From: Oscillospiraceae bacterium
GTDB lineage: Bacteria > Bacillota > Clostridia > Oscillospirales > Oscillospiraceae
NCBI GenBank assembly: GCA_017406005.1
Contig: JAFQZI010000014.1
Span: 1 to 64,000, forward strand
DNA: 64,000 nucleotides
Direction: 5' to 3'
Made by a program: the position numbers and the translations under genes. The first letter of the stretch is position 1; each line of letters begins with the position of its first letter. This document shows, in pieces, positions 1 to 64,000 of the stretch. The notes beneath the pieces are model-generated. The model saw nothing but the letters and a program-made list of their open reading frames with translations. It did no database searches and had not been told where the DNA came from.

Positions 1-354
1 ACGAGCGCAAAAGTTCTCAAAAACCTGCATCAAAGGCTCATTCTGCCGTCCTTCAATAAAGCCATTGTTTGCTATGCAGTACACATGGAGGCTCAGATGG
101 TTTTCTTTACAGTAATCCTCCATTTTCTCCAGAAACCGAAGCACATGGGAAGGGACGCCGTCCACATAAAGCGGGAGGCAGAACACGACCGCATGCGCAT
201 CCCGAAGCTGTTCCAGGATGCGGTCATGATCTGCCGGCGTGCGTAGTTTTTCGGTGATCTTTTCCCCGCCGGTGAACATGCGCTGCAGGAACAGAAAATA
301 AGCGGAGGCACAAAAACGCTTCTTGGGGCTGCAGTTGATGAATACTGTTTTCAT
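1..354 (-). CDS. Flavodoxin-fold NAD(P)H-dependent reductase, 3' end cut by window
   Basis: The first 118 codons of a minus-strand gene are visible and the gene runs off the left edge. The product begins MKTVFINCSPKKR, a beta strand followed by the S-P-K loop that binds FMN phosphate in flavodoxin-like reductases. The segment VVFCLPLYVDGVPSHVLRF matches the family's second flavin loop, where a putative substrate pocket lies. The ATG overlaps the stop of the upstream gene as ATGA, so the two are translationally coupled and probably act together in flavin-dependent electron transfer. The fold is clear; the substrate is unknown. Confidence 0.75.
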   Translation of the reverse strand, partial: MKTVFINCSPKKRFCASAYFLFLQRMFTGGEKITEKLRTPADHDRILEQLRDAHAVVFCLPLYVDGVPSHVLRFLEKMEDYCKENHLSLHVYCIANNGFIEGRQNEPLMQVFENFCAR

Positions 355-839
355 AGTGATCCCTCCAATTCTGCAAGGTCCTCAAGGAACACGACTTCGC
401 AGCGTGCATACCCGTCATTGACCGCATTGCACTTTGCAAGATCGCGGAAGGTAGCTTTTTCGGCCTCGGTGATCTCGCCGTATACGATCACTTTCCAAAG
501 ATCGTGCTTTCCGTAGCGCAGTGTGTGGTGCATCAGCCTGCCGCGGTAGGTGCTGAACGGTGTGGATGTACCGATCGAACGGTCCAGCACGTTTTTGACG
601 GCGGCGCTGTATCCGCCGTACAGATTCTTCGTGACGATCACCAGTTCGTCCGCATGCCCGACCAGACGGCATACCTGCCGCAGTTTATCCTTCATAAAAC
701 ACTCCGCGGGATGCTTGGTCCAGCAGCCGAAGCAGCCCTGGCAGGGAGCATATTTCCCGTCCGCTGCCAGCGCGCGGTCACACTTAGACAGGAGCATTTC
801 GTCATATTGATGATCCAGATCGTATATAATCACCTTCAT
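351..839 (-). CDS. Flavodoxin family protein (NADPH-dependent FMN reductase-like)
   Basis: A 162-residue protein starting MKVIIYDL. A strong AAGGAGG lies 7 bases before this ATG and only 1 base before an alternative ATG at 845, so the downstream start is chosen. Residues about 33-45 contain a C-x-x-C-x-x-C pattern (PCQGCFGCW) typical of the iron-sulfur-flavoprotein and FMN-reductase superfamily, followed by VIVTKNLYGGYSA, the second flavin-binding loop. It overlaps the following flavodoxin gene by 4 bases. The likely role is cytoplasmic flavin or quinone reduction; no partner is known from sequence. Confidence 0.78.
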   Translation of the reverse strand: MKVIIYDLDHQYDEMLLSKCDRALAADGKYAPCQGCFGCWTKHPAECFMKDKLRQVCRLVGHADELVIVTKNLYGGYSAAVKNVLDRSIGTSTPFSTYRGRLMHHTLRYGKHDLWKVIVYGEITEAEKATFRDLAKCNAVNDGYARCEVVFLEDLAELEGSL

Positions 840-895
840 GCTCATTCCTCCTTTGCGCCAGCAATCACAGGATCATTATTCATATTTAGATCAAA

Positions 896-1885
896 CTAAT
901 ACATTTCTTCCCGTATTTTTCTCATCCTCGACCATACATTATCTCCGTAATTACTAAGCATGACCGTTATCATTCCATTATTGGGATTATATTCGGAGAT
1001 TGCGCTTACTCCTTCGTCACATCCCTGCATATATACATAATCTTGCCCTTTGGGATTGTCAATGATCCAAACGCCGAAACCATAATATCCTTCTTCCGGG
1101 TCTTTCCCATCCCCGCTCTGTCTGGAAAACATTTGCGTTACCATCTTCTCGGAAAGGAGCTTATGCTCGATAAGTCCGTTCCAAAACTTCACAACATCTC
1201 CGACTGTAACGAACGCGCCTCCGTCACCTGTACCCTTTGCACCGACAGAGTATATATTTGTGCGGTAATCATCCGTATCAGGGCAATAGATATAGCTGTT
1301 TGCACATTTTGCAGGCAGTTTGTCAAAAGAATAATATCCTGTATCCCTCATGCCGCATCTATCAAAAACATTTTGCTTAAGATAAACATCGAAATCTGTT
1401 CCTGCAATCTTTTCAATGATCATCGCGAGCAATACATACCCGGAATTATTGTACTGAAACCGCTCTCCCCTGTTGTACATCATTGGCTTATCAATAAACA
1501 GAGGAAGCATATCCTGGTTATGCCTGATCCTGTAATTGGGATAATTGATCCACAATGCCTCATAATCATCCATAACGGATTCATCAAAATAATCCGGAAC
1601 CCCGGAGGTGTGATTCAAAAGTTGTCTCACAGTCACACAGGGATCAATGTGTTTCAGATCAAAATCCAGAATTGCTCCAAGAGTATCTTCAAATTTCAGT
1701 TTTTCTGCCTGGATCAACTGAAGGATGCCAACGGCAACAAAAGTCTTGCTCATGGATGCAGATGCAAATCTTGTTTCGATCGTATTCGGGATCTCATTTG
1801 CCAAGTCTGCAAATCCACCACTGTATTTCAGCAATACTTCTTCGCCTTTTATAATATATGCATTTCCTCTAAAGTTGTTATCCAT
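896..1885 (-). CDS. Serine hydrolase of the beta-lactamase / PBP4* family
   Basis: A 329-residue protein with the class C beta-lactamase fold. The catalytic S-x-x-K is SMSK at residues 44-47, and YNNS at about 145 is the Y-x-N motif. NHTSGVPDYF near residue 91 is the usual family signature between them. No signal peptide or membrane segment is seen, so it is probably cytoplasmic and acts as an esterase or D-amino-acid peptidase rather than a resistance beta-lactamase. It is followed after about 50 bases by the flavodoxin genes on the same strand. The family call is firm, the substrate is not. Confidence 0.85.
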   Translation of the reverse strand: MDNNFRGNAYIIKGEEVLLKYSGGFADLANEIPNTIETRFASASMSKTFVAVGILQLIQAEKLKFEDTLGAILDFDLKHIDPCVTVRQLLNHTSGVPDYFDESVMDDYEALWINYPNYRIRHNQDMLPLFIDKPMMYNRGERFQYNNSGYVLLAMIIEKIAGTDFDVYLKQNVFDRCGMRDTGYYSFDKLPAKCANSYIYCPDTDDYRTNIYSVGAKGTGDGGAFVTVGDVVKFWNGLIEHKLLSEKMVTQMFSRQSGDGKDPEEGYYGFGVWIIDNPKGQDYVYMQGCDEGVSAISEYNPNNGMITVMLSNYGDNVWSRMRKIREEMY

Positions 1886-2017
1886 GGCTATCGTCTCTCT
1901 TTCTCCGTATTCAGGCAGCTACCATAAGCTGCCCCCTGTAAGGCTATACAAGAAGCTCTTATAATTTATAACTCCCGTTACATGATGAGCAGAATTACAG
2001 AACCGGAATAAAAAAAT

Positions 2018-2581
2018 CTATTCTTTTTCACCAGTCAGACTCTCACTATGATTTTCTGCATATTCCAGAAACTCCGGAGTCCGGGACCAGTACTTTATAC
2101 CCCAGTTTTCGAAATTCCATTCGTCCATGTATTGATTGCATTCATAATCAATATACCAGAGCAATCCATCACGAACGACGAAGTTGGTTGGAAAATAATC
2201 AATATTAAAGCCGCATTCTTTTGCCTGCTCTGCCATCAACCTGACCTGCTCAAGATATGGCTCTGAGGACAAGCCCTCACGAACAATACCAAAAATCGTA
2301 ATGCCGTCTATGTATTCTTTCACAATTCGTTCCGTTTCGATATCAATGGCAATCATACAGGGAATCCTGATCCCTGCTTTTCTCAGACGCTCATAATCAT
2401 TTCTTTCGGCTTCAATCTTATTGCCGAACGTGTAATAATCGCAGGGTTCATGATGGATCTGCTTTAGCACAACCAGGCGATCTCCACATTCTGCGAGATA
2501 GGAATAACCACCTTTTCCGTGACCGAGAAGTTTGATAAGGCGGTATGTTTTACCGCAGACTGTCAGGCTGTCTTTTGTCAT
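2018..2581 (-). CDS. Protein-kinase-fold phosphotransferase, small
   Basis: A 187-residue kinase-like protein. It has a glycine-rich loop GHGKGGYSY near residues 20-28, a lysine in VVLKQIH, a catalytic-loop-like NIDYFPTNFVV (D-x4-N), and YIDYE in place of DFG. These match the minimal RIO/aminoglycoside-phosphotransferase fold, though it is shorter than most. The ATG at 2581 is preferred because it overlaps the Nudix stop as ATGA; a longer in-frame start lies inside the Nudix gene. It is the last gene of the operon led by the gene at 4456-5166. The substrate is unknown. Confidence 0.65.
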   Translation of the reverse strand: MTKDSLTVCGKTYRLIKLLGHGKGGYSYLAECGDRLVVLKQIHHEPCDYYTFGNKIEAERNDYERLRKAGIRIPCMIAIDIETERIVKEYIDGITIFGIVREGLSSEPYLEQVRLMAEQAKECGFNIDYFPTNFVVRDGLLWYIDYECNQYMDEWNFENWGIKYWSRTPEFLEYAENHSESLTGEKE

Positions 2582-3186
2582 GGCCGGCACCCCGAACTGC
2601 AACATATCATCTCTTTCGCCTTTCTGAGTACAGGTAATTCTCTGTTTGCAATCAGCCTGCCAAGTCTGGTTTCTTTGCATTTTTCATATTCAGCAATTGC
2701 TTCCTCATAAGTCAGCTTCAAAGTGGAAAGATGGTACTCCTCTATTTCATCCGGCATCAGATTTTTATCGCCGAAAGATTTAACCCTGCACAGGAAATAG
2801 TTATTCAGATTGTGCCTGTGAATCAGATTGTAATAATCACTGACAACTCCGATTTTGCAGACAACCTCTACCTCCGCGCCTAATTCTTCCTTCAGTTCCC
2901 GTTTGATTGCGGAATTGAGTTCTTCCCCCCGCTCAACACCGCCGCCGGAAGTTTCTATCAATGTTGCCTTACCGAAATCATCATCCCGTTCAGCCCGGAC
3001 AAAATAAAAATATCCGGCATCGTCAAACACGATAGCCCTGGCTATCCTCCTGTCATGGTCCGTAAACTCAAACGGCCACTCTGTATCCTGAAGTTCGATC
3101 AGCAATTCAGAAGGAGTAATCTTCTCGCAGATCCCGGACAGTTCTCCATTCATGTCTTTCATAGGAAGGTCTTTCCACCCTATCAT
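2578..3186 (-). CDS. Nudix hydrolase
   Basis: A 202-residue protein with an exact Nudix box in the middle: G-x5-E-x7-R-E-L-x-E-E-L-G, read as GGVERGEE followed by LNSAIKRELKEELG. This box binds Mg2+ and the diphosphate of a nucleoside-diphosphate-linked substrate. The N-terminal 60 residues precede the Nudix strand RRIARAIVFDDAGYFYFVRA. The start at 3186 has no good ribosome binding site; ATG codons at 3162 or 3153 are alternatives. It sits between the GNAT-YoaP gene and the kinase-like gene. Substrate specificity cannot be read from sequence. Confidence 0.88.
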   Translation of the reverse strand: MIGWKDLPMKDMNGELSGICEKITPSELLIELQDTEWPFEFTDHDRRIARAIVFDDAGYFYFVRAERDDDFGKATLIETSGGGVERGEELNSAIKRELKEELGAEVEVVCKIGVVSDYYNLIHRHNLNNYFLCRVKSFGDKNLMPDEIEEYHLSTLKLTYEEAIAEYEKCKETRLGRLIANRELPVLRKAKEMICCSSGCRP

Positions 3187-3191
3187 TAGAT

Positions 3192-3938
3192 TTATCGAGC
3201 AGCCAGTTTCAGGAACTTCGTATCGTTCATCTGCTCATTTGTCAGATATTCCCCGTTATAAAACAGTGCATAGGTCGTGATCGGGGTAGGCGCATTCTGT
3301 GCCTGCTCTTTACTTTCAATATGAATTACTTTGAACGGGATATTATGCTCATTGGCAGTTTGCTCGACAATCGGCACATACTTTGCGTTGAACGGGCACT
3401 GGCTGGTGTAGTACAGGACATACCCTTCGTCGTTCACATGGGGATGCTTTGCAACATCTTTGAACTTAGGCTGGGCTGCATCTGCAGAGAAGGGTAAATA
3501 CCAGAGCTGGATTCCGTTGTCTGCTTCGTCACACACGGAAAAACCCTTGTATTTCAGAAACTTCGGATCGGCAAGGAACGGCTTTTTCTTTGCGGCGCAA
3601 AGAATACACAGGCCCTTTTTGCCTTTCTCTTTGCTGTCCTCAATGCATGTTCCCAACAGATCATTTGAATATCCGTGTCCTTTGAACGAGCCTGACACCC
3701 ACAGGCAATCGATATACATATACCCGTCTGCAACGATCGGATTCCATGCGTTCTCTGCCGGAATATACTCAATGAAGCACTTGCCTCTCTCAACACTTTT
3801 GAGAAAAACAAGCCCGTCATCAAATCGATCGGCAAGCCACGCTTTTTTTGACGAAACCTGCACATCCCTGTTGTTGGAAATGGCACAGCAGATGTGCTCT
3901 TCCTCCAGATTGTCCCTGGTGACTTTGATATATTCCAT
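3192..3938 (-). CDS. GNAT acetyltransferase with C-terminal YoaP-like domain
   Basis: A 248-residue two-domain protein. Residues 1-150 carry GNAT features, with CLWVSGSFKGHGYSNDLL as the R/Q-x-x-G-x-G/A acetyl-CoA loop equivalent. Residues about 160-248 resemble the YoaP domain, a thioredoxin-like module containing TSQCPFNAKY with one conserved cysteine. A start at 3938 (MEYIKV) is chosen because GAGGGGG lies 9 bases upstream; a start at 3962 would lack a site. The gene follows an XRE regulator. YoaP proteins are poorly characterised acetyltransferases; the acceptor is unknown. Confidence 0.82.
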   Translation of the reverse strand: MEYIKVTRDNLEEEHICCAISNNRDVQVSSKKAWLADRFDDGLVFLKSVERGKCFIEYIPAENAWNPIVADGYMYIDCLWVSGSFKGHGYSNDLLGTCIEDSKEKGKKGLCILCAAKKKPFLADPKFLKYKGFSVCDEADNGIQLWYLPFSADAAQPKFKDVAKHPHVNDEGYVLYYTSQCPFNAKYVPIVEQTANEHNIPFKVIHIESKEQAQNAPTPITTYALFYNGEYLTNEQMNDTKFLKLAAR

Positions 3939-3958
3939 AATAGAAATCCCCCTCAAAT

Positions 3959-4165
3959 TCAATAGTTTTCTTCCTCTGTAAGGCCTGCCAGATAGTCCAG
4001 ACTGACACCGTAAACCTCCGCCAGCCGTATGGCAGCTTCCAGCGGCAGGGAACGCAGGCCGCGTTCATACTTGGAATAAAGAGACTGATCACAGATGAGC
4101 TTATCTGCCACAGCCGACTGTGTCAACCCCCTGCTTTCCCGAAGCTGCCGAATCCTGAGGTTCAT
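3959..4165 (-). CDS. XRE family transcriptional regulator, 68 aa
   Basis: A short protein that is essentially one helix-turn-helix domain of the Cro/C1 type. LRESRGLTQSAVADKLICDQSLYSKYERGLRSLP contains the scanning helix and the recognition helix (split here: SAVADKLICDQSLYSKYERG). The C-terminus ends in EVYGVSLDYLAGLTEEEN, the usual tail of this family. It overlaps the winged-helix gene by 4 bases, so the two regulators are co-translated. It probably regulates this operon; its operator is not identified. Confidence 0.9.
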   Translation of the reverse strand: MNLRIRQLRESRGLTQSAVADKLICDQSLYSKYERGLRSLPLEAAIRLAEVYGVSLDYLAGLTEEENY

Positions 4166-4452
4166 GTTTCACCTCCCGCGATCTTTTCCAGCATACGCAC
4201 ATAAGCCAGAAAAGTTTCACGACCGGTTTCCGTCAGACAATACGTAGTCCTGGGCCGCCGGCCCAGAAGTTCCCGCCGGCAGGAAAGGAAACTGTCAACC
4301 TCCAGAAGCTCCAGCTGCTTTCCCAGATTTCCCGGTGTCGCGTCTGTAAGCTTTGTAAGAGTAGTGAAATCCTTCGGCCCTGTCATCAGTGCCGCCACTA
4401 TCGCAAGCCGCAACCGGGACTGGAAGGCGGCGGGTATCTCATACAGTTCCAT
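4162..4452 (-). CDS. Winged-helix (MarR/HTH_34-like) transcriptional regulator
   Basis: A 96-residue winged-helix protein. RLRLAIVAALMTGPKDFTTL begins the domain, NLGKQLELLEVDSFL is the recognition helix, and RRPRTTYCLTETGRETFLAYV gives the wing and last helix. Single-domain proteins of this type are commonly paired with a membrane protein, as here, where a 236-residue membrane protein is encoded 3 bases upstream. The palindrome at 5182-5198 just after the operon promoter is a plausible autoregulatory site for it or for the adjacent XRE protein. Confidence 0.85.
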   Translation of the reverse strand: MELYEIPAAFQSRLRLAIVAALMTGPKDFTTLTKLTDATPGNLGKQLELLEVDSFLSCRRELLGRRPRTTYCLTETGRETFLAYVRMLEKIAGGET

Positions 4453-4455
4453 CGA

Positions 4456-5166
4456 TCACCGCTCTTTCAGCTGCCGACCGAAAAGCAGGAGCATTGCTCC
4501 GGGAACCAGGTCCAGCAGACAGGGAACCCCGAACCAAAAATACGCCCAACCTTCCCTTATAGCCAGTCCTTCCCCAAACAGCATAAGCGCATGGCAGCAC
4601 GTCACTATTCCGGCAAGCACTGCCAGAACAATCCCGGTTAAAAGCATCCGGCGGTTGTCCAGAAACTTTGCTGTAATAAGGAGCGGTATTACAGGTAAAA
4701 GAAAAAACAAGAAACCTCTGCACAGAGAACATGCTTTGTTGAGGGAGGATGCCGCTTCCACAGAAAAGCCCAACTGCATCGAAAGGAACTGAATGACAGA
4801 ATTCAACAGTATCGTCAGAATCAGAAACAGGAAGATACATACGCCCCATATGTCCACCAGTTTCCGCGCCAGAGAATCTGATCCCAGATGAGCCAGTTTT
4901 TTCCGGCAGATCAGAAAACCAACTGCAAGAACAAAATAAAACAGGATTCCTGCAACAGCACCGGCGAGAACCAGCCGATTCATCACAGAAAGTGAAACCT
5001 GATTAATGACAAGCCTTTGCAGGGAAGAAAAAACCCCGTAGATCAGCCATAATAAACCGAAGCCGGTAAACCATGGCGCGATTGTTTTCATCCCGTCTAT
5101 TGCCCGTTCCAGCATCTGCCTGATGAGGATTATATCTTCTCTCGGATCGCGTTTGCTCTCGTCCAT
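4456..5166 (-). CDS. Six-segment membrane protein, function unknown
   Basis: A 236-residue protein with a polar N-terminus (REDIILIRQMLERAIDG) and about six hydrophobic segments near residues 30-50, 65-87, 108-130, 148-168, 172-195 and 207-228. No catalytic or transporter motif is recognised. It is the first gene of the operon with two small regulators, a GNAT-YoaP protein, a Nudix protein and a kinase-like protein. Pairing with a winged-helix regulator is typical of uncharacterised stress-response membrane proteins. Function remains unassigned. Confidence 0.7.
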   Translation of the reverse strand: MDESKRDPREDIILIRQMLERAIDGMKTIAPWFTGFGLLWLIYGVFSSLQRLVINQVSLSVMNRLVLAGAVAGILFYFVLAVGFLICRKKLAHLGSDSLARKLVDIWGVCIFLFLILTILLNSVIQFLSMQLGFSVEAASSLNKACSLCRGFLFFLLPVIPLLITAKFLDNRRMLLTGIVLAVLAGIVTCCHALMLFGEGLAIREGWAYFWFGVPCLLDLVPGAMLLLFGRQLKER

Positions 5167-5181
5167 AATTGACCTCCAAAT

Positions 5182-5198
5182 ACTCTATTCTATAGAGT
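5182..5198 (-). promoter_or_regulatory. Inverted repeat, candidate operator
   Basis: ACTCTAT and ATAGAGT are perfect 7-base arms separated by TCT. The repeat lies between the predicted -10 box and the start codon of the gene at 5166, where a bound repressor would block transcription. The two small regulators encoded in this operon are the natural candidates to bind. Confidence 0.5.
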
Positions 5199-5211
5199 TT
5201 CTACGACCAAG

Positions 5212-5239
5212 AGTATAAGCCAAAACCGAAAAAAGTCAA
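5212..5239 (-). promoter_or_regulatory. Sigma-A promoter of the 5166-2018 operon
   Basis: On the minus strand TTGACT (5239-5234) and TATACT (5217-5212) are separated by 16 bases. The boxes lie about 45 bases before the ATG at 5166 and directly before the palindromic operator candidate. Confidence 0.65.
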
Positions 5240-5341
5240 GGACATCCTGTCCTATAGGACAAATAGGCATAAAACCTATAGCAGAAGAGCGGAAAGCGCC
5301 CCTTCCGAAAAGAGACGCTCTCACAGCAAATCCATGTTTGT

Positions 5342-6619
5342 TTATTCTTCTGTGTACCGGTATTGTTTTAGCTTCTGCCCAGACGTAAGGCACAGAACGA
5401 CTCCTGCTACACCGAGCACAAACATCATCAATGCCGCACCGGAGCCTTTCCCGCTTCCGAACAGTATGGTCAGCAGCCCGTTTGCATGGTTTGCATGCAT
5501 CAACGGTTCGCAAACGTTGTCCACCAGAAAACCGCCCAGAGCCAGCCCGATCGGGATGGTGAAAAACTGCAGCGTATTTCTGCAAGCGTAGACCCTTCCC
5601 TGCAGTTCTACAGGGATCGTATTGCGCATGATGACATTCTGATTGGCACTCATGACAGGAACCAGCATCCATCCGATGATCTGACCGATACACCACAAAA
5701 TGGGATTTCGGGAAAATGCGAGAAGAAAATTCTCGGTTCCCAGGGAGAACAGCATGGTAAGATAAATGACACGCACCCTGTCTTTTGGCTTGGGCATCGC
5801 CGTTGTCAGCATGCTGCCCAAAACCATGGCAATGCCGGAACAGGAGGTCACAATCCCGTAAATGCGATTGCCGCTTCGGGGAATCACCAGAGCGGGCAGC
5901 ACAGCGTCAAAAGCTGATGCGATCAGATTCACCCCTGACATAAACAGAATGACATCAAGGACCATCGGATGCTCTTTGAGGAACTGCAAACCTTCTTTTG
6001 CCAGCTTCAGCACATTTTCTTCTTTTCTGACTTCTTGGGATACATCGGGCAAACGGATGAAGAGCAAAAGAGCAAGGAAGGCTATGGCAAACGTGACCAT
6101 ATCCACGGCAATCACAGCGTCCAGCCCGGCTAATCCGTACAATGCCGAGGCAAGCAGCGGGTTGCCGATGGTGACAATGGACCTGGACAAGGACTGGAGG
6201 CCGCTTGTTTTCTGATAATACTCCCTGGGAACAACCAGCGTGTAAGCCACTTCCGAAGCAGGCTGCTGGACTGTGTTCATAAGCCCGGAAACCGCATTGA
6301 CGGCATACAGATGCCACATGGACAGGAGGTCAGCCTTGTACAGGACAAAGACCAGAATTGTGGTAAGTGCCGCCAGCGCGTCGCATACCAGCATGGTTTT
6401 CTTCTTGTCATATTTATCCGAGATCGCCCCTGCGAATATACTCATGATCACATATGGTGCATAGGTGCAGATCATCAAAGTGGCCGTGCTGAGAGCGGAC
6501 CCCGTCTTTTCGTATAGCCACAGCGTAAGCGCAAAGCCGGTCATAGCGCTCCCCAGCTGTGAAAGGCTCTGGGTGCTCCAAAGAATATAAAAATCCTTTA
6601 ATTTCCTGCCGTTACTCAT
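5342..6619 (-). CDS. MFS efflux transporter
   Basis: A 425-residue major facilitator protein with about twelve hydrophobic helices. The loop between helices 2 and 3 carries GAISDKYDKKKTM, the MFS G-x3-D-R-x-G-R/K-like motif A. The N-terminus FYILWSTQSLSQLGSAMTGF is typical of the macrolide-efflux-like (MefA/antibiotic permease) subgroup. It overlaps the preceding GNAT gene by 8 bases and is the last gene of the TetR operon, so it probably exports a compound sensed by TetR and modified by the GNAT enzymes. The substrate cannot be inferred. Confidence 0.88.
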   Translation of the reverse strand: MSNGRKLKDFYILWSTQSLSQLGSAMTGFALTLWLYEKTGSALSTATLMICTYAPYVIMSIFAGAISDKYDKKKTMLVCDALAALTTILVFVLYKADLLSMWHLYAVNAVSGLMNTVQQPASEVAYTLVVPREYYQKTSGLQSLSRSIVTIGNPLLASALYGLAGLDAVIAVDMVTFAIAFLALLLFIRLPDVSQEVRKEENVLKLAKEGLQFLKEHPMVLDVILFMSGVNLIASAFDAVLPALVIPRSGNRIYGIVTSCSGIAMVLGSMLTTAMPKPKDRVRVIYLTMLFSLGTENFLLAFSRNPILWCIGQIIGWMLVPVMSANQNVIMRNTIPVELQGRVYACRNTLQFFTIPIGLALGGFLVDNVCEPLMHANHANGLLTILFGSGKGSGAALMMFVLGVAGVVLCLTSGQKLKQYRYTEE

Positions 6620-7058
6620 CCGTCAAAGCAAGTTCTATCTCGTCTTCATCTTCTGTTCCGGTTACTCTGAAACCCTTGCTCTCATACAGCTTCCTTGCTA
6701 TAGGGTTTTGTTTGCTGCAGGTTAATGCAATTCTGTTCGAATCGCCGAAAGGCTTCGTCCTGATATACTCAATCACCCGGTCCAAAGCCTCATTGCCGTA
6801 ACCGCGGCCCTGCATCGATTCGTCGATCATCATGTGCCAGATATCATACTCAGGAATATCATAGTCATAGATCACCATGACATACCCGACCATCTTTCCA
6901 TCCGCATAAACTCCGAACGGCTGACACTGATCCCGGTAAACATACGCCTGTGCAAGGCTCCGAATCGGATGGGACACGAAACTTTCCTGCCCTGACGCTA
7001 GTTTAAGATTAAAAGCATCGATGAAGTTTTCTTCCGTTATTGCTCTGAGTTCTACCAT
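6612..7058 (-). CDS. GNAT acetyltransferase, diamine acetyltransferase-like
   Basis: A 148-residue GNAT protein. DESMQGRGYGNEALDRVIEY holds the acetyl-CoA binding Q-G-R-G-Y-G loop, and NPIARKLYESKGFR is the family's C-terminal helix. Overall layout resembles spermidine/diamine N-acetyltransferases of about 150 residues. The ATG at 7058 is chosen because AGGAGG lies 5 bases upstream; a TTG at 7073 would place that site inside the gene. It belongs to the TetR operon and overlaps the MFS gene. Confidence 0.85.
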   Translation of the reverse strand: MVELRAITEENFIDAFNLKLASGQESFVSHPIRSLAQAYVYRDQCQPFGVYADGKMVGYVMVIYDYDIPEYDIWHMMIDESMQGRGYGNEALDRVIEYIRTKPFGDSNRIALTCSKQNPIARKLYESKGFRVTGTEDEDEIELALTDE

Positions 7059-7091
7059 TGGTTCCTCCTGCAAATCTTTTTTCTTCCGTTA

Positions 7092-7643
7092 TTATCTTTC
7101 CAGCTCCAGCCTCATGAGTACGAGTTCCTGCCAGCCGTTCAGGCGGGAGCGAAACCCTTTGGGATTTCTGCCGTATTCGACAAAACCTACACTCTGATAA
7201 AGAGAGAGCGCTCTGTTATTATCCGCCACGACGGACAATTCCAACTGCACATATCCGGCGTCTTTCGCGCATTGAATGCAGGCATTTAAGAGAGCTTTGC
7301 CCAATCCAAGCCCCCAGTACTCTTTCAAAATGCTTATTCCAAAATCAGCGCGATGTTTTACCTTGTCCTTTTTTCCGACTGCGTCAATTCCGGCCATGCC
7401 CGCGATCTTCCCGTCTACAAGGGCGATGATTTCTATTTCATTCAGGCTATTTGTTTTTTCTTCCAGGAATTGAGCTTCCTGCTCCGGATCCAGACTGTTT
7501 TCATCGGGATAGCTCAGCAGATAGTCTGTTTCGGCATGGGTAAGGTTAAAGATCTCATAAACAGTGCTCCCGTCTGGCGCATTGCCGTTTCTTAGCCATG
7601 CCTCTTTCCCGTTTTTCAGAATGATCTTTTGATTATACTTCAT
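7092..7643 (-). CDS. GNAT acetyltransferase
   Basis: A 183-residue GNAT protein. FGISILKEYWGLGLGKALLNACI contains the W-G-L-G-L-G acetyl-CoA loop, and VVADNNRALSLYQSVGFVEYGR is the C-terminal signature. The first 50 residues (KNGKEAWLRNGNAPDGSTVYEIF) are an extension also seen in related small-molecule acetyltransferases. No clear ribosome binding site precedes the ATG at 7643, so its translation may depend on the upstream gene. It is the third gene of the TetR operon. Confidence 0.85.
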   Translation of the reverse strand: MKYNQKIILKNGKEAWLRNGNAPDGSTVYEIFNLTHAETDYLLSYPDENSLDPEQEAQFLEEKTNSLNEIEIIALVDGKIAGMAGIDAVGKKDKVKHRADFGISILKEYWGLGLGKALLNACIQCAKDAGYVQLELSVVADNNRALSLYQSVGFVEYGRNPKGFRSRLNGWQELVLMRLELER

Positions 7644-7663
7644 TTATAATACCGATTTTTCTT

Positions 7664-8161
7664 TTATTTAAGGGGCACCCAGATGCCGCTTTCATAGTCC
7701 GGAGACCGGGGATCTCCGGCGGAGTATACTTCAATCGTTGCGCTGCCGTTTGCCCGGTGCTTCAGCCCTTCGGTAGGGAACCACTCCTGCCAGACATAGG
7801 TGTTGAGCGCCTGCAGGGAACTCGGGATAGGGCCTTTCGTTGTGAATACTGCCCATTCGCTTGCTGGGAAAGAGTACAGTTCCAGACCTTCCGGAACCTC
7901 GCCGCCCCGATACAGACCCGCAATCCAGTATGTAAATCCCTGTTCGGATTCAGCGCAGATCGCGAATATCCCGATCCCGTTTTCAAGGATCGCTTTCTCC
8001 ACGGCATTTTCCGGCGTCATCGTCTGCCAGAGCCGTGCATATTTTGCCGTATATTCCTTGTCCCAGAATTCAGGGCATTTCTGGTAGCCTTCATCCGGGC
8101 GGATTTCTGTGTGAAAGCCGATAAAGGTCATGGCGTCTTTCTTTTCATAGGTAATGTTCAT
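7664..8161 (-). CDS. GyrI-like / AraC effector-binding domain protein
   Basis: A 165-residue stand-alone effector-binding domain. The pattern FWDKEYTAKYARLWQ, GIGIFAICAESEQGFTYWIAG and WAVFTTKGPIPSSLQALNTY followed by a tryptophan-glutamate segment is that of the SHS2-fold GyrI-like family. The glutamate-rich pocket of this family binds cationic amphipathic compounds. AAGGAG lies 9 bases before the start. It follows tetR, so it may sequester the toxic inducer or act as an accessory sensor. No DNA-binding domain is present. Confidence 0.83.
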   Translation of the reverse strand: MNITYEKKDAMTFIGFHTEIRPDEGYQKCPEFWDKEYTAKYARLWQTMTPENAVEKAILENGIGIFAICAESEQGFTYWIAGLYRGGEVPEGLELYSFPASEWAVFTTKGPIPSSLQALNTYVWQEWFPTEGLKHRANGSATIEVYSAGDPRSPDYESGIWVPLK

Positions 8162-8191
8162 TTTGTTTTTCTCCTTATTAACTTGTTTTTC

Positions 8192-8794
8192 TTATTCGTT
8201 GCCCTTTACTCCGTATACTTTTATAAAATGCCGGCTGAACGCTTCAATCTGTGCTATGGCGTCATCCGTTTTTTCCGGCTCACGGTCGCACAGGTGAATA
8301 AGAGCCGAAATCGGCGCAGTGTAAGCAAAAGCGAGCATCGCCGGATCATCTCGAATAAGCAATCCCTTGTCCATCATACCTGCAAAGATACGGGTGAACA
8401 TCTCTTTGAGACCGGTAAGGAAATGCTTCGTCGCAAGGTCCCTGGCGCGATCGTCACGGAACTGCTCAATCGTAAGCAGTTTTCTCACCTTAATGATCTT
8501 CTCGTCGTGAATCGTGATATCCACCATGTGCATTGTCATTGCAAGCAGAGCATCCAAAGAGTCCGGCACAGGCGGCAGATGCTCCGGGGAACCGAAACGC
8601 TCGTCATAATAGGCAATCATTTCGTCCAGCAAAGAGTTCCAGATTTCCTCTTTGCTCTCAAAATGGCGGTACATTGAGGATTTGACAAGCCCCAGGGACG
8701 CAGTCAGTTCGCGGACGTTCGTACCTGCATAGCCGTTTTGCGAGAACTTCTCCAACGCCAGCGCCAGAATTCTTTCTTTCGTATCCTTTGCCAT
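8192..8794 (-). CDS. TetR/AcrR family repressor
   Basis: A 200-residue regulator. The N-terminal HTH reads ILALALEKFSQNGYAGTNVR followed by ELTASLGLVKSSMYRHFESKE, a classic TetR domain; the remaining helices form the ligand domain. The ATG at 8794 has AAGGAGG 6 bases upstream, while a start at 8833 would overlap the operator. Two palindromes over its own promoter indicate autorepression. It heads an operon with an effector-binding protein, two acetyltransferases and an MFS pump, so it probably controls resistance to a small molecule. Confidence 0.92.
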   Translation of the reverse strand: MAKDTKERILALALEKFSQNGYAGTNVRELTASLGLVKSSMYRHFESKEEIWNSLLDEMIAYYDERFGSPEHLPPVPDSLDALLAMTMHMVDITIHDEKIIKVRKLLTIEQFRDDRARDLATKHFLTGLKEMFTRIFAGMMDKGLLIRDDPAMLAFAYTAPISALIHLCDREPEKTDDAIAQIEAFSRHFIKVYGVKGNE

Positions 8795-8817
8795 AATAAC
8801 CTCCTTCAATAAATTAA

Positions 8818-8857
8818 GTGACCATCTGGTCACATATTATAGTGAACAGGTGATCAC
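8818..8857 (-). promoter_or_regulatory. Two TetR-type operators
   Basis: The first palindrome (8818-8833) has perfect arms GTGACCA and TGGTCAC around TC. The second (8842-8857), GTGAACA-GG-TGATCAC, matches the same consensus with one mismatch. The first covers the initiation region and the second fills the -10/-35 spacer almost exactly, as expected for TetR autorepression. Confidence 0.8.
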
Positions 8858-8864
8858 TTGTCAA
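8836..8864 (-). promoter_or_regulatory. Consensus sigma-A promoter of the TetR operon
   Basis: On the minus strand a perfect TTGACA (8864-8859) and a perfect TATAAT (8841-8836) are separated by 17 bases. Such a strong promoter covered by two operators predicts tight repression and high induced expression. Confidence 0.88.
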
Positions 8865-8918
8865 GTGATATTCGTTTTTTATCTTGCGTCTGACTTGCGA
8901 GACAACGAAAAGGCTCTT

Positions 8919-9860
8919 TTATTTGGTTTTTCCCTTTTCCTTGGCGCGTTTGTCGTTGATGATATCCATTTCACGGGCAGTCACTTCCGTGACACCGTTT
9001 TCCTTTGCCCAGGTTACACAGCCTTTGAGCACAGTGGGCAGGAAGATGCGCGGCACATTCAGCAGCTTTTCCAGCGCGTCATCGGTGAAATGGACGGACG
9101 GGTCGGTACGGTCGGCAGCATAGCGCACGGAGGAGAGGGAGGCATTACGGATGGGAAGAAGCTCCGGCACCAGACGCGGGGTTTTGGCAAACCAGAAGTT
9201 CTTGCTGTCACGGTAGCCGTGGCAGATCAGCACATTCGGCCAGTTCCGACCCTTTACGCCGTCAATGATATTCCGGTGGTACTTTGGCTTCATCAGCATC
9301 TTGTCAATACGCAGGATGAAATGTGCGCCGTACTGGGTGGTGATACCGTTGAAATTCCGGTAGGGAGGCGGATAGCAGCCGTCCTCCAGCTGCCGGCCGA
9401 TGTCTTCTTCGGCATTTTCCAGATCGCTCATCCAGGTGCATTCCATGACCTGATAGGCCTCCGAAACGACTTGCGGCCGAGGGGTGGAGGGATCCTCCTG
9501 AATACAGAGGCCATCTTCAAGCGTAAAGCCAAAGTTTTTCATTTTTTCGGCAGGCGTGTCGCCCGGCCAGCCCTGAGCCACGATTTTCTTGTGATAACCG
9601 CGCCCTTCCGGCATGAAGTTGATGGCGACCTGCTTCCGGCCTGCCAGCAGGTGCTGTGCCGTATTGGATGAATTTCGCGCCTCCAGAATCATGGCATAAT
9701 AGCCTTTGCCGGCTATGTAATAAGGGAAGCAAAGGGAATAAGAACCCACGGAGGTGCTGCCGTCCTCCGCGAGGGTGGAAATCATAACCGTAGGCATCGG
9801 GTAGTAGGAACTGGTCTGGTAGAAATTATCCACAATACGAAGGTCCTTGAAACTGCTCAT
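8919..9860 (-). CDS. Flavin reductase-like protein with PCP-reductase-like tail
   Basis: A 313-residue protein. Residues 1-200 resemble the flavoredoxin/FMN-binding split barrel: an early SYYPMPTVMIST segment, then NTAQHLLAGRKQVAINF, where FMN is held. The C-terminal 55 residues (ALEKLLNVPRIFLPTVLKG, then CVTWAKENGVTEVTAREMD) resemble the PCP_red domain found in nitrogenase-like protochlorophyllide reductases and in anaerobe oxidoreductases. The start at 9860 has AAAGGAG 9 bases upstream. It is monocistronic with its own promoter. The electron donor and substrate are unknown. Confidence 0.75.
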   Translation of the reverse strand: MSSFKDLRIVDNFYQTSSYYPMPTVMISTLAEDGSTSVGSYSLCFPYYIAGKGYYAMILEARNSSNTAQHLLAGRKQVAINFMPEGRGYHKKIVAQGWPGDTPAEKMKNFGFTLEDGLCIQEDPSTPRPQVVSEAYQVMECTWMSDLENAEEDIGRQLEDGCYPPPYRNFNGITTQYGAHFILRIDKMLMKPKYHRNIIDGVKGRNWPNVLICHGYRDSKNFWFAKTPRLVPELLPIRNASLSSVRYAADRTDPSVHFTDDALEKLLNVPRIFLPTVLKGCVTWAKENGVTEVTAREMDIINDKRAKEKGKTK

Positions 9861-9888
9861 AAGAAAACGCTCCTTTGACTGAAATAAA

Positions 9889-9938
9889 AACAACTACCGG
9901 TGCTTAAAAGTATAGCATCCGGCAGCTGTTTTTGTCAA
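9889..9938 (-). promoter_or_regulatory. Promoter of the flavin reductase gene, overlapping an inverted repeat
   Basis: On the minus strand TTGACA (9938-9933) and TATACT (9914-9909) are 18 bases apart. The same interval holds an imperfect inverted repeat, AACAGCTGCCGGATGC against GCACCGGTAGTTGTT, followed by T-rich sequence. The element could serve both as the glycosyltransferase transcript's terminator and as this gene's promoter or operator. Confidence 0.55.
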
Positions 9939-10015
9939 GAATGGACGGGAAAAGCTCCTGGTTCCGGTATATCCGGAAACCTTTTTTCCGAAAAAACAGA
10001 TTGTACGATCAAACG

Positions 10016-11422
10016 TTATTTGTTTTGATTGGAACCGTTTGTTTTTCTGGTCAATCTTTGATAAGCCATATTCTGCAGTGCTTTTTTTACCGGGAAACTC
10101 AGCATGACGGCAAGGACGATAAAGATCCACAGATATTTTCTGCTGATAAACTGAAAGACGAGACATGCCAGAATAATGATAAAGGCGTTGTATAAAATCT
10201 CCAGTTTAAAATTTTCCCTTACGAGATCTTTCATGATGTCCACACCGTTTGAACTGTGCGGCGCGCTTTCAATAAAGTCTGCCGCGCCGGAAGGACCTGA
10301 ACAGCTTCTGAAATCATCACTGCAGGCCTGTGCTGCCTCCGCATATGCAGAGGAACCGATGACATCCAGAACAGCTTTCCTGATACCGCCCACGGAATCA
10401 TCTTTCAGGGGTATGCCGGCACCGATCTCTGTGACACGCCTTGCAACGGCAGCCTGCTCATTGGTCTGCGGATACAGAACCATAGGAGCCGCCATATACA
10501 GACTTTCGGATACACTGTTCATCCCGCAATGTGTGATGAAAGCACTTGCCCGGGAGAGGACATCCAGCTGATCCACATAGGGGCAGACTTTTATATTTTC
10601 GGGAAGCTCTCCCAGACTGCCGATGTCAACGGTTTTTCCGCAGGAGATCAGCACATCGATCTCAAGATCCTTTAAGGCGTCAATGCATTTGTGATAAAAA
10701 TCAGGGCGGTCGTTGATTACGGTTCCCATCGAGATGTATACAAGCGGCCTGTCCGGATTTTTCTCCGGCTTTTTATCCGTAAACACAGACGGACCGACAA
10801 ATACATAATGATCGGAAAAGCTCTCCGAAAACGGCTGGAAACGCTTTGAAGTATATACGACCGAATCTGTACTGTTATCGCTCTGGATCAGGGCAAACAG
10901 GCCTTTGTTTTTGTATCCGTAGGCCTTCAGTTTTTTCAATTCCCGCTGAACCCTGGGGAGCCCAAAGAGGAGATCCGCTATCTCTCGGGGAGAGCTCTTC
11001 ATATAACCGGAAGACATCTGATTGAATGCAAATGTACTGGTTGAAACCACCATCGGCACATCATATTTCCAGGCGTTCAGTTTTCCCCAGAAACAGACAG
11101 AGTCCGTATATACCACATCCGGCCGGAATGCCTCAAACTCATCGTGCATAAAGTCATTCATGGCAAGAGTGGTGCGGATATCCTGGATTGACATTTCCGT
11201 CGTCGATACTTTTTTTAAATTCTCTTCCTGCTTTGCGTTAAGCTTCGGGAGGAAGGAATCGCAGGAAACAAAAACGGCTCCGGTTTTTTCGATCTTTTCC
11301 CTGAACTCATTGAAAGAGTAAAACCTGACCTCATCCCCACGGCTCACGAGCTCCGCAACAACAGGCAGCATCGGATTGGTGTGCCCGTGAGCGGGAATAC
11401 AGAAAACAGCTATCCTTTTCAT
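10016..11422 (-). CDS. MGT-type UDP-glycosyltransferase with C-terminal membrane anchor
   Basis: A 468-residue GT-B glycosyltransferase of the macrolide-glycosyltransferase type. The N-terminus FCIPAHGHTNPMLPV carries the acceptor-side histidine, and the C-terminal half has VYISMGTVIN, ITHCGMNSVSESLYMAAPMV and PQTNEQ, the UDP-sugar binding signature. Residues about 410-450 form two hydrophobic helices (NAFIIILACLVFQF and YLWIFIVLAVMLSF) absent from standard cytoplasmic MGT enzymes, suggesting membrane attachment. The start overlaps the AbrB-like gene by 4 bases. It may glycosylate a hydrophobic antibiotic or lipid. Confidence 0.88.
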   Translation of the reverse strand: MKRIAVFCIPAHGHTNPMLPVVAELVSRGDEVRFYSFNEFREKIEKTGAVFVSCDSFLPKLNAKQEENLKKVSTTEMSIQDIRTTLAMNDFMHDEFEAFRPDVVYTDSVCFWGKLNAWKYDVPMVVSTSTFAFNQMSSGYMKSSPREIADLLFGLPRVQRELKKLKAYGYKNKGLFALIQSDNSTDSVVYTSKRFQPFSESFSDHYVFVGPSVFTDKKPEKNPDRPLVYISMGTVINDRPDFYHKCIDALKDLEIDVLISCGKTVDIGSLGELPENIKVCPYVDQLDVLSRASAFITHCGMNSVSESLYMAAPMVLYPQTNEQAAVARRVTEIGAGIPLKDDSVGGIRKAVLDVIGSSAYAEAAQACSDDFRSCSGPSGAADFIESAPHSSNGVDIMKDLVRENFKLEILYNAFIIILACLVFQFISRKYLWIFIVLAVMLSFPVKKALQNMAYQRLTRKTNGSNQNK

Positions 11423-11628
11423 TTCTCTTCCTCTCTGAATGCCACGTTGAAGAATTCTGAAAAAGCAGACCTGGGAGGGATCGCAATACCGCGCTCTACA
11501 TCACCAAGCAAAACGAGGGTATCGCCGGGGTTGATACCGAATATCTCTCGTGCCTGTTTGGGAATCACGATTTGCCCCTTTTCTCCGACAGTGGCTGTCC
11601 ATGCGTACTTGCCTTTCAGTGTTTCCAT
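11419..11628 (-). CDS. AbrB/SpoVT-MazE family DNA-binding protein
   Basis: A 69-residue swapped-hairpin regulator. TVGEKGQIVIPKQAREIFG and INPGDTLVLLGD are the diagnostic AbrB motif. The ATG at 11628 has GGAGG 5 bases upstream; a TTG at 11640 is less likely. The stop overlaps the glycosyltransferase start, so this is a two-gene operon. An inverted repeat covers its promoter, suggesting it represses its own operon. Confidence 0.9.
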   Translation of the reverse strand: METLKGKYAWTATVGEKGQIVIPKQAREIFGINPGDTLVLLGDVERGIAIPPRSAFSEFFNVAFREEEK

Positions 11629-11643
11629 TGTTTCCTCCAATAA

Positions 11644-11690
11644 GTATGATTTGTATAACTAATCATACCAAAACAGAACGCATTTGTCAA
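11644..11690 (-). promoter_or_regulatory. Promoter and inverted-repeat operator of the AbrB-MGT operon
   Basis: On the minus strand TTGACA (11690-11685) and TATGAT (11667-11662) are 17 bases apart. GTATGAT (11644-11650) and ATCATAC (11662-11668) form a perfect inverted repeat with an 11-base spacer, one arm lying on the -10 box, which suits repression by the AbrB-like product. Confidence 0.75.
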
Positions 11691-11765
11691 TATAAAAGAG
11701 CGTCTTGTAAAACGGTCTGTTTTGATATATTCTACAGGAAACACCTGTGAATGTGAGGAGCAAAG

Positions 11766-12242
11766 ATGATCATCGGCAACTCTATCTCTCTCGTTGCGGC
11801 GATTTTCACAGTTGCCAGCTCGTGGAGTAAAGATCAGAAAAGGATTTTTCTGTATCAGGCTGTGCAATGCTTTCTGCTTGCCATAGCCAATGTCTTTTTC
11901 ATCTCCGTCAGCGGGGTTACCACCTATGCCCTGTGTGCCCTCCGAAACCTTTTGATAGCTTACGACCGATTTACCAATAAAGTCTGCATTGCTTTTCTGA
12001 TCAGTGTAACGGCAATCGGCCTGTTTGCGAATAACAGAGGTTTGATCGGCCTGCTCCCTGTTTTAACCACAGCTATTTATACCATAGCGTGTTTTTATGT
12101 GAGGGAAACAAAGCCGATCAAGTTAAACATTATTGTCAATCTTACGCTGTGGGCTATTTACGATATCGCTATCCACGATTTTGTTTCCTTTACCGTGGAC
12201 ACCGTATCAGCCGGGACAGCAGTGGTCTCCTTATTTCGTTAA
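11766..12242 (+). CDS. YgjV-family inner membrane protein
   Basis: A 158-residue membrane protein with about six short hydrophobic segments. The sequence SWSKDQKRIFLYQAVQCFLL near residue 20 and the C-terminal NLTLWAIYDIAIHDF match the YgjV-type family of unknown function. GTGAGGAG precedes the start by 6 bases. It is divergent from the AbrB-MGT operon. The family's biochemical role is not established. Confidence 0.75.
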   Translation: MIIGNSISLVAAIFTVASSWSKDQKRIFLYQAVQCFLLAIANVFFISVSGVTTYALCALRNLLIAYDRFTNKVCIAFLISVTAIGLFANNRGLIGLLPVLTTAIYTIACFYVRETKPIKLNIIVNLTLWAIYDIAIHDFVSFTVDTVSAGTAVVSLFR

Positions 12243-12256
12243 GACGTTTATTTTTC

Positions 12257-12286
12257 TTGCCATTACCGCCTCTTTTATGCTACAAT
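12257..12286 (+). promoter_or_regulatory. Promoter of the leader-peptide unit
   Basis: TTGCCA (12257-12262) and TACAAT (12281-12286) are 18 bases apart. The start site would fall near 12293, leaving a short leader before the 14-codon reading frame at 12319. Confidence 0.55.
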
Positions 12287-12318
12287 CTCTTTCAGAATTT
12301 ATATGGAGGTGCAATTGT

Positions 12319-12363
12319 ATGAAAAACAATGCTGCCATATTCATTCCTTTCGGGGCTATCTAA
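12319..12363 (+). CDS. 14-residue leader peptide, putative attenuator
   Basis: A short reading frame MKNNAAIFIPFGAI with GGAGGT 8 bases upstream and a promoter about 33 bases before that. The stop codon is followed 15 bases later by an intrinsic terminator. A strongly translated tiny peptide next to a terminator is the usual arrangement of ribosome-mediated attenuation. The next gene, at 12458, is a small coiled membrane protein, an odd target, so the peptide may instead be functional itself. This is inferred from layout only. Confidence 0.5.
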   Translation: MKNNAAIFIPFGAI

Positions 12364-12378
12364 GACCCCTTTTTATAC

Positions 12379-12405
12379 CGGCATCCGTAACGGATGCCGC
12401 TTTTT
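12379..12405 (+). terminator. Intrinsic terminator after the leader peptide
   Basis: CGGCATCCG and CGGATGCCG form a perfect 9-base-pair stem with a TAA loop, followed by C and five T residues. A loop of only three bases makes this compact and stable. Confidence 0.8.
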
Positions 12406-12457
12406 GATCATATCCAGAATCACAACGGCTGACCGAAGGGGAAATGAGGAAATCATT

Positions 12458-12808
12458 ATGCGGGAAAAAAGAACGCTGGATAAACTGAAAAACGCTGCTG
12501 CATATACCGGGGAACAGGTCAAGCAGGTGGCGAAAGAAGTTGCGGAGGACTGTGATAATGAGGTGCTCCGCAATGCAAGATCCTTTTACGGCGGAATTGC
12601 CCGGAAAGCGAAAAGAAAAGTATCCGACAAGGTAAGGGAAGCCTATAACGCATCAGAGGAAAAGCGGCAGGAAATGCTCCAGACACAGCAGCAGAGGGCG
12701 AAGGAAAGACGCAGCATGGTAAAAAGAGCAACTGTTATTTTAATCTGCATGATCGTTATCGCAACACTGCTGATCTCATTTGCTTTTTGGGTCGGGCACC
12801 GGATTTAA
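12458..12808 (+). CDS. Charged helical protein with C-terminal membrane segment
   Basis: A 116-residue protein. Residues 1-85 are highly charged and helical (for example KSDK-type repeats in RKAKRKVSDKVREAYNASEE), resembling a coiled coil. Residues about 90-113 are one hydrophobic helix, ATVILICMIVIATLLISFAF, giving a tail-anchored layout. The ATG has GAGGA 8 bases upstream. It lies downstream of the leader peptide and terminator, so it may be expressed only on readthrough. No family is recognised with confidence. Confidence 0.6.
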   Translation: MREKRTLDKLKNAAAYTGEQVKQVAKEVAEDCDNEVLRNARSFYGGIARKAKRKVSDKVREAYNASEEKRQEMLQTQQQRAKERRSMVKRATVILICMIVIATLLISFAFWVGHRI

Positions 12809-12873
12809 CCTGTGACGGAATGATAGTCTGAGTTGTGCTTTATTGACATGTATAAAGAAAGCCGAAAGTATAG

Positions 12874-13563
12874 ATGGTAAAGAAAAAATGGTGGATACTC
12901 CCCGCAATCCTGCTTCTAATCCTCGTCATAGCGTTTTTTGTTTTCGTTGCCGATTACTATCACGCAACCGACACAGCGATAAAAGCGCTGGAATCAGATA
13001 ACGTTTTGATCAAACAAACAGAATACGGCTGGTTTTTCGACGGACCATCTTCTGACAGAGCGCTTATCTTTTATCCGGGGGCAAAAGTAGAAGAAACGGC
13101 CTACGCGCCTCTGCTACACAGACTCTCGGATAGCGATATCGATGTTTGCCTTGTGAAAATGCCTTTTCATATGGCGTTATTCGGCAAGAATACTGCGAGC
13201 AGGATCATGAAGCAGTATGAATATAAGCAATGGTACATCGGCGGGCACTCACTTGGCGGAGCCGTTGCAGCGAATTATGCCGCTGCACACGATCTGGACG
13301 GCGTTATATTACTTGCAGCGTTTCCGACCAAAGACGTGGATGAACCGATGCTGCTTATATACGGTTCGGAAGACGGAGTTTTGAATCAGGAACGAGTTGC
13401 TGCCGCAGATCGATTTGGAACGGTCAAAGAAATAGTGATTGACGGCGGAAACCATGCAGGCTTCGGCGAATACGGAGAACAGGCAGGGGATAACCCTGCG
13501 GATATATCCACAGAGGAACAGATACAGATAACCGTCGATGCAATTTCAAAGTGGCTTTCCTGA
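12874..13563 (+). CDS. Membrane-anchored alpha/beta hydrolase
   Basis: A 229-residue protein with an N-terminal membrane anchor (WWILPAILLLILVIAFFVFV) and an alpha/beta-hydrolase domain of the short Abhydrolase_5 type. IGGHSLGG carries the nucleophile serine, the aspartate is in LLIYGSEDGVL, and the histidine in IDGGNHAGFG. The domain likely faces outside as a carboxylesterase or lipase-like enzyme. The ribosome binding site is weak. It is convergent with the DUF362 gene. Confidence 0.82.
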   Translation: MVKKKWWILPAILLLILVIAFFVFVADYYHATDTAIKALESDNVLIKQTEYGWFFDGPSSDRALIFYPGAKVEETAYAPLLHRLSDSDIDVCLVKMPFHMALFGKNTASRIMKQYEYKQWYIGGHSLGGAVAANYAAAHDLDGVILLAAFPTKDVDEPMLLIYGSEDGVLNQERVAAADRFGTVKEIVIDGGNHAGFGEYGEQAGDNPADISTEEQIQITVDAISKWLS

Positions 13564-13578
13564 ACAGGAAAAGTTTTC

Positions 13579-14745
13579 TTATTTCCAATAACCGGCGGTG
13601 ATCGCCTTTTGCGGGCACATCTCCTGGCAGCAGAAGCAGCGGATGCATTTTTTGCGGTCGTATACGGGGGGATGATCTTTCCCATTCCGGAAGGACAGCG
13701 CTTTGCCCGGCACAGGACAGTGGGAAACACAGATCCCGCAGTGGATGCAACGTTCCGCATGAATCACGGGGCGCCGGGAGAAGCGGGCCAGCACGGACAG
13801 TGAACGAACCAGCAAATCCGTCTTTTTCCGGTCTACCTCAAAATCCGGATCTCCGAAGGTATCCGCAAAGACATCGAGCGGCATAGGATCGGCGTAAGCA
13901 TCATCACCGGGCGTTGCCAACAGGAGTTCGATACGTTCGGCATGCCAGGTACCAAGACCCATGGCCTCTCCCTGCACATTGGTCTGGACGGTCTCCGGAT
14001 CCATATGAATCAGCGCACAGAACACAGCATCCAGGGCGACGGGATCGATGGAAAACAGCAGCAGACCCATCGGCTTAGGAGTTCCGGCACCGGGGCCGTT
14101 CCCTTCCATGGCGACAACTGCATCCATGATATGCAGACGCGGTTTTACACAGCGGTGGATATCCACGAGCATCCTGGCAAATACCCCGTCGTTAGGGAAT
14201 TTCAAGTGTTCCCGAGCTTTACGCGTACCACATAACAGGCCGAAGAGATTTTTCACGGCACCGGTCACACGCATCATTGCGTGTGTTTTCATTTTGCAGA
14301 CATTGATAATGGCATCGGCTTCGGTGACCTCCCTTGCAAACCAGAATTCCTTCTCTGTCATACCTTCCGGAAAATCGACCCGAACTTCTTCTGACATGGG
14401 AGCGAGACAAGCGCCGAAGACCGGTTCATCCGAACGGAAGCCGAGACGTTCCAAAGCATGGGTGCCGGTGTCGTGCCCGGGAGAGTCTCCGAAGCGCACG
14501 GATGTGCAACCATATTCCTTCAGAAGCCGAAGCACTGCTCGCAGAACAGAGGGGTGCGTAGTGACTGCGCTGTCCGCCTCGGCGGGCTTGAGGAGATTCG
14601 GCTTGACCAGGACCCGCTCCTCCGGGCGAAGAAAGCTTTCGAGACCGCCGAGAGCACGGATCCCGGTGCGGACAGCTTCATAAACCTTTTCCGGTTCATA
14701 GTCACTGCAGGGTACCGCAATGACCCTGGATTTCTTTTCTGTCAT
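13579..14745 (-). CDS. DUF362 protein with C-terminal 2x[4Fe-4S] ferredoxin domain
   Basis: A 388-residue protein. Residues 30-310 are the DUF362 domain, with VLVKPNLLKPAEADSAVTTH, the GDSPGHDT segment, INVCKMKTH and GAVKNLFGLL. The C-terminus has two ferredoxin clusters, CIHCGICVSHC and CIRCFCCQEMC, each with a following Cys-Pro. These proteins occur in strict anaerobes as electron carriers of unknown partner. GGGAGGAA precedes the ATG. The MBL gene lies 45 bases upstream on the same strand, so they form an operon. Confidence 0.88.
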   Translation of the reverse strand: MTEKKSRVIAVPCSDYEPEKVYEAVRTGIRALGGLESFLRPEERVLVKPNLLKPAEADSAVTTHPSVLRAVLRLLKEYGCTSVRFGDSPGHDTGTHALERLGFRSDEPVFGACLAPMSEEVRVDFPEGMTEKEFWFAREVTEADAIINVCKMKTHAMMRVTGAVKNLFGLLCGTRKAREHLKFPNDGVFARMLVDIHRCVKPRLHIMDAVVAMEGNGPGAGTPKPMGLLLFSIDPVALDAVFCALIHMDPETVQTNVQGEAMGLGTWHAERIELLLATPGDDAYADPMPLDVFADTFGDPDFEVDRKKTDLLVRSLSVLARFSRRPVIHAERCIHCGICVSHCPVPGKALSFRNGKDHPPVYDRKKCIRCFCCQEMCPQKAITAGYWK

Positions 14746-14790
14746 GTTATTCCTCCCTGTAGGGTATCCTGAAATAATTCAGAGACTTTG

Positions 14791-15498
14791 TTAATTTGGA
14801 GAATCTAGAGATATATCACAAAGAAACGTGGCAAAGCCGAGATCATAGGCACAGATCTTATTTCCGAAGACTTCTTCCGGCCGACCGGAAACCTTACCAT
14901 CCAGGACAGTCTGTGCGCCATCGTGAAGTCTGTCAATCAAATCGGGATATACGGGGATAGAAGCGTGTGACGGCCAGATCTCATCAAATCGCCCAGCCCA
15001 AGACTGCAGATGCTCCAGACTTTTGATATAGAGTTGCATGTTCCGGAACGGGCCGAACATGAAAATGCGACCGTCCTGGATGGGATCGCCGCTGATCAGG
15101 ACACGATTCGATGTGTCGAGCAGAGCAATGCTTCCCGGTGTATGGCCGGGAAGATGGATGACCTCCAGTTTACGCTCTCCGAGGTCGATAACATCTCCTT
15201 CCAGGATCGGGATAATCTTCCCGGACCGGTTTCCGCGGCGGTAATTGGATTCTTCCGCAGGGTGCATATAGAAGGATTCAAACTGTTCGTTGCCCGCCAC
15301 ATGATCTCCGTCAGCATGGGTGTTCAACAGAGTTATGGGCAGATCCGTCAGCGAAGCAGCTATATCCCGTGCATTCTTACCATTTCTGCCGGAATCGATA
15401 AGCAAAGCACGTTCTGTTCCGGTGAGAAGAAAGAAACGAACACCGCTGTCCTCTATACGCCAGGAGTTATGATTGATTTGGATGATTTCATAATCCAT
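14791..15498 (-). CDS. MBL-fold metallohydrolase
   Basis: A 235-residue metallo-beta-lactamase-fold protein. The metal motif is THADGDHVAG (H-x-D-x-D-H form), with further ligands in LPGHTPGSIALLD, SGDPI and PSHASIPV. The family hydrolyses thioesters such as S-lactoylglutathione, or other esters. GGGAGG precedes the ATG by 7 bases. It is co-oriented with the downstream DUF362 gene, 45 bases away. Substrate is not predictable. Confidence 0.86.
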   Translation of the reverse strand: MDYEIIQINHNSWRIEDSGVRFFLLTGTERALLIDSGRNGKNARDIAASLTDLPITLLNTHADGDHVAGNEQFESFYMHPAEESNYRRGNRSGKIIPILEGDVIDLGERKLEVIHLPGHTPGSIALLDTSNRVLISGDPIQDGRIFMFGPFRNMQLYIKSLEHLQSWAGRFDEIWPSHASIPVYPDLIDRLHDGAQTVLDGKVSGRPEEVFGNKICAYDLGFATFLCDISLDSPN

Positions 15499-15621
15499 AT
15501 GTATGCCTCCCGTAAATAATCAGAAAAGGATTCTTGTTATTCTCATTTTCGTTCCTGCATCCCGGGAAAACTATACCATAATTCATCTTGGTTTTCCAAT
15601 GTTTCCGATCCATTTCTTGCG

Positions 15622-15650
15622 TTGACTGATATCTCCTGAATGAATATAAT
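15622..15650 (+). promoter_or_regulatory. Sigma-A promoter for the GNAT gene at 15703
   Basis: TTGACT (15622-15627) and a perfect TATAAT (15645-15650) are separated by 17 bases. The start site would lie near 15657, about 45 bases before the ATG. Confidence 0.75.
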
Positions 15651-15702
15651 AAAACTCTATTAAAAAATACGTCGATAGCACAGCATTAACGGAGTACAGA
15701 GA

Positions 15703-16188
15703 ATGGAACAGAACAGTATCAGACTTACGCCTATGACACCTTCTATGTATCATCGCTATTTCAGAGAATATGAGAATGATCCAGATCTGTATCTGGATCC
15801 GAAAAAGTGTGTTGCATATGTCTACAATAAAGAGAAGGTAGATCAGTACATCCAACGACAGATCGATCTGAAGCGGATACCGCTTGCAATTCTATATGAC
15901 GATGAGATCGTTGGCGAAGTCGTTATCAAGAATATTGAAAAGCAAATAAGTGCAACGATGGGACTCACCTTGAAAACTGCCAAATACAAGAATCGCGGAA
16001 TCGGCACGCAAGCGGAGAGACTTGTCATTCAATATGTCTTCAATGAACTGGATATTCCCACCCTGTATGCGGATACGATCCGGACAAACACCAGAAGTCA
16101 GCACGTTCTGGAAAAAGTGGGCTTTGTCTTTATTTGGGAAGATAAAGATTTCAGGTATTATCGGATTGATAGGGATTCCGGTATCTAG
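15703..16188 (+). CDS. GNAT acetyltransferase (RimJ/RimL-like)
   Basis: A 161-residue GNAT protein. The N-terminus SIRLTPMTPSMYHRYFREY and the acetyl-CoA loop YKNRGIGTQAERL (R-G-I-G-T) fit the RimJ/RimL type, as does the C-terminal TNTRSQHVLEKVGFVF. No strong ribosome binding site is seen. It lies just upstream of an esterase gene (42-base gap), possibly one transcript. The acetyl acceptor is unknown. Confidence 0.85.
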   Translation: MEQNSIRLTPMTPSMYHRYFREYENDPDLYLDPKKCVAYVYNKEKVDQYIQRQIDLKRIPLAILYDDEIVGEVVIKNIEKQISATMGLTLKTAKYKNRGIGTQAERLVIQYVFNELDIPTLYADTIRTNTRSQHVLEKVGFVFIWEDKDFRYYRIDRDSGI

Positions 16189-16229
16189 GGATTCTGAATG
16201 ATACAAGCAAAAGAATGGAGCACTTCGAT

Positions 16230-17000
16230 ATGAGGAGAACAATTGAAGGCCCCGGCGGGAAGATGAAACTTATCATCCTCCGGTATGGCAAAGGACCGGG
16301 AATTCTCTGGATTCACGGCGGAGGATACGTCCTCGGCATGGCGGCAATGGTATATTATTCAATGGGCAGAATGCTGGCAAAACAATATGGCGGGATTGTT
16401 GTTTCGCCGGAATACAGGCTGGCTAAGAAAGCTCCGTATCCGGCTGCACTGGAAGACTGCTATGCGGCACTGAAATATATGTATGATCACGCAGACGAAC
16501 TCGGCATAGACAAAAACCGCATCATTGTCGGCGGTGAAAGTGCAGGCGGCGGTCTGGCAGCAGCAATCTGCCAATATGCGAGAGATAAAGGAGAGGTACC
16601 GATCTCTTTCCAGATTCCGCTTTATCCGATGCTGGACTGTGAAGACACAGATTCTTCCCGCGACAACCACGGACACGGGTGGAACACGAAACAAAATCAC
16701 TGGGGTTGGAGCCTGTATTTGCGTGATCTGTACGGTACAGATCATGTATCGCCCTATGCAAGCCCTTCACGCGCCACGGATTACAAAGGCCTTCCACCCT
16801 GTTACACCTATGTGGAAGATGGAGAACCGTTTTATGATGAGACGCGGACTTACATCCGCAATCTGAACGAAGCCGGAATCGAAGCCCATGTGGATGTCTT
16901 TCACGGGAATACCCATGGATTTGATTATCTGTTCTGGACAGAAAATGCGAAAAAGGCAAAACAAAACCTGATTCATGCAGTAGAAAAGTATATGAGATAA
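16230..17000 (+). CDS. Alpha/beta hydrolase, hormone-sensitive-lipase type esterase
   Basis: A 256-residue HSL/acetyl-esterase-type enzyme. IHGGGYVLG is the H-G-G-G oxyanion motif and VGGESAGGG carries the nucleophile serine; the histidine lies in VFHGNTHGFDY. It starts almost directly before the core, so the N-terminal cap of about 50 residues usual in the family is missing. The ATG at 16230 has GGAG 9 bases upstream; an ATG at 16215 is possible. Likely a carboxylesterase acting on short acyl or acetylated sugars. Confidence 0.82.
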   Translation: MRRTIEGPGGKMKLIILRYGKGPGILWIHGGGYVLGMAAMVYYSMGRMLAKQYGGIVVSPEYRLAKKAPYPAALEDCYAALKYMYDHADELGIDKNRIIVGGESAGGGLAAAICQYARDKGEVPISFQIPLYPMLDCEDTDSSRDNHGHGWNTKQNHWGWSLYLRDLYGTDHVSPYASPSRATDYKGLPPCYTYVEDGEPFYDETRTYIRNLNEAGIEAHVDVFHGNTHGFDYLFWTENAKKAKQNLIHAVEKYMR

Positions 17001-17082
17001 AGAACGTTGTTAAAGCAATGAGATTTCCACTTCATCTGGAATGCGGATTCCCATTACAACAGAGGCCATATCAATAAAATCA

Positions 17083-17130
17083 CACAGTTAAACATCCCGG
17101 ACAGATTTGAACTGTGCGGGATGTTTTTTG
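17083..17130 (+). terminator. Bidirectional terminator with interleaved stems
   Basis: AACATCCCG (17091-17099) pairs with CGGGATGTT (17117-17125), followed by T residues. A second pair, CACAGTT (17083-17089) with AACTGTG (17110-17116), crosses it, so the stems interleave as in an H-type pseudoknot. It separates the esterase from the convergent lacI-type gene. Confidence 0.65.
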
Positions 17131-17138
17131 ATACTTTA

Positions 17139-18191
17139 TCAGGTAGATGCAGAAGGAAAACAGTTTCGATTCAAAGTAGTTTCCCTTTCGATGATTTCAC
17201 AATCGAGTTGTATCAGATGCTGTTCGGATGGATTGCCTTCAAGAATATTGAGCATCTCCTCAGCACTTTTCTGACCAATCTCAAACAAGGGCAGCGCAAC
17301 GGTAGAAAGCCTTGGGCGGCTAACGGAAGAAATGTCCCGATTATCGAATCCAATCAACTGCAAATCCTGCCCAACCGTAATTCCGTGCAGACCGCAGTAA
17401 TCCAAAACACCTACGGCCATCAAGTCATTCTGTGCAAAAATCGCTGTTACACCGTTTTCAATCAGTTTTTGACCAAGAATAAAACCGCTGTCCCTTTCCC
17501 AGTCTCCGACAAGGGTGAGAGATGGATTATAGGGGATTCCACGATCGAACAATGCTTTCATATGTCCGCGAGAGCGGTTTATGCTGTGGGAACTGTCTGT
17601 CGGACCGGTTATCATCCCGATTTTTTCGTTCCCATATTCCAGAAGACGCAAGGTGAGATCATAAGCTGCCTTTTCTTCATTGTAGATCACGGACGGAACA
17701 CTTTCATCTTCAGAAATACAATAAGCACAGACAAACTTTGGTTCTGCATGATCAGAGAGAGGGACGACGACATGGCTGTGGCATCCTATATATATTATTC
17801 CGTCCACCTGTTTTGTAAGCATATCTTCCACGGCAGAATGAACTAAAAAGATACTTTCTTTCTGATCTCGAGGGCCATTACCGTAACGCTTATAAAACCT
17901 CAGATTGCCGAGAATGTAGTGGTAATCCGATTCTTCCAATTTCTGGGCGATGCCGTCCACAATCTCAGGTGCATTAAAAACAGTCAGATCTTCTGTAATA
18001 ATACCAATGGTGCTGCTATGGCCCTTTTTAAGATTGCGGGCATTTAGATTTGGCCTGTAATTCAAATCCTTTGCAACGGACAAAATCTTTTTCCTGGTTT
18101 TTGCGTTGACGCCGCTTTTCCCATTCAGAACCTTGCTGACAGTTGCAATAGACACACCGGCCTTTTCAGATATTTCTCGGATTGTAGCCAT
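17139..18191 (-). CDS. LacI-family transcriptional repressor
   Basis: A 350-residue regulator. The HTH at residues 1-50 reads TIREISEKAGVSIATVSKVL followed by NGKSGVNAKTRKKIL, and TIGIITEDL begins the periplasmic-binding-like effector domain, ending in IGFDNRDISSVSRPRLSTVA. The ATG at 18191 has GGAGG 5 bases upstream. It is divergent from the GH127 operon, whose promoter carries a TAAACGTTTA palindrome, so it is the probable repressor, released by an arabinose-containing sugar or oligosaccharide. Confidence 0.92.
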   Translation of the reverse strand: MATIREISEKAGVSIATVSKVLNGKSGVNAKTRKKILSVAKDLNYRPNLNARNLKKGHSSTIGIITEDLTVFNAPEIVDGIAQKLEESDYHYILGNLRFYKRYGNGPRDQKESIFLVHSAVEDMLTKQVDGIIYIGCHSHVVVPLSDHAEPKFVCAYCISEDESVPSVIYNEEKAAYDLTLRLLEYGNEKIGMITGPTDSSHSINRSRGHMKALFDRGIPYNPSLTLVGDWERDSGFILGQKLIENGVTAIFAQNDLMAVGVLDYCGLHGITVGQDLQLIGFDNRDISSVSRPRLSTVALPLFEIGQKSAEEMLNILEGNPSEQHLIQLDCEIIERETTLNRNCFPSAST

Positions 18192-18314
18192 CATGACCTC
18201 CGTGGAAACATTTTCCTGTTCATCATAGCACAAGTATGAAATACAAGCAAATCAAAAGTAAAATCTGTATAAACTGCACAAATATATGGGCTGATTTTTG
18301 TCAAAAACTACTAA

Positions 18315-18359
18315 TTTACAATGCTAAAAAGATAGTGTATGATATAGTAAACGTTTAAC
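18315..18359 (+). promoter_or_regulatory. GH127-operon promoter and LacI-type operator
   Basis: TTTACA (18315-18320) and TATGAT (18338-18343) are 17 bases apart. The palindrome TAAACGTTTA (18348-18357), of the type bound by LacI-family proteins, begins four bases after the -10 box, where repressor would block initiation. Confidence 0.75.
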
Positions 18360-18407
18360 ATAAAAACGCGAAAAAGTCCTGCAAGCGCCTATAAAAACAT
18401 GAATTAA

Positions 18408-18422
18408 GTAAAACGATTAACA
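18408..18422 (+). promoter_or_regulatory. Second, weaker LacI-type operator candidate
   Basis: GTAAAACGATTAACA resembles the first operator sequence GTAAACGTTTAACA, with matching TAAA and TTAAC flanks. It lies 61 bases downstream, before the ribosome binding site, and could allow looping or a roadblock. Confidence 0.45.
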
Positions 18423-18438
18423 TCAGTGGGAGGAAACT

Positions 18439-20424
18439 ATGAAACAAAAGAATATTCATTCTCCCGCGTTGAGCCGTATAACCATTACAGATTCTCTTTT
18501 CAATCACTATGTTTCAATAGTTGCAAAAAAACTTATTCCCTACCAATGGAACGTTCTGAATGACTGCGAACCCGAGACAGAAAAATCCTATTGTATTGCA
18601 AATTTCCGTATTGCGGCAGGTGAATTGCAGGGCAGACACAAAGGCATGGTATTCAGTGACACGGATCTTTATAAGTGGCTTGAAACATTAGCCTATTGTA
18701 TTGAAAGAGGTGAGGCGCTGGCCTATGTGCCACATGCTGATGAGATGATTGATCTGCTTTCCCGTGCACAGGAACCTGATGGATATCTGAATACTTATTA
18801 TTCTATCAATTGCCCTGACAGGAAGTGGACGAATTTTACTGAAGGGCATGAACTGTATTCTGCTGGCCATCTGATTGAAGCAGCAGTCGCTTATTATAAA
18901 GCTACAGGAAAGGCAAAGCTGCTTGAGATCGCTGCCCGATTTGCGGATCTTATCTGTGAAAGATTCGCTCCGGGAGGTACATTAGAAAATGCCTGCCCGG
19001 GCCATCAGGAAATTGAGCTTGCTTTAATCAGGCTCTCTGCCTGTACGGGAGAAAAAAGGTATGCTGACCTCGCCAGGCATTTTCTTGAAGTGCGCGGTAA
19101 TGCTTCAGAATTTCTAAAGAAGAATCTTGATGAGCAGGGCAGGGACAGAATCTTTCCGGAATTCTATGATTATGATGCGCTCTATGCGCAGTCACATCTT
19201 CCGCCGACAGAGCAAAACACGGCAGAAGGACATGCAGTACGTGCAATGTATATGTATTCGGCAATGGCAGATGTTGCTCGTGTTTACGGTGACGAGGATA
19301 TGGCAGAAAGCTGTATCCGGCTCTGGAGGAATCTGACAGAAAAACGGATGTATATAACGGGAGGCATCGGATCATCCGGCCATCTGGAACGTTTTACGGT
19401 AGATTATGATCTGCCGAATGACAGAATGTATTGTGAAAGCTGTGCTTCTGTGGGCTTGATGATGTTCGGCCAGCGTATGGCTGCACTCACCGGTGAAGCG
19501 AAATACTATGATGTCGTGGAACGGGCTTTGTGCAACACAGTTCTTGCCGGGATTGCCGCGGAAGGAGACAAATACTTTTACGTCAATCCTTTGGAAGTAT
19601 GGCCGGCAAACTGCCTTTCCGGCACATCAATGGCACATGTCAAGCCGTTGCGGCAGCCGTGGTTTGCCTGTGCATGCTGCCCGGCCAACATCGCACGCAC
19701 TCTTGCTTCTGTAGGCCAATATATTTACGCACAGGATGAGAAGAGCGTTTACATCAATCAGTTTATTTCTTCTGAACTGATCACAGAAATTCGTGGAACG
19801 ACGATTGCCCTGAAGCTTCGTTCTGAACTCCTGCAAGCAGGAAAAGTTAATATTATCATTTCAGAAGGCAGAAATCAGCCGGTTACTTTGCGCGTTCGTA
19901 TACCTCCCTATATGGAAGATCCTGTCTTTCTCTTCAACGGCAATCCAATTACACCATTGATTGAGAGCGGCTATGCTGTTGTTGCTGTTTCCCGGGAAGA
20001 AGAACAGAATCTCGAAATCCATGCCAATGTGAAACCGTACTGGGCTGCAGCCGATAAAAATATCCGTGCCGATGCCGGAAAGCTTGCTCTGATGTTTGGC
20101 CCCTACGTGTACTGCCTTGAGGAAGTTGATAACCGGGAGAATCTTGCGAATGTCTATGTTTCCCCTCAGGCAGAGATTGTTCCCGTCGCGAATTCTACAG
20201 GGCTCCCCGGTACGCTTCCGTTGCTATGTTTCTGTGGGCAGCGACTGGATCCCGGGTTGGATTCCGGAGAACCATATGGGAAGCCGCATTTTCAATTTAC
20301 ACCGGAAAGCTTTACAGCAATTCCTTATGGCTTGTGGTGCAACCGCGCACCTGGTGAAATGATGGTCTGGCTTAAGGCGATTCTTACCATTCCGTTGGTG
20401 ACAGAATCAGAAAGAACCAGGTAA
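18439..20424 (+). CDS. GH127 beta-L-arabinofuranosidase
   Basis: A 661-residue enzyme that matches the 658-residue HypBA1-type GH127 length. The zinc-site residues are all visible: Glu333 and Cys335 in MYCESCASV, and the tandem Cys413-Cys414 in ACACCPAN, corresponding to Glu338, Cys340, Cys417 (nucleophile) and Cys418 of HypBA1. NFRIAAGELQG near the start and GHELYSAGHL match the family's alpha/alpha barrel. No signal peptide, so it acts in the cytoplasm on sugars brought in by the transporter downstream. It is the first gene of the operon. Confidence 0.93.
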   Translation: MKQKNIHSPALSRITITDSLFNHYVSIVAKKLIPYQWNVLNDCEPETEKSYCIANFRIAAGELQGRHKGMVFSDTDLYKWLETLAYCIERGEALAYVPHADEMIDLLSRAQEPDGYLNTYYSINCPDRKWTNFTEGHELYSAGHLIEAAVAYYKATGKAKLLEIAARFADLICERFAPGGTLENACPGHQEIELALIRLSACTGEKRYADLARHFLEVRGNASEFLKKNLDEQGRDRIFPEFYDYDALYAQSHLPPTEQNTAEGHAVRAMYMYSAMADVARVYGDEDMAESCIRLWRNLTEKRMYITGGIGSSGHLERFTVDYDLPNDRMYCESCASVGLMMFGQRMAALTGEAKYYDVVERALCNTVLAGIAAEGDKYFYVNPLEVWPANCLSGTSMAHVKPLRQPWFACACCPANIARTLASVGQYIYAQDEKSVYINQFISSELITEIRGTTIALKLRSELLQAGKVNIIISEGRNQPVTLRVRIPPYMEDPVFLFNGNPITPLIESGYAVVAVSREEEQNLEIHANVKPYWAAADKNIRADAGKLALMFGPYVYCLEEVDNRENLANVYVSPQAEIVPVANSTGLPGTLPLLCFCGQRLDPGLDSGEPYGKPHFQFTPESFTAIPYGLWCNRAPGEMMVWLKAILTIPLVTESERTR

Positions 20425-20499
20425 TTAATGAATTATGCATTGGCAGGAAGTCGATGTGTAAGATATATTATTATATTTTTTAGAAAGGAAAAACAGATT

Positions 20500-21816
20500 A
20501 TGAAGAAACTTCTTGCAATCCTGCTCTGCATCCTGCTGGTCTCCAGCATCGTGGCTGTCAATGCATTTGCTGACGATGTAGTGGAAATCACCTACTCCTA
20601 CTGGGGCACGCCTGAAGAGGCTGCGTCTGTTCAGGCGGTCGCTGACAAGTTCAATTCCGAGCAGGACCGCATCCATGTAACGGTCCTTGCAATCCCAAAT
20701 GAAGAGTACACTACAACTTTGAACTCCATGGCGGCCGGGAATCAGCTCCCTGACTGTGGAATCATGAACGAGAACGGCGTTCTGGACTTTGCTGCTGACG
20801 GGCTTTTGGCGGACATCTCCTCCATGTATGAAGGTGCAGCATCTATGCCTCTGGATGCTATCACATTCAAAGCAGATGGGAAACCAGTTGCTTATTCCGC
20901 AGCAAATGAAATCCTGTTCCTGTACTACAATAAGGATATGTTTGATGCTGCTGGTGTAAAGTACCCCGATCCTGCAACGCCTTACACCTGGGATGAGTTC
21001 GTTGAGACTGCAAAACTCCTGACGCTGGACGGAAATGGAAACAACGCAACATCTCCTGATTTTGATGCCAATAACATCGTTCAGTACGGCTGCAATGTCG
21101 ATAACTGGACATGGCAGCTGGAAGTGTGGGCGCTGTCCAATGGCGGTGCGTGGTTTGCACCTGACGGATCTGCCTGCACCATCAATACTCCAGAAGTCGC
21201 TGAGGCAATTCAGAAAGTTGCTGATCTTTACCTTGTTGATCACGTAATGCAGTTCCGTGACGGCCTCGAGGACTCCGGCATCCAGTCCACCATTGCTGCA
21301 GGGAACGTGGCAATGGCTACCGGCGGCACCTGGAATGTCGGAACCTGCATGAATCTGGCTGAATTCCCTTATGGTGTTGCTCCTCTGCCAATGATGAAGA
21401 AGGAAGTTACCATCTGCACAGGCGGACCGCAGGTTGTATTTGCTCAGGGCAATCATCAGGCTGAAGCTATGGAATTTATCAAATGGTATACCAAGGAAGA
21501 GAACAGCTGGGATTCCCTCATCGCAACCGGTATCTGGATGCCTATTCTGGAAGAATACTATGTGAATGAAGAGATGACCCACAAATGGGTCGACAATCCC
21601 AACTTTAGCATGGGCTATGAAAACTTCAAGACCTCCGTTGTGGACTATGCCCATGACTATGCCGTTTCCACATGCTGGTACTATGTACCGCATACCAATG
21701 AGTTCCTGGAGTATCTTCGTTCCGAGCTTGGATCTGTATGGACAGGCGCCGTCACAGCTGCTGATGCTCTGAATCATGCAGAAGCACATCTGATCGAGAT
21801 CTTTGAAGGTTATTGA
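20500..21816 (+). CDS. Sugar ABC transporter substrate-binding protein
   Basis: A 438-residue extracellular solute-binding protein of the CUT1 type. Residues 1-25 are a signal peptide ending around NAFA, with no lipobox cysteine. The mature part starts EITYSYWGTPEEAASVQAVA, with LSNGGAWF and GNVAMATGGTWN in the usual places. The ATG at 20500 has AAAGGA upstream; an earlier ATG at 20428 lacks one. It probably binds arabino-oligosaccharide. Absence of a lipid anchor is unusual for a monoderm. Confidence 0.9.
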   Translation: MKKLLAILLCILLVSSIVAVNAFADDVVEITYSYWGTPEEAASVQAVADKFNSEQDRIHVTVLAIPNEEYTTTLNSMAAGNQLPDCGIMNENGVLDFAADGLLADISSMYEGAASMPLDAITFKADGKPVAYSAANEILFLYYNKDMFDAAGVKYPDPATPYTWDEFVETAKLLTLDGNGNNATSPDFDANNIVQYGCNVDNWTWQLEVWALSNGGAWFAPDGSACTINTPEVAEAIQKVADLYLVDHVMQFRDGLEDSGIQSTIAAGNVAMATGGTWNVGTCMNLAEFPYGVAPLPMMKKEVTICTGGPQVVFAQGNHQAEAMEFIKWYTKEENSWDSLIATGIWMPILEEYYVNEEMTHKWVDNPNFSMGYENFKTSVVDYAHDYAVSTCWYYVPHTNEFLEYLRSELGSVWTGAVTAADALNHAEAHLIEIFEGY

Positions 21817-21850
21817 TCCGGATTGTTAAATTGAACCATCCTTTTTGTGG

Positions 21851-21885
21851 GTGTCCGTTCCCCCGCGGACGGGCACTCACTTTTT
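21851..21885 (+). terminator. Hairpin with T run between the binding protein and permeases
   Basis: GTGTCCGTTC can pair with GCGGACGGGCAC, including G-U pairs, and TTTTT follows four bases later. It sits between the binding-protein gene and the permeases, where it would cut readthrough so that the binding protein is made in excess. Confidence 0.6.
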
Positions 21886-21935
21886 CATATTGAAAGCGTT
21901 CCTTTTGAGAACACCATGGAATCGAGGTGATTGTA

Positions 21936-22862
21936 TTGGCCAGACGACCAAAACACCGCAACGCACTTTTGCGGAGTGAAACCCGCACGGCCTATCTGTG
22001 CCTGATCCCTTCCATCGTTGGTTTAATTTTTCTGACATATATCCCGTTGATGGAGGTTTTCGGTCTTAGCTTTTTCAGCTGGAAAGGCAACGGATTTACC
22101 GGGTTCAAATTTGTCGGTTTGAACAATTATGTCCGGCTTCTGACAACGGATCCTTATTTTAAACAGTCTGTGCTGGTTACGCTTTACTATACTTTTATGG
22201 CCGTAATCGGCAGTATGGTTTATTCTCTGATCATAGCACTGCTTTTAAATCGGAAAATTCCTGCGCGGGGCTTTTGGCGGGCAATATTCTATTTGCCCTA
22301 CCTTTTGCCTGCGGTTGCAGTTTATCTTGGATGGAACTGGCTGTATAACATCAATTACGGCTTGTTCAATTTCATCATAAACAGAGTTTTCGGGCTACCG
22401 AGGATAGGCTTTATCAATGATGCCAAACTGGTTGCCCCATCTCTTGCTCTGATCTCTGTATGGCTGTCAGGAAACCTGATAGTCATCTTTCTCGCCGGGC
22501 TGCAGAACGTTCCGCGTTCCTATCTGGAAGCAGCGGAAGTAGATGGGGCAAACGCCTGGCAGAGATTCTGGCGAATCACAATGCCGATCATGAGCCCCAT
22601 TATTTTCTATAATCTGCTCATGGCATTGATTACAAACCTTCAGGTTATTACACCTGCGTTGGCTCTTACAAAGGGAGGCCCCGGTTCCTCCTCACGGTTT
22701 GTATCTTATGTGATGTACCAGTATGCCTTTGAAAATCGGAAATTCGGTTATGCCGCAGCAGTTTCTGTTATGCTTTTTATCCTGATAGGTATCTTTACGG
22801 CTATTCTTTTTGCCACCAGCAAATCATGGATGTTCCAGCAGGGAGGGGATGAAAATGAATAG
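21936..22862 (+). CDS. Sugar ABC transporter permease (MalF/UgpA type)
   Basis: A 308-residue permease with six hydrophobic segments and the EAA loop EAAEVDGANAWQRFWRITMP, which docks onto the ATPase. A TTG start at 21936 is chosen because GAGGTG lies 5 bases upstream and it gives MARRPKHRNA; GTG at 21927 is the alternative. It shares an 8-base overlap with the next permease. No ATPase is encoded nearby, so a shared MsmX-type ATPase is likely. Confidence 0.9.
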   Translation: MARRPKHRNALLRSETRTAYLCLIPSIVGLIFLTYIPLMEVFGLSFFSWKGNGFTGFKFVGLNNYVRLLTTDPYFKQSVLVTLYYTFMAVIGSMVYSLIIALLLNRKIPARGFWRAIFYLPYLLPAVAVYLGWNWLYNINYGLFNFIINRVFGLPRIGFINDAKLVAPSLALISVWLSGNLIVIFLAGLQNVPRSYLEAAEVDGANAWQRFWRITMPIMSPIIFYNLLMALITNLQVITPALALTKGGPGSSSRFVSYVMYQYAFENRKFGYAAAVSVMLFILIGIFTAILFATSKSWMFQQGGDENE

Positions 22863-23718
22863 GTCTTCAGGCCTTTCCGGAAAAAAGAGGAAGGAAAAGG
22901 CTGTTGATGCTGTCTGCTTTATTCTGATACTCTTTTTTTCTGCACTCTGTTTGTTACCGATCTGGTGGATCTTCCGTTCATCGCTGATGACAAACAACCA
23001 GCTTTATGCAAATGATGTCCCGTTTTTTCCACCGGACTGGCTGTTTTCCAACTATCCCCAGGCACTGATAAATTTTCCGTTCTGGACGTATCTGAAAAAC
23101 ACCATGACAATTATTGTGCCGTCCGTAATTGCAGGGACTGTTACAGCAGTTCTGGGAGGATATGCCTTTGCCCGAATGCGATTTCCGGGAAAGCGATTTC
23201 TCTTCACGCTGGTTATCGGCTCTATGTTCCTGCCGGTTATGGTCACACTGATTCCCCTTTACATCATGTGGACGAATATTCTGAAACTCAATGGTACCTA
23301 CTGGCCTCTGATACTGCCCTATTTCTGCGGGGGAGGTGCCTTTAACATTTACTTGATCCGACAATTCATCATGACTATCCCGCGGGAACTGGATGAAGCT
23401 GCTACGATTGATGGTGCAGGGCATTTTCGGATTCTGATCTACATCATAGTGCCTGCAATCAAAGCTGCGATGATTGTTGTAGCTCTTCTTCTTTTTACAC
23501 AAATGTGGAATGACCTGATTCAACAATCCCTGTATATTCATGATGCCAGAAGATTTACTATTGCTCTGGGATTATCTCAGTTTAAGGGCTCTCTGAAACA
23601 GGATTATTCAGCTATCATGTGTGCTACATGCATGTCATTTGCGCCGGGCATCCTTTTCTATCTCTTAGGTCAGAAATATTTTGTTGAAGGTATTGCGCTT
23701 ACAGGACTGAAAGGTTAA
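22855..23718 (+). CDS. Sugar ABC transporter permease (MalG type)
   Basis: A 287-residue permease. The EAA loop reads DEAATIDGAGHFRILIYIIV, and the C-terminus ends GQKYFVEGIALTGLKG, typical of the MalG-type subunit. The ATG at 22855 follows GGGAGG by about 8 bases and overlaps the upstream stop. It pairs with the MalF-type permease to form the membrane channel for the sugar bound by the solute-binding protein. Confidence 0.92.
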   Translation: MNRSSGLSGKKRKEKAVDAVCFILILFFSALCLLPIWWIFRSSLMTNNQLYANDVPFFPPDWLFSNYPQALINFPFWTYLKNTMTIIVPSVIAGTVTAVLGGYAFARMRFPGKRFLFTLVIGSMFLPVMVTLIPLYIMWTNILKLNGTYWPLILPYFCGGGAFNIYLIRQFIMTIPRELDEAATIDGAGHFRILIYIIVPAIKAAMIVVALLLFTQMWNDLIQQSLYIHDARRFTIALGLSQFKGSLKQDYSAIMCATCMSFAPGILFYLLGQKYFVEGIALTGLKG

Positions 23719-23720
23719 AC

Positions 23721-24446
23721 ATGAATCTGCTCACTAATTCTATCAGTCAAAACCGACAAGACCGGCCTGCACCTGCTTCCGGATGGCATCGGGCCGGCTT
23801 TATGGCATGGAATCATTTCTGGAAGCTCATCGCAGCGAATATTCTGTTTGTGGTGTTTTCACTTCCCGTCGTCACACTTCCGGCAGCTCTCGTTGCGCTG
23901 GACAGAGTTTGCGTGGTCATTTACCGGGACGGAAACATTTTTCTGTGGTACGAATTCTGGAGAGAATTCCGACGGAGCTTTATTCGTTCTTTACTCCCCG
24001 GGCTGGGCTTTGGGATGCTGCTGTTTGGCGGGTATTTTTTTATGAGCCTTGGAAACGGAAACTCGCAGTTGGGATTTGTTGCAATTATGTTCTGGGCACT
24101 TGGAATATTTATGACTGCCGCGGCATTGGCGGTGGGAGAGTTCTTCTTCATCATGATTTCCACGCTGGATATCCGAAACTTTAACGCGTTGAAAAATGCA
24201 ATCATCTTCTGTGCTGCCAGGCCGGGGACTGTTCTAGCCATTCTTTTTCTTCTGCTTTTCCTGTCAACTTCCGCGGCAGCTCTGATGCCACTGATCGGAT
24301 CAGCTCTGATTTTTTTTGTTTGGATTGTTGGTGCCCAATATCCCATCTGCTATATGGTTTATGCTCTGATAGAGGAGATGATCCTGATTCCCTATAAGGA
24401 ACAGAATAAACAATGTTCCCATCCGCAGGCTATAATCTTCAACTAA
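23721..24446 (+). CDS. YesL/DUF624 family membrane protein
   Basis: A 241-residue membrane protein with about five hydrophobic segments. MAWNHFWKLIAANILFVVFS followed by LPVVTLPAALVALDRV is the DUF624 signature. This family nearly always lies beside CUT1 sugar ABC operons and GH genes in Bacillota, as here, but its function is unknown. The ATG lies 3 bases after the permease stop. A strong terminator follows, closing the operon. Confidence 0.85.
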   Translation: MNLLTNSISQNRQDRPAPASGWHRAGFMAWNHFWKLIAANILFVVFSLPVVTLPAALVALDRVCVVIYRDGNIFLWYEFWREFRRSFIRSLLPGLGFGMLLFGGYFFMSLGNGNSQLGFVAIMFWALGIFMTAAALAVGEFFFIMISTLDIRNFNALKNAIIFCAARPGTVLAILFLLLFLSTSAAALMPLIGSALIFFVWIVGAQYPICYMVYALIEEMILIPYKEQNKQCSHPQAIIFN

Positions 24447-24475
24447 TATCCATTTTCGCAAATGGATATTTTTTA
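24445..24475 (+). terminator. Intrinsic terminator of the GH127 operon
   Basis: AATATCCATTT and AAATGGATATT form a perfect 11-base-pair stem with a TCGC loop, and four or more T residues follow. Confidence 0.85.
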
Positions 24476-24478
24476 TTA

Positions 24479-24507
24479 TTGCCAATCAAATTAAAATAAT
24501 GTATAGT
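24479..24507 (+). promoter_or_regulatory. Promoter of the peptidase-peptide transporter operon
   Basis: TTGCCA (24479-24484) and TATAGT (24502-24507) are separated by 17 bases, directly after the preceding terminator and about 40 bases before the aminopeptidase start. Confidence 0.65.
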
Positions 24508-24548
24508 TATTCAACGAATTACAGTATGAAATAAGGTTGGTATGTTCC

Positions 24549-25562
24549 ATGAGAGATGAATCCTTGCTGGAACGCCTGACTCAGATCTGGGGCGTAGCCG
24601 GCTATGAAAACGAGGTGCGCAACACAATCCGTGCCGAGATTACACCATATTCCGACGAGCTGTGGGAAGATGCTGTCGGCAATGTGATTGCCCTTAAACG
24701 AGGCAATGGCGAGAACAAAAAGAAAATCATGTATGCCGCGCACATGGACCAGATCGGCTTTATGGTTAAATCCATCGAAGAAAACGGTCTTCTCCACATC
24801 TGCAACATGGGCTGGAACTGGGCGGGGAGTGCCTACAATGAACGCGTGATCTTCCGCAACGGCACCGTTGGCGTAGTCGGATGTTACGGCCCGATAGAAG
24901 AAGCGAAAAACAGCATTGAAAAGCTTTTCGTCGATATCGGAGCGAAGGACAAGGCAGATGCGCAGAACATGGTGAAAATAGGGGACTGCTGTACCTATCA
25001 CGGACCTTATATGCATCTAGCAGGCGGCCAGATCTGTTCTGTAGCACTGGATGACCGGCTTGGCTGCTATCAACTCATTGAGTCTCTTAAGGAAAATTCC
25101 GGAACGCTACCAAATGATGTATATTACTGCTTTGTTGTGCAGGAGGAGCTCGGATGCCGCGGCTCTCAGGTTGCCGCACAGCAGATCAAACCGGATATAG
25201 GCATTGCAGTAGATATAACACCTGCTCATGACTATCCGAATGACCTGACCGGCAGCAATAAAATCGGCGCGGGCATCGGAATCAAAATCTGCGATCCGTC
25301 GGTTGTGGCGGATGAGATGGTTGTTTCTGTCATGGAAAAACTTTGCGCCGAAAACGGTATCCCCTGCCAGCGTGAAGTGATTGACCGCGGCGGGACGGAT
25401 GCTTCCAGCATAAATCTCATCGATGCCGGGGTGCGGACAGGCGGTATCTGTGTTGTGACACGTTATCCCCATTCCCAAAGCAGTGTTGTCTCAGCGGAAG
25501 ACGTGGAGTCGGGCATTGACCTGATGAATGCCTTCTCTGCCTATGATTTCAGTCAGCAATAA
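24549..25562 (+). CDS. M42 family metallo-aminopeptidase
   Basis: A 337-residue dodecameric-type aminopeptidase. The binuclear metal ligands are visible: His in AAHMDQIGFM, Asp in ALDDRLGCY, the catalytic Glu pair in VQEELGCRG, Asp in IAVDITPAHDYP and His in YPHSQSSV. The ATG at 24549 is favoured; a TTG at 24537 is possible. It heads the operon with a peptide transporter, so its likely role is trimming imported peptides in the cytoplasm. Confidence 0.92.
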   Translation: MRDESLLERLTQIWGVAGYENEVRNTIRAEITPYSDELWEDAVGNVIALKRGNGENKKKIMYAAHMDQIGFMVKSIEENGLLHICNMGWNWAGSAYNERVIFRNGTVGVVGCYGPIEEAKNSIEKLFVDIGAKDKADAQNMVKIGDCCTYHGPYMHLAGGQICSVALDDRLGCYQLIESLKENSGTLPNDVYYCFVVQEELGCRGSQVAAQQIKPDIGIAVDITPAHDYPNDLTGSNKIGAGIGIKICDPSVVADEMVVSVMEKLCAENGIPCQREVIDRGGTDASSINLIDAGVRTGGICVVTRYPHSQSSVVSAEDVESGIDLMNAFSAYDFSQQ

Positions 25563-25584
25563 ATTTGATATAAGGAGAAAAACA

Positions 25585-27075
25585 ATGAAAAAGCTTCTCG
25601 CAGTTATCCTCGCGCTCTGCCTTGCGGCCGGGCTAACCACATCTGCATTTGCAGCAGCACCCGATCTTGTCATTGCGGTTGACGCAGATGTTGACACCCT
25701 GCATTTCTCTGACCACTCAACTACCGTCGAAATTAACGTCCTCAACCAGATTTTTGATCCGCTCATTTATATGAATCCGGACGGATCGGAAGCTCCCGAA
25801 CCTCGTATTGCCGAGAGCTGGGAAATCAGCGATGACGGCCTGGATTATACCTTCCATATCCGTCCGGGCATCAAATTCCATGATGGCAGTTCTCTCACTG
25901 CGGCAGATGTTGCCTTCTCTCTGGAGATGTACATGGTTTCTGAGTATCAGGGTGCCTTTGTTGAGGGGCTTGACACAGTAGAAGTTCTCGATGATTATAC
26001 TGTCGTCTGCCATCTAGCCAATCCGTTTTCACCCTTTATGCTTGGCCTTGCTTCCTGCTATATTGCTTCAAAAGCATACCATGACGCCGTCTCTGCTGAA
26101 GAGTTTGCATCCGCGCCTGTCGGCTGCGGCCCTTATCAGTATGTCAGTCGTGCTGCCGGCAGTAACATTGTACTCAAGGCTTTTGAAGATTACTATGGGG
26201 GTGCCCCGTCCATCAAGAATCTAACCTTCAAGGTGATTCCCGATACTACGACAAGCGCAATTGCCCTTCAGACCGGTGAAGTAGACTTTGCGGAAATTGA
26301 TTCTTCCAACCTTGTCATGCTCGAGCGCAATCCTGCTGTCACCATTTCCGAAGCTCCGACATCAGGCTTCACTTTTGTTTCTATGAATACCGAAAAAGAG
26401 CCGTTCAACAACGTCGCATTCCGCCAGGCAATCAACTATGCCATCAACCGTGAAGAGCTCATTGAAATCTGCTACGACGGCAAAGCCGAAGTCAATTCCA
26501 ATATGTGTGCCAAAACTCGTTTCGGATATTCCGACAGTCAGCTTCAATACACCTATGACAAGGAGAAGGCTATAGCTCTTCTTGCCGAAGCCGGAATTGA
26601 AACACCCTATGATCTGGGTACCATTCTTGTCGCGGAGAAGTATCAGAAGATTGCTGTTGTTCTTCAGGAAGATCTTGCTGACATCGGGCTGAATACCACG
26701 ATCCGTACAGAAGAATTCAACACCTATATTAAATCCCTTACCAGCGGGAATTATGATCTCTGCGCTCTTGAGATGACACTCGAAGGCGACACGCAGCAGC
26801 TCGCTCTCGCTTTCACGACCGACTGGATCGGCATGGCTAACAACGCCCGCTACTCTGATGAACAGATGGATGCTCTCTTTGCAGCAGCCGCAGTGGAAAC
26901 CGACGTAGAAAAGCGTGCTGAAATCTTCAACGAAATCTTCACGAAGGCGCAGAATGAGGCAATTTATGCCGTCATCTGCAATCCTGAAATACTCTATGCA
27001 TACAACGCAAATCTCACGGTTCCCGCCTTTGTGCTCGAAGGATATTACTACGTCAACCAGTTCTCCTGGGCATAA
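25585..27075 (+). CDS. Peptide ABC transporter substrate-binding protein
   Basis: A 496-residue SBP_bac_5 protein. A signal peptide of about 23 residues ends SAFAAAP, with no lipobox cysteine. The mature protein starts DLVIAVDADVDTLHFSD, and EPRIAESWEISDDGLDYTF and VPDTT-type segments plus FHDGSSLTAADV are the DppA/OppA hallmarks. AAGGAG precedes the ATG by 8 bases. It delivers peptides to the DppB/C/D/F-type proteins downstream. Lack of lipidation repeats the odd pattern of the sugar-binding protein. Confidence 0.93.
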   Translation: MKKLLAVILALCLAAGLTTSAFAAAPDLVIAVDADVDTLHFSDHSTTVEINVLNQIFDPLIYMNPDGSEAPEPRIAESWEISDDGLDYTFHIRPGIKFHDGSSLTAADVAFSLEMYMVSEYQGAFVEGLDTVEVLDDYTVVCHLANPFSPFMLGLASCYIASKAYHDAVSAEEFASAPVGCGPYQYVSRAAGSNIVLKAFEDYYGGAPSIKNLTFKVIPDTTTSAIALQTGEVDFAEIDSSNLVMLERNPAVTISEAPTSGFTFVSMNTEKEPFNNVAFRQAINYAINREELIEICYDGKAEVNSNMCAKTRFGYSDSQLQYTYDKEKAIALLAEAGIETPYDLGTILVAEKYQKIAVVLQEDLADIGLNTTIRTEEFNTYIKSLTSGNYDLCALEMTLEGDTQQLALAFTTDWIGMANNARYSDEQMDALFAAAAVETDVEKRAEIFNEIFTKAQNEAIYAVICNPEILYAYNANLTVPAFVLEGYYYVNQFSWA

Positions 27076-27098
27076 AATAATCTGATAATAGTAAAAAG

Positions 27099-27119
27099 GG
27101 GAGGGGTTTATCCCCTCCC
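27099..27119 (+). repeat. GC-rich hairpin between binding protein and permease
   Basis: GGGAGGGG and CCCCTCCC form an 8-base-pair stem with a TTTAT loop. No T run follows, so it is more likely an mRNA stabiliser for the binding-protein message than a terminator. Confidence 0.6.
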
Positions 27120-27140
27120 AACTATTAACTACATACTACT

Positions 27141-28091
27141 ATGCGAAAATACATTTTCAAAAGAATTCTATATATGATTCCCGTTCTTCTCGGAGTGGCA
27201 TTCCTGGTTTTTGCTATTCTCGCGCTTACCCCTGGTGATCCGGGATCCATCATCCTTGGAATTACGGCGAAGCAGGAGGATATTGCTGCACTCAATGCGC
27301 AGTTTGGGTACGACAAGCCTTTTCTGATCCGCTTTTTCAATTATATCCGGGATCTTGTGCTTCATTTTGACCTCGGTACCTCGTACTCGCGACGGCAGCC
27401 TGTTGTCAATGACATTATTGCCCGCTTTCCGAATACGCTTCGGTTAGCCCTAATGTCTATGGCGCTTTCGGCTTTTATCGGAGTTTCACTTGGGATCCTC
27501 TCAGCAGTCCGACAGTACAGCACACTTGACCATGTCCTGGTTGTGGTTGCCCTTGTTTTTGCATCTGTCCCCGGTTTCTGGTTGGCATTGATGCTGTTGA
27601 TGTTTTTCTCTCTGCATCTCAAGTGGCTTCCTTCTTTCGGTGCCGATACATTGAAGCACTTTATTTTGCCTACAATTACAGTCTCTCTGACATCGGCTGC
27701 GGGGCTGCTGCGACTTACACGTGCTTCCATGCTCGAAACCGTCCGTCAGGAGTATATCCGTACGGCACGGGCAAAGGGAGCGGGAGAGAAGGTCGTCATC
27801 TGGCGTCATGCGCTGCGTAATGCGTTAATACCGGTCATCACAACGATGGGTACAAGTTTCGGAGCATCGCTCGGCGGTGCCATTATTGCTGAAACAGTCT
27901 TTGCTATGCCAGGGATGGGCACACTGCTCACCAGCGCTATTCGACAGAAGGATGTGCCTGTTGTTATGGGGGCTACGCTGTTTCTCGCACTGCTGTTCAG
28001 CCTCGTGGTGCTCGTGGTGGATATTCTCTATGCTTTTATTGATCCCCGCATCCGGGCTAAGTATGAGAATGGGGGGAAAAGCCGTGAATAA
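27141..28091 (+). CDS. Peptide ABC transporter permease (DppB type)
   Basis: A 316-residue permease with six membrane segments. The start MRKYIFKRILYMIPVLLGV is typical of DppB, and the EAA-type loop TARAKGAGEKVVIWRHALRN follows ARASML-like sequence. The first extracytoplasmic loop is long, as in DppB. No ribosome binding site is obvious before the ATG, and a stable hairpin lies upstream, so translation may be modest. It overlaps the DppC gene by 8 bases. Confidence 0.92.
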   Translation: MRKYIFKRILYMIPVLLGVAFLVFAILALTPGDPGSIILGITAKQEDIAALNAQFGYDKPFLIRFFNYIRDLVLHFDLGTSYSRRQPVVNDIIARFPNTLRLALMSMALSAFIGVSLGILSAVRQYSTLDHVLVVVALVFASVPGFWLALMLLMFFSLHLKWLPSFGADTLKHFILPTITVSLTSAAGLLRLTRASMLETVRQEYIRTARAKGAGEKVVIWRHALRNALIPVITTMGTSFGASLGGAIIAETVFAMPGMGTLLTSAIRQKDVPVVMGATLFLALLFSLVVLVVDILYAFIDPRIRAKYENGGKSRE

Positions 28092-28950
28092 ACAGCGCTC
28101 CAGACGCCGTGCCCAGGTATCCGAGTTCTGGCGCCGCTTCCGAAAAAACAGGACTGCGGTTATTGGTCTGTGTATTATGGCGCTTATCCTCTTCATCGTC
28201 ATTTTTGCCGATGTCATTACGCCGTATTCCCGCTGCATTACACAGGTCGGATCCGAACGGCTGCAAGGCCCGAGCAGAGCGCATTTCTTCGGAACAGATG
28301 AATACGGACGGGATCTCTTTGCCCGCGTTATTCACGGTTCCCGGTATTCGCTGTTTATCGGTGTTGTTACGAGCCTGATGGCGCTCGTCATCGGGGCGGT
28401 ACTCGGTGCGAGTGCGGGATACTTCGGAGGTGTGATCGACAATGCCATCATGCGCGTGGTAGATGTTTTCATGTGTGTTCCGCCAATCCTGCTGTCTCTG
28501 GCAGTTGTTGCGGCACTCGGCACCAACTTGCGCAACCTGATCATCGCAATGACGATCTCTTGTATCCCCGGCAATGTGAGGCTTATCCGTTCCGTGGTGC
28601 TCACTGTTGCCGAGCAGGATTATGTGGAAGCAGCCAAATCTTACGGTACCGGCAATGCAAGGATTATTTTCCGCTATGTTATCCCGAACGCCATTGCCCC
28701 CATTGTTGTTAACACTACCATGATGATCTCTGATATGATTCTATCTGCTGCCGGCCTGAGCTTTATCGGCATGGGTATTCAACCGCCTGCACCGGAGTGG
28801 GGGTCACTCCTTTCCAATGCGCAGACTTATCTTTTCGCTGCACCCTATATGCTGATTTTTCCCGGCATTTTTATTGTTATTACCTCTCTGGCGTTTAATC
28901 TCGTGGGAGACGGTCTCACGGATGCACTCGACCCCAAGCTGAAGGACTGA
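28084..28950 (+). CDS. Peptide ABC transporter permease (DppC type)
   Basis: A 288-residue permease. The GTG start at 28084 is chosen because GGGGGG lies about 7 bases upstream and it overlaps the DppB stop. TPYSRCITQVG, then GTDEYGRDLFARVIHGSRYS, is the DppC signature, and the EAA loop is VEAAKSYGTGNARIIFRYVI. The C-terminus FNLVGDGLTDALDPKLKD is conserved in the family. It forms the channel with the DppB-type subunit. Confidence 0.93.
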   Translation: MNKQRSRRRAQVSEFWRRFRKNRTAVIGLCIMALILFIVIFADVITPYSRCITQVGSERLQGPSRAHFFGTDEYGRDLFARVIHGSRYSLFIGVVTSLMALVIGAVLGASAGYFGGVIDNAIMRVVDVFMCVPPILLSLAVVAALGTNLRNLIIAMTISCIPGNVRLIRSVVLTVAEQDYVEAAKSYGTGNARIIFRYVIPNAIAPIVVNTTMMISDMILSAAGLSFIGMGIQPPAPEWGSLLSNAQTYLFAAPYMLIFPGIFIVITSLAFNLVGDGLTDALDPKLKD

Positions 28951-28953
28951 GCC

Positions 28954-29967
28954 ATGAAAAACAATATTTTGGAAATCAAAAATCTCTCCATTCAATATCA
29001 TACGGATCTGGAGACAGTCTATGCCGTCAACGATATTTCTCTGGATCTTGCCGAAGGAGAGACACTCGGCCTCGTCGGAGAAACGGGCGCGGGCAAAACA
29101 TCGACCGCTCTCGGCATTCTCGGTCTTCTCCCGAAGCGCACGGCGCGCGTCACCGCAGGTGAAGTATTTTTTGAAGGTCGCGATCTTCTGAAACTCTCGG
29201 AAAAAGAGATGCTTGAGATACGTGGAGTCAAGATCTCTATGATTTTTCAGGACCCGATGACCGCGCTCAACCCTGTCCTTGCGGTTGGCAGCCAAATAGC
29301 CGAAGCTATTGAACTGCATAACACGAAGAATCTCTCAAAACCGGAGATAGATCGTCTTGTCGATGAGACTCTTGAGATGGTCGGTATTCCGGCTGAACGC
29401 AAAAAGGAATATCCTTACCAATTCTCCGGCGGCATGAGACAGCGTGTCGTCATAGCCATGGCCTTGATCTGTAATCCGAAGCTCCTGATAGCCGATGAGC
29501 CGACGACGGCTCTCGATGTTACCATTCAGGCCCAGATTCTCTCTATGATCTGTGATCTGCAGCGCAAGCTCGGCACTTCAGTCATACTTATTACTCATGA
29601 TCTCGGTGTTGTTGCCGAAACATGCGACAAGGTTGCCATTATGTATGCCGGTGAGATCGTGGAATACGGCCGTATGGAGGATATCTTTGCCGGGCCTCTC
29701 CATCATCCCTATACCGAAGGATTGTTTGGCTCTATCCCGAATCTGAAGGAGAACAGCCGGCGCCTTCATCCGATTGAAGGTCTTATGCCGGATCCAACCT
29801 GTCAGCCGGAAGGTTGCCGCTTTGCACCGAGATGCAAATACTGTAAAGATGTTTGCAGGCGTTCCGTGCCTCCCGTATTTACAGATGAAAAAGGCTCCGG
29901 CATTGCCTCTCAAACGGAAGCCCCGCACCTGATTCGATGCCACTTTGCGGAGAAATTGGAACCATGA
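28954..29967 (+). CDS. Peptide ABC transporter ATP-binding protein (DppD type)
   Basis: A 337-residue ATPase. The Walker A motif [10 protein letters not shown]-loop QDPMTALNP, signature FSGGMRQR and Walker [15 protein letters not shown] are complete. The C-terminal cysteine set, in [17 protein letters not shown], is the OppD/DppD [4Fe-4S] or structural motif. It overlaps the DppF-type gene by 4 bases, so the two ATPases are made together. Confidence 0.95.
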
Positions 29968-30917
29968 ATGATGAACTCATACAGGTCAAAAACCTGAAAA
30001 AATACTTTAAAACAGGCAGAGGTCTCCTCCATGCGGTAGATGATGTCTCCTTTTCCATTGAAAAAGGAGAGACCATCGGCGTCGTCGGAGAATCGGGATG
30101 CGGGAAATCGAGCCTTGGCCGCACGGTTCTTCGTCTCAACGAGCCCACCGGAGGGCAAATCCTTTACCGCGGGCAGGATCTTGTCGGCCTTTCTGCACGG
30201 GAACTGAAGCAAATCCGCCCGAAAATGCAGATGATCTTTCAGGATCCCTATTCCAGCCTCAACGGGCGCATGACAGTCCGTCAGCTGATTGCTGAACCAC
30301 TGATTGTGAACAAAGTCTGCCGCAGCCGCAGTGAGATCGATGAACGCATAGACCGTATGATGGAAACCGTTGGCCTGGCTTCCCGTCTCGACATGGCTTA
30401 TCCGCACGAACTTGATGGAGGCCGCCGCCAGCGCATCGGCATTGCTCGCACGCTGATTTTGGAACCGGAGTTTGTCGTCTGTGATGAACCGGTCTCAGCG
30501 CTGGACGTTTCCATTCAGGCACAGATTCTCAACCTTCTGATGGATCTGCAGGAAGACCTCGGCCTGACCTACATGTTCATTACACATGATCTTTCGGTTG
30601 TCCGGCATATTTCCAGGCGAATTATGGTTATGTATCTCGGCAAATGCGTGGAAATGGCGGATTCCCAGCGAATATTTGACAACCCATTGCATCCTTATAC
30701 CAAAGCACTGCTGGCGGCTATTCCAATCCCTGGTATTGAGAGCCGGCATAAACACCGTGAACTCCTGCAGGGAGAAGTGACAAGCCCGGTAAACCCCAAA
30801 CCCGGCTGTCGTTTTGCTGCCCGCTGTCCACATGCCTCTTCCGCCTGCCTTGAGAGCGACATCCCTATGCAGGAAGTCGAACCCGGACATTTCACGGCGT
30901 GTAAGCTGTATAGTTAA
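29964..30917 (+). CDS. Peptide ABC transporter ATP-binding protein (DppF type)
   Basis: A 317-residue ATPase. Walker A is GESGCGKSS, the signature reads [10 protein letters not shown], and Walker B is [14 protein letters not shown]. The serine of LSGGQ is aspartate here, a variant common in the OppF subfamily. The C-terminus carries a cysteine cluster, [15 protein letters not shown]. The ATG overlaps the DppD stop. The FAD oxidoreductase gene starts 17 bases after it. Confidence 0.94.
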
Positions 30918-30934
30918 GTGAGGAGAAAACGAGC

Positions 30935-33223
30935 ATGCAAGACTATCCTTGGCCTTATGATAATGAGCTTGGTAAAATAGAAACCACCGAAACCGATGTC
31001 CTTGTCCTCGGGGGCGGAATGGCAGGTTGTTTTGCTGCCATCGCGGCTGCACGCCGCGGCCAGCGCGTTATTCTTGTGGAAAAAGGTGCTGTTGAAAAAT
31101 CCGGCTCTGCCGGAACCGGATTTGACCATTGGGAAAACGCCTGCACCAATCCGTGTTCCGGGGTTACACCCGAAGAAATTGCATGGGCTTTCGTCGATGA
31201 GCAGTGTGGGTACAGCAATGGTATTGTCAATTACATCGGCTGCCGCGAGGGATATGACCGCCTTCTGGATATGGAGCGATTCGGCGGAAAAATCCGCGAC
31301 ACGGAGGATGATTTTGCAGGAGCTGAATTCCGCGACGAAAAGACGAAGTTCCTCTTTGCCTACGACTATAAAAATCGATTTACCTTCCGTGTCTGGGGTT
31401 CTACCTTTAAACCTGCCCTCGTCCGGGAGATGAAGCGTCTCGGGGTTCGTATTTTTGACCGGACGGAAGCCACTGCTCTCCTCCTTTCTTCAACATCGGA
31501 TGGTAATCAGCGCGGAGCCGGAGCTGTGGGTATGAATGTCCATACCGGGAAAATCATAGTTTTCCGGTCAAAGGCAACCGTTCTGTGTATGTCTCGGCCA
31601 GCTCGCGTATGGCTCTTTGACCCCGACCAGGTTGGTTTGTGCGAATTCCGACCGATGCAGAGCATCGGCAGTGGGCATGCAATGGGCTGGCGTGCAGGCA
31701 TGGAATTCACGATGATGGAAAAAAACGTCCGTGCAGAATTTTCGGCCGCCGGGCGCAGTTTTCCGCCTTACGGCACCGGCAACAACCATAACACCTGGTA
31801 TGCTGCCACTATGGTTGATGCCACCGGGCGTGAAATTCCGTATGTCGACCGTGACGGAAATGAGTTGCCTACGGTTTCAGCCCGATATTACCCTGCGGAA
31901 GGACAGAAGTTCTTTCTCAAAGGCGGAGTAATTGACAATCCCAAATACGAATACCGCGGTCCTGAAACGCTTCCCTATGAGGAACTGGAAAAACGCGGCT
32001 ATCAGCTCCCGTTCTATGCCGACCTTAGCCGTATGCCTGATTATGAGCGTAAAGCCATCTGGGGTTTGATGGTAGGAGAGGAAGGCAAGACTAAAATTCC
32101 TATATACGACAACTATACCAAACGCGGTTTTGATCCTTCCAGACATATGCTCCAGTGCTACGGCACCGGCTGGACGTCAGCCAGCTTCTTAGATCAGGAA
32201 CGCCAGTTCTTTGGCGCACCTGGCGGCATTATGCATGACTGGGATCTGATGACGAACCTACCCGGTATTTTTGCCGGCGGTGATCAGCTGTTTGCCACTG
32301 ACTGTGCGGGTTTTGCCTGCTCCACAGGGTATTACGCCGGACGGAAAGCTGCTGCCTTTGTCTCGGCAAATCCGGATCTTCCTTCAGCAGACCCTACTTT
32401 TGTTGAACAGGAGGCAGAACGCCTGCTTGCCCCGCTTCTTGTTCCGCAGGAGGAGGGGTATCACTGGAAAGAACTGAACAAAGCCATCTCCAAAGCCATG
32501 CAGAACTACTGCGGAGGTGTCAAATGCGAAGCACTGCTGAACGAGGGCCTTGATCTCCTCACTTCTTTCGAAAAGGAAGTTGTACCCCGGCTCTCAGCTT
32601 CCAACCCACATGACCTTATGCGTACACATGAAGTGCTGGATATTCTCACGGTTGCAAAGATGGTTCTATATGCATCTCTTGCAAGAAAGAACAGCGTTCC
32701 CGCTCTTTGTTTTGAGCGCAGTGACGCTCCTGTTGAATCTCCGTCTGAAGCCAGGCACGTTGTTATTTCTCAAAAGGACGGCACTGTTAAAATTCGCGAA
32801 GTACCGCTCAACTATTTCGGTGATCTGCAGAATGAGTATGAAGCCCGCAATCAGGACTACATCCTCCACGAGGCAGACCTGATAAAGTGTCCCCCGCCCC
32901 TAACTGGCCAGATTCAAAACAGTGACTCTGTTACCTCCATTGTTCCTTACGCATTACCGATTGCAAACTGTTCTCCTATCCCCTGCAGTGCCAGACCGAT
33001 CCGGTACGACAGCTCCCTATGCATCGGCTGCAACAGATGTGCTTCCGTCTGTCAGTGCGATATTCTTATCCCTTCGCCGGTAAAAGGAGAACATCCCATC
33101 GTCATGTATCCCGGTGAATGCTATTACTGCGGAGCATGCGTTATGGTATGCCCGTGCAAAGGTGCCATCCGACTGGAACATCCGCTGATGAACCGCGCCA
33201 AATTCGTTCCCGTAAAAGCATAA
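30935..33223 (+). CDS. FAD-dependent oxidoreductase with C-terminal 2x[4Fe-4S] domain
   Basis: A 762-residue flavoprotein of the fumarate reductase/succinate dehydrogenase/AprA superfamily. The dinucleotide fold GGGMAGCFAAIAAARRGQRV starts near residue 26, followed by a conserved E-K-G FAD loop. The C-terminal 70 residues carry CIGCNRCASVCQC (about 695) and CYYCGACVMVCPC (about 729), so electrons can pass from FAD to two clusters. GAGGAG precedes the ATG. Its place at the end of a peptide-uptake operon suggests a reductase acting on an amino-acid or peptide-derived substrate; the substrate is unknown. Confidence 0.85.
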   Translation: MQDYPWPYDNELGKIETTETDVLVLGGGMAGCFAAIAAARRGQRVILVEKGAVEKSGSAGTGFDHWENACTNPCSGVTPEEIAWAFVDEQCGYSNGIVNYIGCREGYDRLLDMERFGGKIRDTEDDFAGAEFRDEKTKFLFAYDYKNRFTFRVWGSTFKPALVREMKRLGVRIFDRTEATALLLSSTSDGNQRGAGAVGMNVHTGKIIVFRSKATVLCMSRPARVWLFDPDQVGLCEFRPMQSIGSGHAMGWRAGMEFTMMEKNVRAEFSAAGRSFPPYGTGNNHNTWYAATMVDATGREIPYVDRDGNELPTVSARYYPAEGQKFFLKGGVIDNPKYEYRGPETLPYEELEKRGYQLPFYADLSRMPDYERKAIWGLMVGEEGKTKIPIYDNYTKRGFDPSRHMLQCYGTGWTSASFLDQERQFFGAPGGIMHDWDLMTNLPGIFAGGDQLFATDCAGFACSTGYYAGRKAAAFVSANPDLPSADPTFVEQEAERLLAPLLVPQEEGYHWKELNKAISKAMQNYCGGVKCEALLNEGLDLLTSFEKEVVPRLSASNPHDLMRTHEVLDILTVAKMVLYASLARKNSVPALCFERSDAPVESPSEARHVVISQKDGTVKIREVPLNYFGDLQNEYEARNQDYILHEADLIKCPPPLTGQIQNSDSVTSIVPYALPIANCSPIPCSARPIRYDSSLCIGCNRCASVCQCDILIPSPVKGEHPIVMYPGECYYCGACVMVCPCKGAIRLEHPLMNRAKFVPVKA

Positions 33224-33263
33224 GGTGTTTTCTCAATAAAGGAATAACCCCATATAAATGGGA

Positions 33264-33300
33264 AACGGCAGCCGGCTCTCTATGAGAGTCAGCTGCCGTT
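33264..33300. terminator. Bidirectional terminator between convergent genes
   Basis: AACGGCAGC (33264-33272) and GCTGCCGTT (33292-33300) pair perfectly and an inner GGCTCTC/GAGAGTC stem extends them. It separates the FAD oxidoreductase from the minus-strand SGNH hydrolase. Confidence 0.7.
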
Positions 33301-33315
33301 ATAATATTCGGTGAG

Positions 33316-34035
33316 TTACTCCAGATAGGGCAGGAGAGCCTCCAACACGGGAGCATATCCATCCCCATACATATGCATTCCCTCAATGCTGTATTCTGCT
33401 TTCATATTACCCTGCGCGTCTGTGATTCCTGCACTACAGTCGATGAACGTGGCACCGACTTCCTCTGCCAGACGGGAAACAGAAGCATTTGCGGAAGAGA
33501 TTCTGGCATTTGTCCGTGCTTTAAGTGCTTCTTTTATGTAAGGGTTACATTCTGCTACAACCGGATTAACAGGATAGTAAGCCATCATGTATATTTTTGC
33601 CTGCGGGAGATGTGCCCGGATTCCTTGCAGGATCTGCCGATAGCGGGCAATCAGTGCTTTTTCATCATAATCCGGAGCGTTGAGATCGTTGGTTCCGATA
33701 TTGATGAATATTTTGCTCGGTTTCAGGGCATACACACAGACATCCATGCTTTCCAGCAGCTCCTGTGTTGTAAAGCCTCCGATTCCGCGGTTATAGATTG
33801 TATAAGGGAGCTGTCGATCCAGAAGCAGCTCATAAATCGGGAACTGCTCCATCAGACTGCTGCCGACGAAAAGGATCTGCCCTTCCCGCACCAGCTTGTT
33901 CAGGTGCCGATATCTCTCCAGCTTCTCACGTTTTTCTTCCTGTGCTCGCGTCATAAACATACTGCGGACAGAGACTTGCAGCGCCTCTATTTGTTCAGGA
34001 GACAGGCCTTGCCCTATTTGCTTCAGTTCATCCAT
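33316..34035 (-). CDS. SGNH/GDSL-type hydrolase
   Basis: A 239-residue SGNH hydrolase. The nucleophile block is FVGSSLMEQFP, the glycine block IGGFTTQELL, the asparagine block NIGTNDLNAP, and the C-terminal D-x-x-H-like block is IEGMHMYGDGY. An unusual helical N-terminus of about 60 residues (SPEQIEALQVSVRSMF) precedes the core. No signal peptide is seen. Such enzymes deacylate acetylated sugars, peptidoglycan or lipids; the substrate is open. AAGGAGAG precedes the start. Confidence 0.85.
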   Translation of the reverse strand: MDELKQIGQGLSPEQIEALQVSVRSMFMTRAQEEKREKLERYRHLNKLVREGQILFVGSSLMEQFPIYELLLDRQLPYTIYNRGIGGFTTQELLESMDVCVYALKPSKIFINIGTNDLNAPDYDEKALIARYRQILQGIRAHLPQAKIYMMAYYPVNPVVAECNPYIKEALKARTNARISSANASVSRLAEEVGATFIDCSAGITDAQGNMKAEYSIEGMHMYGDGYAPVLEALLPYLE

Positions 34036-34123
34036 GTTCTTTCTCTCCTTTTTCGTTATACTGCGTTACGGTGTTATAATACCATATTTGATGCATAATA
34101 AAAATGCTGAAACAAAGATTTTC

Positions 34124-34159
34124 GTCTCGCCTGTCTCGCCCCTTTCGCCCGTCTCGCCC
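34124..34159. repeat. Four tandem 9-bp repeats
   Basis: Four 9-base units read GTCTCGCCT, GTCTCGCCC, CTTTCGCCC and GTCTCGCCC. The array is upstream of the HNH gene and its promoter and could be a regulator-binding or recombination site. Confidence 0.7.
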
Positions 34160-34192
34160 TCGCTCTGCGCATGCAAAAGTCAGGGCGAAAGG
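34141..34192. repeat. 10-bp perfect inverted repeat
   Basis: CCTTTCGCCC (34141-34150) and GGGCGAAAGG (34183-34192) are perfect 10-base arms with a 32-base spacer. They partly overlap the tandem repeats and end 20 bases before the conserved promoter module. Confidence 0.75.
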
Positions 34193-34212
34193 TCAAGAGG
34201 ATACCCTAAAGG

Positions 34213-34259
34213 CTTTTTCAGGAAGTACCTTGTGATTGGACAGTATCAATGATATATTA
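34213..34259 (+). promoter_or_regulatory. Conserved promoter module, copy 1 (HNH gene)
   Basis: TTGTGA (34230-34235) and TATATT (34253-34258) are 17 bases apart, and a 17-base element CTTTTTCAGGAAGTACC lies just upstream. The 47-base block matches 42 of 47 bases of the block at 37523-37569, which is the promoter of a different gene. Confidence 0.72.
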
Positions 34260-34298
34260 AGAGCGAACCCATTCATCACGATAATACTGGAGGAGAAT

Positions 34299-35258
34299 GT
34301 GCCAGAATACCGCTATAAAATCATAAACGGGAAGCGAATACCGGAGCACCGGGCGGTTATAGAAGAACTGCTCGGCATTACGCTGAGAGAAGACCAGGTG
34401 GTGCACCATATCAACGGGATCAAAACGGACAACCGGCCGGACAATCTGCAGGTGATGAACAGGAAAGAGCACTCCCGCCTGCATGCTTCAGCTATGCCTC
34501 AAACCCCGGAAAAGATCCGGAAAGTCAGTGAGGCGCGAAAGGGCAAGAGCAACCCGGAGGCAAGAGCGCTGACAGCCGAACAGGTGGAGAATGTTGTAAA
34601 GGCGCTGCACGAGGGAGTATCCGTCACATCGCTTGCAAGGGAGCTCAGGGTTTCTGACCATGTGATCCGCAATATTCGGGATGGAAAAACCTATCAGGAT
34701 GTACTGGCGACACTGCCGAAAGAGTACTTCCCCCTGCCGGGTGCGAAGAAAAGAAAAATGTCTGCCAACGGAAAAAGGAAAGTCGACGTGGCAGAGCTGA
34801 ACATTATCCGACTGGAATTGCTGGGAGGCAGATCCATCGCGTCGATTGCAAAGGAGCACCATCTTGCACAGGAGACCGTGCGGAAGATCAATTTGCGGGA
34901 GAGCTATAACGATATCCCCTGGCCGGAAGAACTGGCAAGGTATGAAGCCCTCAATGATATGAGACAACTGGCAGACATCATGCTGCAGGGACCAATGCCG
35001 GAGGAAGATGACGGATTCGTCTTCACGGAGGAAGATATCCAGGCACTGACCGGAGAAAAGGTGGATAGGATCCTGATAGAGAAATACGGACTCTACCCCA
35101 CTTACCATGCAAGGCTGGTGTATCTGATGATGCGCCGGGCACTGGCAGGAGACAGGACGATGCTGTTTGCGCTCTTTTCCATCAGCAGCTATGACGAACT
35201 GGTGCCGCAAATCCTTGCTGAGAATTCGAAGGCATGGAAAGGGCAGACAGAGAAGTGA
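34299..35258 (+). CDS. HNH endonuclease with two HTH modules (homing-endonuclease-like)
   Basis: A 319-residue protein. The HNH core is VVHHINGIKTDNRPDNLQ followed by EHSRLHA, the His-Asn-His fold of phage and homing nucleases. Two similar modules follow, VSVTSLARELRVSDHVIRNI-type with GKTYQDV, and RSIASIAKEHHLAQETVRKI-type ending RESYNDI, resembling the IENR/NUMOD HTH repeats that read DNA. A GTG at 34299 with GGAGGAG upstream is chosen, because a TTG at 34236 would lie inside the promoter. It is not inside another gene, so it is a free-standing element. Confidence 0.75.
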   Translation: MPEYRYKIINGKRIPEHRAVIEELLGITLREDQVVHHINGIKTDNRPDNLQVMNRKEHSRLHASAMPQTPEKIRKVSEARKGKSNPEARALTAEQVENVVKALHEGVSVTSLARELRVSDHVIRNIRDGKTYQDVLATLPKEYFPLPGAKKRKMSANGKRKVDVAELNIIRLELLGGRSIASIAKEHHLAQETVRKINLRESYNDIPWPEELARYEALNDMRQLADIMLQGPMPEEDDGFVFTEEDIQALTGEKVDRILIEKYGLYPTYHARLVYLMMRRALAGDRTMLFALFSISSYDELVPQILAENSKAWKGQTEK

Positions 35259-35515
35259 AGGAAGTAAAAACCTTATGGCTTCTTTGATCCTGTTGCCATC
35301 GATCAGGCGTGCATACTATTGAGGCAGCGGCAGAGCTCGGATTTGGCAGCAGAATCTATGAGCCTGTTGAAATCTAATCTGACTACCAGCGGAAATCATA
35401 AATAGTGAAAATGAAAAAGCAGGATTAGGCCTGCTTTTTCGCATTTAAAAGTACCTGTTATTCTTTTTTAGGTTCATTCCATTCTCGTCACGGTACAATA
35501 GAGTGCGAGATTTTA
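35259..35515. other. Non-coding stretch with terminator, possible gene remnant
   Basis: No full gene is seen. A short frame of about 18 codons (AAAELGFGSRIYEPVE) ends in a stop near 35370 and resembles the tail of a degraded protein, but I could not assign it. A terminator hairpin lies at 35414-35439. Confidence 0.4.
35414..35439. terminator. Terminator hairpin AAAAAGCAGG/CCTGCTTTTT
   Basis: AAAAAGCAGG and CCTGCTTTTT pair around ATTAGG, so it works in both directions, between the HNH gene and the convergent esterase. The stem and the following CGC resemble the terminator at 37489-37516. Confidence 0.75.
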
Positions 35516-36517
35516 TCAACTGTTTTTTATAGCTTTCAGACGGGTTTCGATCGCCTGAAGCTCTTCTTCCCCGATTCCGGCGAAAGAGAGGCACTCCCGG
35601 AGGGTAATGACCTTTTTAGCGGCAGAGGGAAACGGAGTATCGCCGTCTTGCGTTTGCGAAAGGAAGGAAAGAAGTGCACAGGCTTCCGGGTTTGCCAGCA
35701 GATACTGAATGGTACAGTCAAGATTCAAGGTTTTATCCCGGTTGCCATTGATGGCTGCACCAAAACGGGGATCTGTGAGACCTTGATCGCTAAACCCGCC
35801 CAGCACATCATTCAGCCAGGAAATGCTGTCCGCGACCCAAGCTGAATAGCGGCAACAACTCCCGGTAGCATCCAAGCTTTCATCCCCCGTGGACAGGCCA
35901 TGAGGGCCATTCGAATAGATGTGGCTTTCGAAAGCAATATCATGCTTTTCCAAGGCGGTAAGAAAATGCAAACTGTTTTCCACCGGCACCAGATTATCGG
36001 TTCTCGTAGCGAAGACAAAGCAAGGGCAGGTTTTGGAATCTACTGCTTTTGCAGCATCAGGTGCCGAGGGGAGATAGTCATGGACAGTCTCTCCCGTGAT
36101 GACCGGATAGCCCAGAATAGCAGCATTTGGCCGGTTTTTCGACATGGTTGCAGCACAGGCAGCTAAATGACCACCCGCAGAAAAACCAATTACAGCTATA
36201 CGCTGGGGTTCTATATGCCATTCCTCGCTATGCTCGCGAATCATGGACATCGCTTGCTCATAGTCTCGCAAGGGATTTGGCCAGACTGCCTGGTCACCCA
36301 GAGAATAGCGCAGGATAAAGGCATGGTAGCCTGCCTTCAAATAAGGAAAAGCGACCGGATCTGCTTCGCGATCGGAACAGAAATGATACCCTCCACCAGG
36401 TAAAATCAGTACAGCCGGACGTTGCAGAATACTTCTAAACTCCCCGCCCACCGGCTGCAGATAAGCGGTTAGATTAACATTTCGTTCCTCATTCAGAACA
36501 AAAAACTTTGTTTCCAT
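35516..36517 (-). CDS. Alpha/beta hydrolase (acetyl-esterase type) with C-terminal extension
   Basis: A 333-residue enzyme. VLILPGGGYHFCSD carries the G-G-G-Y oxyanion loop, VIGFSAGGHLAA the nucleophile serine, TRTDNLVPVENS the aspartate and GPHGLS the histidine, as in bacterial acetyl xylan esterases. About 80 extra residues (from NRDKTLNLD on) follow the core, including a helical segment, KKVITLRECLSFAGIGEEEL, whose role is unclear. The product has no signal peptide. AAAGGAGA precedes the start. Confidence 0.85.
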   Translation of the reverse strand: METKFFVLNEERNVNLTAYLQPVGGEFRSILQRPAVLILPGGGYHFCSDREADPVAFPYLKAGYHAFILRYSLGDQAVWPNPLRDYEQAMSMIREHSEEWHIEPQRIAVIGFSAGGHLAACAATMSKNRPNAAILGYPVITGETVHDYLPSAPDAAKAVDSKTCPCFVFATRTDNLVPVENSLHFLTALEKHDIAFESHIYSNGPHGLSTGDESLDATGSCCRYSAWVADSISWLNDVLGGFSDQGLTDPRFGAAINGNRDKTLNLDCTIQYLLANPEACALLSFLSQTQDGDTPFPSAAKKVITLRECLSFAGIGEEELQAIETRLKAIKNS

Positions 36518-36596
36518 CTATAATCTCCTTTCAGTGATTTCCTTTTCTGTTTATTAATGACAATATACCATAAATTCCATCAAGGCTGCAACCTAA

Positions 36597-36609
36597 TAGT
36601 GTGACACTA
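36597..36609. promoter_or_regulatory. Small palindrome upstream of the Nif11-Hint gene
   Basis: TAGTGT-G-ACACTA is a perfect 6-base-arm palindrome between divergent genes. A TACAAT box lies at 36628-36633, but no good -35 is seen, so a role as operator is only possible. Confidence 0.3.
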
Positions 36610-36713
36610 CTGTGATAAGTGCGGTGATACAATGCGCCCGTCAAAACAAAAGACGAGAAAGATCATACATAATCATAAAAAAATAAAAACGATTTTCGAA
36701 GGAGGATTATAAA

Positions 36714-37442
36714 ATGAGTGATCTTGCAATGTTTATGAATGAAGTCAGAGCTGACGAATCTTTAGGAAATCAGCTCAGGAATGCATTGGAAAATGCCAGT
36801 GTCCTTGAAAGGGCAGAAAAGTTCATTGCCCTCGCGAAGGAGCGTGGCTTCCAGGTTTCAGAAGTGGAGCTGTTTCGGTTCTTAGAGAAGAGAGAGGCTG
36901 ACAAATGCGATGCTCTCCCGGAAGACGCACTGGCAAACGTCGTCGGTGGAGGTGGAGGAATCAAAGACACCTCAGACAAGGAATGGTGGGAGTACGGGGT
37001 TGAAGCACTGGATGCCGTCTTAAAAGGCCTCGGACACTGCTTCAGCGGAGACAGCCTGGTGTCCACACCATCCGGCACGAAGGCGATCAGGGATGTCAAG
37101 CCCGGTGATGAAGTTATTTCTGTGGATCAGGACGGCAATCAGAGAGTCGCGAAGGTGACCGATGTCATAGAGCCGTATGAAATGCCGATTGTGGAAGTCA
37201 CATTCTCCGACGGGCACAAATGGAACACCACGACTACGCAGTGGTACTACTGCGGAGGTGACGAATATGCCAGCGTGATGGATGACCAGGGAAAGACAGC
37301 ACTGACACTGGATGGCGGAAAAGCGGGTGTTCGCAGCGTCGTGGAGACTGAGCGCAACGAACCAGTCTATGATTTTGTTGTGGAAGGGCTGAATGTCATG
37401 TTCGTTGACGGCGTCGCTGCGGAAGGCTTCAGCCTGAGTTGA
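36714..37442 (+). CDS. Nif11-type leader, GG motif and Hint-like domain protein
   Basis: A 242-residue fusion. Residues 1-60 match the Nif11 RiPP-leader family (start MSDLAMFMNEVRADESLGNQ). Residues 70-80, DALANVVGGG, form a double-glycine-type cleavage site. Residues 109-235 form a Hint-like domain starting CFSGDSLVSTPSGTKAI with KPGDEVISV and ending VEGLNVMFVDGVAAEGF. The catalytic-like Cys109 is present, but block B reads TTTQ instead of T-x-x-H and no terminal His-Asn exists. The 28 residues between GGG and Cys109 are the presumed released peptide. Transport and maturation genes are not in the window. Confidence 0.72.
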   Translation: MSDLAMFMNEVRADESLGNQLRNALENASVLERAEKFIALAKERGFQVSEVELFRFLEKREADKCDALPEDALANVVGGGGGIKDTSDKEWWEYGVEALDAVLKGLGHCFSGDSLVSTPSGTKAIRDVKPGDEVISVDQDGNQRVAKVTDVIEPYEMPIVEVTFSDGHKWNTTTTQWYYCGGDEYASVMDDQGKTALTLDGGKAGVRSVVETERNEPVYDFVVEGLNVMFVDGVAAEGFSLS

Positions 37443-37488
37443 AATGACAGTGAAAACAAAACCCTCAGGTGAAAATGGATTATAATAG

Positions 37489-37516
37489 AAAAGCAGGCTG
37501 AAAAAGGCCTGCTTTT
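37489..37516 (+). terminator. Terminator after the Nif11-Hint gene
   Basis: AAAAGCAGGC and GCCTGCTTTT pair around TGAAAAAG. The arms resemble those at 35414-35439. The second promoter module begins 6 bases after it. Confidence 0.78.
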
Positions 37517-37522
37517 CGCTGT

Positions 37523-37569
37523 CTTTTTCAGGAAGTACCTTGAGATTGAAAAACATCAATGATATATTA
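37523..37569 (+). promoter_or_regulatory. Conserved promoter module, copy 2 (secreted protein gene)
   Basis: TTGAGA (37540-37545) and TATATT (37563-37568) are 17 bases apart, with CTTTTTCAGGAAGTACC upstream as in copy 1 at 34213-34259 (42 of 47 bases identical). Confidence 0.75.
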
Positions 37570-37604
37570 TGAGAAAACGGGTAAATGAACTTCAGGAGGA
37601 TTCT

Positions 37605-38795
37605 ATGAAGAAGTACCTGGCAATCATAATATCTCTGGCGATGGTTTTCAGCTTAAGTGTATTTGCAGCAGCGGAAGAGGAGCCGGGGGCAGCAGTTGAA
37701 GCGTCTGCAGCAGCAGAAACTGAGGTGGCTGTTGAAGACCCTGTCGAGGTGGAAGAATCGGAGACAGCTGAGGATGTTCCTTCTGCTGAAGAAGATCCTG
37801 CAGAAAACAGCGAAGAAGACTCTGCGGAAAACGGGGAAGAAGCTGCTGCAGAAGAAGAGCCGGAAGGACCGATAGAAATATCTACTGCAGAGGAACTGAG
37901 GGAAATAGCAGATAAGCTCACGGCAGACTATGTGCTCACAGCCGATATCGACCTTGCGGGAAAGGAATGGGTTCCGCTGGGGACATATATTCCTTCCAGG
38001 GAGAATGTAGAAGAACAGGAGGTACCTTCCTCCCGATATGCTTTTACAGGAACCTTTGACGGAAACGGCCATACGATTTCCAACCTGGTGATCCAGCAGC
38101 CGGAGTGGGTTGCGCTTGGGCTTTTCGGATGCATCTCCAATGCATCGGTCGGGAACTTTACGCTTGAAAATGCCACGGTGGACGGCACGGTAATGGCTGC
38201 AGATGTGATAGGCTATTCTTTCAATTCCGAGGTTTATAACATAACACTCACCAACGGCAGCGTGACAGCCCACGCCTCCGAAATCAGCAACGAGGGAATG
38301 ATCGGAGGAATCGTCGGTGCGGGACTGAACAGCCGGATCATCGGATGCAGTGCGCAGGCAGATATCATTATCCCAGACGGAAGCACGAATGCGGGGATTA
38401 TTGGCGGCGGGCTGGAAGCGACCTCCGTAGTTGACTGCACAGTGACGGGAAGCGTAACCGCCGGAGACAATTGCTGCGGGATCGGCGGGATTTCCGGATG
38501 CGGTTTCGGGGCAGAGGAATTCACCAACTGCAAAGCGGCCGATGTTGTGCTCAAGGTTGGAAGATACGCCAAGTGGATCGGGAGCATCACCGGTTATGCG
38601 GGAGGTTATGAAGAGCAGGAATTCGACACACCGGTAACCGTGTTTACCGACTGCGCGGCAGAACGAGTGACCATTATCAGAGCTGCGACAGAGGAAGACC
38701 TTGTCGGTGGCGCATATTACAGTGAAGAAGCGGAAGCAGATTACGGAGCTCCGTATGACAGACCAACCGTTTATATCATTCAGGGCGAACAATGA
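37605..38795 (+). CDS. Secreted acidic protein with GLUG-like beta-helix repeats
   Basis: A 396-residue secreted protein. Residues 1-23 are a signal peptide (KKYLAIIISLAMVFSLSVFA), followed by about 65 residues of Glu/Ala/Asp/Pro low-complexity sequence. From residue 90, ISTAEELREIADKLTADYV opens a right-handed beta-helix with GTFDGNGHTISNL, then repeats of the GLUG type such as GIVGAGLNSRIIGCSA and GGISGCGFGAEEFTNC. No LPxTG or other anchor is seen. AGGAGG precedes the ATG at 37605. The layout suggests an extracellular adhesin or surface protein of unknown partner. Confidence 0.75.
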   Translation: MKKYLAIIISLAMVFSLSVFAAAEEEPGAAVEASAAAETEVAVEDPVEVEESETAEDVPSAEEDPAENSEEDSAENGEEAAAEEEPEGPIEISTAEELREIADKLTADYVLTADIDLAGKEWVPLGTYIPSRENVEEQEVPSSRYAFTGTFDGNGHTISNLVIQQPEWVALGLFGCISNASVGNFTLENATVDGTVMAADVIGYSFNSEVYNITLTNGSVTAHASEISNEGMIGGIVGAGLNSRIIGCSAQADIIIPDGSTNAGIIGGGLEATSVVDCTVTGSVTAGDNCCGIGGISGCGFGAEEFTNCKAADVVLKVGRYAKWIGSITGYAGGYEEQEFDTPVTVFTDCAAERVTIIRAATEEDLVGGAYYSEEAEADYGAPYDRPTVYIIQGEQ

Positions 38796-38797
38796 GG

Positions 38798-38826
38798 TTG
38801 CCTGCTGCGTTCCGACATGTTATAAT
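38798..38826 (+). promoter_or_regulatory. Promoter of the LysR gene
   Basis: TTGCCT (38798-38803) and a perfect TATAAT (38821-38826) are separated by 17 bases. It lies just after the end of the GLUG protein gene and about 45 bases before the LysR start. Confidence 0.7.
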
Positions 38827-38868
38827 AATCTACGAAAAATTTAACAGTTCAAATCCGGAGGGGACAAT

Positions 38869-39819
38869 ATGGATCTTCGCGCTTTAAAATACTTTGTTAC
38901 GGCGGCGGAAGAAATGAATATGACCCGAGCTGCAGAACGATTGGGAATGAGCCAGCCGCCCCTGAGCAGCCAGATCAAGAATCTGGAAGATGAACTTAAT
39001 GTGCAGCTCTTTATCCGCGGGAAGAGGAGCCTCAAAATGACAGACGCCGGTGCGATGCTTTACCGGCGCGCAAAACAGATGCTGGAACTGGCAGAGCAGA
39101 CCAAGTTGGAAATGCAATCCCTTGAGGGGCTGAAAGGCACCATTAATATCAGCCTGGTAGAAGGGCGGGCCCCCTATCTCCTTGCCAGATGGATTGCCGG
39201 GTTCCGGATGGAATTCCCACAGGTTACTTTCCGCCTCTGGAATGGTGACGGTGACGAGGCAATCGACCGCTTACGGCGCGGGCTGGCAGATCTTTCTTTA
39301 ATTGCGGCTCCGTATGATGTGGAAGAGCTGGACGGGATTTCCGTTGGGAGAGAACCGTGGGTAGCCATCATCTCAAAAAAACACCCCCTGTCACAGCAAG
39401 AAGGAGAGTTTATTCCTCTCAGAGCTTTGACAGGAGAACCGTTGATCGTGCCGAGCAGGCATTCACGCGCAGAGGCAATCCGGGAATGGTTTGAGGAAAT
39501 CGGGGAAGAACCGAACATAGTGTGCGAGCTTTCGAACTATATTGATGCAGAAGCCCTGGCAGAACAAAACGTAGGCATTTGTATCTACCCGCTTACAACA
39601 TACGCGGAAAACAACCTTCTGGTAAAGAAAATCATAGTAGATAGTGCCAGACAGATTGAATATTTCCTTATCAAAAACCGCGGGCAGCACAACACGGAAC
39701 TTGTTCAGGAATTCATCAATTTTGTGGCGGACTGCCAGGAGGAAGAGCGTTTGGGCAGGCAGGCCTACCTGATGCCGGAGAAAGAATACTTCCCGCCGGA
39801 AGAAACAAAATTTTTATAA
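38869..39819 (+). CDS. LysR-family transcriptional regulator
   Basis: A 316-residue LysR protein. The N-terminal HTH reads TRAAERLGMSQPPLSSQIKN, and residues 90-300 form the inducer-binding domain beginning GTINISLVEG. GGAGGGG precedes the ATG by 7 bases. No divergent target gene is adjacent; its neighbours are the GLUG protein upstream and the convergent glnA-ANTAR pair. The regulon cannot be read from sequence. Confidence 0.92.
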   Translation: MDLRALKYFVTAAEEMNMTRAAERLGMSQPPLSSQIKNLEDELNVQLFIRGKRSLKMTDAGAMLYRRAKQMLELAEQTKLEMQSLEGLKGTINISLVEGRAPYLLARWIAGFRMEFPQVTFRLWNGDGDEAIDRLRRGLADLSLIAAPYDVEELDGISVGREPWVAIISKKHPLSQQEGEFIPLRALTGEPLIVPSRHSRAEAIREWFEEIGEEPNIVCELSNYIDAEALAEQNVGICIYPLTTYAENNLLVKKIIVDSARQIEYFLIKNRGQHNTELVQEFINFVADCQEEERLGRQAYLMPEKEYFPPEETKFL

Positions 39820-39830
39820 AACCATAAAAT

Positions 39831-39863
39831 CACAGGCTTCTCTGGAAAACGGAGGAGCCTGTG
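39831..39863. terminator. Bidirectional terminator between LysR and ANTAR genes
   Basis: CACAGGCTTCTC and GAGGAGCCTGTG form a stem with one imperfect pair and a TGGAAAACG loop, with T-rich flanks on both sides. It separates two convergent transcripts. Confidence 0.7.
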
Positions 39864-40448
39864 TTATTGATAGGTGTGTATTATGTTTTCAGCCGCTTCC
39901 CGTTTGGAAAGATGCTGTGCCATCGCCTGACGCTGAATATAGCGGTGGGCTTCCGCCTCTGTCATGTTCAGGCACTGGATGAGCAGCAGCTTCGCCCGGT
40001 TGACGAGGCGGATCTCTTCCATCTTTTCCTCAACAGTTGCCTGCCGAGTCTTTACACGGCGGAGCCGTTCCCGGATGGAGCACAGCACACGCAAATTGTG
40101 AGAGACCATCTGCGTGCTTGTCGGTTTGGAAAGCGTGACAACGCCGAAAGGAAGCACTCTGTAATAAGTGGCTTCATACAAATCACTGCGAACCATCAAC
40201 AGCACGCCTGCATCACTGTTGGCGCAGATATCCATTGCAAACTGAAGACCTGCATCATCCGGCAGGGGGGAATTGATGATCACAAGGTCATAAGACTCAT
40301 CGCTCAGCCTCCGCCGTGCTTCCGCCACACTGCGGGCAACCGAAACCGGATAATAATCCGTAGCAGGAAGAAGCTCCAGCGTTGTCGCCGTTATTTTTTC
40401 GGAAGCCGACACCAGAAGGACGCTGTAGGTGTTTTCCTGAAAGACCAT
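39864..40448 (-). CDS. ANTAR-domain antiterminator with pseudo-receiver
   Basis: A 194-residue protein. Residues 1-120 look like a response-regulator receiver, but the usual phosphoacceptor position in DLVIINSPLPDDAG is asparagine rather than aspartate. Residues 135-190 are the ANTAR RNA-binding helices, VNRAKLLLIQCLNMTEAEAH with YIQRQAM, as in NasT and EutV. It is encoded 39 bases after glnA on the same strand. The glnN leader carries a hairpin of the ANTAR-target type, so this is the probable antiterminator of the nitrogen operon. Confidence 0.9.
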   Translation of the reverse strand: MVFQENTYSVLLVSASEKITATTLELLPATDYYPVSVARSVAEARRRLSDESYDLVIINSPLPDDAGLQFAMDICANSDAGVLLMVRSDLYEATYYRVLPFGVVTLSKPTSTQMVSHNLRVLCSIRERLRRVKTRQATVEEKMEEIRLVNRAKLLLIQCLNMTEAEAHRYIQRQAMAQHLSKREAAENIIHTYQ

Positions 40449-40487
40449 CTTATTCCCTCCTTTCTGGAAAATATAAGAAACCGGGTG

Positions 40488-41696
40488 TCAGCTGCAGTAT
40501 GCGCTGATAATTTCGGCGGGGAGAAGTTCCCGGACAAAGCTGCTGCAGGAAGCAGCAGCCTGTGCTTCCTTAAGGCTGCCCGGCAGCCTGGCGTATGGCT
40601 TTAAGAGCTCTTCCGGCGCGTTGAAGGTGTTAAAATCAGCTGCGGGAGGAAGCGGCAGACCTTGCTGAATTCCATTCAGGCAGGCATGCATAATAAGAGC
40701 AAAGGCAAGATAGGGATTTGCCATCGAATCGGGAGAACGCAACTCCAGCCTGCGATACTGCTCCGCCGAAGCCGGGATGCGGATGAGCTGAGAGCGGTTT
40801 TCTTCCGACCAGGTGACATAGGCAGGAGCTTTATCCCTGCCGAGACGTTCATAGGAATTCTCGCAGGGATTGAGGAAAAGGGTAATCTCGCAAATCTTGT
40901 CCATCAGCCCTGGGATCAGCAGAAGCGGAGAAACTCTCGTACCGTTTTTCTTTGCGGATATGTTGATGTGCATTCCGCTGCCATCGTGCTTCGGGAGCGG
41001 GCGGGGTGAGAAGTCTGCCCAGAGACCATTGAGGGAAGCGATGGTTTTCACCACGCTGCGGAAAAGGACGGCATGGTCCGCTGCGGCAAGCGGTTCGGCA
41101 TAGCGGAAATCAATCTCGTTTTGCCCCGGTCCGCTTTCGTGATGGGAGGCCTCCGGCAGGATCCCCATCTGTTCCAAGGTGAGGCATATCTCGCGGCGTA
41201 CATTCTGCCCTTTGTCATCAGGACCTATGTCCATATATCCGGCATCGTCAAAAGGTTCCGGGGTGCGCTTTCCATTTTCATCTGTTTTAAAAAGGTAAAA
41301 CTCCATTTCCGTGCCGAAGGAAAAGGTGTAACCGAGATTAGATGCATAGCCGACTGCCTGCCTGAGGATGTTGCGTGTATCCGCTTCGAAAGGAGCACCA
41401 TCCGGACGGACGATGTCGCAGAACATCATATTTACACGCCCCTGCTGCGGCCGCCATGGCAGCTCGACCAGAGTAGAGGAATCCGGCTTCAGGAAGAGAT
41501 CAGAGCGGACTTCACCCTGAAACCCGTCAATCGCGGAAGCGTCGATGGCAATGCCGTGTTCAAAAGCACGAGGAAGCTGGTCGGCCATGATGGCGACGTT
41601 CTTCTGCCTTCCGTACACATCACAGAAGGCCATTCTTATAAATTTTACATCCTCTTCTTTTACGTAAAGGAGGACTTCTTCGGGGGTATAGTTCAT
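40488..41696 (-). CDS. glnA: Type I glutamine synthetase, short form
   Basis: A 402-residue GSI, about 40 residues shorter than the usual 443. FGTEMEFYLF, HHESGPGQNEIDFRY, KHDGSGMHINIS and NPCENSYERLG are the metal, glutamate and ATP-site blocks, and RSPDSMANPYLAFA is near the C-terminus. The shortening is mainly in the C-terminal region. Start 41696 is chosen because AAGGAG lies upstream and MNYTPEEVLLYVKEEDVKFI begins the beta-grasp domain. The gene lies divergent from glnN. It forms glutamine from glutamate, ammonium and ATP. Confidence 0.93.
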   Translation of the reverse strand: MNYTPEEVLLYVKEEDVKFIRMAFCDVYGRQKNVAIMADQLPRAFEHGIAIDASAIDGFQGEVRSDLFLKPDSSTLVELPWRPQQGRVNMMFCDIVRPDGAPFEADTRNILRQAVGYASNLGYTFSFGTEMEFYLFKTDENGKRTPEPFDDAGYMDIGPDDKGQNVRREICLTLEQMGILPEASHHESGPGQNEIDFRYAEPLAAADHAVLFRSVVKTIASLNGLWADFSPRPLPKHDGSGMHINISAKKNGTRVSPLLLIPGLMDKICEITLFLNPCENSYERLGRDKAPAYVTWSEENRSQLIRIPASAEQYRRLELRSPDSMANPYLAFALIMHACLNGIQQGLPLPPAADFNTFNAPEELLKPYARLPGSLKEAQAAASCSSFVRELLPAEIISAYCS

Positions 41697-41919
41697 GGAG
41701 CACACTCCTTGAATGAGTATTTTGGATTCGGTCACGTTGTAATTGGTGCGAAGCAAGCTCCTCGCGAAGGCAACATTAACCCTCGAGGTCAGTGCTCCGT
41801 CGCGAGTTATAAAATGATTAGGATTAATTGCTATTCTATCGTAGGGAAAACGGGCGTACAAGAGGGGTGAAGACAGCAGCCTTTCCTTTTTTGAATGGTT
41901 ATCATACGAAAAACATGCG

Positions 41920-41948
41920 TTGACGGCTACTGACGAAAGGCGTATTAT
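41920..41948 (+). promoter_or_regulatory. Promoter of the glnN operon
   Basis: TTGACG (41920-41925) and TATTAT (41943-41948) are separated by 17 bases, placing the start near 41955, just before the regulatory hairpins. Confidence 0.8.
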
Positions 41949-41959
41949 ATGCCCCATTG

Positions 41960-42017
41960 AGAGACAACGGCGTCTCTTGAGGGAGTTCTCCCTCAAGGCG
42001 CCGCTGTCTCTTTTTTT
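41960..42017 (+). ncRNA. ANTAR-type attenuator in the glnN leader
   Basis: Hairpin P1 (41960-41977) has stem AGAGAC/GTCTCT and hexaloop AACGGC, with A at position 1 and G at position 4 as in known ANTAR targets. Hairpin P2 (41978-41995) has stem TGAGGG/CCCTCA and hexaloop AGTTCT. A competing terminator pairs AGAGACA (41960-41966) with TGTCTCT (42005-42011), and CGGCG (41968-41972) with CGCCG (41999-42003), encloses P2, and ends in seven T residues at 42011-42017. P1 and the terminator cannot form together, so ANTAR binding to P1 would allow readthrough into glnN. Confidence 0.82.
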
Positions 42018-42039
42018 AGAAGAAAAGGAGATATGGATT

Positions 42040-44133
42040 ATGAGCTGCATACCTGAAGTATTTGCCAGTAAAGTCTTTGATGACAAAATGATGCGTTCCA
42101 GACTGCCGAAGGACGCCTATCAGTCGCTTCACAGGACCATAGAGGAAGGGTCCCCGCTGAATCAGGAGCTTGCCAATGCGGTGGCCTCTGCCATGTGTGC
42201 CTGGGCAGTGGAGAACGGAGCTACACATTTTACACACTGGTTTCAGCCTCTGACGGGCATTACCGCCGAGAAGCACGACAGCTTTGTCAATCCGGCGCCG
42301 GACGGGCGTGCCATCATGGAATTTTCCGGGAAGGAACTGATCCAGGGTGAGCCGGATGCATCTTCTTTTCCTTCCGGCGGTCTGCGGGCTACGTTTGAAG
42401 CCAGAGGATACACTGCATGGGATCCAACCAGCTATGCGTTTATCAAGGAAAAAACGCTCTGCATCCCCACGGCATTCTGTTCCTACGGCGGGGAAGCGCT
42501 TGATAAGAAGACTCCCCTGCTGCGGAGCATGGAGGCTATCAACCGGCAGTCACTGCGGATTCTGAAACTCTTCGGCAATGAAAGCGTAAAGAGAGTCACG
42601 ACCAATGTCGGTCCGGAGCAGGAATACTTCCTGGTAGACAGGGAGATGTACCTGAAGCGCAAGGATCTGCGTTACTCGGGAAGAACGCTTTTCGGCGCGA
42701 AGCCGCCAAAAGGCCAGGAGCTGGATGACCACTATTTCGGTTCCATCAAGCCGCGTGTGCAGGCTTTTATGGAGGAACTGAATGAGGAGCTCTGGAAGCT
42801 CGGCATTTATGCCAAAACAGAGCACAACGAGGTTGCCCCCGCCCAGCATGAACTTGCTGTGATTTATACCACTACCAACGTGGCTACCGATAAGAACCAG
42901 CTCACGATGGAAGTGATGAAGAAGGTTGCCCGCCGGCACGGCCTTGTCTGCCTGCTGCATGAAAAGCCTTTCGCAGGGGTCAACGGAAGCGGAAAACACA
43001 ATAACTGGTCTATTTCAACCGACACGGGCATCAACCTGCTTTCTCCCGGTGAAACACCGCATGAGAATGCCCAGTTCCTTCTTTTCCTGATGGCTGTCAT
43101 CCAGGCGGTGGACGATTATCAGGATCTCCTTCGTTTGAGTGTGGCATCAGCCGGCAATGATCACCGCCTCGGAGCTAACGAAGCACCTCCCGCTGTCATT
43201 TCCATTTTCCTTGGGGACGAGCTTACGGCTGTGCTGGATGCCATAGAAAAGGATGCCCCCTATGCCGGAGCGGAAAAGAAGCAGCTCAAGCTCGGCGTGG
43301 ATGTCCTGCCGAAGTTCCCGCGTGATTCAACCGACCGCAACCGCACTTCTCCGTTTGCTTTTACGGGCAACAAGTTTGAGTTCCGCATGGTGGGATCCAG
43401 CGACTCGATTGCCTGCCCGAACATGATGCTCAACGCGGCTGTTGCGGATGCGCTGATGCAGTTCGCTGACGTGCTGGAGAAGGCGGATGACTTCAACTCC
43501 TGTCTGCACGACCTTATTAAAAACACAATTATTGCCCATAAACGCATCATCTTCAACGGCAACGGCTATGACGACGCGTGGATCAAGGAAGCCACAGAGA
43601 AACGAGGCCTGCTCAACCTGCGCACCACACCGGATGCGCTGCAGAAGCTGCTGGACGAAAAAAATATCAAGATGCTGCTCGGGCAGGGCGTGTTTGCAGA
43701 GTGCGAACTGCGTTCCCGTTATGAAATCCAGCTTGAAAACTACGTCCGCACCGTGAGAATCGAAGCACTCACAATGACGGATATGGCACGGCGCGAGATT
43801 CAGCCTGCCGTGATGGCTTTCAGTGCGGATGCGGCAAAAGGCATTACGGCAAAGAAAGCGATTGATCAGAGCGTTGCCTGCAAATATGAGATGAAGCTTG
43901 TCAAGCGCCTTGGAGTCTTGTCTGACTGTATCGACACGGCTACAGATGAACTGGAAGAAGCCGTGACCGTTCTGGACAGTCTGGAGAATGTGACATTCCA
44001 GGCCCTTCATATCCGGGATATCATCATTCCAAAGATGGCGGAACTGCGCGCTGCCTGTGACGAAGCGGAAACGCTTACTGCGAGCAGCTACTGGCCGTTC
44101 CCGACATACGGAGATCTGCTTTTCGGCGTATAA
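42040..44133 (+). CDS. glnN: Type III glutamine synthetase
   Basis: A 697-residue GSIII, the normal length for this family. [57 protein letters not shown] and [11 protein letters not shown] are its active-site blocks. The ATG at 42040 follows AAAAGGAG by 9 bases; a TTG at 41920 coincides with the promoter. It is the first gene after the ANTAR-type attenuator and probably the main ammonium-assimilating enzyme when nitrogen is limiting. Confidence 0.95.
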
Positions 44134-44179
44134 AAGGCGAAGCGGCGCGGCGAAAGAAACCTGACGGGAGGAAGAGACA

Positions 44180-45763
44180 ATGTGTTCCATAATGGGATTT
44201 ACCTCGTGTGAGTCGATCAGCGAGGAAGAGATAAAAATCTTTTTTGACAGAACCAAATCACGCGGCCCGGATATGAGCCGCATGGAGAAAGCGGGAAAAG
44301 GCATGCTCTGTTTTCACAGGCTTGCCATTATGGGGCTGCACGAGGAAGGAATGCAGCCCTTCCACCTTGACGGTGACATGTGCATATGCAACGGGGAGCT
44401 GTATCTTTTCCGCCCGCTGAAAGCGGAGCTGGCAAAAGAATATGATTTTATCAGTGATTCCGACTGTGAGATCATTCTCCCGCTGTATCACAAATACGGG
44501 CTTGAGATGTTCTCCAAACTGGATGCGGAGTTCGCAATGGTGATCTATGACAGCAAAAAGGATGCCCTCATCGCAGCCCGTGACCCCATCGGCATCCGGC
44601 CGCTGTTTTACGGCACGCTGAAAGACGGCTCAATGGTTTTTGCCAGCGAAGCAAAAAACCTTGTCGGCCTGTGTGAAAAAATCATTCCCTTCCCGCCAGG
44701 GCATTATTATGCGGACGGCGAGTTTGTGAAGTATGCGGATCTGACTACGGTGGAAGAGTATATCAGCGGTGATCTGGATGAGATCTGCAGCAATATCCGG
44801 GAGAAGCTGATCCTCGGCGTGGACAAGCGCCTTGACGCTGACGCCCCGCTAGGCTTCCTGCTCTCCGGCGGTGTGGATTCCAGCCTTGTATGCGCCATTG
44901 CAGGGCGTGTTCTGGGAAGGCATATCCGGACCTTTGCCATCGGCATGGACGTTGATGCGATCGACCTGAAATACGCCAGGACAGCCGCGGAATACATCGG
45001 CGCGGAGCATACGGAAGTATTCATGACCAGACAAGAGGTGATTGATTCCCTCGAGGAAGTGATCGCAATGCTCGGCACCTATGACATCACCACGATCCGA
45101 GCCAGCATGGGGATGTACCTGTGCTGCAAGGCCATCCATGAGCAGACGGATATCCGCGTGCTCATGACGGGAGAAATCAGCGACGAGCTCTTCGGTTACA
45201 AATATACAGATTTTGCACCGTCGCCTGAAGCTTTCCAGCAGGAGGCAAAAAAGCGCATCGATGAAATCTATATGTATGACGTCCTGCGGGCAGACCGGTG
45301 CATCTCCGTCAACTCGCTCGAGGCGCGTGTGCCTTTCGGGGATCTGGAATTTGTGCGCTACGTGATGTCCATTGACCCGAAGCTGAAGGTGAACAGTTAC
45401 GGCATGGGTAAATACCTTCTCCGCAAATCCTTTGAAAAGGACAAGCTCCTCCCCGATTCAATTCTCTGGCGGCAGAAAGCAGCCTTTTCGGATGCCGTAG
45501 GCCACTCGATGGTGGATGACCTGAAAGAATATGCGGAAGGGCTTTATAGCGACGCAGAATTTGAAGAAAAACGGAAGGCCTATGATTTTGCGCAGCCGTT
45601 CACCAAAGAGAGTCTGCTCTATCGGGAAATCTTTGAAAAATACTATCCGGGACAGGCGGAAATGGTAAAGGATTTCTGGATGCCGAACAAAGAGTGGGAA
45701 GGATGCAATGTCAATGATCCTTCAGCACGTGTGCTGGCAAACTACGGAAACAGCGGCGTATAA
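44180..45763 (+). CDS. asnB: Asparagine synthetase, glutamine-hydrolysing
   Basis: A 527-residue enzyme. Cys2 in MCSIMGF is the amidotransferase nucleophile, and the synthetase half has the PP-loop [10 protein letters not shown] near residue 230 plus [10 protein letters not shown]. Length is close to E. coli AsnB. The start has GGGAGGAAGAG upstream. It converts aspartate to asparagine using glutamine amide nitrogen and ATP, and lies 46 bases after glnN, so it is likely co-transcribed. Confidence 0.94.
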
Positions 45764-45792
45764 AACTGGTTAAAGAGAATAGGAGCTCTGCC

Positions 45793-47418
45793 ATGACAAA
45801 ATACATCTTTGTTACGGGCGGTGTCGTGTCCGGCCTGGGGAAGGGGATTACTGCCGCTTCCCTTGGCCGGCTTCTGAAAGCCCGGGGGCTGAAGGTTGCA
45901 GCCCAAAAACTCGATCCTTATATCAATGTTGACCCGGGCACTATGAGCCCCTATCAGCACGGAGAGGTATATGTCACGGAAGACGGTGCGGAAACGGATC
46001 TGGATCTTGGGCATTATGAGCGTTTTATTGATGAAGATTTGAATAAGTATTCCAACCTGACGACCGGTAAAGTCTACTGGAATGTTCTGAACAAGGAGCG
46101 CAGAGGAGAATACCTCGGCAGCACCGTACAGATCATCCCGCATATTACGGATGAGATCAAATCCTTTATATACAACGTCGGCAGAAAAACGGAAGCGGAC
46201 GTTGTGATCACGGAAGTCGGAGGCACCATCGGCGACATCGAAGGGCAGCCCTTTATCGAGGCAATCCGGCAGGTTGGGCTGGAAGTCGGTAAAGAAAATG
46301 CCATGTATATCCACGTGACACTTGTTCCGTTCCTGCATGGCAGCAATGAACATAAAACCAAACCGACACAGCATTCCGTCAAGGAGCTGCAGGGCATGGG
46401 CATCCATCCGGATATCATTGTGCTCCGATCCGATGAACCGATAGAAGACCCGTCTGTTTTCCGCAAAGTCGCCATGTTCTGCAACATGCAGCCGGAATGC
46501 GTCATTGAGAACCGCACGCTTGATGTGCTTTATGAATGCCCACTGATGCTGGAGGAACAAAACTTCTCCGGCATTGTCTGCAAAAGGCTGCAGCTTGAAG
46601 CTCCCGAGCCGGATCTTTCCGGCTGGAAAAACATGGTTAAATCCGCCAAGTCACTGGAGAAAAGCGTGACGGTTGCACTTGTCGGAAAATATGTACAGCT
46701 GCACGATGCCTACCTCTCCGTGATCGAGGCACTGAAACACGCGGGCTATGCCTGCAGCGCGGAAATCTCCATCCGCTGGATTGATTCCGAAACGGTCACA
46801 ACCGCGAACTGTAAGGAGTATTTCAGAGACGTGGATGGAATCCTTGTTCCGGGCGGCTTCGGAAGCCGCGGAATAGAAGGAAAGATCCTCGCTGCCCGTT
46901 ATGCGAGAGAGCATCAGATCCCCTATCTCGGCCTCTGCCTGGGCATGCAGATTGCCGTAATCGAGTTTGCCAGACATGCGGCAAATCTTGCAGGGGCAAA
47001 CTCCAGGGAATTCGATGAAAATGCCCCCTATAAGGTGATTGACTTCATGCCGGGGCAGAATGATGAAATTGACAAGGGCGGTACGCTGCGGCTCGGAGCC
47101 TATCCCTGTGTGATCCGTCCGAGTTCCCGGATGAAGGAATGCTATCAAACCGATGAAATCAGCGAACGTCACCGTCACCGCTATGAATTCAACAATGAAT
47201 ACCGCACGGTTCTGGAGAATGCCGGCCTTGTTATCAGCGGCGAATCACCGGACGGGAACCTGGTCGAAACTGTGGAACTGAAAGACCATCCCTTCTTCGT
47301 CGGTGTGCAGTACCATCCGGAATTCAAAAGCCGCCCGAACAAGCCGCATCCTCTTTTTAAAGGCTTTGTTGCTGCAGCGGTGAACTCCAGCAGAAAAGGA
47401 GAGACAGAAAATGAATGA
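45793..47418 (+). CDS. pyrG: CTP synthase
   Basis: A 541-residue CTP synthase. The amidoligase half starts [20 protein letters not shown] and has [14 protein letters not shown]; the GATase half has [17 protein letters not shown] with the nucleophile cysteine, and the C-terminal [13 protein letters not shown]. It aminates UTP with glutamine nitrogen. The gene follows asnB by 29 bases and overlaps gltB by 8 bases, so it is firmly within the operon. Confidence 0.96.
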
Positions 47419-50400
47419 GGAGAAATGGCTTTCCTACGGAGAAGTGAAAGAACGGGATGCCTGCGGAATCGGTGTTGTCGTTGACATCAAAGGAAGGCAG
47501 AGCCGTGATATTGTGGACGATGCCCTGAAAATCGTGGAAAAGCTGGAGCATCGCGCCGGAAAAGATGCCACGGGACAAATCGGAGACGGCGTCGGGATTC
47601 TCTCCCAGATCTGCCATCCCTTCTTCAAGAAGGCACTAAAAAAGGAAAATATAATCCTGCCGGATGCCAGAAATTACGGGATCGGCATGTTTTTCTTTCC
47701 GCATAATACGCTGCACCGCAGGCAGGCGCAGAAGATGTTTGAAATCATAACGGAAAAGGAAGGAATGCAGTTCCTTGGCTGGCGTGAAGTGCCCGTCCAT
47801 CCAGAGATCCTGGGGGAAGCGGCCCGAAGCTGCATGCCGGCAATTTTCCAGTGCTTTGTGAAAAAGCCTGACGATGTGGCATGCGGCCTGCCCTTCGACA
47901 GACGACTGTATGTGGTGAGAAGGGAATTCGAGCAGTCAAACAACGACACTTACGTTGTCAGCCTTTCAAGCCGTTCCATCATTTACAAAGGGATGTTCCT
48001 TGTCAGCCAGCTCAGAGGCTTTTACAGTGACCTGCAGCAGAAAGACTTCTGCTCTGCCATTGCGATGGTGCATTCCCGCTTTTCCACCAACACGACGCCT
48101 TCCTGGGAACGGGCACACCCCAACCGGCTGATACTCCACAACGGAGAGATCAACACTATCCGAGGCAATGTCGACCGAATGCTTGCCCGTGAGGAGACGA
48201 TGTCCTCCCCTCTCCTGCAGGAAGACATGGATAAAATCTTCCCCGTGGTCTCCACGTCCGGGTCGGATTCCGCCATGCTCGACAACACAGTGGAATTTCT
48301 CATGATGAACGGTATCGACCTGCCGCTGGCCATGATGATCACGATCCCCGAGCCGTGGAAAAACAGCAAATATATGCCGCGTAAAAAACGCGATCTCTAT
48401 CGTTACTATGCAACCATGATGGAGCCATGGGATGGGCCGGCGTCCATTCTCTTTTCCGACGGGGAAGTCGTCGGGGCTATTCTTGACCGGAACGGCCTTC
48501 GCCCTTCCCGCTATTATCTGACAGATGACGACCGCCTGATCCTCTCCTCCGAGGTCGGTGTGCTGGAAGTGCCTGAAGAGCATATTATCCGGAAAGATAA
48601 AATGCGCCCCGGACGGATGCTCGTTGTGGATACCCGGCGCGGCAAATTGCTGGAGGATGACGAGATCAAGGATTATTATGCTTCACGCCAGCCGTACGGG
48701 GAATGGCTGGACCAGAACCTTGTCCAGCTGGCAGATCTCCCGATCCCGAACAAAAAGGTACCGCGCCATACGCAGGAAATGCGCGACAGGCTTTACCGCG
48801 CTTTCGGTTATACCTATGAACAGATCAAAGACACACTGATTCCCATGGCGCGTACCGGGAGCGAACCGATCGCCTCGATGGGGACGGATGTGCCTCTTGC
48901 CGTGCTTTCCCGGCAGTATCCGCCGCTTTTTGATTATTTCAAACAGCAGTTTGCCCAGGTGACAAACCCGCCGATTGATGCCATCCGTGAAGAATGCGTG
49001 ACGGATACTACCGTCTACGTCGGACGCGACGGCAACCTGCTGGTGGAGCAGCAGGAGAACTGCACCGTACTGCAAATCAACAATCCGATTCTCACCGGAG
49101 TCGATCTGCTGAAAATCAGGGCTATCAAAAAGCCCGGGTTCCATGTTGAAACGGTTTCCCTGCTCTATTATAAAAACACCCCGCTTGAGCGCGCGGTGGA
49201 GCGCCTCTTTATCCAGTGCGACAAAGCCTACAAACAGGGGGCAAATATTCTCATCCTGTCCGACCGAGGTGTGGATGAAAACCATATGGCGATTCCGTCA
49301 ATCCTCGCGGTGTCAGCTTTGGAGCAGTATCTCGTGCGGACGAAGAAACGCACGGCAGTCTCCATCATCCTTGAGAGCGCAGAGCCGCGCGAGGTGCACC
49401 ATTTTGCTCTGCTGCTCGGCTACGGCGCACGCGCCATCTGCCCCTATTTGGCGCACGAATGTATTGAAGAATGCATTGAGCTCGGCCTGCTCGACAAAGA
49501 TTCCCATACTGCCATACGCGATTACGACAGTGCCGTGCTGCACGGGATCGTGAAAATCGCTTCCAAGATGGGGATTTCAACCATCCAATCCTATCAGTCG
49601 GCGCAGATTTTTGAGGCAGTCGGAATCAAAAAGGATGTTATTGACCGCTATTTCACCCATACCGTGAGCCGTGTGGGCGGGATCGGCATGGAGGAGATCG
49701 GTGCTGCCGTGGAGTTCCATCACAGCCATGCTTTTGATCCGCTCGGCCTAGGGGTCGACACACGGGTCGACAGTGTGGGCATGCACAAGCTGCGTTCCTG
49801 CGAAAGGAGCGAACAGCACCTCTTCGATGCCGAAACTATCGTTGCTCTGCAGGAAGCTGTACGCAGCGGCGACTATGAAAAGTATAAGATCTATTCCAGA
49901 AGAATCAATGAGGCGAAAAGCCCGCAGACACTCCGCTCGCTTCTGACTTTCCGCTATCCGGAAGACGGAGGGATCCCTCTGGAGCAGGTTGAGAGCGTGG
50001 AGAGCATTGTGCGCCGCTTTAAGACCGGGGCAATGTCCTACGGATCTATTTCGGAAGAAGCGCATGAGTGCCTTGCCATTGCCATGAACCGACTCGGTGG
50101 AAAATCCAACTCCGGGGAAGGCGGAGAAGAGCCATCGCGTTTAGGGACTGAAAGGAACAGCGCCATCAAACAGGTGGCATCCGGCCGTTTCGGCGTGACA
50201 AGCCGGTATCTCTGTTCGGCAAAAGAAATCCAGATCAAAATGGCACAGGGTGCCAAGCCGGGTGAAGGCGGACACCTGCCCGGAAAAAAGGTCTATCCCT
50301 GGATTGCCAAGAACCGTTGCTCCACGCCGGGAGTAAGCCTTATCAGCCCGCCACCCCACCATGATATCTACTCCATTGAAGACCTGGCCCAGCTGATTTA

Positions 50401-51937
50401 TGACCTGAAGAATGCCAACCGCGATGCACGCATCTCTGTCAAGCTCGTCAGTGAAGCAGGGGTAGGAACCATTGCATCGGGCGTTGCGAAAGCAGGAGCA
50501 CAGGTCGTCCTGATTTCGGGATATGACGGGGGAACGGGTGCTGCCCCGAAAAGTTCCATTCACAATGCCGGCCTTCCGTGGGAACTCGGCCTCTCGGAAG
50601 CCCACCGGACGCTGATCGATAACGGGCTTCGACAGCGTGTCATCCTGGAAACGGACGGCAAGCTCCTTACCGGACGTGATGTGGCAATTGCAGCAATCCT
50701 CGGTGCGGAAGAATTCGGATTTGCCACAGGCCCGCTGATCGCACTCGGATGCGTGATGATGCGAGTCTGCAATATGGATACGTGCCCTATGGGGATTGCC
50801 ACCCAGAACCCGGAACTCCGCTGCCGTTTCAAGGGAAAGCCGGAGGATGTGGAAAACTTCATGCGGTTTATTGCACAGGAGCTGCGGGAGATTATGGCAA
50901 AGCTCGGCATCAGCACCGTGGAGAGCCTGGTCGGCCGCCGTTCACTGCTCCGGCAAAGGGATGACCTGCAGAGTGAGCGCGCAAAAACCGTGCTGGCAAA
51001 GCAGCTGCTTGATGATGGGAAGGACTGCCCTATTCATTTTGATCCGCAGGCAATCTATCAATTCCATCTGGAAAAGACGGCGGATATGAGCGTTCTCCTT
51101 CCCGCTTTTACGGAGACGCTAAAGACCAGAAAACCGGCAGCTGTTACGGTGGAAATATCAAGCCAAAACCGCACCTTCGGCACCATTCTGGGGTCTGAGA
51201 TTACCAAAGCCTGTCCGGACGGTCTGCCAGATGATACAGTTACAATCTGGGCCTCCGGCGGAGGAGGTCAGTCTTTCGGGGCGTTTATCCCCAAAGGCAT
51301 GACTATCCGTCTGTCGGGTGACAGCAATGACTATTTCGGCAAAGGGCTTTCCGGAGGGCGGCTGATCGTCAAGCCTCCTGAAAACTCCGCCATCAACCCC
51401 GGAGAAAACATTATTATCGGCAACGTGGCACTGTACGGTGCAACTTCCGGAGAAGCTTACATCAACGGAATGGCTGGCGAACGCTTCTGCGTGCGCAACT
51501 CCGGCGCGAAAGCTGTGGTAGAAGGGGTTGGAGACCATGGCTGTGAGTATATGACAGGCGGCTGTGTGGTGATCCTCGGCCCGACGGGGAAAAATTTTGC
51601 TGCCGGGATGTCAGGCGGGATTGCCTATGTATTTGATGACCGGCATGAGCTCTATCTGAACCTGAACAAGGAGCTGGTTTCGATGGAGGCAGTTACAGCC
51701 AAATATGACGCCCAGGAACTGCATGCTATGATTGAGCGCCATGTCAAAGAAACCGGTTCCCCACGCGGAAAGGTGATTCTGGAGAATTGGGAAGAGACGC
51801 TGCCGTTGTTCAAAAAAATCGTCCCGAACGATTACCGGTTTATGCTCTCCGCTATCAGCCGCCTGGAAGAGAAAGGTATCTCCCGGGAGGCGGCGGAGCT
51901 GGATGCGTTCTATGCGCTACAGCAGGGAAAGGAGTGA
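47411..51937 (+). CDS. gltB: Glutamate synthase large subunit
   Basis: A 1508-residue GOGAT alpha subunit, normal in length. Near the start, [14 protein letters not shown] holds the amidotransferase cysteine, preceded by a 17-residue propeptide. The FMN domain has [13 protein letters not shown], then GEGGEEPSR and [10 protein letters not shown], with [12 protein letters not shown] for the 3Fe-4S region, and the C-terminal GXGXG-type beta-helix follows ([20 protein letters not shown]). The start overlaps pyrG by 8 bases. It makes two glutamates from glutamine and 2-oxoglutarate. Confidence 0.96.
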
Positions 51938-51942
51938 GATCC

Positions 51943-53337
51943 ATGGGGAAGACGACAGGCTTTCTGGACTATCGACGGCTTGATAATCCACTGGATCCGC
52001 CGCAGAAGCGGATTACCGGTTTTCAGGAATTCCATGGCGCACTCTCTGCCGAAAAGCGAATGGAACAGGGAGCGCGGTGCATGAACTGCGGGGTTCCGTT
52101 TTGCCAATCGGCCTACGGCTGCCCGCTGCATAATCTGATCCCTGAGTGGAACGATGAGATTTTTGCCGGCAACTGGAGCCATGCTCTCTCTAGATTGCTG
52201 AAAATCAACAGTTTTCCGGAATTCACGGGCAGGGTCTGCCCTGCTCTGTGTGAAAATGCCTGCATCTGTGGAATGGACGATCTGCATAACGCCGTGACCA
52301 TCCGGGAAAACGAGCTTTTCGTTTCCGAATATGCATGGGCAAACGGGCTGATAAAGCCGGAAATCCCTGCGGTGCGGACAGGCAAGCGCGTTGCCGTTAT
52401 CGGCTCGGGCCCGTCAGGCCTTGCGGTATCGGATCTCCTGAACCGGCGAGGGCACTCCGTCACCGTCTACGAGCGGGATGACACTCCCGGCGGACTGCTG
52501 ATGTACGGTATCCCTGCGATGAAACTCGACAAGAAGGTAGTGGCTCGTCGTATTGAAAAAATGAAAGCCGAGGGGATTACTTTCCTGTGTTCCACGGAGG
52601 TCGGGAAAGATATATCCGCATCCCGCATACTGAAGCAGTATGACGCTGTTGTGCTCTGCTGCGGAGCAAGACAGACGAGGGAGGTAGCGCATGTCGACGC
52701 TTCTGTGCCAGGTGTTTATCCTGCACTGGAATATCTGACAGAGAGTACAAAAGCCGTGCTGGAAGGGCGTGAAAGCACCAGAAATGCGTCCGGGCGTCAT
52801 GTGCTTGTCATCGGAAACGGCGATACTGCAACGGACTGTGTTGCAACCGCCGTCCGCCAGGGGGCGAAATCCGTCCACCAGCTGGTGCGCAAACCACGGC
52901 CTGTGGAAGGGGCGCGCGTCTGGCCTTACCGCCCAACCGGAGAAAAAACAGCTTATGGACAGGAAGAGGCAGCTGCACTCTACGGAAGTGATCCTCGTTT
53001 GTATGAAACAACCGTACAGGAGCTGCTCACCGATGAGGCCGGCGCCCTGCGCGCTGCCCGCATACGGCAGGGGGAAACGGAAGCTGAAGTCCCGGCAGAT
53101 ATGGTGCTGATAGCGGCAGGTTTTTCCGGAGCAGAAAACAATATTGCCCAGGTCTTTGGCGTGTGCAGGGACGAAAAGGGCAGGATCGGCGCATCGGACT
53201 GCACGACCGAAAATCCGAAACTCTTTGCCTGCGGGGATGTCCGGCGTGGCCCTTCGCTCGTCGTCTGGGCGATTGCCGAAGGACGAACATGTGCACACGA
53301 GGTTGACCGTTATCTGGAAGGCTATACATATTTATAA
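51943..53337 (+). CDS. gltD: Glutamate synthase small subunit
   Basis: A 464-residue flavoprotein subunit. The N-terminal cysteine set is in RCMNCGVPFCQ and CPALCENACICG, which bind the two [4Fe-4S] clusters; GSGPSGLAVSDLLNRRGHSV is the FAD fold and GNGDTATDCVATAVRQGAKS the NADPH fold. The ATG at 51943 has AAAGGAG upstream and lies 5 bases after gltB. It passes electrons from NADPH to GltB. Confidence 0.95.
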   Translation: MGKTTGFLDYRRLDNPLDPPQKRITGFQEFHGALSAEKRMEQGARCMNCGVPFCQSAYGCPLHNLIPEWNDEIFAGNWSHALSRLLKINSFPEFTGRVCPALCENACICGMDDLHNAVTIRENELFVSEYAWANGLIKPEIPAVRTGKRVAVIGSGPSGLAVSDLLNRRGHSVTVYERDDTPGGLLMYGIPAMKLDKKVVARRIEKMKAEGITFLCSTEVGKDISASRILKQYDAVVLCCGARQTREVAHVDASVPGVYPALEYLTESTKAVLEGRESTRNASGRHVLVIGNGDTATDCVATAVRQGAKSVHQLVRKPRPVEGARVWPYRPTGEKTAYGQEEAAALYGSDPRLYETTVQELLTDEAGALRAARIRQGETEAEVPADMVLIAAGFSGAENNIAQVFGVCRDEKGRIGASDCTTENPKLFACGDVRRGPSLVVWAIAEGRTCAHEVDRYLEGYTYL

Positions 53338-53405
53338 GACAGAGAGTTCCCTGTGTTTCGGGAAAAGAAGACAGCGTTTTCTGCCTGTATAAGAAAGGAG
53401 AGATT

Positions 53406-55997
53406 ATGGCGGCATTCGAGAAAGTGTGCTCCGGTATCCCGCAGATGGACGAGGCACTGGATTATATACGGCTTGGCGATAATGTCGTGTGGCAGGTTTC
53501 ATCCTTGGATGAATTCCGGCTTTTTGCCGAGCCCTTCGCCCGGCAGGCAGTCAGCGAAGGGAGAAACCTGATCTATGTGCGCTTTGCAGGCCATCCACCG
53601 ATCCTCCATGATATGGAGGGGCTGCGCATTGTGCAGATGAAGCTGTCGCATCGATTTGAAACTTTTACTGTAAACATCCACAATCTGATTGAAAAGGAAG
53701 GAAAGGATGCCCTCTATGTGTTTGACTGTCTTTCCGAGCTCGAAGAAGCCTGGGCTACCGACCTTCTTATGGGAGACTTCTTTCACCTGACCTGCCCGTA
53801 TCTCTTTTCACTTGATACCATAGCATTTTTCCCTGTAATCCGCGGACGGCACTCCTTTGACGCCATTGCAAAAATCCGTGACACAACGCAGCTGTTCCTT
53901 GATGTATATTCGGATGCAGTTTCCGGACAGAAAGGAAACCTGTATGTCCGCCCGATGAAAGTGTGGAACCGCTATTCTGAGACCATGTTCAGCCCTCACA
54001 GATATGACCCGGAGAGCGGGGAATTCCGCGTATTGTCAGAGGGAGTGGAGATCAGCCGATTCTATGCACGGATGAACCAGGCTGCCAAAGAGACAGCCAA
54101 CCAGAATATCGACAGTTGGGAGCGTTTCTTCCTGCGAACCCGGCTGATGTATGACAGCGGCCTTGACGTTACGAAAGAGTGCAGCAGGATCTGCGATATT
54201 ATGCTGACCAGAGACGAGCGCCTGCGTCCGCTTATCAAAAAGAATTTCTCCCCTTCCGATTATTTTGAAATCCATTCCCGGATGATCGGCACAGGTATGA
54301 TCGGCGGCAAGGCGTGCGGGATGCTTCTTGCGAGAAAGATTATCGAAAATCGGGATCCTGTGCTCTATCAGAAAATTGAGCCGCACGATTCGTTTTATAT
54401 TGGGTCGGATGTGTTTTATTCCTATATTGTGGACAATGGCTTTTGGGATCTGAAAATCCGCCAGCGCACAGATGATGGGTATTTTGCCCTTGCGGAGGCA
54501 TTTGCAGAGGAAATCATGAAAGGGAGCTTTTCCCTGCAGATAGAGGCACAGTTCGTCAAGCTGATTGAGTATTACGGCAACGAGCCGATCATCGTCCGTT
54601 CCAGCTCCATCCTGGAAGACGGGTTCGGAAATGCGTTTGCAGGAAAGTACGAGTCGGTCTTTTGCAGCAGCAGCGGCTCTGCCGAAAGCCGTTTGCAGGA
54701 GTTCGAACAGGCAGTCAAAACCGTCTATGCCAGTGCAGCAAGCATGTCGGCTCTCGATTACCGCAAACGAAGAGGGCTTGAGAAGATGGACGAACAAATG
54801 GGAATTCTCGTCCAACGAGTCTCCGGTTCCCGTTACAGCGCATTTTTCATGCCTTCGGCGGCAGGAGTCGGATATTCCTCGAGCCCGTACCGACTGGGGC
54901 TGCTGCATCCGGAATCCGGCATGCTGCGGCTTGTGGCAGGGCTCGGAACTGCTGCGGTGGATCGACGCACCGGTTCCTACCCCCGCATGGTCTCTCTCGA
55001 CGAGCCGACCAAAATCATGCTTACCTCCGATGCGGACAAACATAAGTATTCCCAACGTCTGATTGATGCGGTCGGCACCTCACCGGAAGCCCTTGAGAAC
55101 CACGAAGCCGAAGAAATCCGCAGAATCATCCCACCGTACCTCGCCAACATTCTTTTCTCCCATGACTGGGATGCGGAACGATATTTCCGCGAGATGGGAC
55201 TGCGGGAGGAGGTCTGCTATGTCTCCTGCGAGGGTATTGTGCAAAACCGCACTCTGATGCAGGATATGAAAACTCTCCTCAGTGCCCTTCAGGAGGAATA
55301 CCAGTATCCGGTAGATGTTGAATATACCATCAACATCGCACCAAGCGGAGAGTATATGATAGCTATTCTTCAGTGCAGGCCTTTGCAGCTTACGCCGGAA
55401 GGAGAACCTGTACAAATCCCGAAGAGTTGTTCTGATGACAGAATTCTTTTGGAAACAAAAGGCGTTTCCATGGGGTTTTCACGGAAGTACAAGGTTGATC
55501 TGATCGTCTATATCGATGCCATTGCCTATTATCAGCTTCCCTATCGGGAAAAATACAGTGTACGCGAAGCCCTCTCCGTTATCAACTGGAAGTGCAGAGA
55601 AAAAAATCTTCACCTCCTGCTCATTACGCCGGGGCGTATCTGCACGTCTTCCCCTGAACTGGGTGTCCCCTCCTCTTTTGCGGATATCAGCGAGTTTAAC
55701 GCCATCGTTGAGGTATCAGAGCAGAATGCCGGGTATATGCCGGAGCTGAGCTACGGCAGCCACATTTTTCAGGATCTTGTAGAAGCTGGGATTTTGTATT
55801 CAGCTATTTTTGAGGGCAGCAGTACACGTGCTTTCCGCCCTGAGATGCTGAAACAGCAGCCGAACCGCCTGCAGAATTATGTTCCGAATTCCGATGCCCT
55901 GAAGGAGGTTATTTCCGTTTGTGAAACTGCAGGAAGCGGTATCACCCTCTATTATGATATGGCGAGCGAACATCTTTTGATTACTGCGGATCCTTAA
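53406..55997 (+). CDS. KaiC-like / PEP-synthase ATP-binding domain fusion
   Basis: An 863-residue protein. Residues 1-200 resemble KaiC-like RecA folds, with Walker-B-like ALYVFDCLSELEE, but the P-loop is replaced by WQVSSLDEF. Residues about 290-655 are a PPDK/PEP-synthase N-terminal ATP-binding domain: MIGGKACGMLLARKI, IIVRSSSILEDGFGN, and a closing ILQCRPLQ. The phosphohistidine and PEP-binding domains are missing, so it cannot complete a PEP-synthase cycle. Residues 660-863 are unassigned. It lies between gltD and the Amt-PII gene, suggesting an energy- or nitrogen-state role. AAGGAGAG precedes the ATG. Confidence 0.75.
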   Translation: MAAFEKVCSGIPQMDEALDYIRLGDNVVWQVSSLDEFRLFAEPFARQAVSEGRNLIYVRFAGHPPILHDMEGLRIVQMKLSHRFETFTVNIHNLIEKEGKDALYVFDCLSELEEAWATDLLMGDFFHLTCPYLFSLDTIAFFPVIRGRHSFDAIAKIRDTTQLFLDVYSDAVSGQKGNLYVRPMKVWNRYSETMFSPHRYDPESGEFRVLSEGVEISRFYARMNQAAKETANQNIDSWERFFLRTRLMYDSGLDVTKECSRICDIMLTRDERLRPLIKKNFSPSDYFEIHSRMIGTGMIGGKACGMLLARKIIENRDPVLYQKIEPHDSFYIGSDVFYSYIVDNGFWDLKIRQRTDDGYFALAEAFAEEIMKGSFSLQIEAQFVKLIEYYGNEPIIVRSSSILEDGFGNAFAGKYESVFCSSSGSAESRLQEFEQAVKTVYASAASMSALDYRKRRGLEKMDEQMGILVQRVSGSRYSAFFMPSAAGVGYSSSPYRLGLLHPESGMLRLVAGLGTAAVDRRTGSYPRMVSLDEPTKIMLTSDADKHKYSQRLIDAVGTSPEALENHEAEEIRRIIPPYLANILFSHDWDAERYFREMGLREEVCYVSCEGIVQNRTLMQDMKTLLSALQEEYQYPVDVEYTINIAPSGEYMIAILQCRPLQLTPEGEPVQIPKSCSDDRILLETKGVSMGFSRKYKVDLIVYIDAIAYYQLPYREKYSVREALSVINWKCREKNLHLLLITPGRICTSSPELGVPSSFADISEFNAIVEVSEQNAGYMPELSYGSHIFQDLVEAGILYSAIFEGSSTRAFRPEMLKQQPNRLQNYVPNSDALKEVISVCETAGSGITLYYDMASEHLLITADP

Positions 55998-56019
55998 CGA
56001 AAGAAAAACAAAATAAAAA

Positions 56020-56097
56020 GATAGCCGGCACCCTGGAAAGTAACGGCTATCTCTCGGAAGCAACGGAGGACGAAGATGCCCACCATCACCGTCCTCC
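56020..56097 (+). repeat. Two hairpins in the Amt leader
   Basis: GATAGCCG (56020-56027) pairs with CGGCTATC (56044-56051), and GGAGGACG (56065-56072) pairs with CGTCCTCC (56090-56097). No T run or ANTAR-type hexaloop is seen. They lie in the gap before the Amt-PII gene and may be stabilisers or a regulatory leader. Confidence 0.6.
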
Positions 56098-56138
56098 ACT
56101 TTATCAAATGAACTTTGAAAAGTCAAGGAGGAAAGAAA

Positions 56139-57863
56139 ATGTCAGTTGAATTCTGGTTTTTGATAGGTGCAGCACTGGTGTTCTGGATGCAGGCCGGTTT
56201 TGCCATGGTAGAAACAGGCTTTACCAGAGCAAAGAATGCAGGAAACATCATCATGAAGAACCTGATGGATTTCTGTATCGGCACAGTGGTTTTTTCCCTG
56301 CTCGGATATACCCTGATGATGGGGGAAGACATGTTTTTCGGATTGATCGGGAAACCCAATCTGGATCTGTTCCTGCACTTCAAAGAATTTATAGCATCGC
56401 CCGAAAACGGATTTACAGACGCATCAACTTTTGTGTTTAATCTTGTTTTCTGTGCGACTACCGCAACGATTGTATCCGGAGCAATGGCAGAGCGAACGAA
56501 GTTCTCCGCTTACTGTGTCTATTCCGGGGTGATATCCCTTCTCATCTATCCGATTGAAGCCCACTGGATCTGGGGCGGAGGCTGGCTCTCACGGCTGGGC
56601 TTCCATGATTATGCCGGCTCCTGCGCCATTCATATGACGGGTGGTATTGCAGCGCTGGTCGGCGCAGTGATCCTCGGGCCGCGCATCGGGAAATATATGA
56701 AGGACAGCGCCGGAAAAATCTTCAAGATTAATGCCATCCCGGGGCACTCCATTCCCCTGGGAGCGCTCGGCGTCTTCATTCTGTGGCTTGGATGGTACGG
56801 ATTCAACGGAGCTGCGGCAACCACACCTTCGGAACTCTCCTCCATTTTTCTCACGACAACGATAGCCCCATCGGTTGCTACCTGCACCACGATGATCTAC
56901 ACCTGGAAGAAAAACGGGAAGCCGGATGTGTCGATGTGTCTGAACGCTTCTCTGGCGGGGCTGGTCGGCATTACGGCAGGGTGTGATGCGCTTGATGCCG
57001 TCGGCTCCATCGTGGTGGGGCTTGTTTCAGGCATTCTGGTGGTGGTTGTGGTTGAAGTGCTGGACCTGAAGCTGCACATAGATGATCCGGTAGGCGCGGT
57101 AGCAGTGCATATGGCGAACGGTGCGTGGGGGACAATTGCAGTAGGCCTTCTGGCAAATCCTGATGCTCCGGCAGGATTACGGGGCCTCTTCTATACGGGA
57201 GACTTCAAACAGCTTGCCCTCCAGCTGCTGGGCTTTCTTTCCGTTGCGGGCTATGCGGCAGTCACACTCCTGATTACTTTCAGAATCATAGAAAAAACGA
57301 ACGGACTTCGAGCGGATCCGGTCGATGAACTGTCCGGCCTGGATATCAGCGAGCATGGGCTTCCCAGTGCTTATGCGGATTTCGCTCCGGCAGTGGAAAA
57401 ATATGCGGGCTTCTCTTCTGGCGAACCGATCACAGTTGTGACCGGCACAGCCCCTGCCGCAGAAGCCATTCCGGTAAAGCGGGAGCCTGTTTTCCATGCA
57501 GACGGGCATAAATATACGAAGGTTGAAATTGTTTTCAAGGAAGAAAGACTCTATGCGCTGAAGGACGCCATGAGCAAGCTTGGCATCACCGGCATGACGG
57601 TTTCTCATGTGATGGGGTACGGCATTCAGAAAGGGCACGCGGAGTATTACCGCGGCGTCGCAGTGGAAACCGACCTCCGCCCGAAGGTGCAGGTAGATAT
57701 CGTCGTCAGCAAGATTCCCGTGCGCGATGTTATTGAAACAGCGAAAAAAGTTCTCTATACAGGCCATATCGGAGATGGGAAGATCTTCGTCTATGACGTA
57801 GAGAATGTTGTGAAAGTTCGCACCGGGGAAGAGGGCTATGATGCCCTTCAGGATGTGGAGTAA
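56139..57863 (+). CDS. Ammonium transporter fused to a PII domain
   Basis: A 574-residue fusion. Residues 1-420 are an Amt channel: about eleven membrane segments, with the conserved FVETGFTRAKN-type first helix and AHWIWGGGWL and HMTGG-type motifs. Residues 455-574 are a GlnB/GlnK PII domain, starting YTKVEIVFKEERLYALKDAM, with T-loop QKGHAEYYRGVAVETDLRPK and C-terminal HIGDGKIFVYDVENVVKVRT. The uridylylated Tyr51 position is valine. ATG at 56139 has AAGGAGG upstream. PII fused in cis should sense ATP/2-oxoglutarate and gate the channel. Confidence 0.92.
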   Translation: MSVEFWFLIGAALVFWMQAGFAMVETGFTRAKNAGNIIMKNLMDFCIGTVVFSLLGYTLMMGEDMFFGLIGKPNLDLFLHFKEFIASPENGFTDASTFVFNLVFCATTATIVSGAMAERTKFSAYCVYSGVISLLIYPIEAHWIWGGGWLSRLGFHDYAGSCAIHMTGGIAALVGAVILGPRIGKYMKDSAGKIFKINAIPGHSIPLGALGVFILWLGWYGFNGAAATTPSELSSIFLTTTIAPSVATCTTMIYTWKKNGKPDVSMCLNASLAGLVGITAGCDALDAVGSIVVGLVSGILVVVVVEVLDLKLHIDDPVGAVAVHMANGAWGTIAVGLLANPDAPAGLRGLFYTGDFKQLALQLLGFLSVAGYAAVTLLITFRIIEKTNGLRADPVDELSGLDISEHGLPSAYADFAPAVEKYAGFSSGEPITVVTGTAPAAEAIPVKREPVFHADGHKYTKVEIVFKEERLYALKDAMSKLGITGMTVSHVMGYGIQKGHAEYYRGVAVETDLRPKVQVDIVVSKIPVRDVIETAKKVLYTGHIGDGKIFVYDVENVVKVRTGEEGYDALQDVE

Positions 57864-57889
57864 AAAAGCAAAAGAGGAGCGGTGGGAAA

Positions 57890-59329
57890 ATGCATGATCG
57901 GTATGTCAATCCACTCTGTACCCGCTATGCGGGGCAGAGGATGCAGCAGATCTTTTCCGATGACAGAAAGTTCATAACCTGGCGAAAGCTATGGCTGGCA
58001 CTGGCAGAAGCGGAACAAGAACTCGGTATCCCCATTACGGATGTTCAACTGCAGGAAATGCGGGACCATCTGGAAGATATCGATTACGAGATGGCGGAAC
58101 GGGAAGAAAAGGCTGTGCGCCATGATGTGATGGCGCATGTCCATACTTTTGCTGCGTGCTGCCCGCATGCTGCCCCGATCATTCATCTCGGAGCGACCTC
58201 CTGCTATGTGGGGGATAACACTGATGTTATCAATATGCGGGATGGACTCCTTCTCATCAGGGAAAAGCTTCTGCTTGTCATGGAAGCCCTTGCCGATCTG
58301 GCAGATAAAACAAAGAGTATTCCAACCCTTGCGTATACACATTTCCAGTCGGCACAGCCTACGACGGTCGGGAAACGTGTCTGCTTGTGGCTGCAGGATC
58401 TGGAGATGGATCTGCACCAGCTTGATTTTCAGATCTCTTCTCTCAAACTACTTGGTTGCAGAGGAGCGACAGGGACCTCGGCGAGCTTTCTGGCACTGTT
58501 TGACGGAGATTCGGAAAAAGTGTTTCTACTGGAACAGCTCATCATGAAAAAACTGGGCTTTGAACAATGCCAGGCTGTCAGCGGACAGACGTATTCCCGC
58601 AAGCAGGACTTTGCGATTTTGCAGGTGCTCAGCGGAATAGCGCAGAGTGCCTCGAAGTTTGCCGGGGATATCCGGCTGTTAAGCCACCTGAAAGAAGCGG
58701 AAGAGCCGTTTGAAGCGGGGCAGATCGGATCGTCTGCCATGGCCTATAAAAGGAACCCGATGCGCAGTGAGCGCATCGCATCGCTTGCCAGATATGTGAT
58801 CTGCGATTTACAGAATGCGGCAGTTACAGCATCTTCCCAGTGGCTGGAAAGGACGCTGGATGATTCTGCAAACAGACGGATAGCGATTCCGGAAGCTTTC
58901 CTTGCGTGTGACGGCATTCTGAACCTTTATCTCAATGTGGCAAAGGGCATAAGGTTTTTCCCTGCGGTTATGGAAAAACATCTGCAGGAAGAGCTGCCAT
59001 TCCTTGCAACAGAAAACATCCTTATGTTCTGCGTAAAAGAGAAACAGGGCGATCGTCAGCTTCTTCATGAAAAGATCCGAATACATGCTTTGCAGGCAGC
59101 GGAAGAGATCAAACAAAACGGGAAAGGAAATGATCTTCTGAGCCGCATTGCCGGAGACCCGTTGTTTGGACTTTCAGAAGAGGAATTACGTGCGATAACA
59201 GATCCGAAGCAGTTCACCGGAGTGGCGGAGCTGCAGTGTGAGCGCTATCTGGATCAGGTGATCCGACCTCTCCTGGCAATAAACAGAACAGAGACAGAAA
59301 ACAAACCGGAAGATCTAATCGTTGTATAA
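57890..59329 (+). CDS. purB: Adenylosuccinate lyase
   Basis: A 479-residue lyase. The family signature is GSSAMAYKRNPMRSERIASL near residue 290, with the flexible catalytic loop serine in SSAM, and THFQSAQPTTVGKRV near residue 150. AGGAGCGG precedes the ATG. It converts SAICAR and adenylosuccinate to fumarate plus AICAR or AMP. The coupled PurA gene follows after 13 bases, so the two last steps to AMP are together in the operon. Confidence 0.95.
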   Translation: MHDRYVNPLCTRYAGQRMQQIFSDDRKFITWRKLWLALAEAEQELGIPITDVQLQEMRDHLEDIDYEMAEREEKAVRHDVMAHVHTFAACCPHAAPIIHLGATSCYVGDNTDVINMRDGLLLIREKLLLVMEALADLADKTKSIPTLAYTHFQSAQPTTVGKRVCLWLQDLEMDLHQLDFQISSLKLLGCRGATGTSASFLALFDGDSEKVFLLEQLIMKKLGFEQCQAVSGQTYSRKQDFAILQVLSGIAQSASKFAGDIRLLSHLKEAEEPFEAGQIGSSAMAYKRNPMRSERIASLARYVICDLQNAAVTASSQWLERTLDDSANRRIAIPEAFLACDGILNLYLNVAKGIRFFPAVMEKHLQEELPFLATENILMFCVKEKQGDRQLLHEKIRIHALQAAEEIKQNGKGNDLLSRIAGDPLFGLSEEELRAITDPKQFTGVAELQCERYLDQVIRPLLAINRTETENKPEDLIVV

Positions 59330-59342
59330 GAAAGGGGAAATT

Positions 59343-60620
59343 ATGCTTACTTCAATCGTCGGTATCAACTGGGGTGATGAAGGAAAAGGCCGGATGGTCG
59401 ACCTTCTGAGCCGTGATTATGACATCGTGGTGCGCTACCAGGGCGGGAATAATGCGGGGCATACCGTTGTCAATGATAAAGGAAAATTTGTAATGAACCT
59501 GCTCCCTTCCGGGATCCTGAGGCAGGAGACAACGAACGTTCTTGCACCAGGCATGGTGATTGATCTGGAACATCTGCACAGGGAAATTACAACTCTGGAA
59601 AACGCAGGGATTTCCTTTTCACCGGAACATCTGCTGATCAGCTCCAGAGCATCCATCTGCATGCCCTATCACAGCCTTCTGGATCGGATGGAGGAAGCCA
59701 GGCTCGGGAACAAGAAATTCGGATCCACACTTCGGGGGATCTCCCCTGCTTATGCGGACCGGTATATGAAAAAAGCGCTTCGGATCGGCGACCTCCTGCA
59801 TCCGGAGTCTCTGAAAGAAAAAGTGGAAGATATCGTCGAATGGAAAAACCTGACCATTGAGAAAGGATATGGCTGGGTGCCTGTCAGTGCAGCAGATATG
59901 CTGGCCTGGCTGGATCAATATGGGACACCGATCCTCTCTTACATCGGAGATACAACCGATTATTTGGGGAGAGCTATCAGCGAAGGGAAGTCTATCCTTT
60001 TTGAGGCACAGCTCGGGGCATTGCGTGATATTGATTACGGCATCTATCCTTATACATCCGCCTCCCCCACGCTGGCTGCTTATGCTACGCTCGGAGCGGG
60101 AATCCCATTTGCCCGTCTGGATGAAACAATCGGCATTATGAAAGCCTATTCTACCTGCGTCGGAGAAGGGCCATTTGTCTGCGAAATGTTCGGGGAAGAG
60201 GGAAGCATGCTGCGGGAAGCAGGCGGGGAGTACGGTGCTGCGACCGGAAGGCCAAGGAGAGTCGGCCCGTTTGATGCGGTCGCTTCCCGTTACGGGGTGA
60301 GAATGCAGGGCAGCACCTGCCTTGCGCTGACAAAACTGGATGTTCTTTCGTATATGGAAGAAATACCGATTTGTACAGCCTATGAGATCGACGGGAAAAA
60401 AGTTACTGCTTTTCCCGCGTCTTGTGAGGAACTGAACAAAGCAAAGCCGGTATATGAGTATTTACCGGGATTTCACTGTGATATCAGCAGCTGCCGGACA
60501 CCGGAAGAACTGCCGACTGCAGCGAAGAACTATATTCAGGCGCTCGAAGAATTGGCAGGCTGTCCGATCCGTTATGTTTCTGTAAGTGCAGAGCGTGATG
60601 CCTGTATTCAGATGTTCTGA
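59343..60620 (+). CDS. purA: Adenylosuccinate synthetase
   Basis: A 425-residue GTPase-ligase. VGINWGDEGKGRMVD is the GTP P-loop with catalytic Asp; most homologs have Gln where this has Asn before Trp. NNAGHTVV carries the catalytic histidine. TGRPRRVGPFDA is also conserved. The start at 59343 has AAAGGGG upstream; 59322 is an unlikely alternative. It forms adenylosuccinate from IMP and aspartate. Confidence 0.93.
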   Translation: MLTSIVGINWGDEGKGRMVDLLSRDYDIVVRYQGGNNAGHTVVNDKGKFVMNLLPSGILRQETTNVLAPGMVIDLEHLHREITTLENAGISFSPEHLLISSRASICMPYHSLLDRMEEARLGNKKFGSTLRGISPAYADRYMKKALRIGDLLHPESLKEKVEDIVEWKNLTIEKGYGWVPVSAADMLAWLDQYGTPILSYIGDTTDYLGRAISEGKSILFEAQLGALRDIDYGIYPYTSASPTLAAYATLGAGIPFARLDETIGIMKAYSTCVGEGPFVCEMFGEEGSMLREAGGEYGAATGRPRRVGPFDAVASRYGVRMQGSTCLALTKLDVLSYMEEIPICTAYEIDGKKVTAFPASCEELNKAKPVYEYLPGFHCDISSCRTPEELPTAAKNYIQALEELAGCPIRYVSVSAERDACIQMF

Positions 60621-60640
60621 ACATCCGGAAAACCTAAGGA

Positions 60641-60669
60641 TGGAAAATCTCAGAAAATTCTGCTATAAT
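60641..60669 (+). promoter_or_regulatory. Possible promoter of glmS
   Basis: TGGAAA (60641-60646) and a perfect TATAAT (60664-60669) are 17 bases apart. The -35 box is only a 4/6 match, but the 84-base gap after purA suggests glmS can be transcribed on its own. Confidence 0.55.
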
Positions 60670-60704
60670 CTCCCGAGAATTTCTTGTTGACTGGAGGAAT
60701 GAAT

Positions 60705-62573
60705 ATGTGCGGAATAGTCGGTTTTACAGGGCAAAGGGATGCTGCACCGATTCTGCTGGACGGGCTTTCCAAGCTGGAATACAGAGGATATGATTCAGCC
60801 GGGCTGGCTGTTCGGGACGGCTCAAAACTGGCAGAAGTCGTGAAAGCGACGGGGAAGCTGCGAAACCTTGCCGAAAAAATAGATAACGGAGCTGCTCTGC
60901 CCGGTTCCTGCGGTATCGGCCATACCAGATGGGCAACCCACGGAGAGCCGACGCAGATCAATGCGCATCCGCACGTGAGCGGAAATGCAAGAGGATCGGC
61001 ATCCGGCCCGGTGGAGTCGGACGTCGTCGGGGTCCATAACGGGATTATTGAGAACTTTGAAGAACTGAAAGAAAAGCTTCTTCGCAATGGCTATCAGTTT
61101 TACAGCGGGACGGATACCGAAGTTGTCATCAAGCTCGTAGACTATTATTATAAAAAATATAAAATCGGCCCGATCGATGCGATCAACCGCATGATGGTGC
61201 GTGTCCGCGGAAGCTATGCGCTTGCTTTGATGTTCAAAGATTATCCGGGAGAGATTTATGCGGCACGGAAAGACTCGCCCCTGATTATCGGCATGGCGGA
61301 AGGAGAAAGCTTCCTTGCTTCGGATGTACCCGCTATTTTAAAGTATACGCGGAGCGTGTATTATATCGAAGACCTGCAGTCAGTACGCATTCTACCGGGG
61401 GAAGTACACTTTTTTGACCTGAACGGTGATGAGGTTCAGCTTTCGCCGACCGAGATCGAATGGGATGCGGCAGCGGCTGAAAAGGCGGGCTATGAGCATT
61501 TCATGATCAAAGAGATTCATGAGCAGCCCAAAGCCGTCAGTGATACGCTCCACAGCCTGATAAAGGACGGAGTAATTGACCTTTCTTCGACCGGACTTAC
61601 AGAAGACTTGCTGAAGGATATCAGATCTGTTTATATTGCGGCGTGTGGATCTGCGTGGCATGTCGGCATGGCGGCGCAATATGTGCTGGAAGATCTCGCA
61701 GAGATACCGGTGAGGGTTGAGCTTGCTTCGGAATTCCGGTACAGGAAGCTGCTTCTCGGAGAAAATGATCTTGTAATTGTTATCTCCCAATCGGGAGAAA
61801 CGGCGGACACGCTGGCAGCACTCCGTGAAGCGAAAGAGCACGGAGCGAAAACACTTGCTGTTGTGAACGTTGTGGGATCGACCATTGCAAGGGAAGCTCA
61901 CCATGTGCTGTATACACTTGCCGGACCCGAAATTGCAGTAGCTACAACCAAGGCCTACAGTGCACAGCTTGCTGCAATGTATGTGCTTGCGGTGGAGATG
62001 GCAAGGGTAAAGGGAAAAATCGATCAGGAAGGCTATGAATATTATATCCGCGAGCTTCTCGCTCTGCCGGATAAAATGAAAAGGGTATTGGAGGACCGTG
62101 ACCGTATCCAGTGGTTTGCAGCGAAATATGCCCATGCTCACGATATCTTCTTTATCGGAAGAGGTCTGGATTATGCCATCAGCTTGGAAGGAAGCCTGAA
62201 AATGAAAGAGATTTCCTATATCCACTCTGAGGCTTATGCGGCCGGTGAGCTGAAACACGGCACCATCAGCCTGGTGGAAAAGGGGATTCTCGTCATCGGA
62301 GTTCTGACTCAGAAAGAGCTGATCGAGAAAACCGTGAGCAATATGACGGAATGCAAAGCACGGGGTGCTTATCTGATGGGACTTACGAGCTATGGGAATT
62401 ACAGCGTGGAAGATTCGGTAAACTTTACCATTTATGTTCCGAAAGCAGACCGGCATTTCGTCGGGAGCCTGGCAGTTATCCCCCTGCAGCTTCTGGGCTA
62501 TTACACCAGTGTTGCAAAGGGGCTGGATGTTGACAAGCCGAGAAATCTCGCAAAATCAGTGACAGTTGAATAA
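60705..62573 (+). CDS. glmS: Glutamine-fructose-6-phosphate aminotransferase
   Basis: A 622-residue enzyme. Cys2 in MCGIVGFTG is the glutaminase nucleophile, and GTDTEVVIKLVD and SQSGETADTLAALREAK (the SIS sugar-binding loop) follow. VTVE at the C-terminus is the usual family end. The ATG at 60705 has GGAGG upstream. It makes glucosamine-6-phosphate for cell-wall synthesis from glutamine. No glmS ribozyme is visible: the gap upstream is too short. Confidence 0.96.
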   Translation: MCGIVGFTGQRDAAPILLDGLSKLEYRGYDSAGLAVRDGSKLAEVVKATGKLRNLAEKIDNGAALPGSCGIGHTRWATHGEPTQINAHPHVSGNARGSASGPVESDVVGVHNGIIENFEELKEKLLRNGYQFYSGTDTEVVIKLVDYYYKKYKIGPIDAINRMMVRVRGSYALALMFKDYPGEIYAARKDSPLIIGMAEGESFLASDVPAILKYTRSVYYIEDLQSVRILPGEVHFFDLNGDEVQLSPTEIEWDAAAAEKAGYEHFMIKEIHEQPKAVSDTLHSLIKDGVIDLSSTGLTEDLLKDIRSVYIAACGSAWHVGMAAQYVLEDLAEIPVRVELASEFRYRKLLLGENDLVIVISQSGETADTLAALREAKEHGAKTLAVVNVVGSTIAREAHHVLYTLAGPEIAVATTKAYSAQLAAMYVLAVEMARVKGKIDQEGYEYYIRELLALPDKMKRVLEDRDRIQWFAAKYAHAHDIFFIGRGLDYAISLEGSLKMKEISYIHSEAYAAGELKHGTISLVEKGILVIGVLTQKELIEKTVSNMTECKARGAYLMGLTSYGNYSVEDSVNFTIYVPKADRHFVGSLAVIPLQLLGYYTSVAKGLDVDKPRNLAKSVTVE

Positions 62574-62575
62574 TA

Positions 62576-62614
62576 AAAAGGCAGCCGAGATTTTGAAAAT
62601 CCCGGCTGCCTTTT
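62576..62614 (+). terminator. Terminator of the nitrogen operon after glmS
   Basis: AAAAGGCAGCCG and CGGCTGCCTTTT pair perfectly around a 15-base loop that can itself pair weakly. It closes the operon. Confidence 0.85.
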
Positions 62615-62658
62615 CAGCTTGAGAGAGTTTTATTCTGTATGGTTTTTGATTTATATGA

Positions 62659-62687
62659 TTGTTCTGTGACGTTTCATGTGCTATTAT
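62659..62687 (+). promoter_or_regulatory. Promoter of the PepSY-like gene
   Basis: TTGTTC (62659-62664) and TATTAT (62682-62687) are 17 bases apart, with the ATG at 62719 about 25 bases beyond the expected start site. Confidence 0.6.
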
Positions 62688-62718
62688 AAGATCACAAAAT
62701 AAATAAAGGAGAAAAAAC

Positions 62719-62976
62719 ATGAATAACGCAAACGCTCTCGACGATAAAGAACTTGAGAAAATTGCCGGTGGAATCGACCAGAACGAAGCTCTCAGCCTGG
62801 CACTGCAGCATGCAGGCGTTCCAGCCGAGGGAATTCGGAAGAAAAAGTGGGAACTCGAATATGGACCGAATGGACCATACTACGAGCTCGAATTCAAGTT
62901 CCAGGGGATGGAATATGAATACAAAATCGATACGAACGGGAATATCTTAAAAGCAAAAAAAGAGTGGGACGATTGA
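62719..62976 (+). CDS. Small double-glycine-leader protein with PepSY-like domain
   Basis: An 85-residue protein. Residues 1-18, ANALDDKELEKIAGG, match a bacteriocin-type double-glycine leader (E and L at -8/-7, I at -4, GG at -2/-1). The remaining 67 residues, IDQNEALSLALQHAGV and then a hydrophilic YELEFKFQGMEYEYKIDTNG, resemble a single PepSY domain, a fold that inhibits peptidases. AAAGGAG precedes the ATG. A C39-peptidase ABC transporter would cut after the GG, but none is in the window. Monocistronic. Confidence 0.65.
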   Translation: MNNANALDDKELEKIAGGIDQNEALSLALQHAGVPAEGIRKKKWELEYGPNGPYYELEFKFQGMEYEYKIDTNGNILKAKKEWDD

Positions 62977-62991
62977 AAAAACACAATAAGA

Positions 62992-63025
62992 AAGGCGGGG
63001 CACAATGTCCCGTCTTTGTTTTTGC
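62992..63025 (+). terminator. Terminator after the PepSY-like gene
   Basis: AAAGGCGGGGCA pairs with TGTCCCGTCTTT (G-U pairs included) around CAA, with TTTTT following. Confidence 0.7.
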
Positions 63026-63035
63026 GTGTCGAAAA

Positions 63036-63069
63036 GGAAGAAGACAGGTGTTTGAATCTGTCTTCTTCC
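63036..63069. terminator. Strong bidirectional hairpin terminator
   Basis: GGAAGAAGACAG (63036-63047) and CTGTCTTCTTCC (63058-63069) form a perfect 12-base-pair stem with a 10-base loop; T-rich sequence lies on both sides. It separates the PepSY-like gene from the convergent TrpB-like gene. Confidence 0.82.
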
Positions 63070-63109
63070 TTTATAGTCTTTATAGTATGGGTTTTAAAGA
63101 TATCCGGGA

Positions 63110-64000
63110 TCAGCCCACTTTAGGCAGCTTCGCACGGAAGCGTGCAAGCTCTTCGTCAGTGGGAATGTAGTCATCCATCTTCCCGTCATGGAATTTCTCA
63201 TAGGCGACCATGTCAAAATAACCTGTACCAGTAAGGCCAAAGACAATCGTCTTCTCCTCTCCGGTTTCCTTGCACTTCATCGCCTCGTCAATCGCAACCT
63301 TGATTGCATGTGAACTCTCCGGAGCGGGGAGAATTCCTTCCACACGGGCAAACTGTTCTGCAGCTTCGAAGACCGCTGTTTGCGGAACGGCGCGGGCTTC
63401 CATCAATCCATCGGCATAGAGCTGTGACAGAACGGGACTCATGCCGTGATAACGAAGACCGCCGGCGTGGTTCGGAGCCGGAATAAAGTCACATCCGAGG
63501 GTATACATCTTTGCGAGCGGGCAGACCATACCGGTATCGCAGAAGTCATAGGCATAGACACCGCGCGTAAAGCTCGGACAGGACTGGGGTTCAACTGCTA
63601 TGATCTGATAGTCTGCTTCTCCGCGCAGTTTTTCGCCCATGAAGGGAGAAATCAGACCGCCGAGATTGGATCCGCCACCGGCACAGCCGATAATCATGTC
63701 CGGTTTGATGTTGTATTTATCCAGGGCGGCTTTGGTTTCCAGACCGATAACGGACTGATGGAGCAGAACCTGATTCAGCACGCTCCCCAGCACATAGCGA
63801 TAACCGGGATTGGAGACTGCAACTTCCACTGCTTCGGAAATTGCGCAGCCGAGAGATCCGGTCGTGCCCGGGTGCTCTGCAAGGATTTTGCGGCCGACCT
63901 GTGTTGTTTCGGACGGGGAAGGAACGACAGAGGCTCCGTAGGTGCGCATCACCTCACGGCGGAAGGGCTTCTGCTCATAGCTGACCTTGACCATATAAAC
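63110..64000 (-). CDS. TrpB2-like PLP enzyme, N-terminus outside window
   Basis: The last 296 codons of a tryptophan-synthase-beta-like (TrpB2) protein; the start is beyond position 64000. GCAGGGSNLGGLISPF is the PLP-phosphate glycine loop, and PESSHAIKVAI is the C-terminal conserved block near a substrate residue. The lysine that binds PLP lies in the missing N-terminal part. TrpB2 enzymes combine serine with indole or phosphoserine, often without an adjacent trpA. Whether tryptophan is the true product is uncertain. Confidence 0.88.
   Translation of the reverse strand, partial: VYMVKVSYEQKPFRREVMRTYGASVVPSPSETTQVGRKILAEHPGTTGSLGCAISEAVEVAVSNPGYRYVLGSVLNQVLLHQSVIGLETKAALDKYNIKPDMIIGCAGGGSNLGGLISPFMGEKLRGEADYQIIAVEPQSCPSFTRGVYAYDFCDTGMVCPLAKMYTLGCDFIPAPNHAGGLRYHGMSPVLSQLYADGLMEARAVPQTAVFEAAEQFARVEGILPAPESSHAIKVAIDEAMKCKETGEEKTIVFGLTGTGYFDMVAYEKFHDGKMDDYIPTDEELARFRAKLPKVG

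Follow-up and report, generated by a model that had tools for sequence, protein, structure and literature searches.

The window, that is the whole stretch of DNA analysed here, comprises 64,000 nucleotides (positions 1 to 64,000 of contig JAFQZI010000014.1, forward strand) from an Oscillospiraceae bacterium (GCA_017406005.1). It holds a gene for a protein in which a Nif11-type leader, a double-glycine site, a short insert and a Hint-fold domain follow each other. The features of the gene and its product are listed by position in the window.

36700..36705, + strand: Shine-Dalgarno sequence AGGAGG, read directly, with the ATG 8 nt downstream
36714..37442, + strand: coding sequence of the Nif11-GG-insert-Hint protein, 242 amino acids, without internal stop
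36714..36950, + strand: Nif11-type leader, residues 1-79, from the TIGR03798 and Pfam Nif11 matches
36945..36950, + strand: double-glycine site Gly78-Gly79, opening a run of five glycines (78-82)
36951..37037, + strand: insert or putative payload, residues 80-108 (29 amino acids), amphipathic by its hydrophobic moment, KEWWEYGVEALDAVLKGL
37038..37439, + strand: Q-type Hint domain, residues 109-242, from near-cut-off Pfam scores, alignment and a profile match
37038..37040, + strand: codon TGC of Cys109, the Hint Cys1 (block A:1), Cys in 32 of 33 Q-type Hints
37230..37241, + strand: Thr173-x-x-Gln176, the block-B TxxH with Gln replacing His (Thr in 33/33, Gln in 30/33)
37371..37373, + strand: Asp220, probable block F:4 (Asp in 29/33)
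37422..37427, + strand: Glu237-Gly238 where the terminal His-Asn is expected (238 is Gly in 33/33, 237 is His in 0/33)
37488..37517, + strand: terminator hairpin followed by a T-rich tail, folding z-score -4.5

With a Shine-Dalgarno sequence before it and a terminator hairpin after it, the fusion gene looks monocistronic, a single-gene unit. The protein ends four residues past Glu-Gly and nothing lies C-terminal of the Hint domain. Just 3' of the terminator lies a gene (37569-38795) whose product is putatively secreted and carries a GLUG motif (21.7 over 20.5). The product of positions 34236-35258 resembles a free-standing homing-type endonuclease, with an HNH_3 domain (37.9 over 24.8) and helix-turn-helix matches. 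Positions 41720-41824 are a dispersed intergenic repeat, short stretches of which (about 46-93 nt, 75-85%) match 16 further contigs of this genome; Rfam gave nothing above the gathering score in the window, this repeat included. An origin of the contig as a Selenomonas contaminant was rejected, because a 5.8-kb stretch of it matches all nine other genomes tested of the window's genus and none of four Selenomonadaceae. The best identities in the genus are 69-77%, over parts of the stretch.

The Nif11 type of the leader is supported by two profiles. The NCBIfam model TIGR03798 scores 32.6 against a cut-off of 32.3, aligning residues 1-79 with profile positions 3-68 of 68 and ending at the double glycine, and Pfam Nif11 (PF07862) scores 29.7 bits over 23.8 for residues 3-53. 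The preliminary description was thus right about the leader type and the double-glycine site. Its extent for the leader, residues 1-60, is too short, since the TIGR03798 match covers 1-79 up to the GG. Two relatives fall under the TIGR03798 cut-off (L054 with 23.9 and L076 with 30.1), and L054 lies above that of Pfam Nif11 (28.9 over 23.8). For the C-terminal part the window protein stays just below the Pfam cut-offs for Hint (27.5/29.7), PT-HINT (26.6/27.7, residues 115-237) and Hint_2 (26.3/28.4). Hint_2 (PF13403) is the best Pfam match of the relatives L031 (45.9) and L054 (42.3), both above its cut-off of 28.4, and a profile of nine of the Hint domains matched among solved structures the intein-like domain 2lwy (E 6.9e-13, 125 of 137 positions), as well as inteins and hedgehog 1at0. 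HMM support for a Hint domain beginning at Cys109 therefore exists, as had been proposed, and by these alignments residues 109-242 are a complete Hint-fold domain. The earlier observations of Gln at the block-B His and of a missing terminal His-Asn hold, and the protein lacks the block-F His as well; the guess of a non-canonical chemistry fits these three losses.

The relatives were not found with the window protein alone. As a query it gave no close relative in genome_contigs or viral_contigs; a single-protein search of 99 genomes returned only the window itself, with none in 60 other genomes of its genus, and a Hint_2 search of the 60 other genomes of the genus gave no close relative either. 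A plasmid match was obtained to the last 147 residues of a 5,140-residue protein of Selenomonas ruminantium TAM6421, annotated as an LktA-family adhesin, which are 43% identical to the window Hint. A two-sequence Hint profile matched 9 of 398 genomes of the phylum, the window's included. In the order it matched 11 of 394 genomes besides the window, where the frames read, those of L038 and L043 not among them, had a canonical TxxH. One of the genomes matched in the phylum, that of Anaerovibrio sp. RM50 (G850), contains a second fusion, a 254-residue Nif11-VAGGG-insert-Hint protein that is 41% identical overall to the window protein. At E<=0.001 the profile of these two fusions matched 52 of the 189 genomes of the Anaerovibrio family; in 31 of the 52 the match covered the leader alone.

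Thirteen intact fusions are present in this family (G850, G1024, G1030, G1032, G970, G957, G1017, G1009, G1011, G1013, G1008, G1012 and G1015). The named fusion loci are an uncultured Selenomonadaceae MAG from reindeer (G970), Anaerovibrio sp. RM50 (G850) and three Selenomonas ruminantium MAGs (G1030, G1032 and G1031); as they belong to the Selenomonadaceae, the family is referred to by that name. One further intact fusion occurs in G1241, a member of another family in which 1 of 59 genomes, G1241 itself, was matched. Together with the window this gives 15 intact fusions in three bacterial families. Four of the 19 fusion loci are broken or partial, by a stop in G1031, a frame break in G982, a stop in the leader in G1003 and as a fragment in G900. 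A plasmid search with a type-B fusion, as defined below, returned only the Selenomonas adhesin and one distant match annotated as RHS. The double glycine is found in 14 of the 15 intact fusions, with Ala-Gly in G957 as the exception, and Cys1 likewise in 14, the exception being G1024 with Tyr (TAC where its relatives have TGC). Both sites are thus conserved in homologs. Relatives with the same architecture rule out a chance fusion, and by these sequences the Nif11-insert-Hint arrangement is a conserved design with relatives in rumen bacteria.

The altered Hint domains share a signature, here called Q-type. It was scored in 33 domains, namely 17 from Nif11 fusions (two of them broken), 2 identical adhesin rows and 14 from phage-type proteins; near-copies are included and the domains are not independent events. 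Left out were G982 (in two pieces), G900 (a 52-residue frame with the Hint end only), a G522 adhesin copy with an in-frame stop, L217, some further near-copies and a weak match in G935. With block residues named after PMC4031507, Cys1 is found in 32/33, Thr B:7 in 33/33 and Asp at the F:4 position in 29/33. Position B:10 is never His; 30 domains have Gln there and 3 have Glu. All 33 lack the block-F His and have Gly in place of the terminal Asn. The residue before Cys1 (-1) is other than Gly, Ala or Ser in 24 domains, and 15 alignment columns have a single residue in at least 90% of the 33. The block-B and block-F His were each present in 11 of 11 canonical Hints aligned, cut from 13 loci by a pattern that held Cys1 and the terminal HN, not the block-B His. 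With the block-B His, the block-F His and the terminal Asn lost, splicing and C-terminal cleavage are unlikely in the Q-type.

Outside the leader proteins a Q-type Hint forms the C-terminal end of the 5,140-residue Selenomonas adhesin and of the phage-type proteins. Twelve of the 14 phage-type proteins have a homologous N-terminal part, and L216 and L221 matched none of the others. Two lie on IMG/VR contigs (L083, in the form of its identical copy L144, and L145), and L145 is two genes away from a tail gene. The phage-type proteins with a C-terminal Q-type Hint (L144, L145, L212-L223 and L058) include three members with Glu at B:10. The type-B and adhesin Hints are 68% identical. In the phylogenetic tree the fusions and the adhesins together form a clade (100/98) that lies among the phage-type Q-Hints and in which the adhesins group with type B (100/100); the inside of this clade is without resolution and the root and the long branches are unsure. 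The Hint of the fusions was probably acquired from a phage protein, and a path from phage protein to leader protein to adhesin is inferred.

The segment between the double glycine and Cys1 varies in length and kind. The fusions were labelled type A and type B in this analysis, the window belonging to type A. In type B (genus g443 and G1241) the segment has about 20-27 residues, for example SCYTNMTCDGNECNPAHPH, lies immediately N-terminal of Cys1 and has the appearance of a Cys-rich, RiPP-like core placed exactly between GG and Cys1, which fits the idea of a payload between two processing sites. Nif11 peptides that stand alone are also numerous in the g443 genomes; they have leaders of very similar sequence and short cores, among them SCYTECPLDGPM and ICYMEDCPKHTMAD. 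A motif C-[YW]-x2-6-C, picked after the sequences were read, stands just after GG in 5/5 distinct fused cores and in 15/36 stand-alone ones, compared with shuffle means of 0.1 and 0.9. The type-A inserts are Cys-poor, without any Cys in the window, and have about 13-63 residues. Amphipathy was tested on four of them only: three were higher than their shuffles (p 0.0045 for the window, where 0.45% of shuffles reach the hydrophobic moment of KEWWEYGVEALDAVLKGL, 0.0085 and 0.0005) and the fourth gave 0.15.

Other leader proteins were seen in the same material. A large expansion of Nif11 precursors (L103-L109, L125, L129, L132-L139) comprises 36 distinct stand-alone cores, often Cys-rich. Three loci (L124, L130 and L140) have Nif11-like leaders followed by a conserved domain of about 118 residues with GCFLTTAVCEYLGKADDCEELTTLR, and in the window's genus a short protein (L016:1480-1839) carries 14 TGPL-type repeats after a GG site.

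The rates of substitution differ between the modules. By Nei-Gojobori estimates, in which the two most distant pairs are saturated, the Hint domain has a dN/dS of 0.068-0.219 in nine unsaturated pairs. Two of these involve the Tyr1 copy of G1024 (0.068 and 0.081 against two relatives), so that the Hint of this intact copy is still under purifying selection. The insert has a dN/dS of 0.19-0.30, above that of the Hint in all six unsaturated pairs where it is computable; three pairs show no synonymous substitution in the insert. In 3 of 6 type-B pairs the insert dN is lower than the Hint dN. In one of these three, G1011 (L076/L105) against G1012 (L081/L109), leader and core are nearly identical and the Hint is strongly diverged (dS 0 in the core, 1.2 in the Hint), as if leader-core and Hint had been swapped as modules.

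A C39 ABC transporter near the gene formed part of the original proposal. The genome does contain one, its only C39 protein being an NHLM_micro_ABC1 (935.6 over 853.3), on a contig other than that of the window; there is no C39 gene within the window, and no maturase was spotted by eye among its reading frames. On contig C146 of the same genome two small double-glycine-leader proteins (L120:13036-13326 and 13356-13610) adjoin the NHLM transporter genes. The first runs into what we take, from the family name of the matched proteins, to be a LysM-type domain, so that GG leaders in this genome seem to serve folded domains too. Elsewhere an NHLM C39 transporter lies within about 10 kb of a fusion at four loci. 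In G1011 an ABC1/ABC2 pair is found upstream with about 4 kb between (a whole ABC1 with 978.6 over 853.3, ABC2 with 749 over 709.4), and in G1013, G1008 and G1003 ABC1 is about 8, 10 and 5 kb away from the fusion, respectively, that of G1003 being broken. No NHLM ABC1 was present in the regions read near the type-A fusions of Selenomonadaceae. Counted by genome, ABC1 passes the cut-off in 17 of the 18 that have a fusion (a broken one in three of the 18), with G1241 as the exception, and in 11 of 20 without (Fisher p 0.009); the latter are the first listed Selenomonadaceae without a fusion-profile match and mostly of other genera, which confounds the co-occurrence with kinship.

Other Nif11 proteins and a radical SAM protein occur beside some fusions. 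In Anaerovibrio a second Nif11-leader protein lies directly 3' of the fusion. In G1012 (L109) a stand-alone Nif11 peptide comes next after the fusion, and then a radical SAM/SPASM protein (L109:6595-8322) with a SPASM score of 54.5 over 27, below every equivalog cut-off. A frame before the fusion (L109:4671-5597) matches NF041348 below the cut-off (166.5 of 500 bits), and a frame in L122 (6700-7626) starts similarly.

The observations on the fusions (architecture, family, conservation, selection and transporter co-occurrence) are best accommodated if the window protein is a leader-directed export protein with a non-splicing Hint as carrier module, a reading to which we give a probability of about 0.55. 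An NHLM-type C39 ABC transporter would recognise the Nif11 leader, cut after the double glycine, in the window protein after Gly78-Gly79, and move payload and C-terminal Hint out of the cell together. The Q-type Hint, which keeps the fold and the block-B Thr and in most cases also Cys1 and the block-F Asp, would neither splice nor cleave its own C-terminus and would most likely be retained as a folded module at the C-terminus, serving the exported payload as carrier or anchor; a similar carrier role may hold at the ends of the giant adhesin and of the phage-type proteins. This reading is consistent with a Nif11 leader with GG, a full-length Hint fold and 15 intact fusions in three families. 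Against it stand the conservation of Cys1 (32/33) and Asp (29/33), which is more than a pure scaffold should need, the lack of a C39 gene in the window and of ABC1 near the type-A fusions, a fusion without ABC1 in G1241, and the insert that changed less (dN) than the Hint in 3 of 6 type-B pairs.

The same conserved residues raise the question of whether Cys1 acts chemically. In a half reaction like that of hedgehog, the C39 cut at GG would be followed by transfer of the payload onto Cys1 by an N-to-S acyl shift, and the thioester would be resolved by water, another nucleophile or the N-terminus of the payload, so that either a free or a cyclic peptide results; the place of the block-B His would be taken by Gln together with a bulky -1 residue. 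We regard this as possible, although rather unlikely. It would account for Cys1 in 32/33, Thr B:7 in 33/33 and Asp F:4 in 29/33, for type-B cores that lie exactly between GG and Cys1 and resemble stand-alone cores, and for a -1 residue that is not Gly, Ala or Ser in 24/33. Mutants of the Ssp DnaB intein in which bulky -1 residues replaced the block-B His are reported in PMC6333167, and PMC7765530 describes natural inteins without this His as well as B-type BILs that cleave N-terminally without the C-terminal motif. The latter review names natural exceptions for a His that it describes as highly conserved and whose mutation is inactivating; in the Q-type both the block-B and the block-F His are absent in 33/33. 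Moreover, one intact copy has Tyr at Cys1 with its Hint constrained, and the adhesin and phage-type proteins offer no obvious peptide for release. The His losses and the constrained Tyr1 copy are the reasons why a carrier module is preferred here to a release dependent on Cys1. The preliminary description was right about the architecture; the two-step release that it infers, with cleavage or cyclisation at Cys109, is conjectural. A more far-reaching version, which we put forward tentatively and hold doubtful, makes the Q-type Hints a new catalytic class using Cys1, Thr B:7 and Gln B:10 and, in the Nif11 fusions, a built-in C-terminal processing site, the transporter cutting at GG and the Hint releasing, cyclising or covalently attaching the payload at Cys1. 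One precursor would then bear both ends of its own excision.

Two further explanations take the conserved residues either as remnants or as partners in a bond. A decayed Hint may be kept as a stable tail or linker behind an ordinary Nif11 leader that has no export role in the window genome, as could be expected where the window has no C39 gene and no maturase seen by eye and where 4 of 19 loci are broken or partial. A dN/dS of 0.068-0.219 in nine pairs, the 15 alignment columns that are at least 90% uniform across the 33 domains, and GG in 14 of 15 intact fusions argue against such a passenger, and we consider it improbable. An internal thioester between Cys1 and Gln176, as in the thioester domains of surface adhesins, would serve for covalent attachment to a target. 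Gln (30/33) occurs together with Cys (32/33), in known Hint folds Cys1 lies close to the block-B position, and both the adhesin and the phage-type proteins end in a Q-type Hint. The fold of known thioester domains differs from Hint, Gln is replaced by Glu in 3/33 and one domain has Tyr1; such a bond appears very improbable.

Among leader proteins the nearest known systems are the N11P precursors (TIGR03798) with the NHLM transporters (TIGR03796/TIGR03797), with which the fusions have in common the GG leader, large paralogous families and C39 ABC export genes, as described in PMC2887384. The window protein exceeds the TIGR03798 cut-off with a match that ends at GG, in a genome with a C39/NHLM transporter, as a Nif11-type leader precursor does. 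The N11P proteins in that paper are leader and suffix precursors of modified peptides; the window protein adds a complete Hint fold. The main text of this founding Nif11 paper does not contain the words 'hint' or 'intein', and a broad GG protease is described in PMC6363468. Among open-licence full texts no paper was found that joins Nif11 or double-glycine/RiPP leaders with a Hint domain or an intein, or Nif11 with Selenomonas. This is not proof of absence, and the design of Nif11 leader, payload and altered Hint is apparently undescribed.

Among Hint proteins the window protein differs from an intein by Gln for the block-B His and Glu-Gly for His-Asn and by ending four residues on, and from A-type BILs, which have a terminal His-Asn, by Gly at the Asn position in 33/33. 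With B-type BILs, as described in PMC7765530, it has the Hint fold, Cys1 and the lack of a C-terminal intein motif in common. B-type BILs keep all intein motifs except the C-terminal one, whereas the Q-type Hint lacks the block-B and block-F His too, and it occurs in leader proteins, in one type of adhesin and in phage-type proteins; its best solved relative is the bacterial intein-like domain 2lwy. Pfam Hint_2 (PF13403) takes in L031 and L054, and the window protein, with its block-B Gln, stays below (26.3 against 28.4). The PT-HINT or RHS-type Hints have the same fold, but the 11 RHS-type domains aligned retain the His of block B, that of block F and the terminal HN, and most have a further C-terminal part; a PT-HINT polymorphic toxin was rejected, as nothing follows the window Hint that could be a released C-terminal toxin. 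The phage-type C-terminal Hint (part of phrog_21587) has the same Q-type signature, with N-terminal parts other than a leader. Nif11 precursors have so far been known as leaders of short modified peptides, and here their fusion to a complete Hint is recurrent. With the peptide placed exactly between a predicted transporter cut and the nucleophile of the Hint, the fusion represents a testable design of exported peptides that are self-processed or covalently attached. The Q-type signature, present in leader proteins, adhesin and phage-type proteins, marks a subgroup of Hint domains whose chemistry, if any, would bear on the need for the block-B His.
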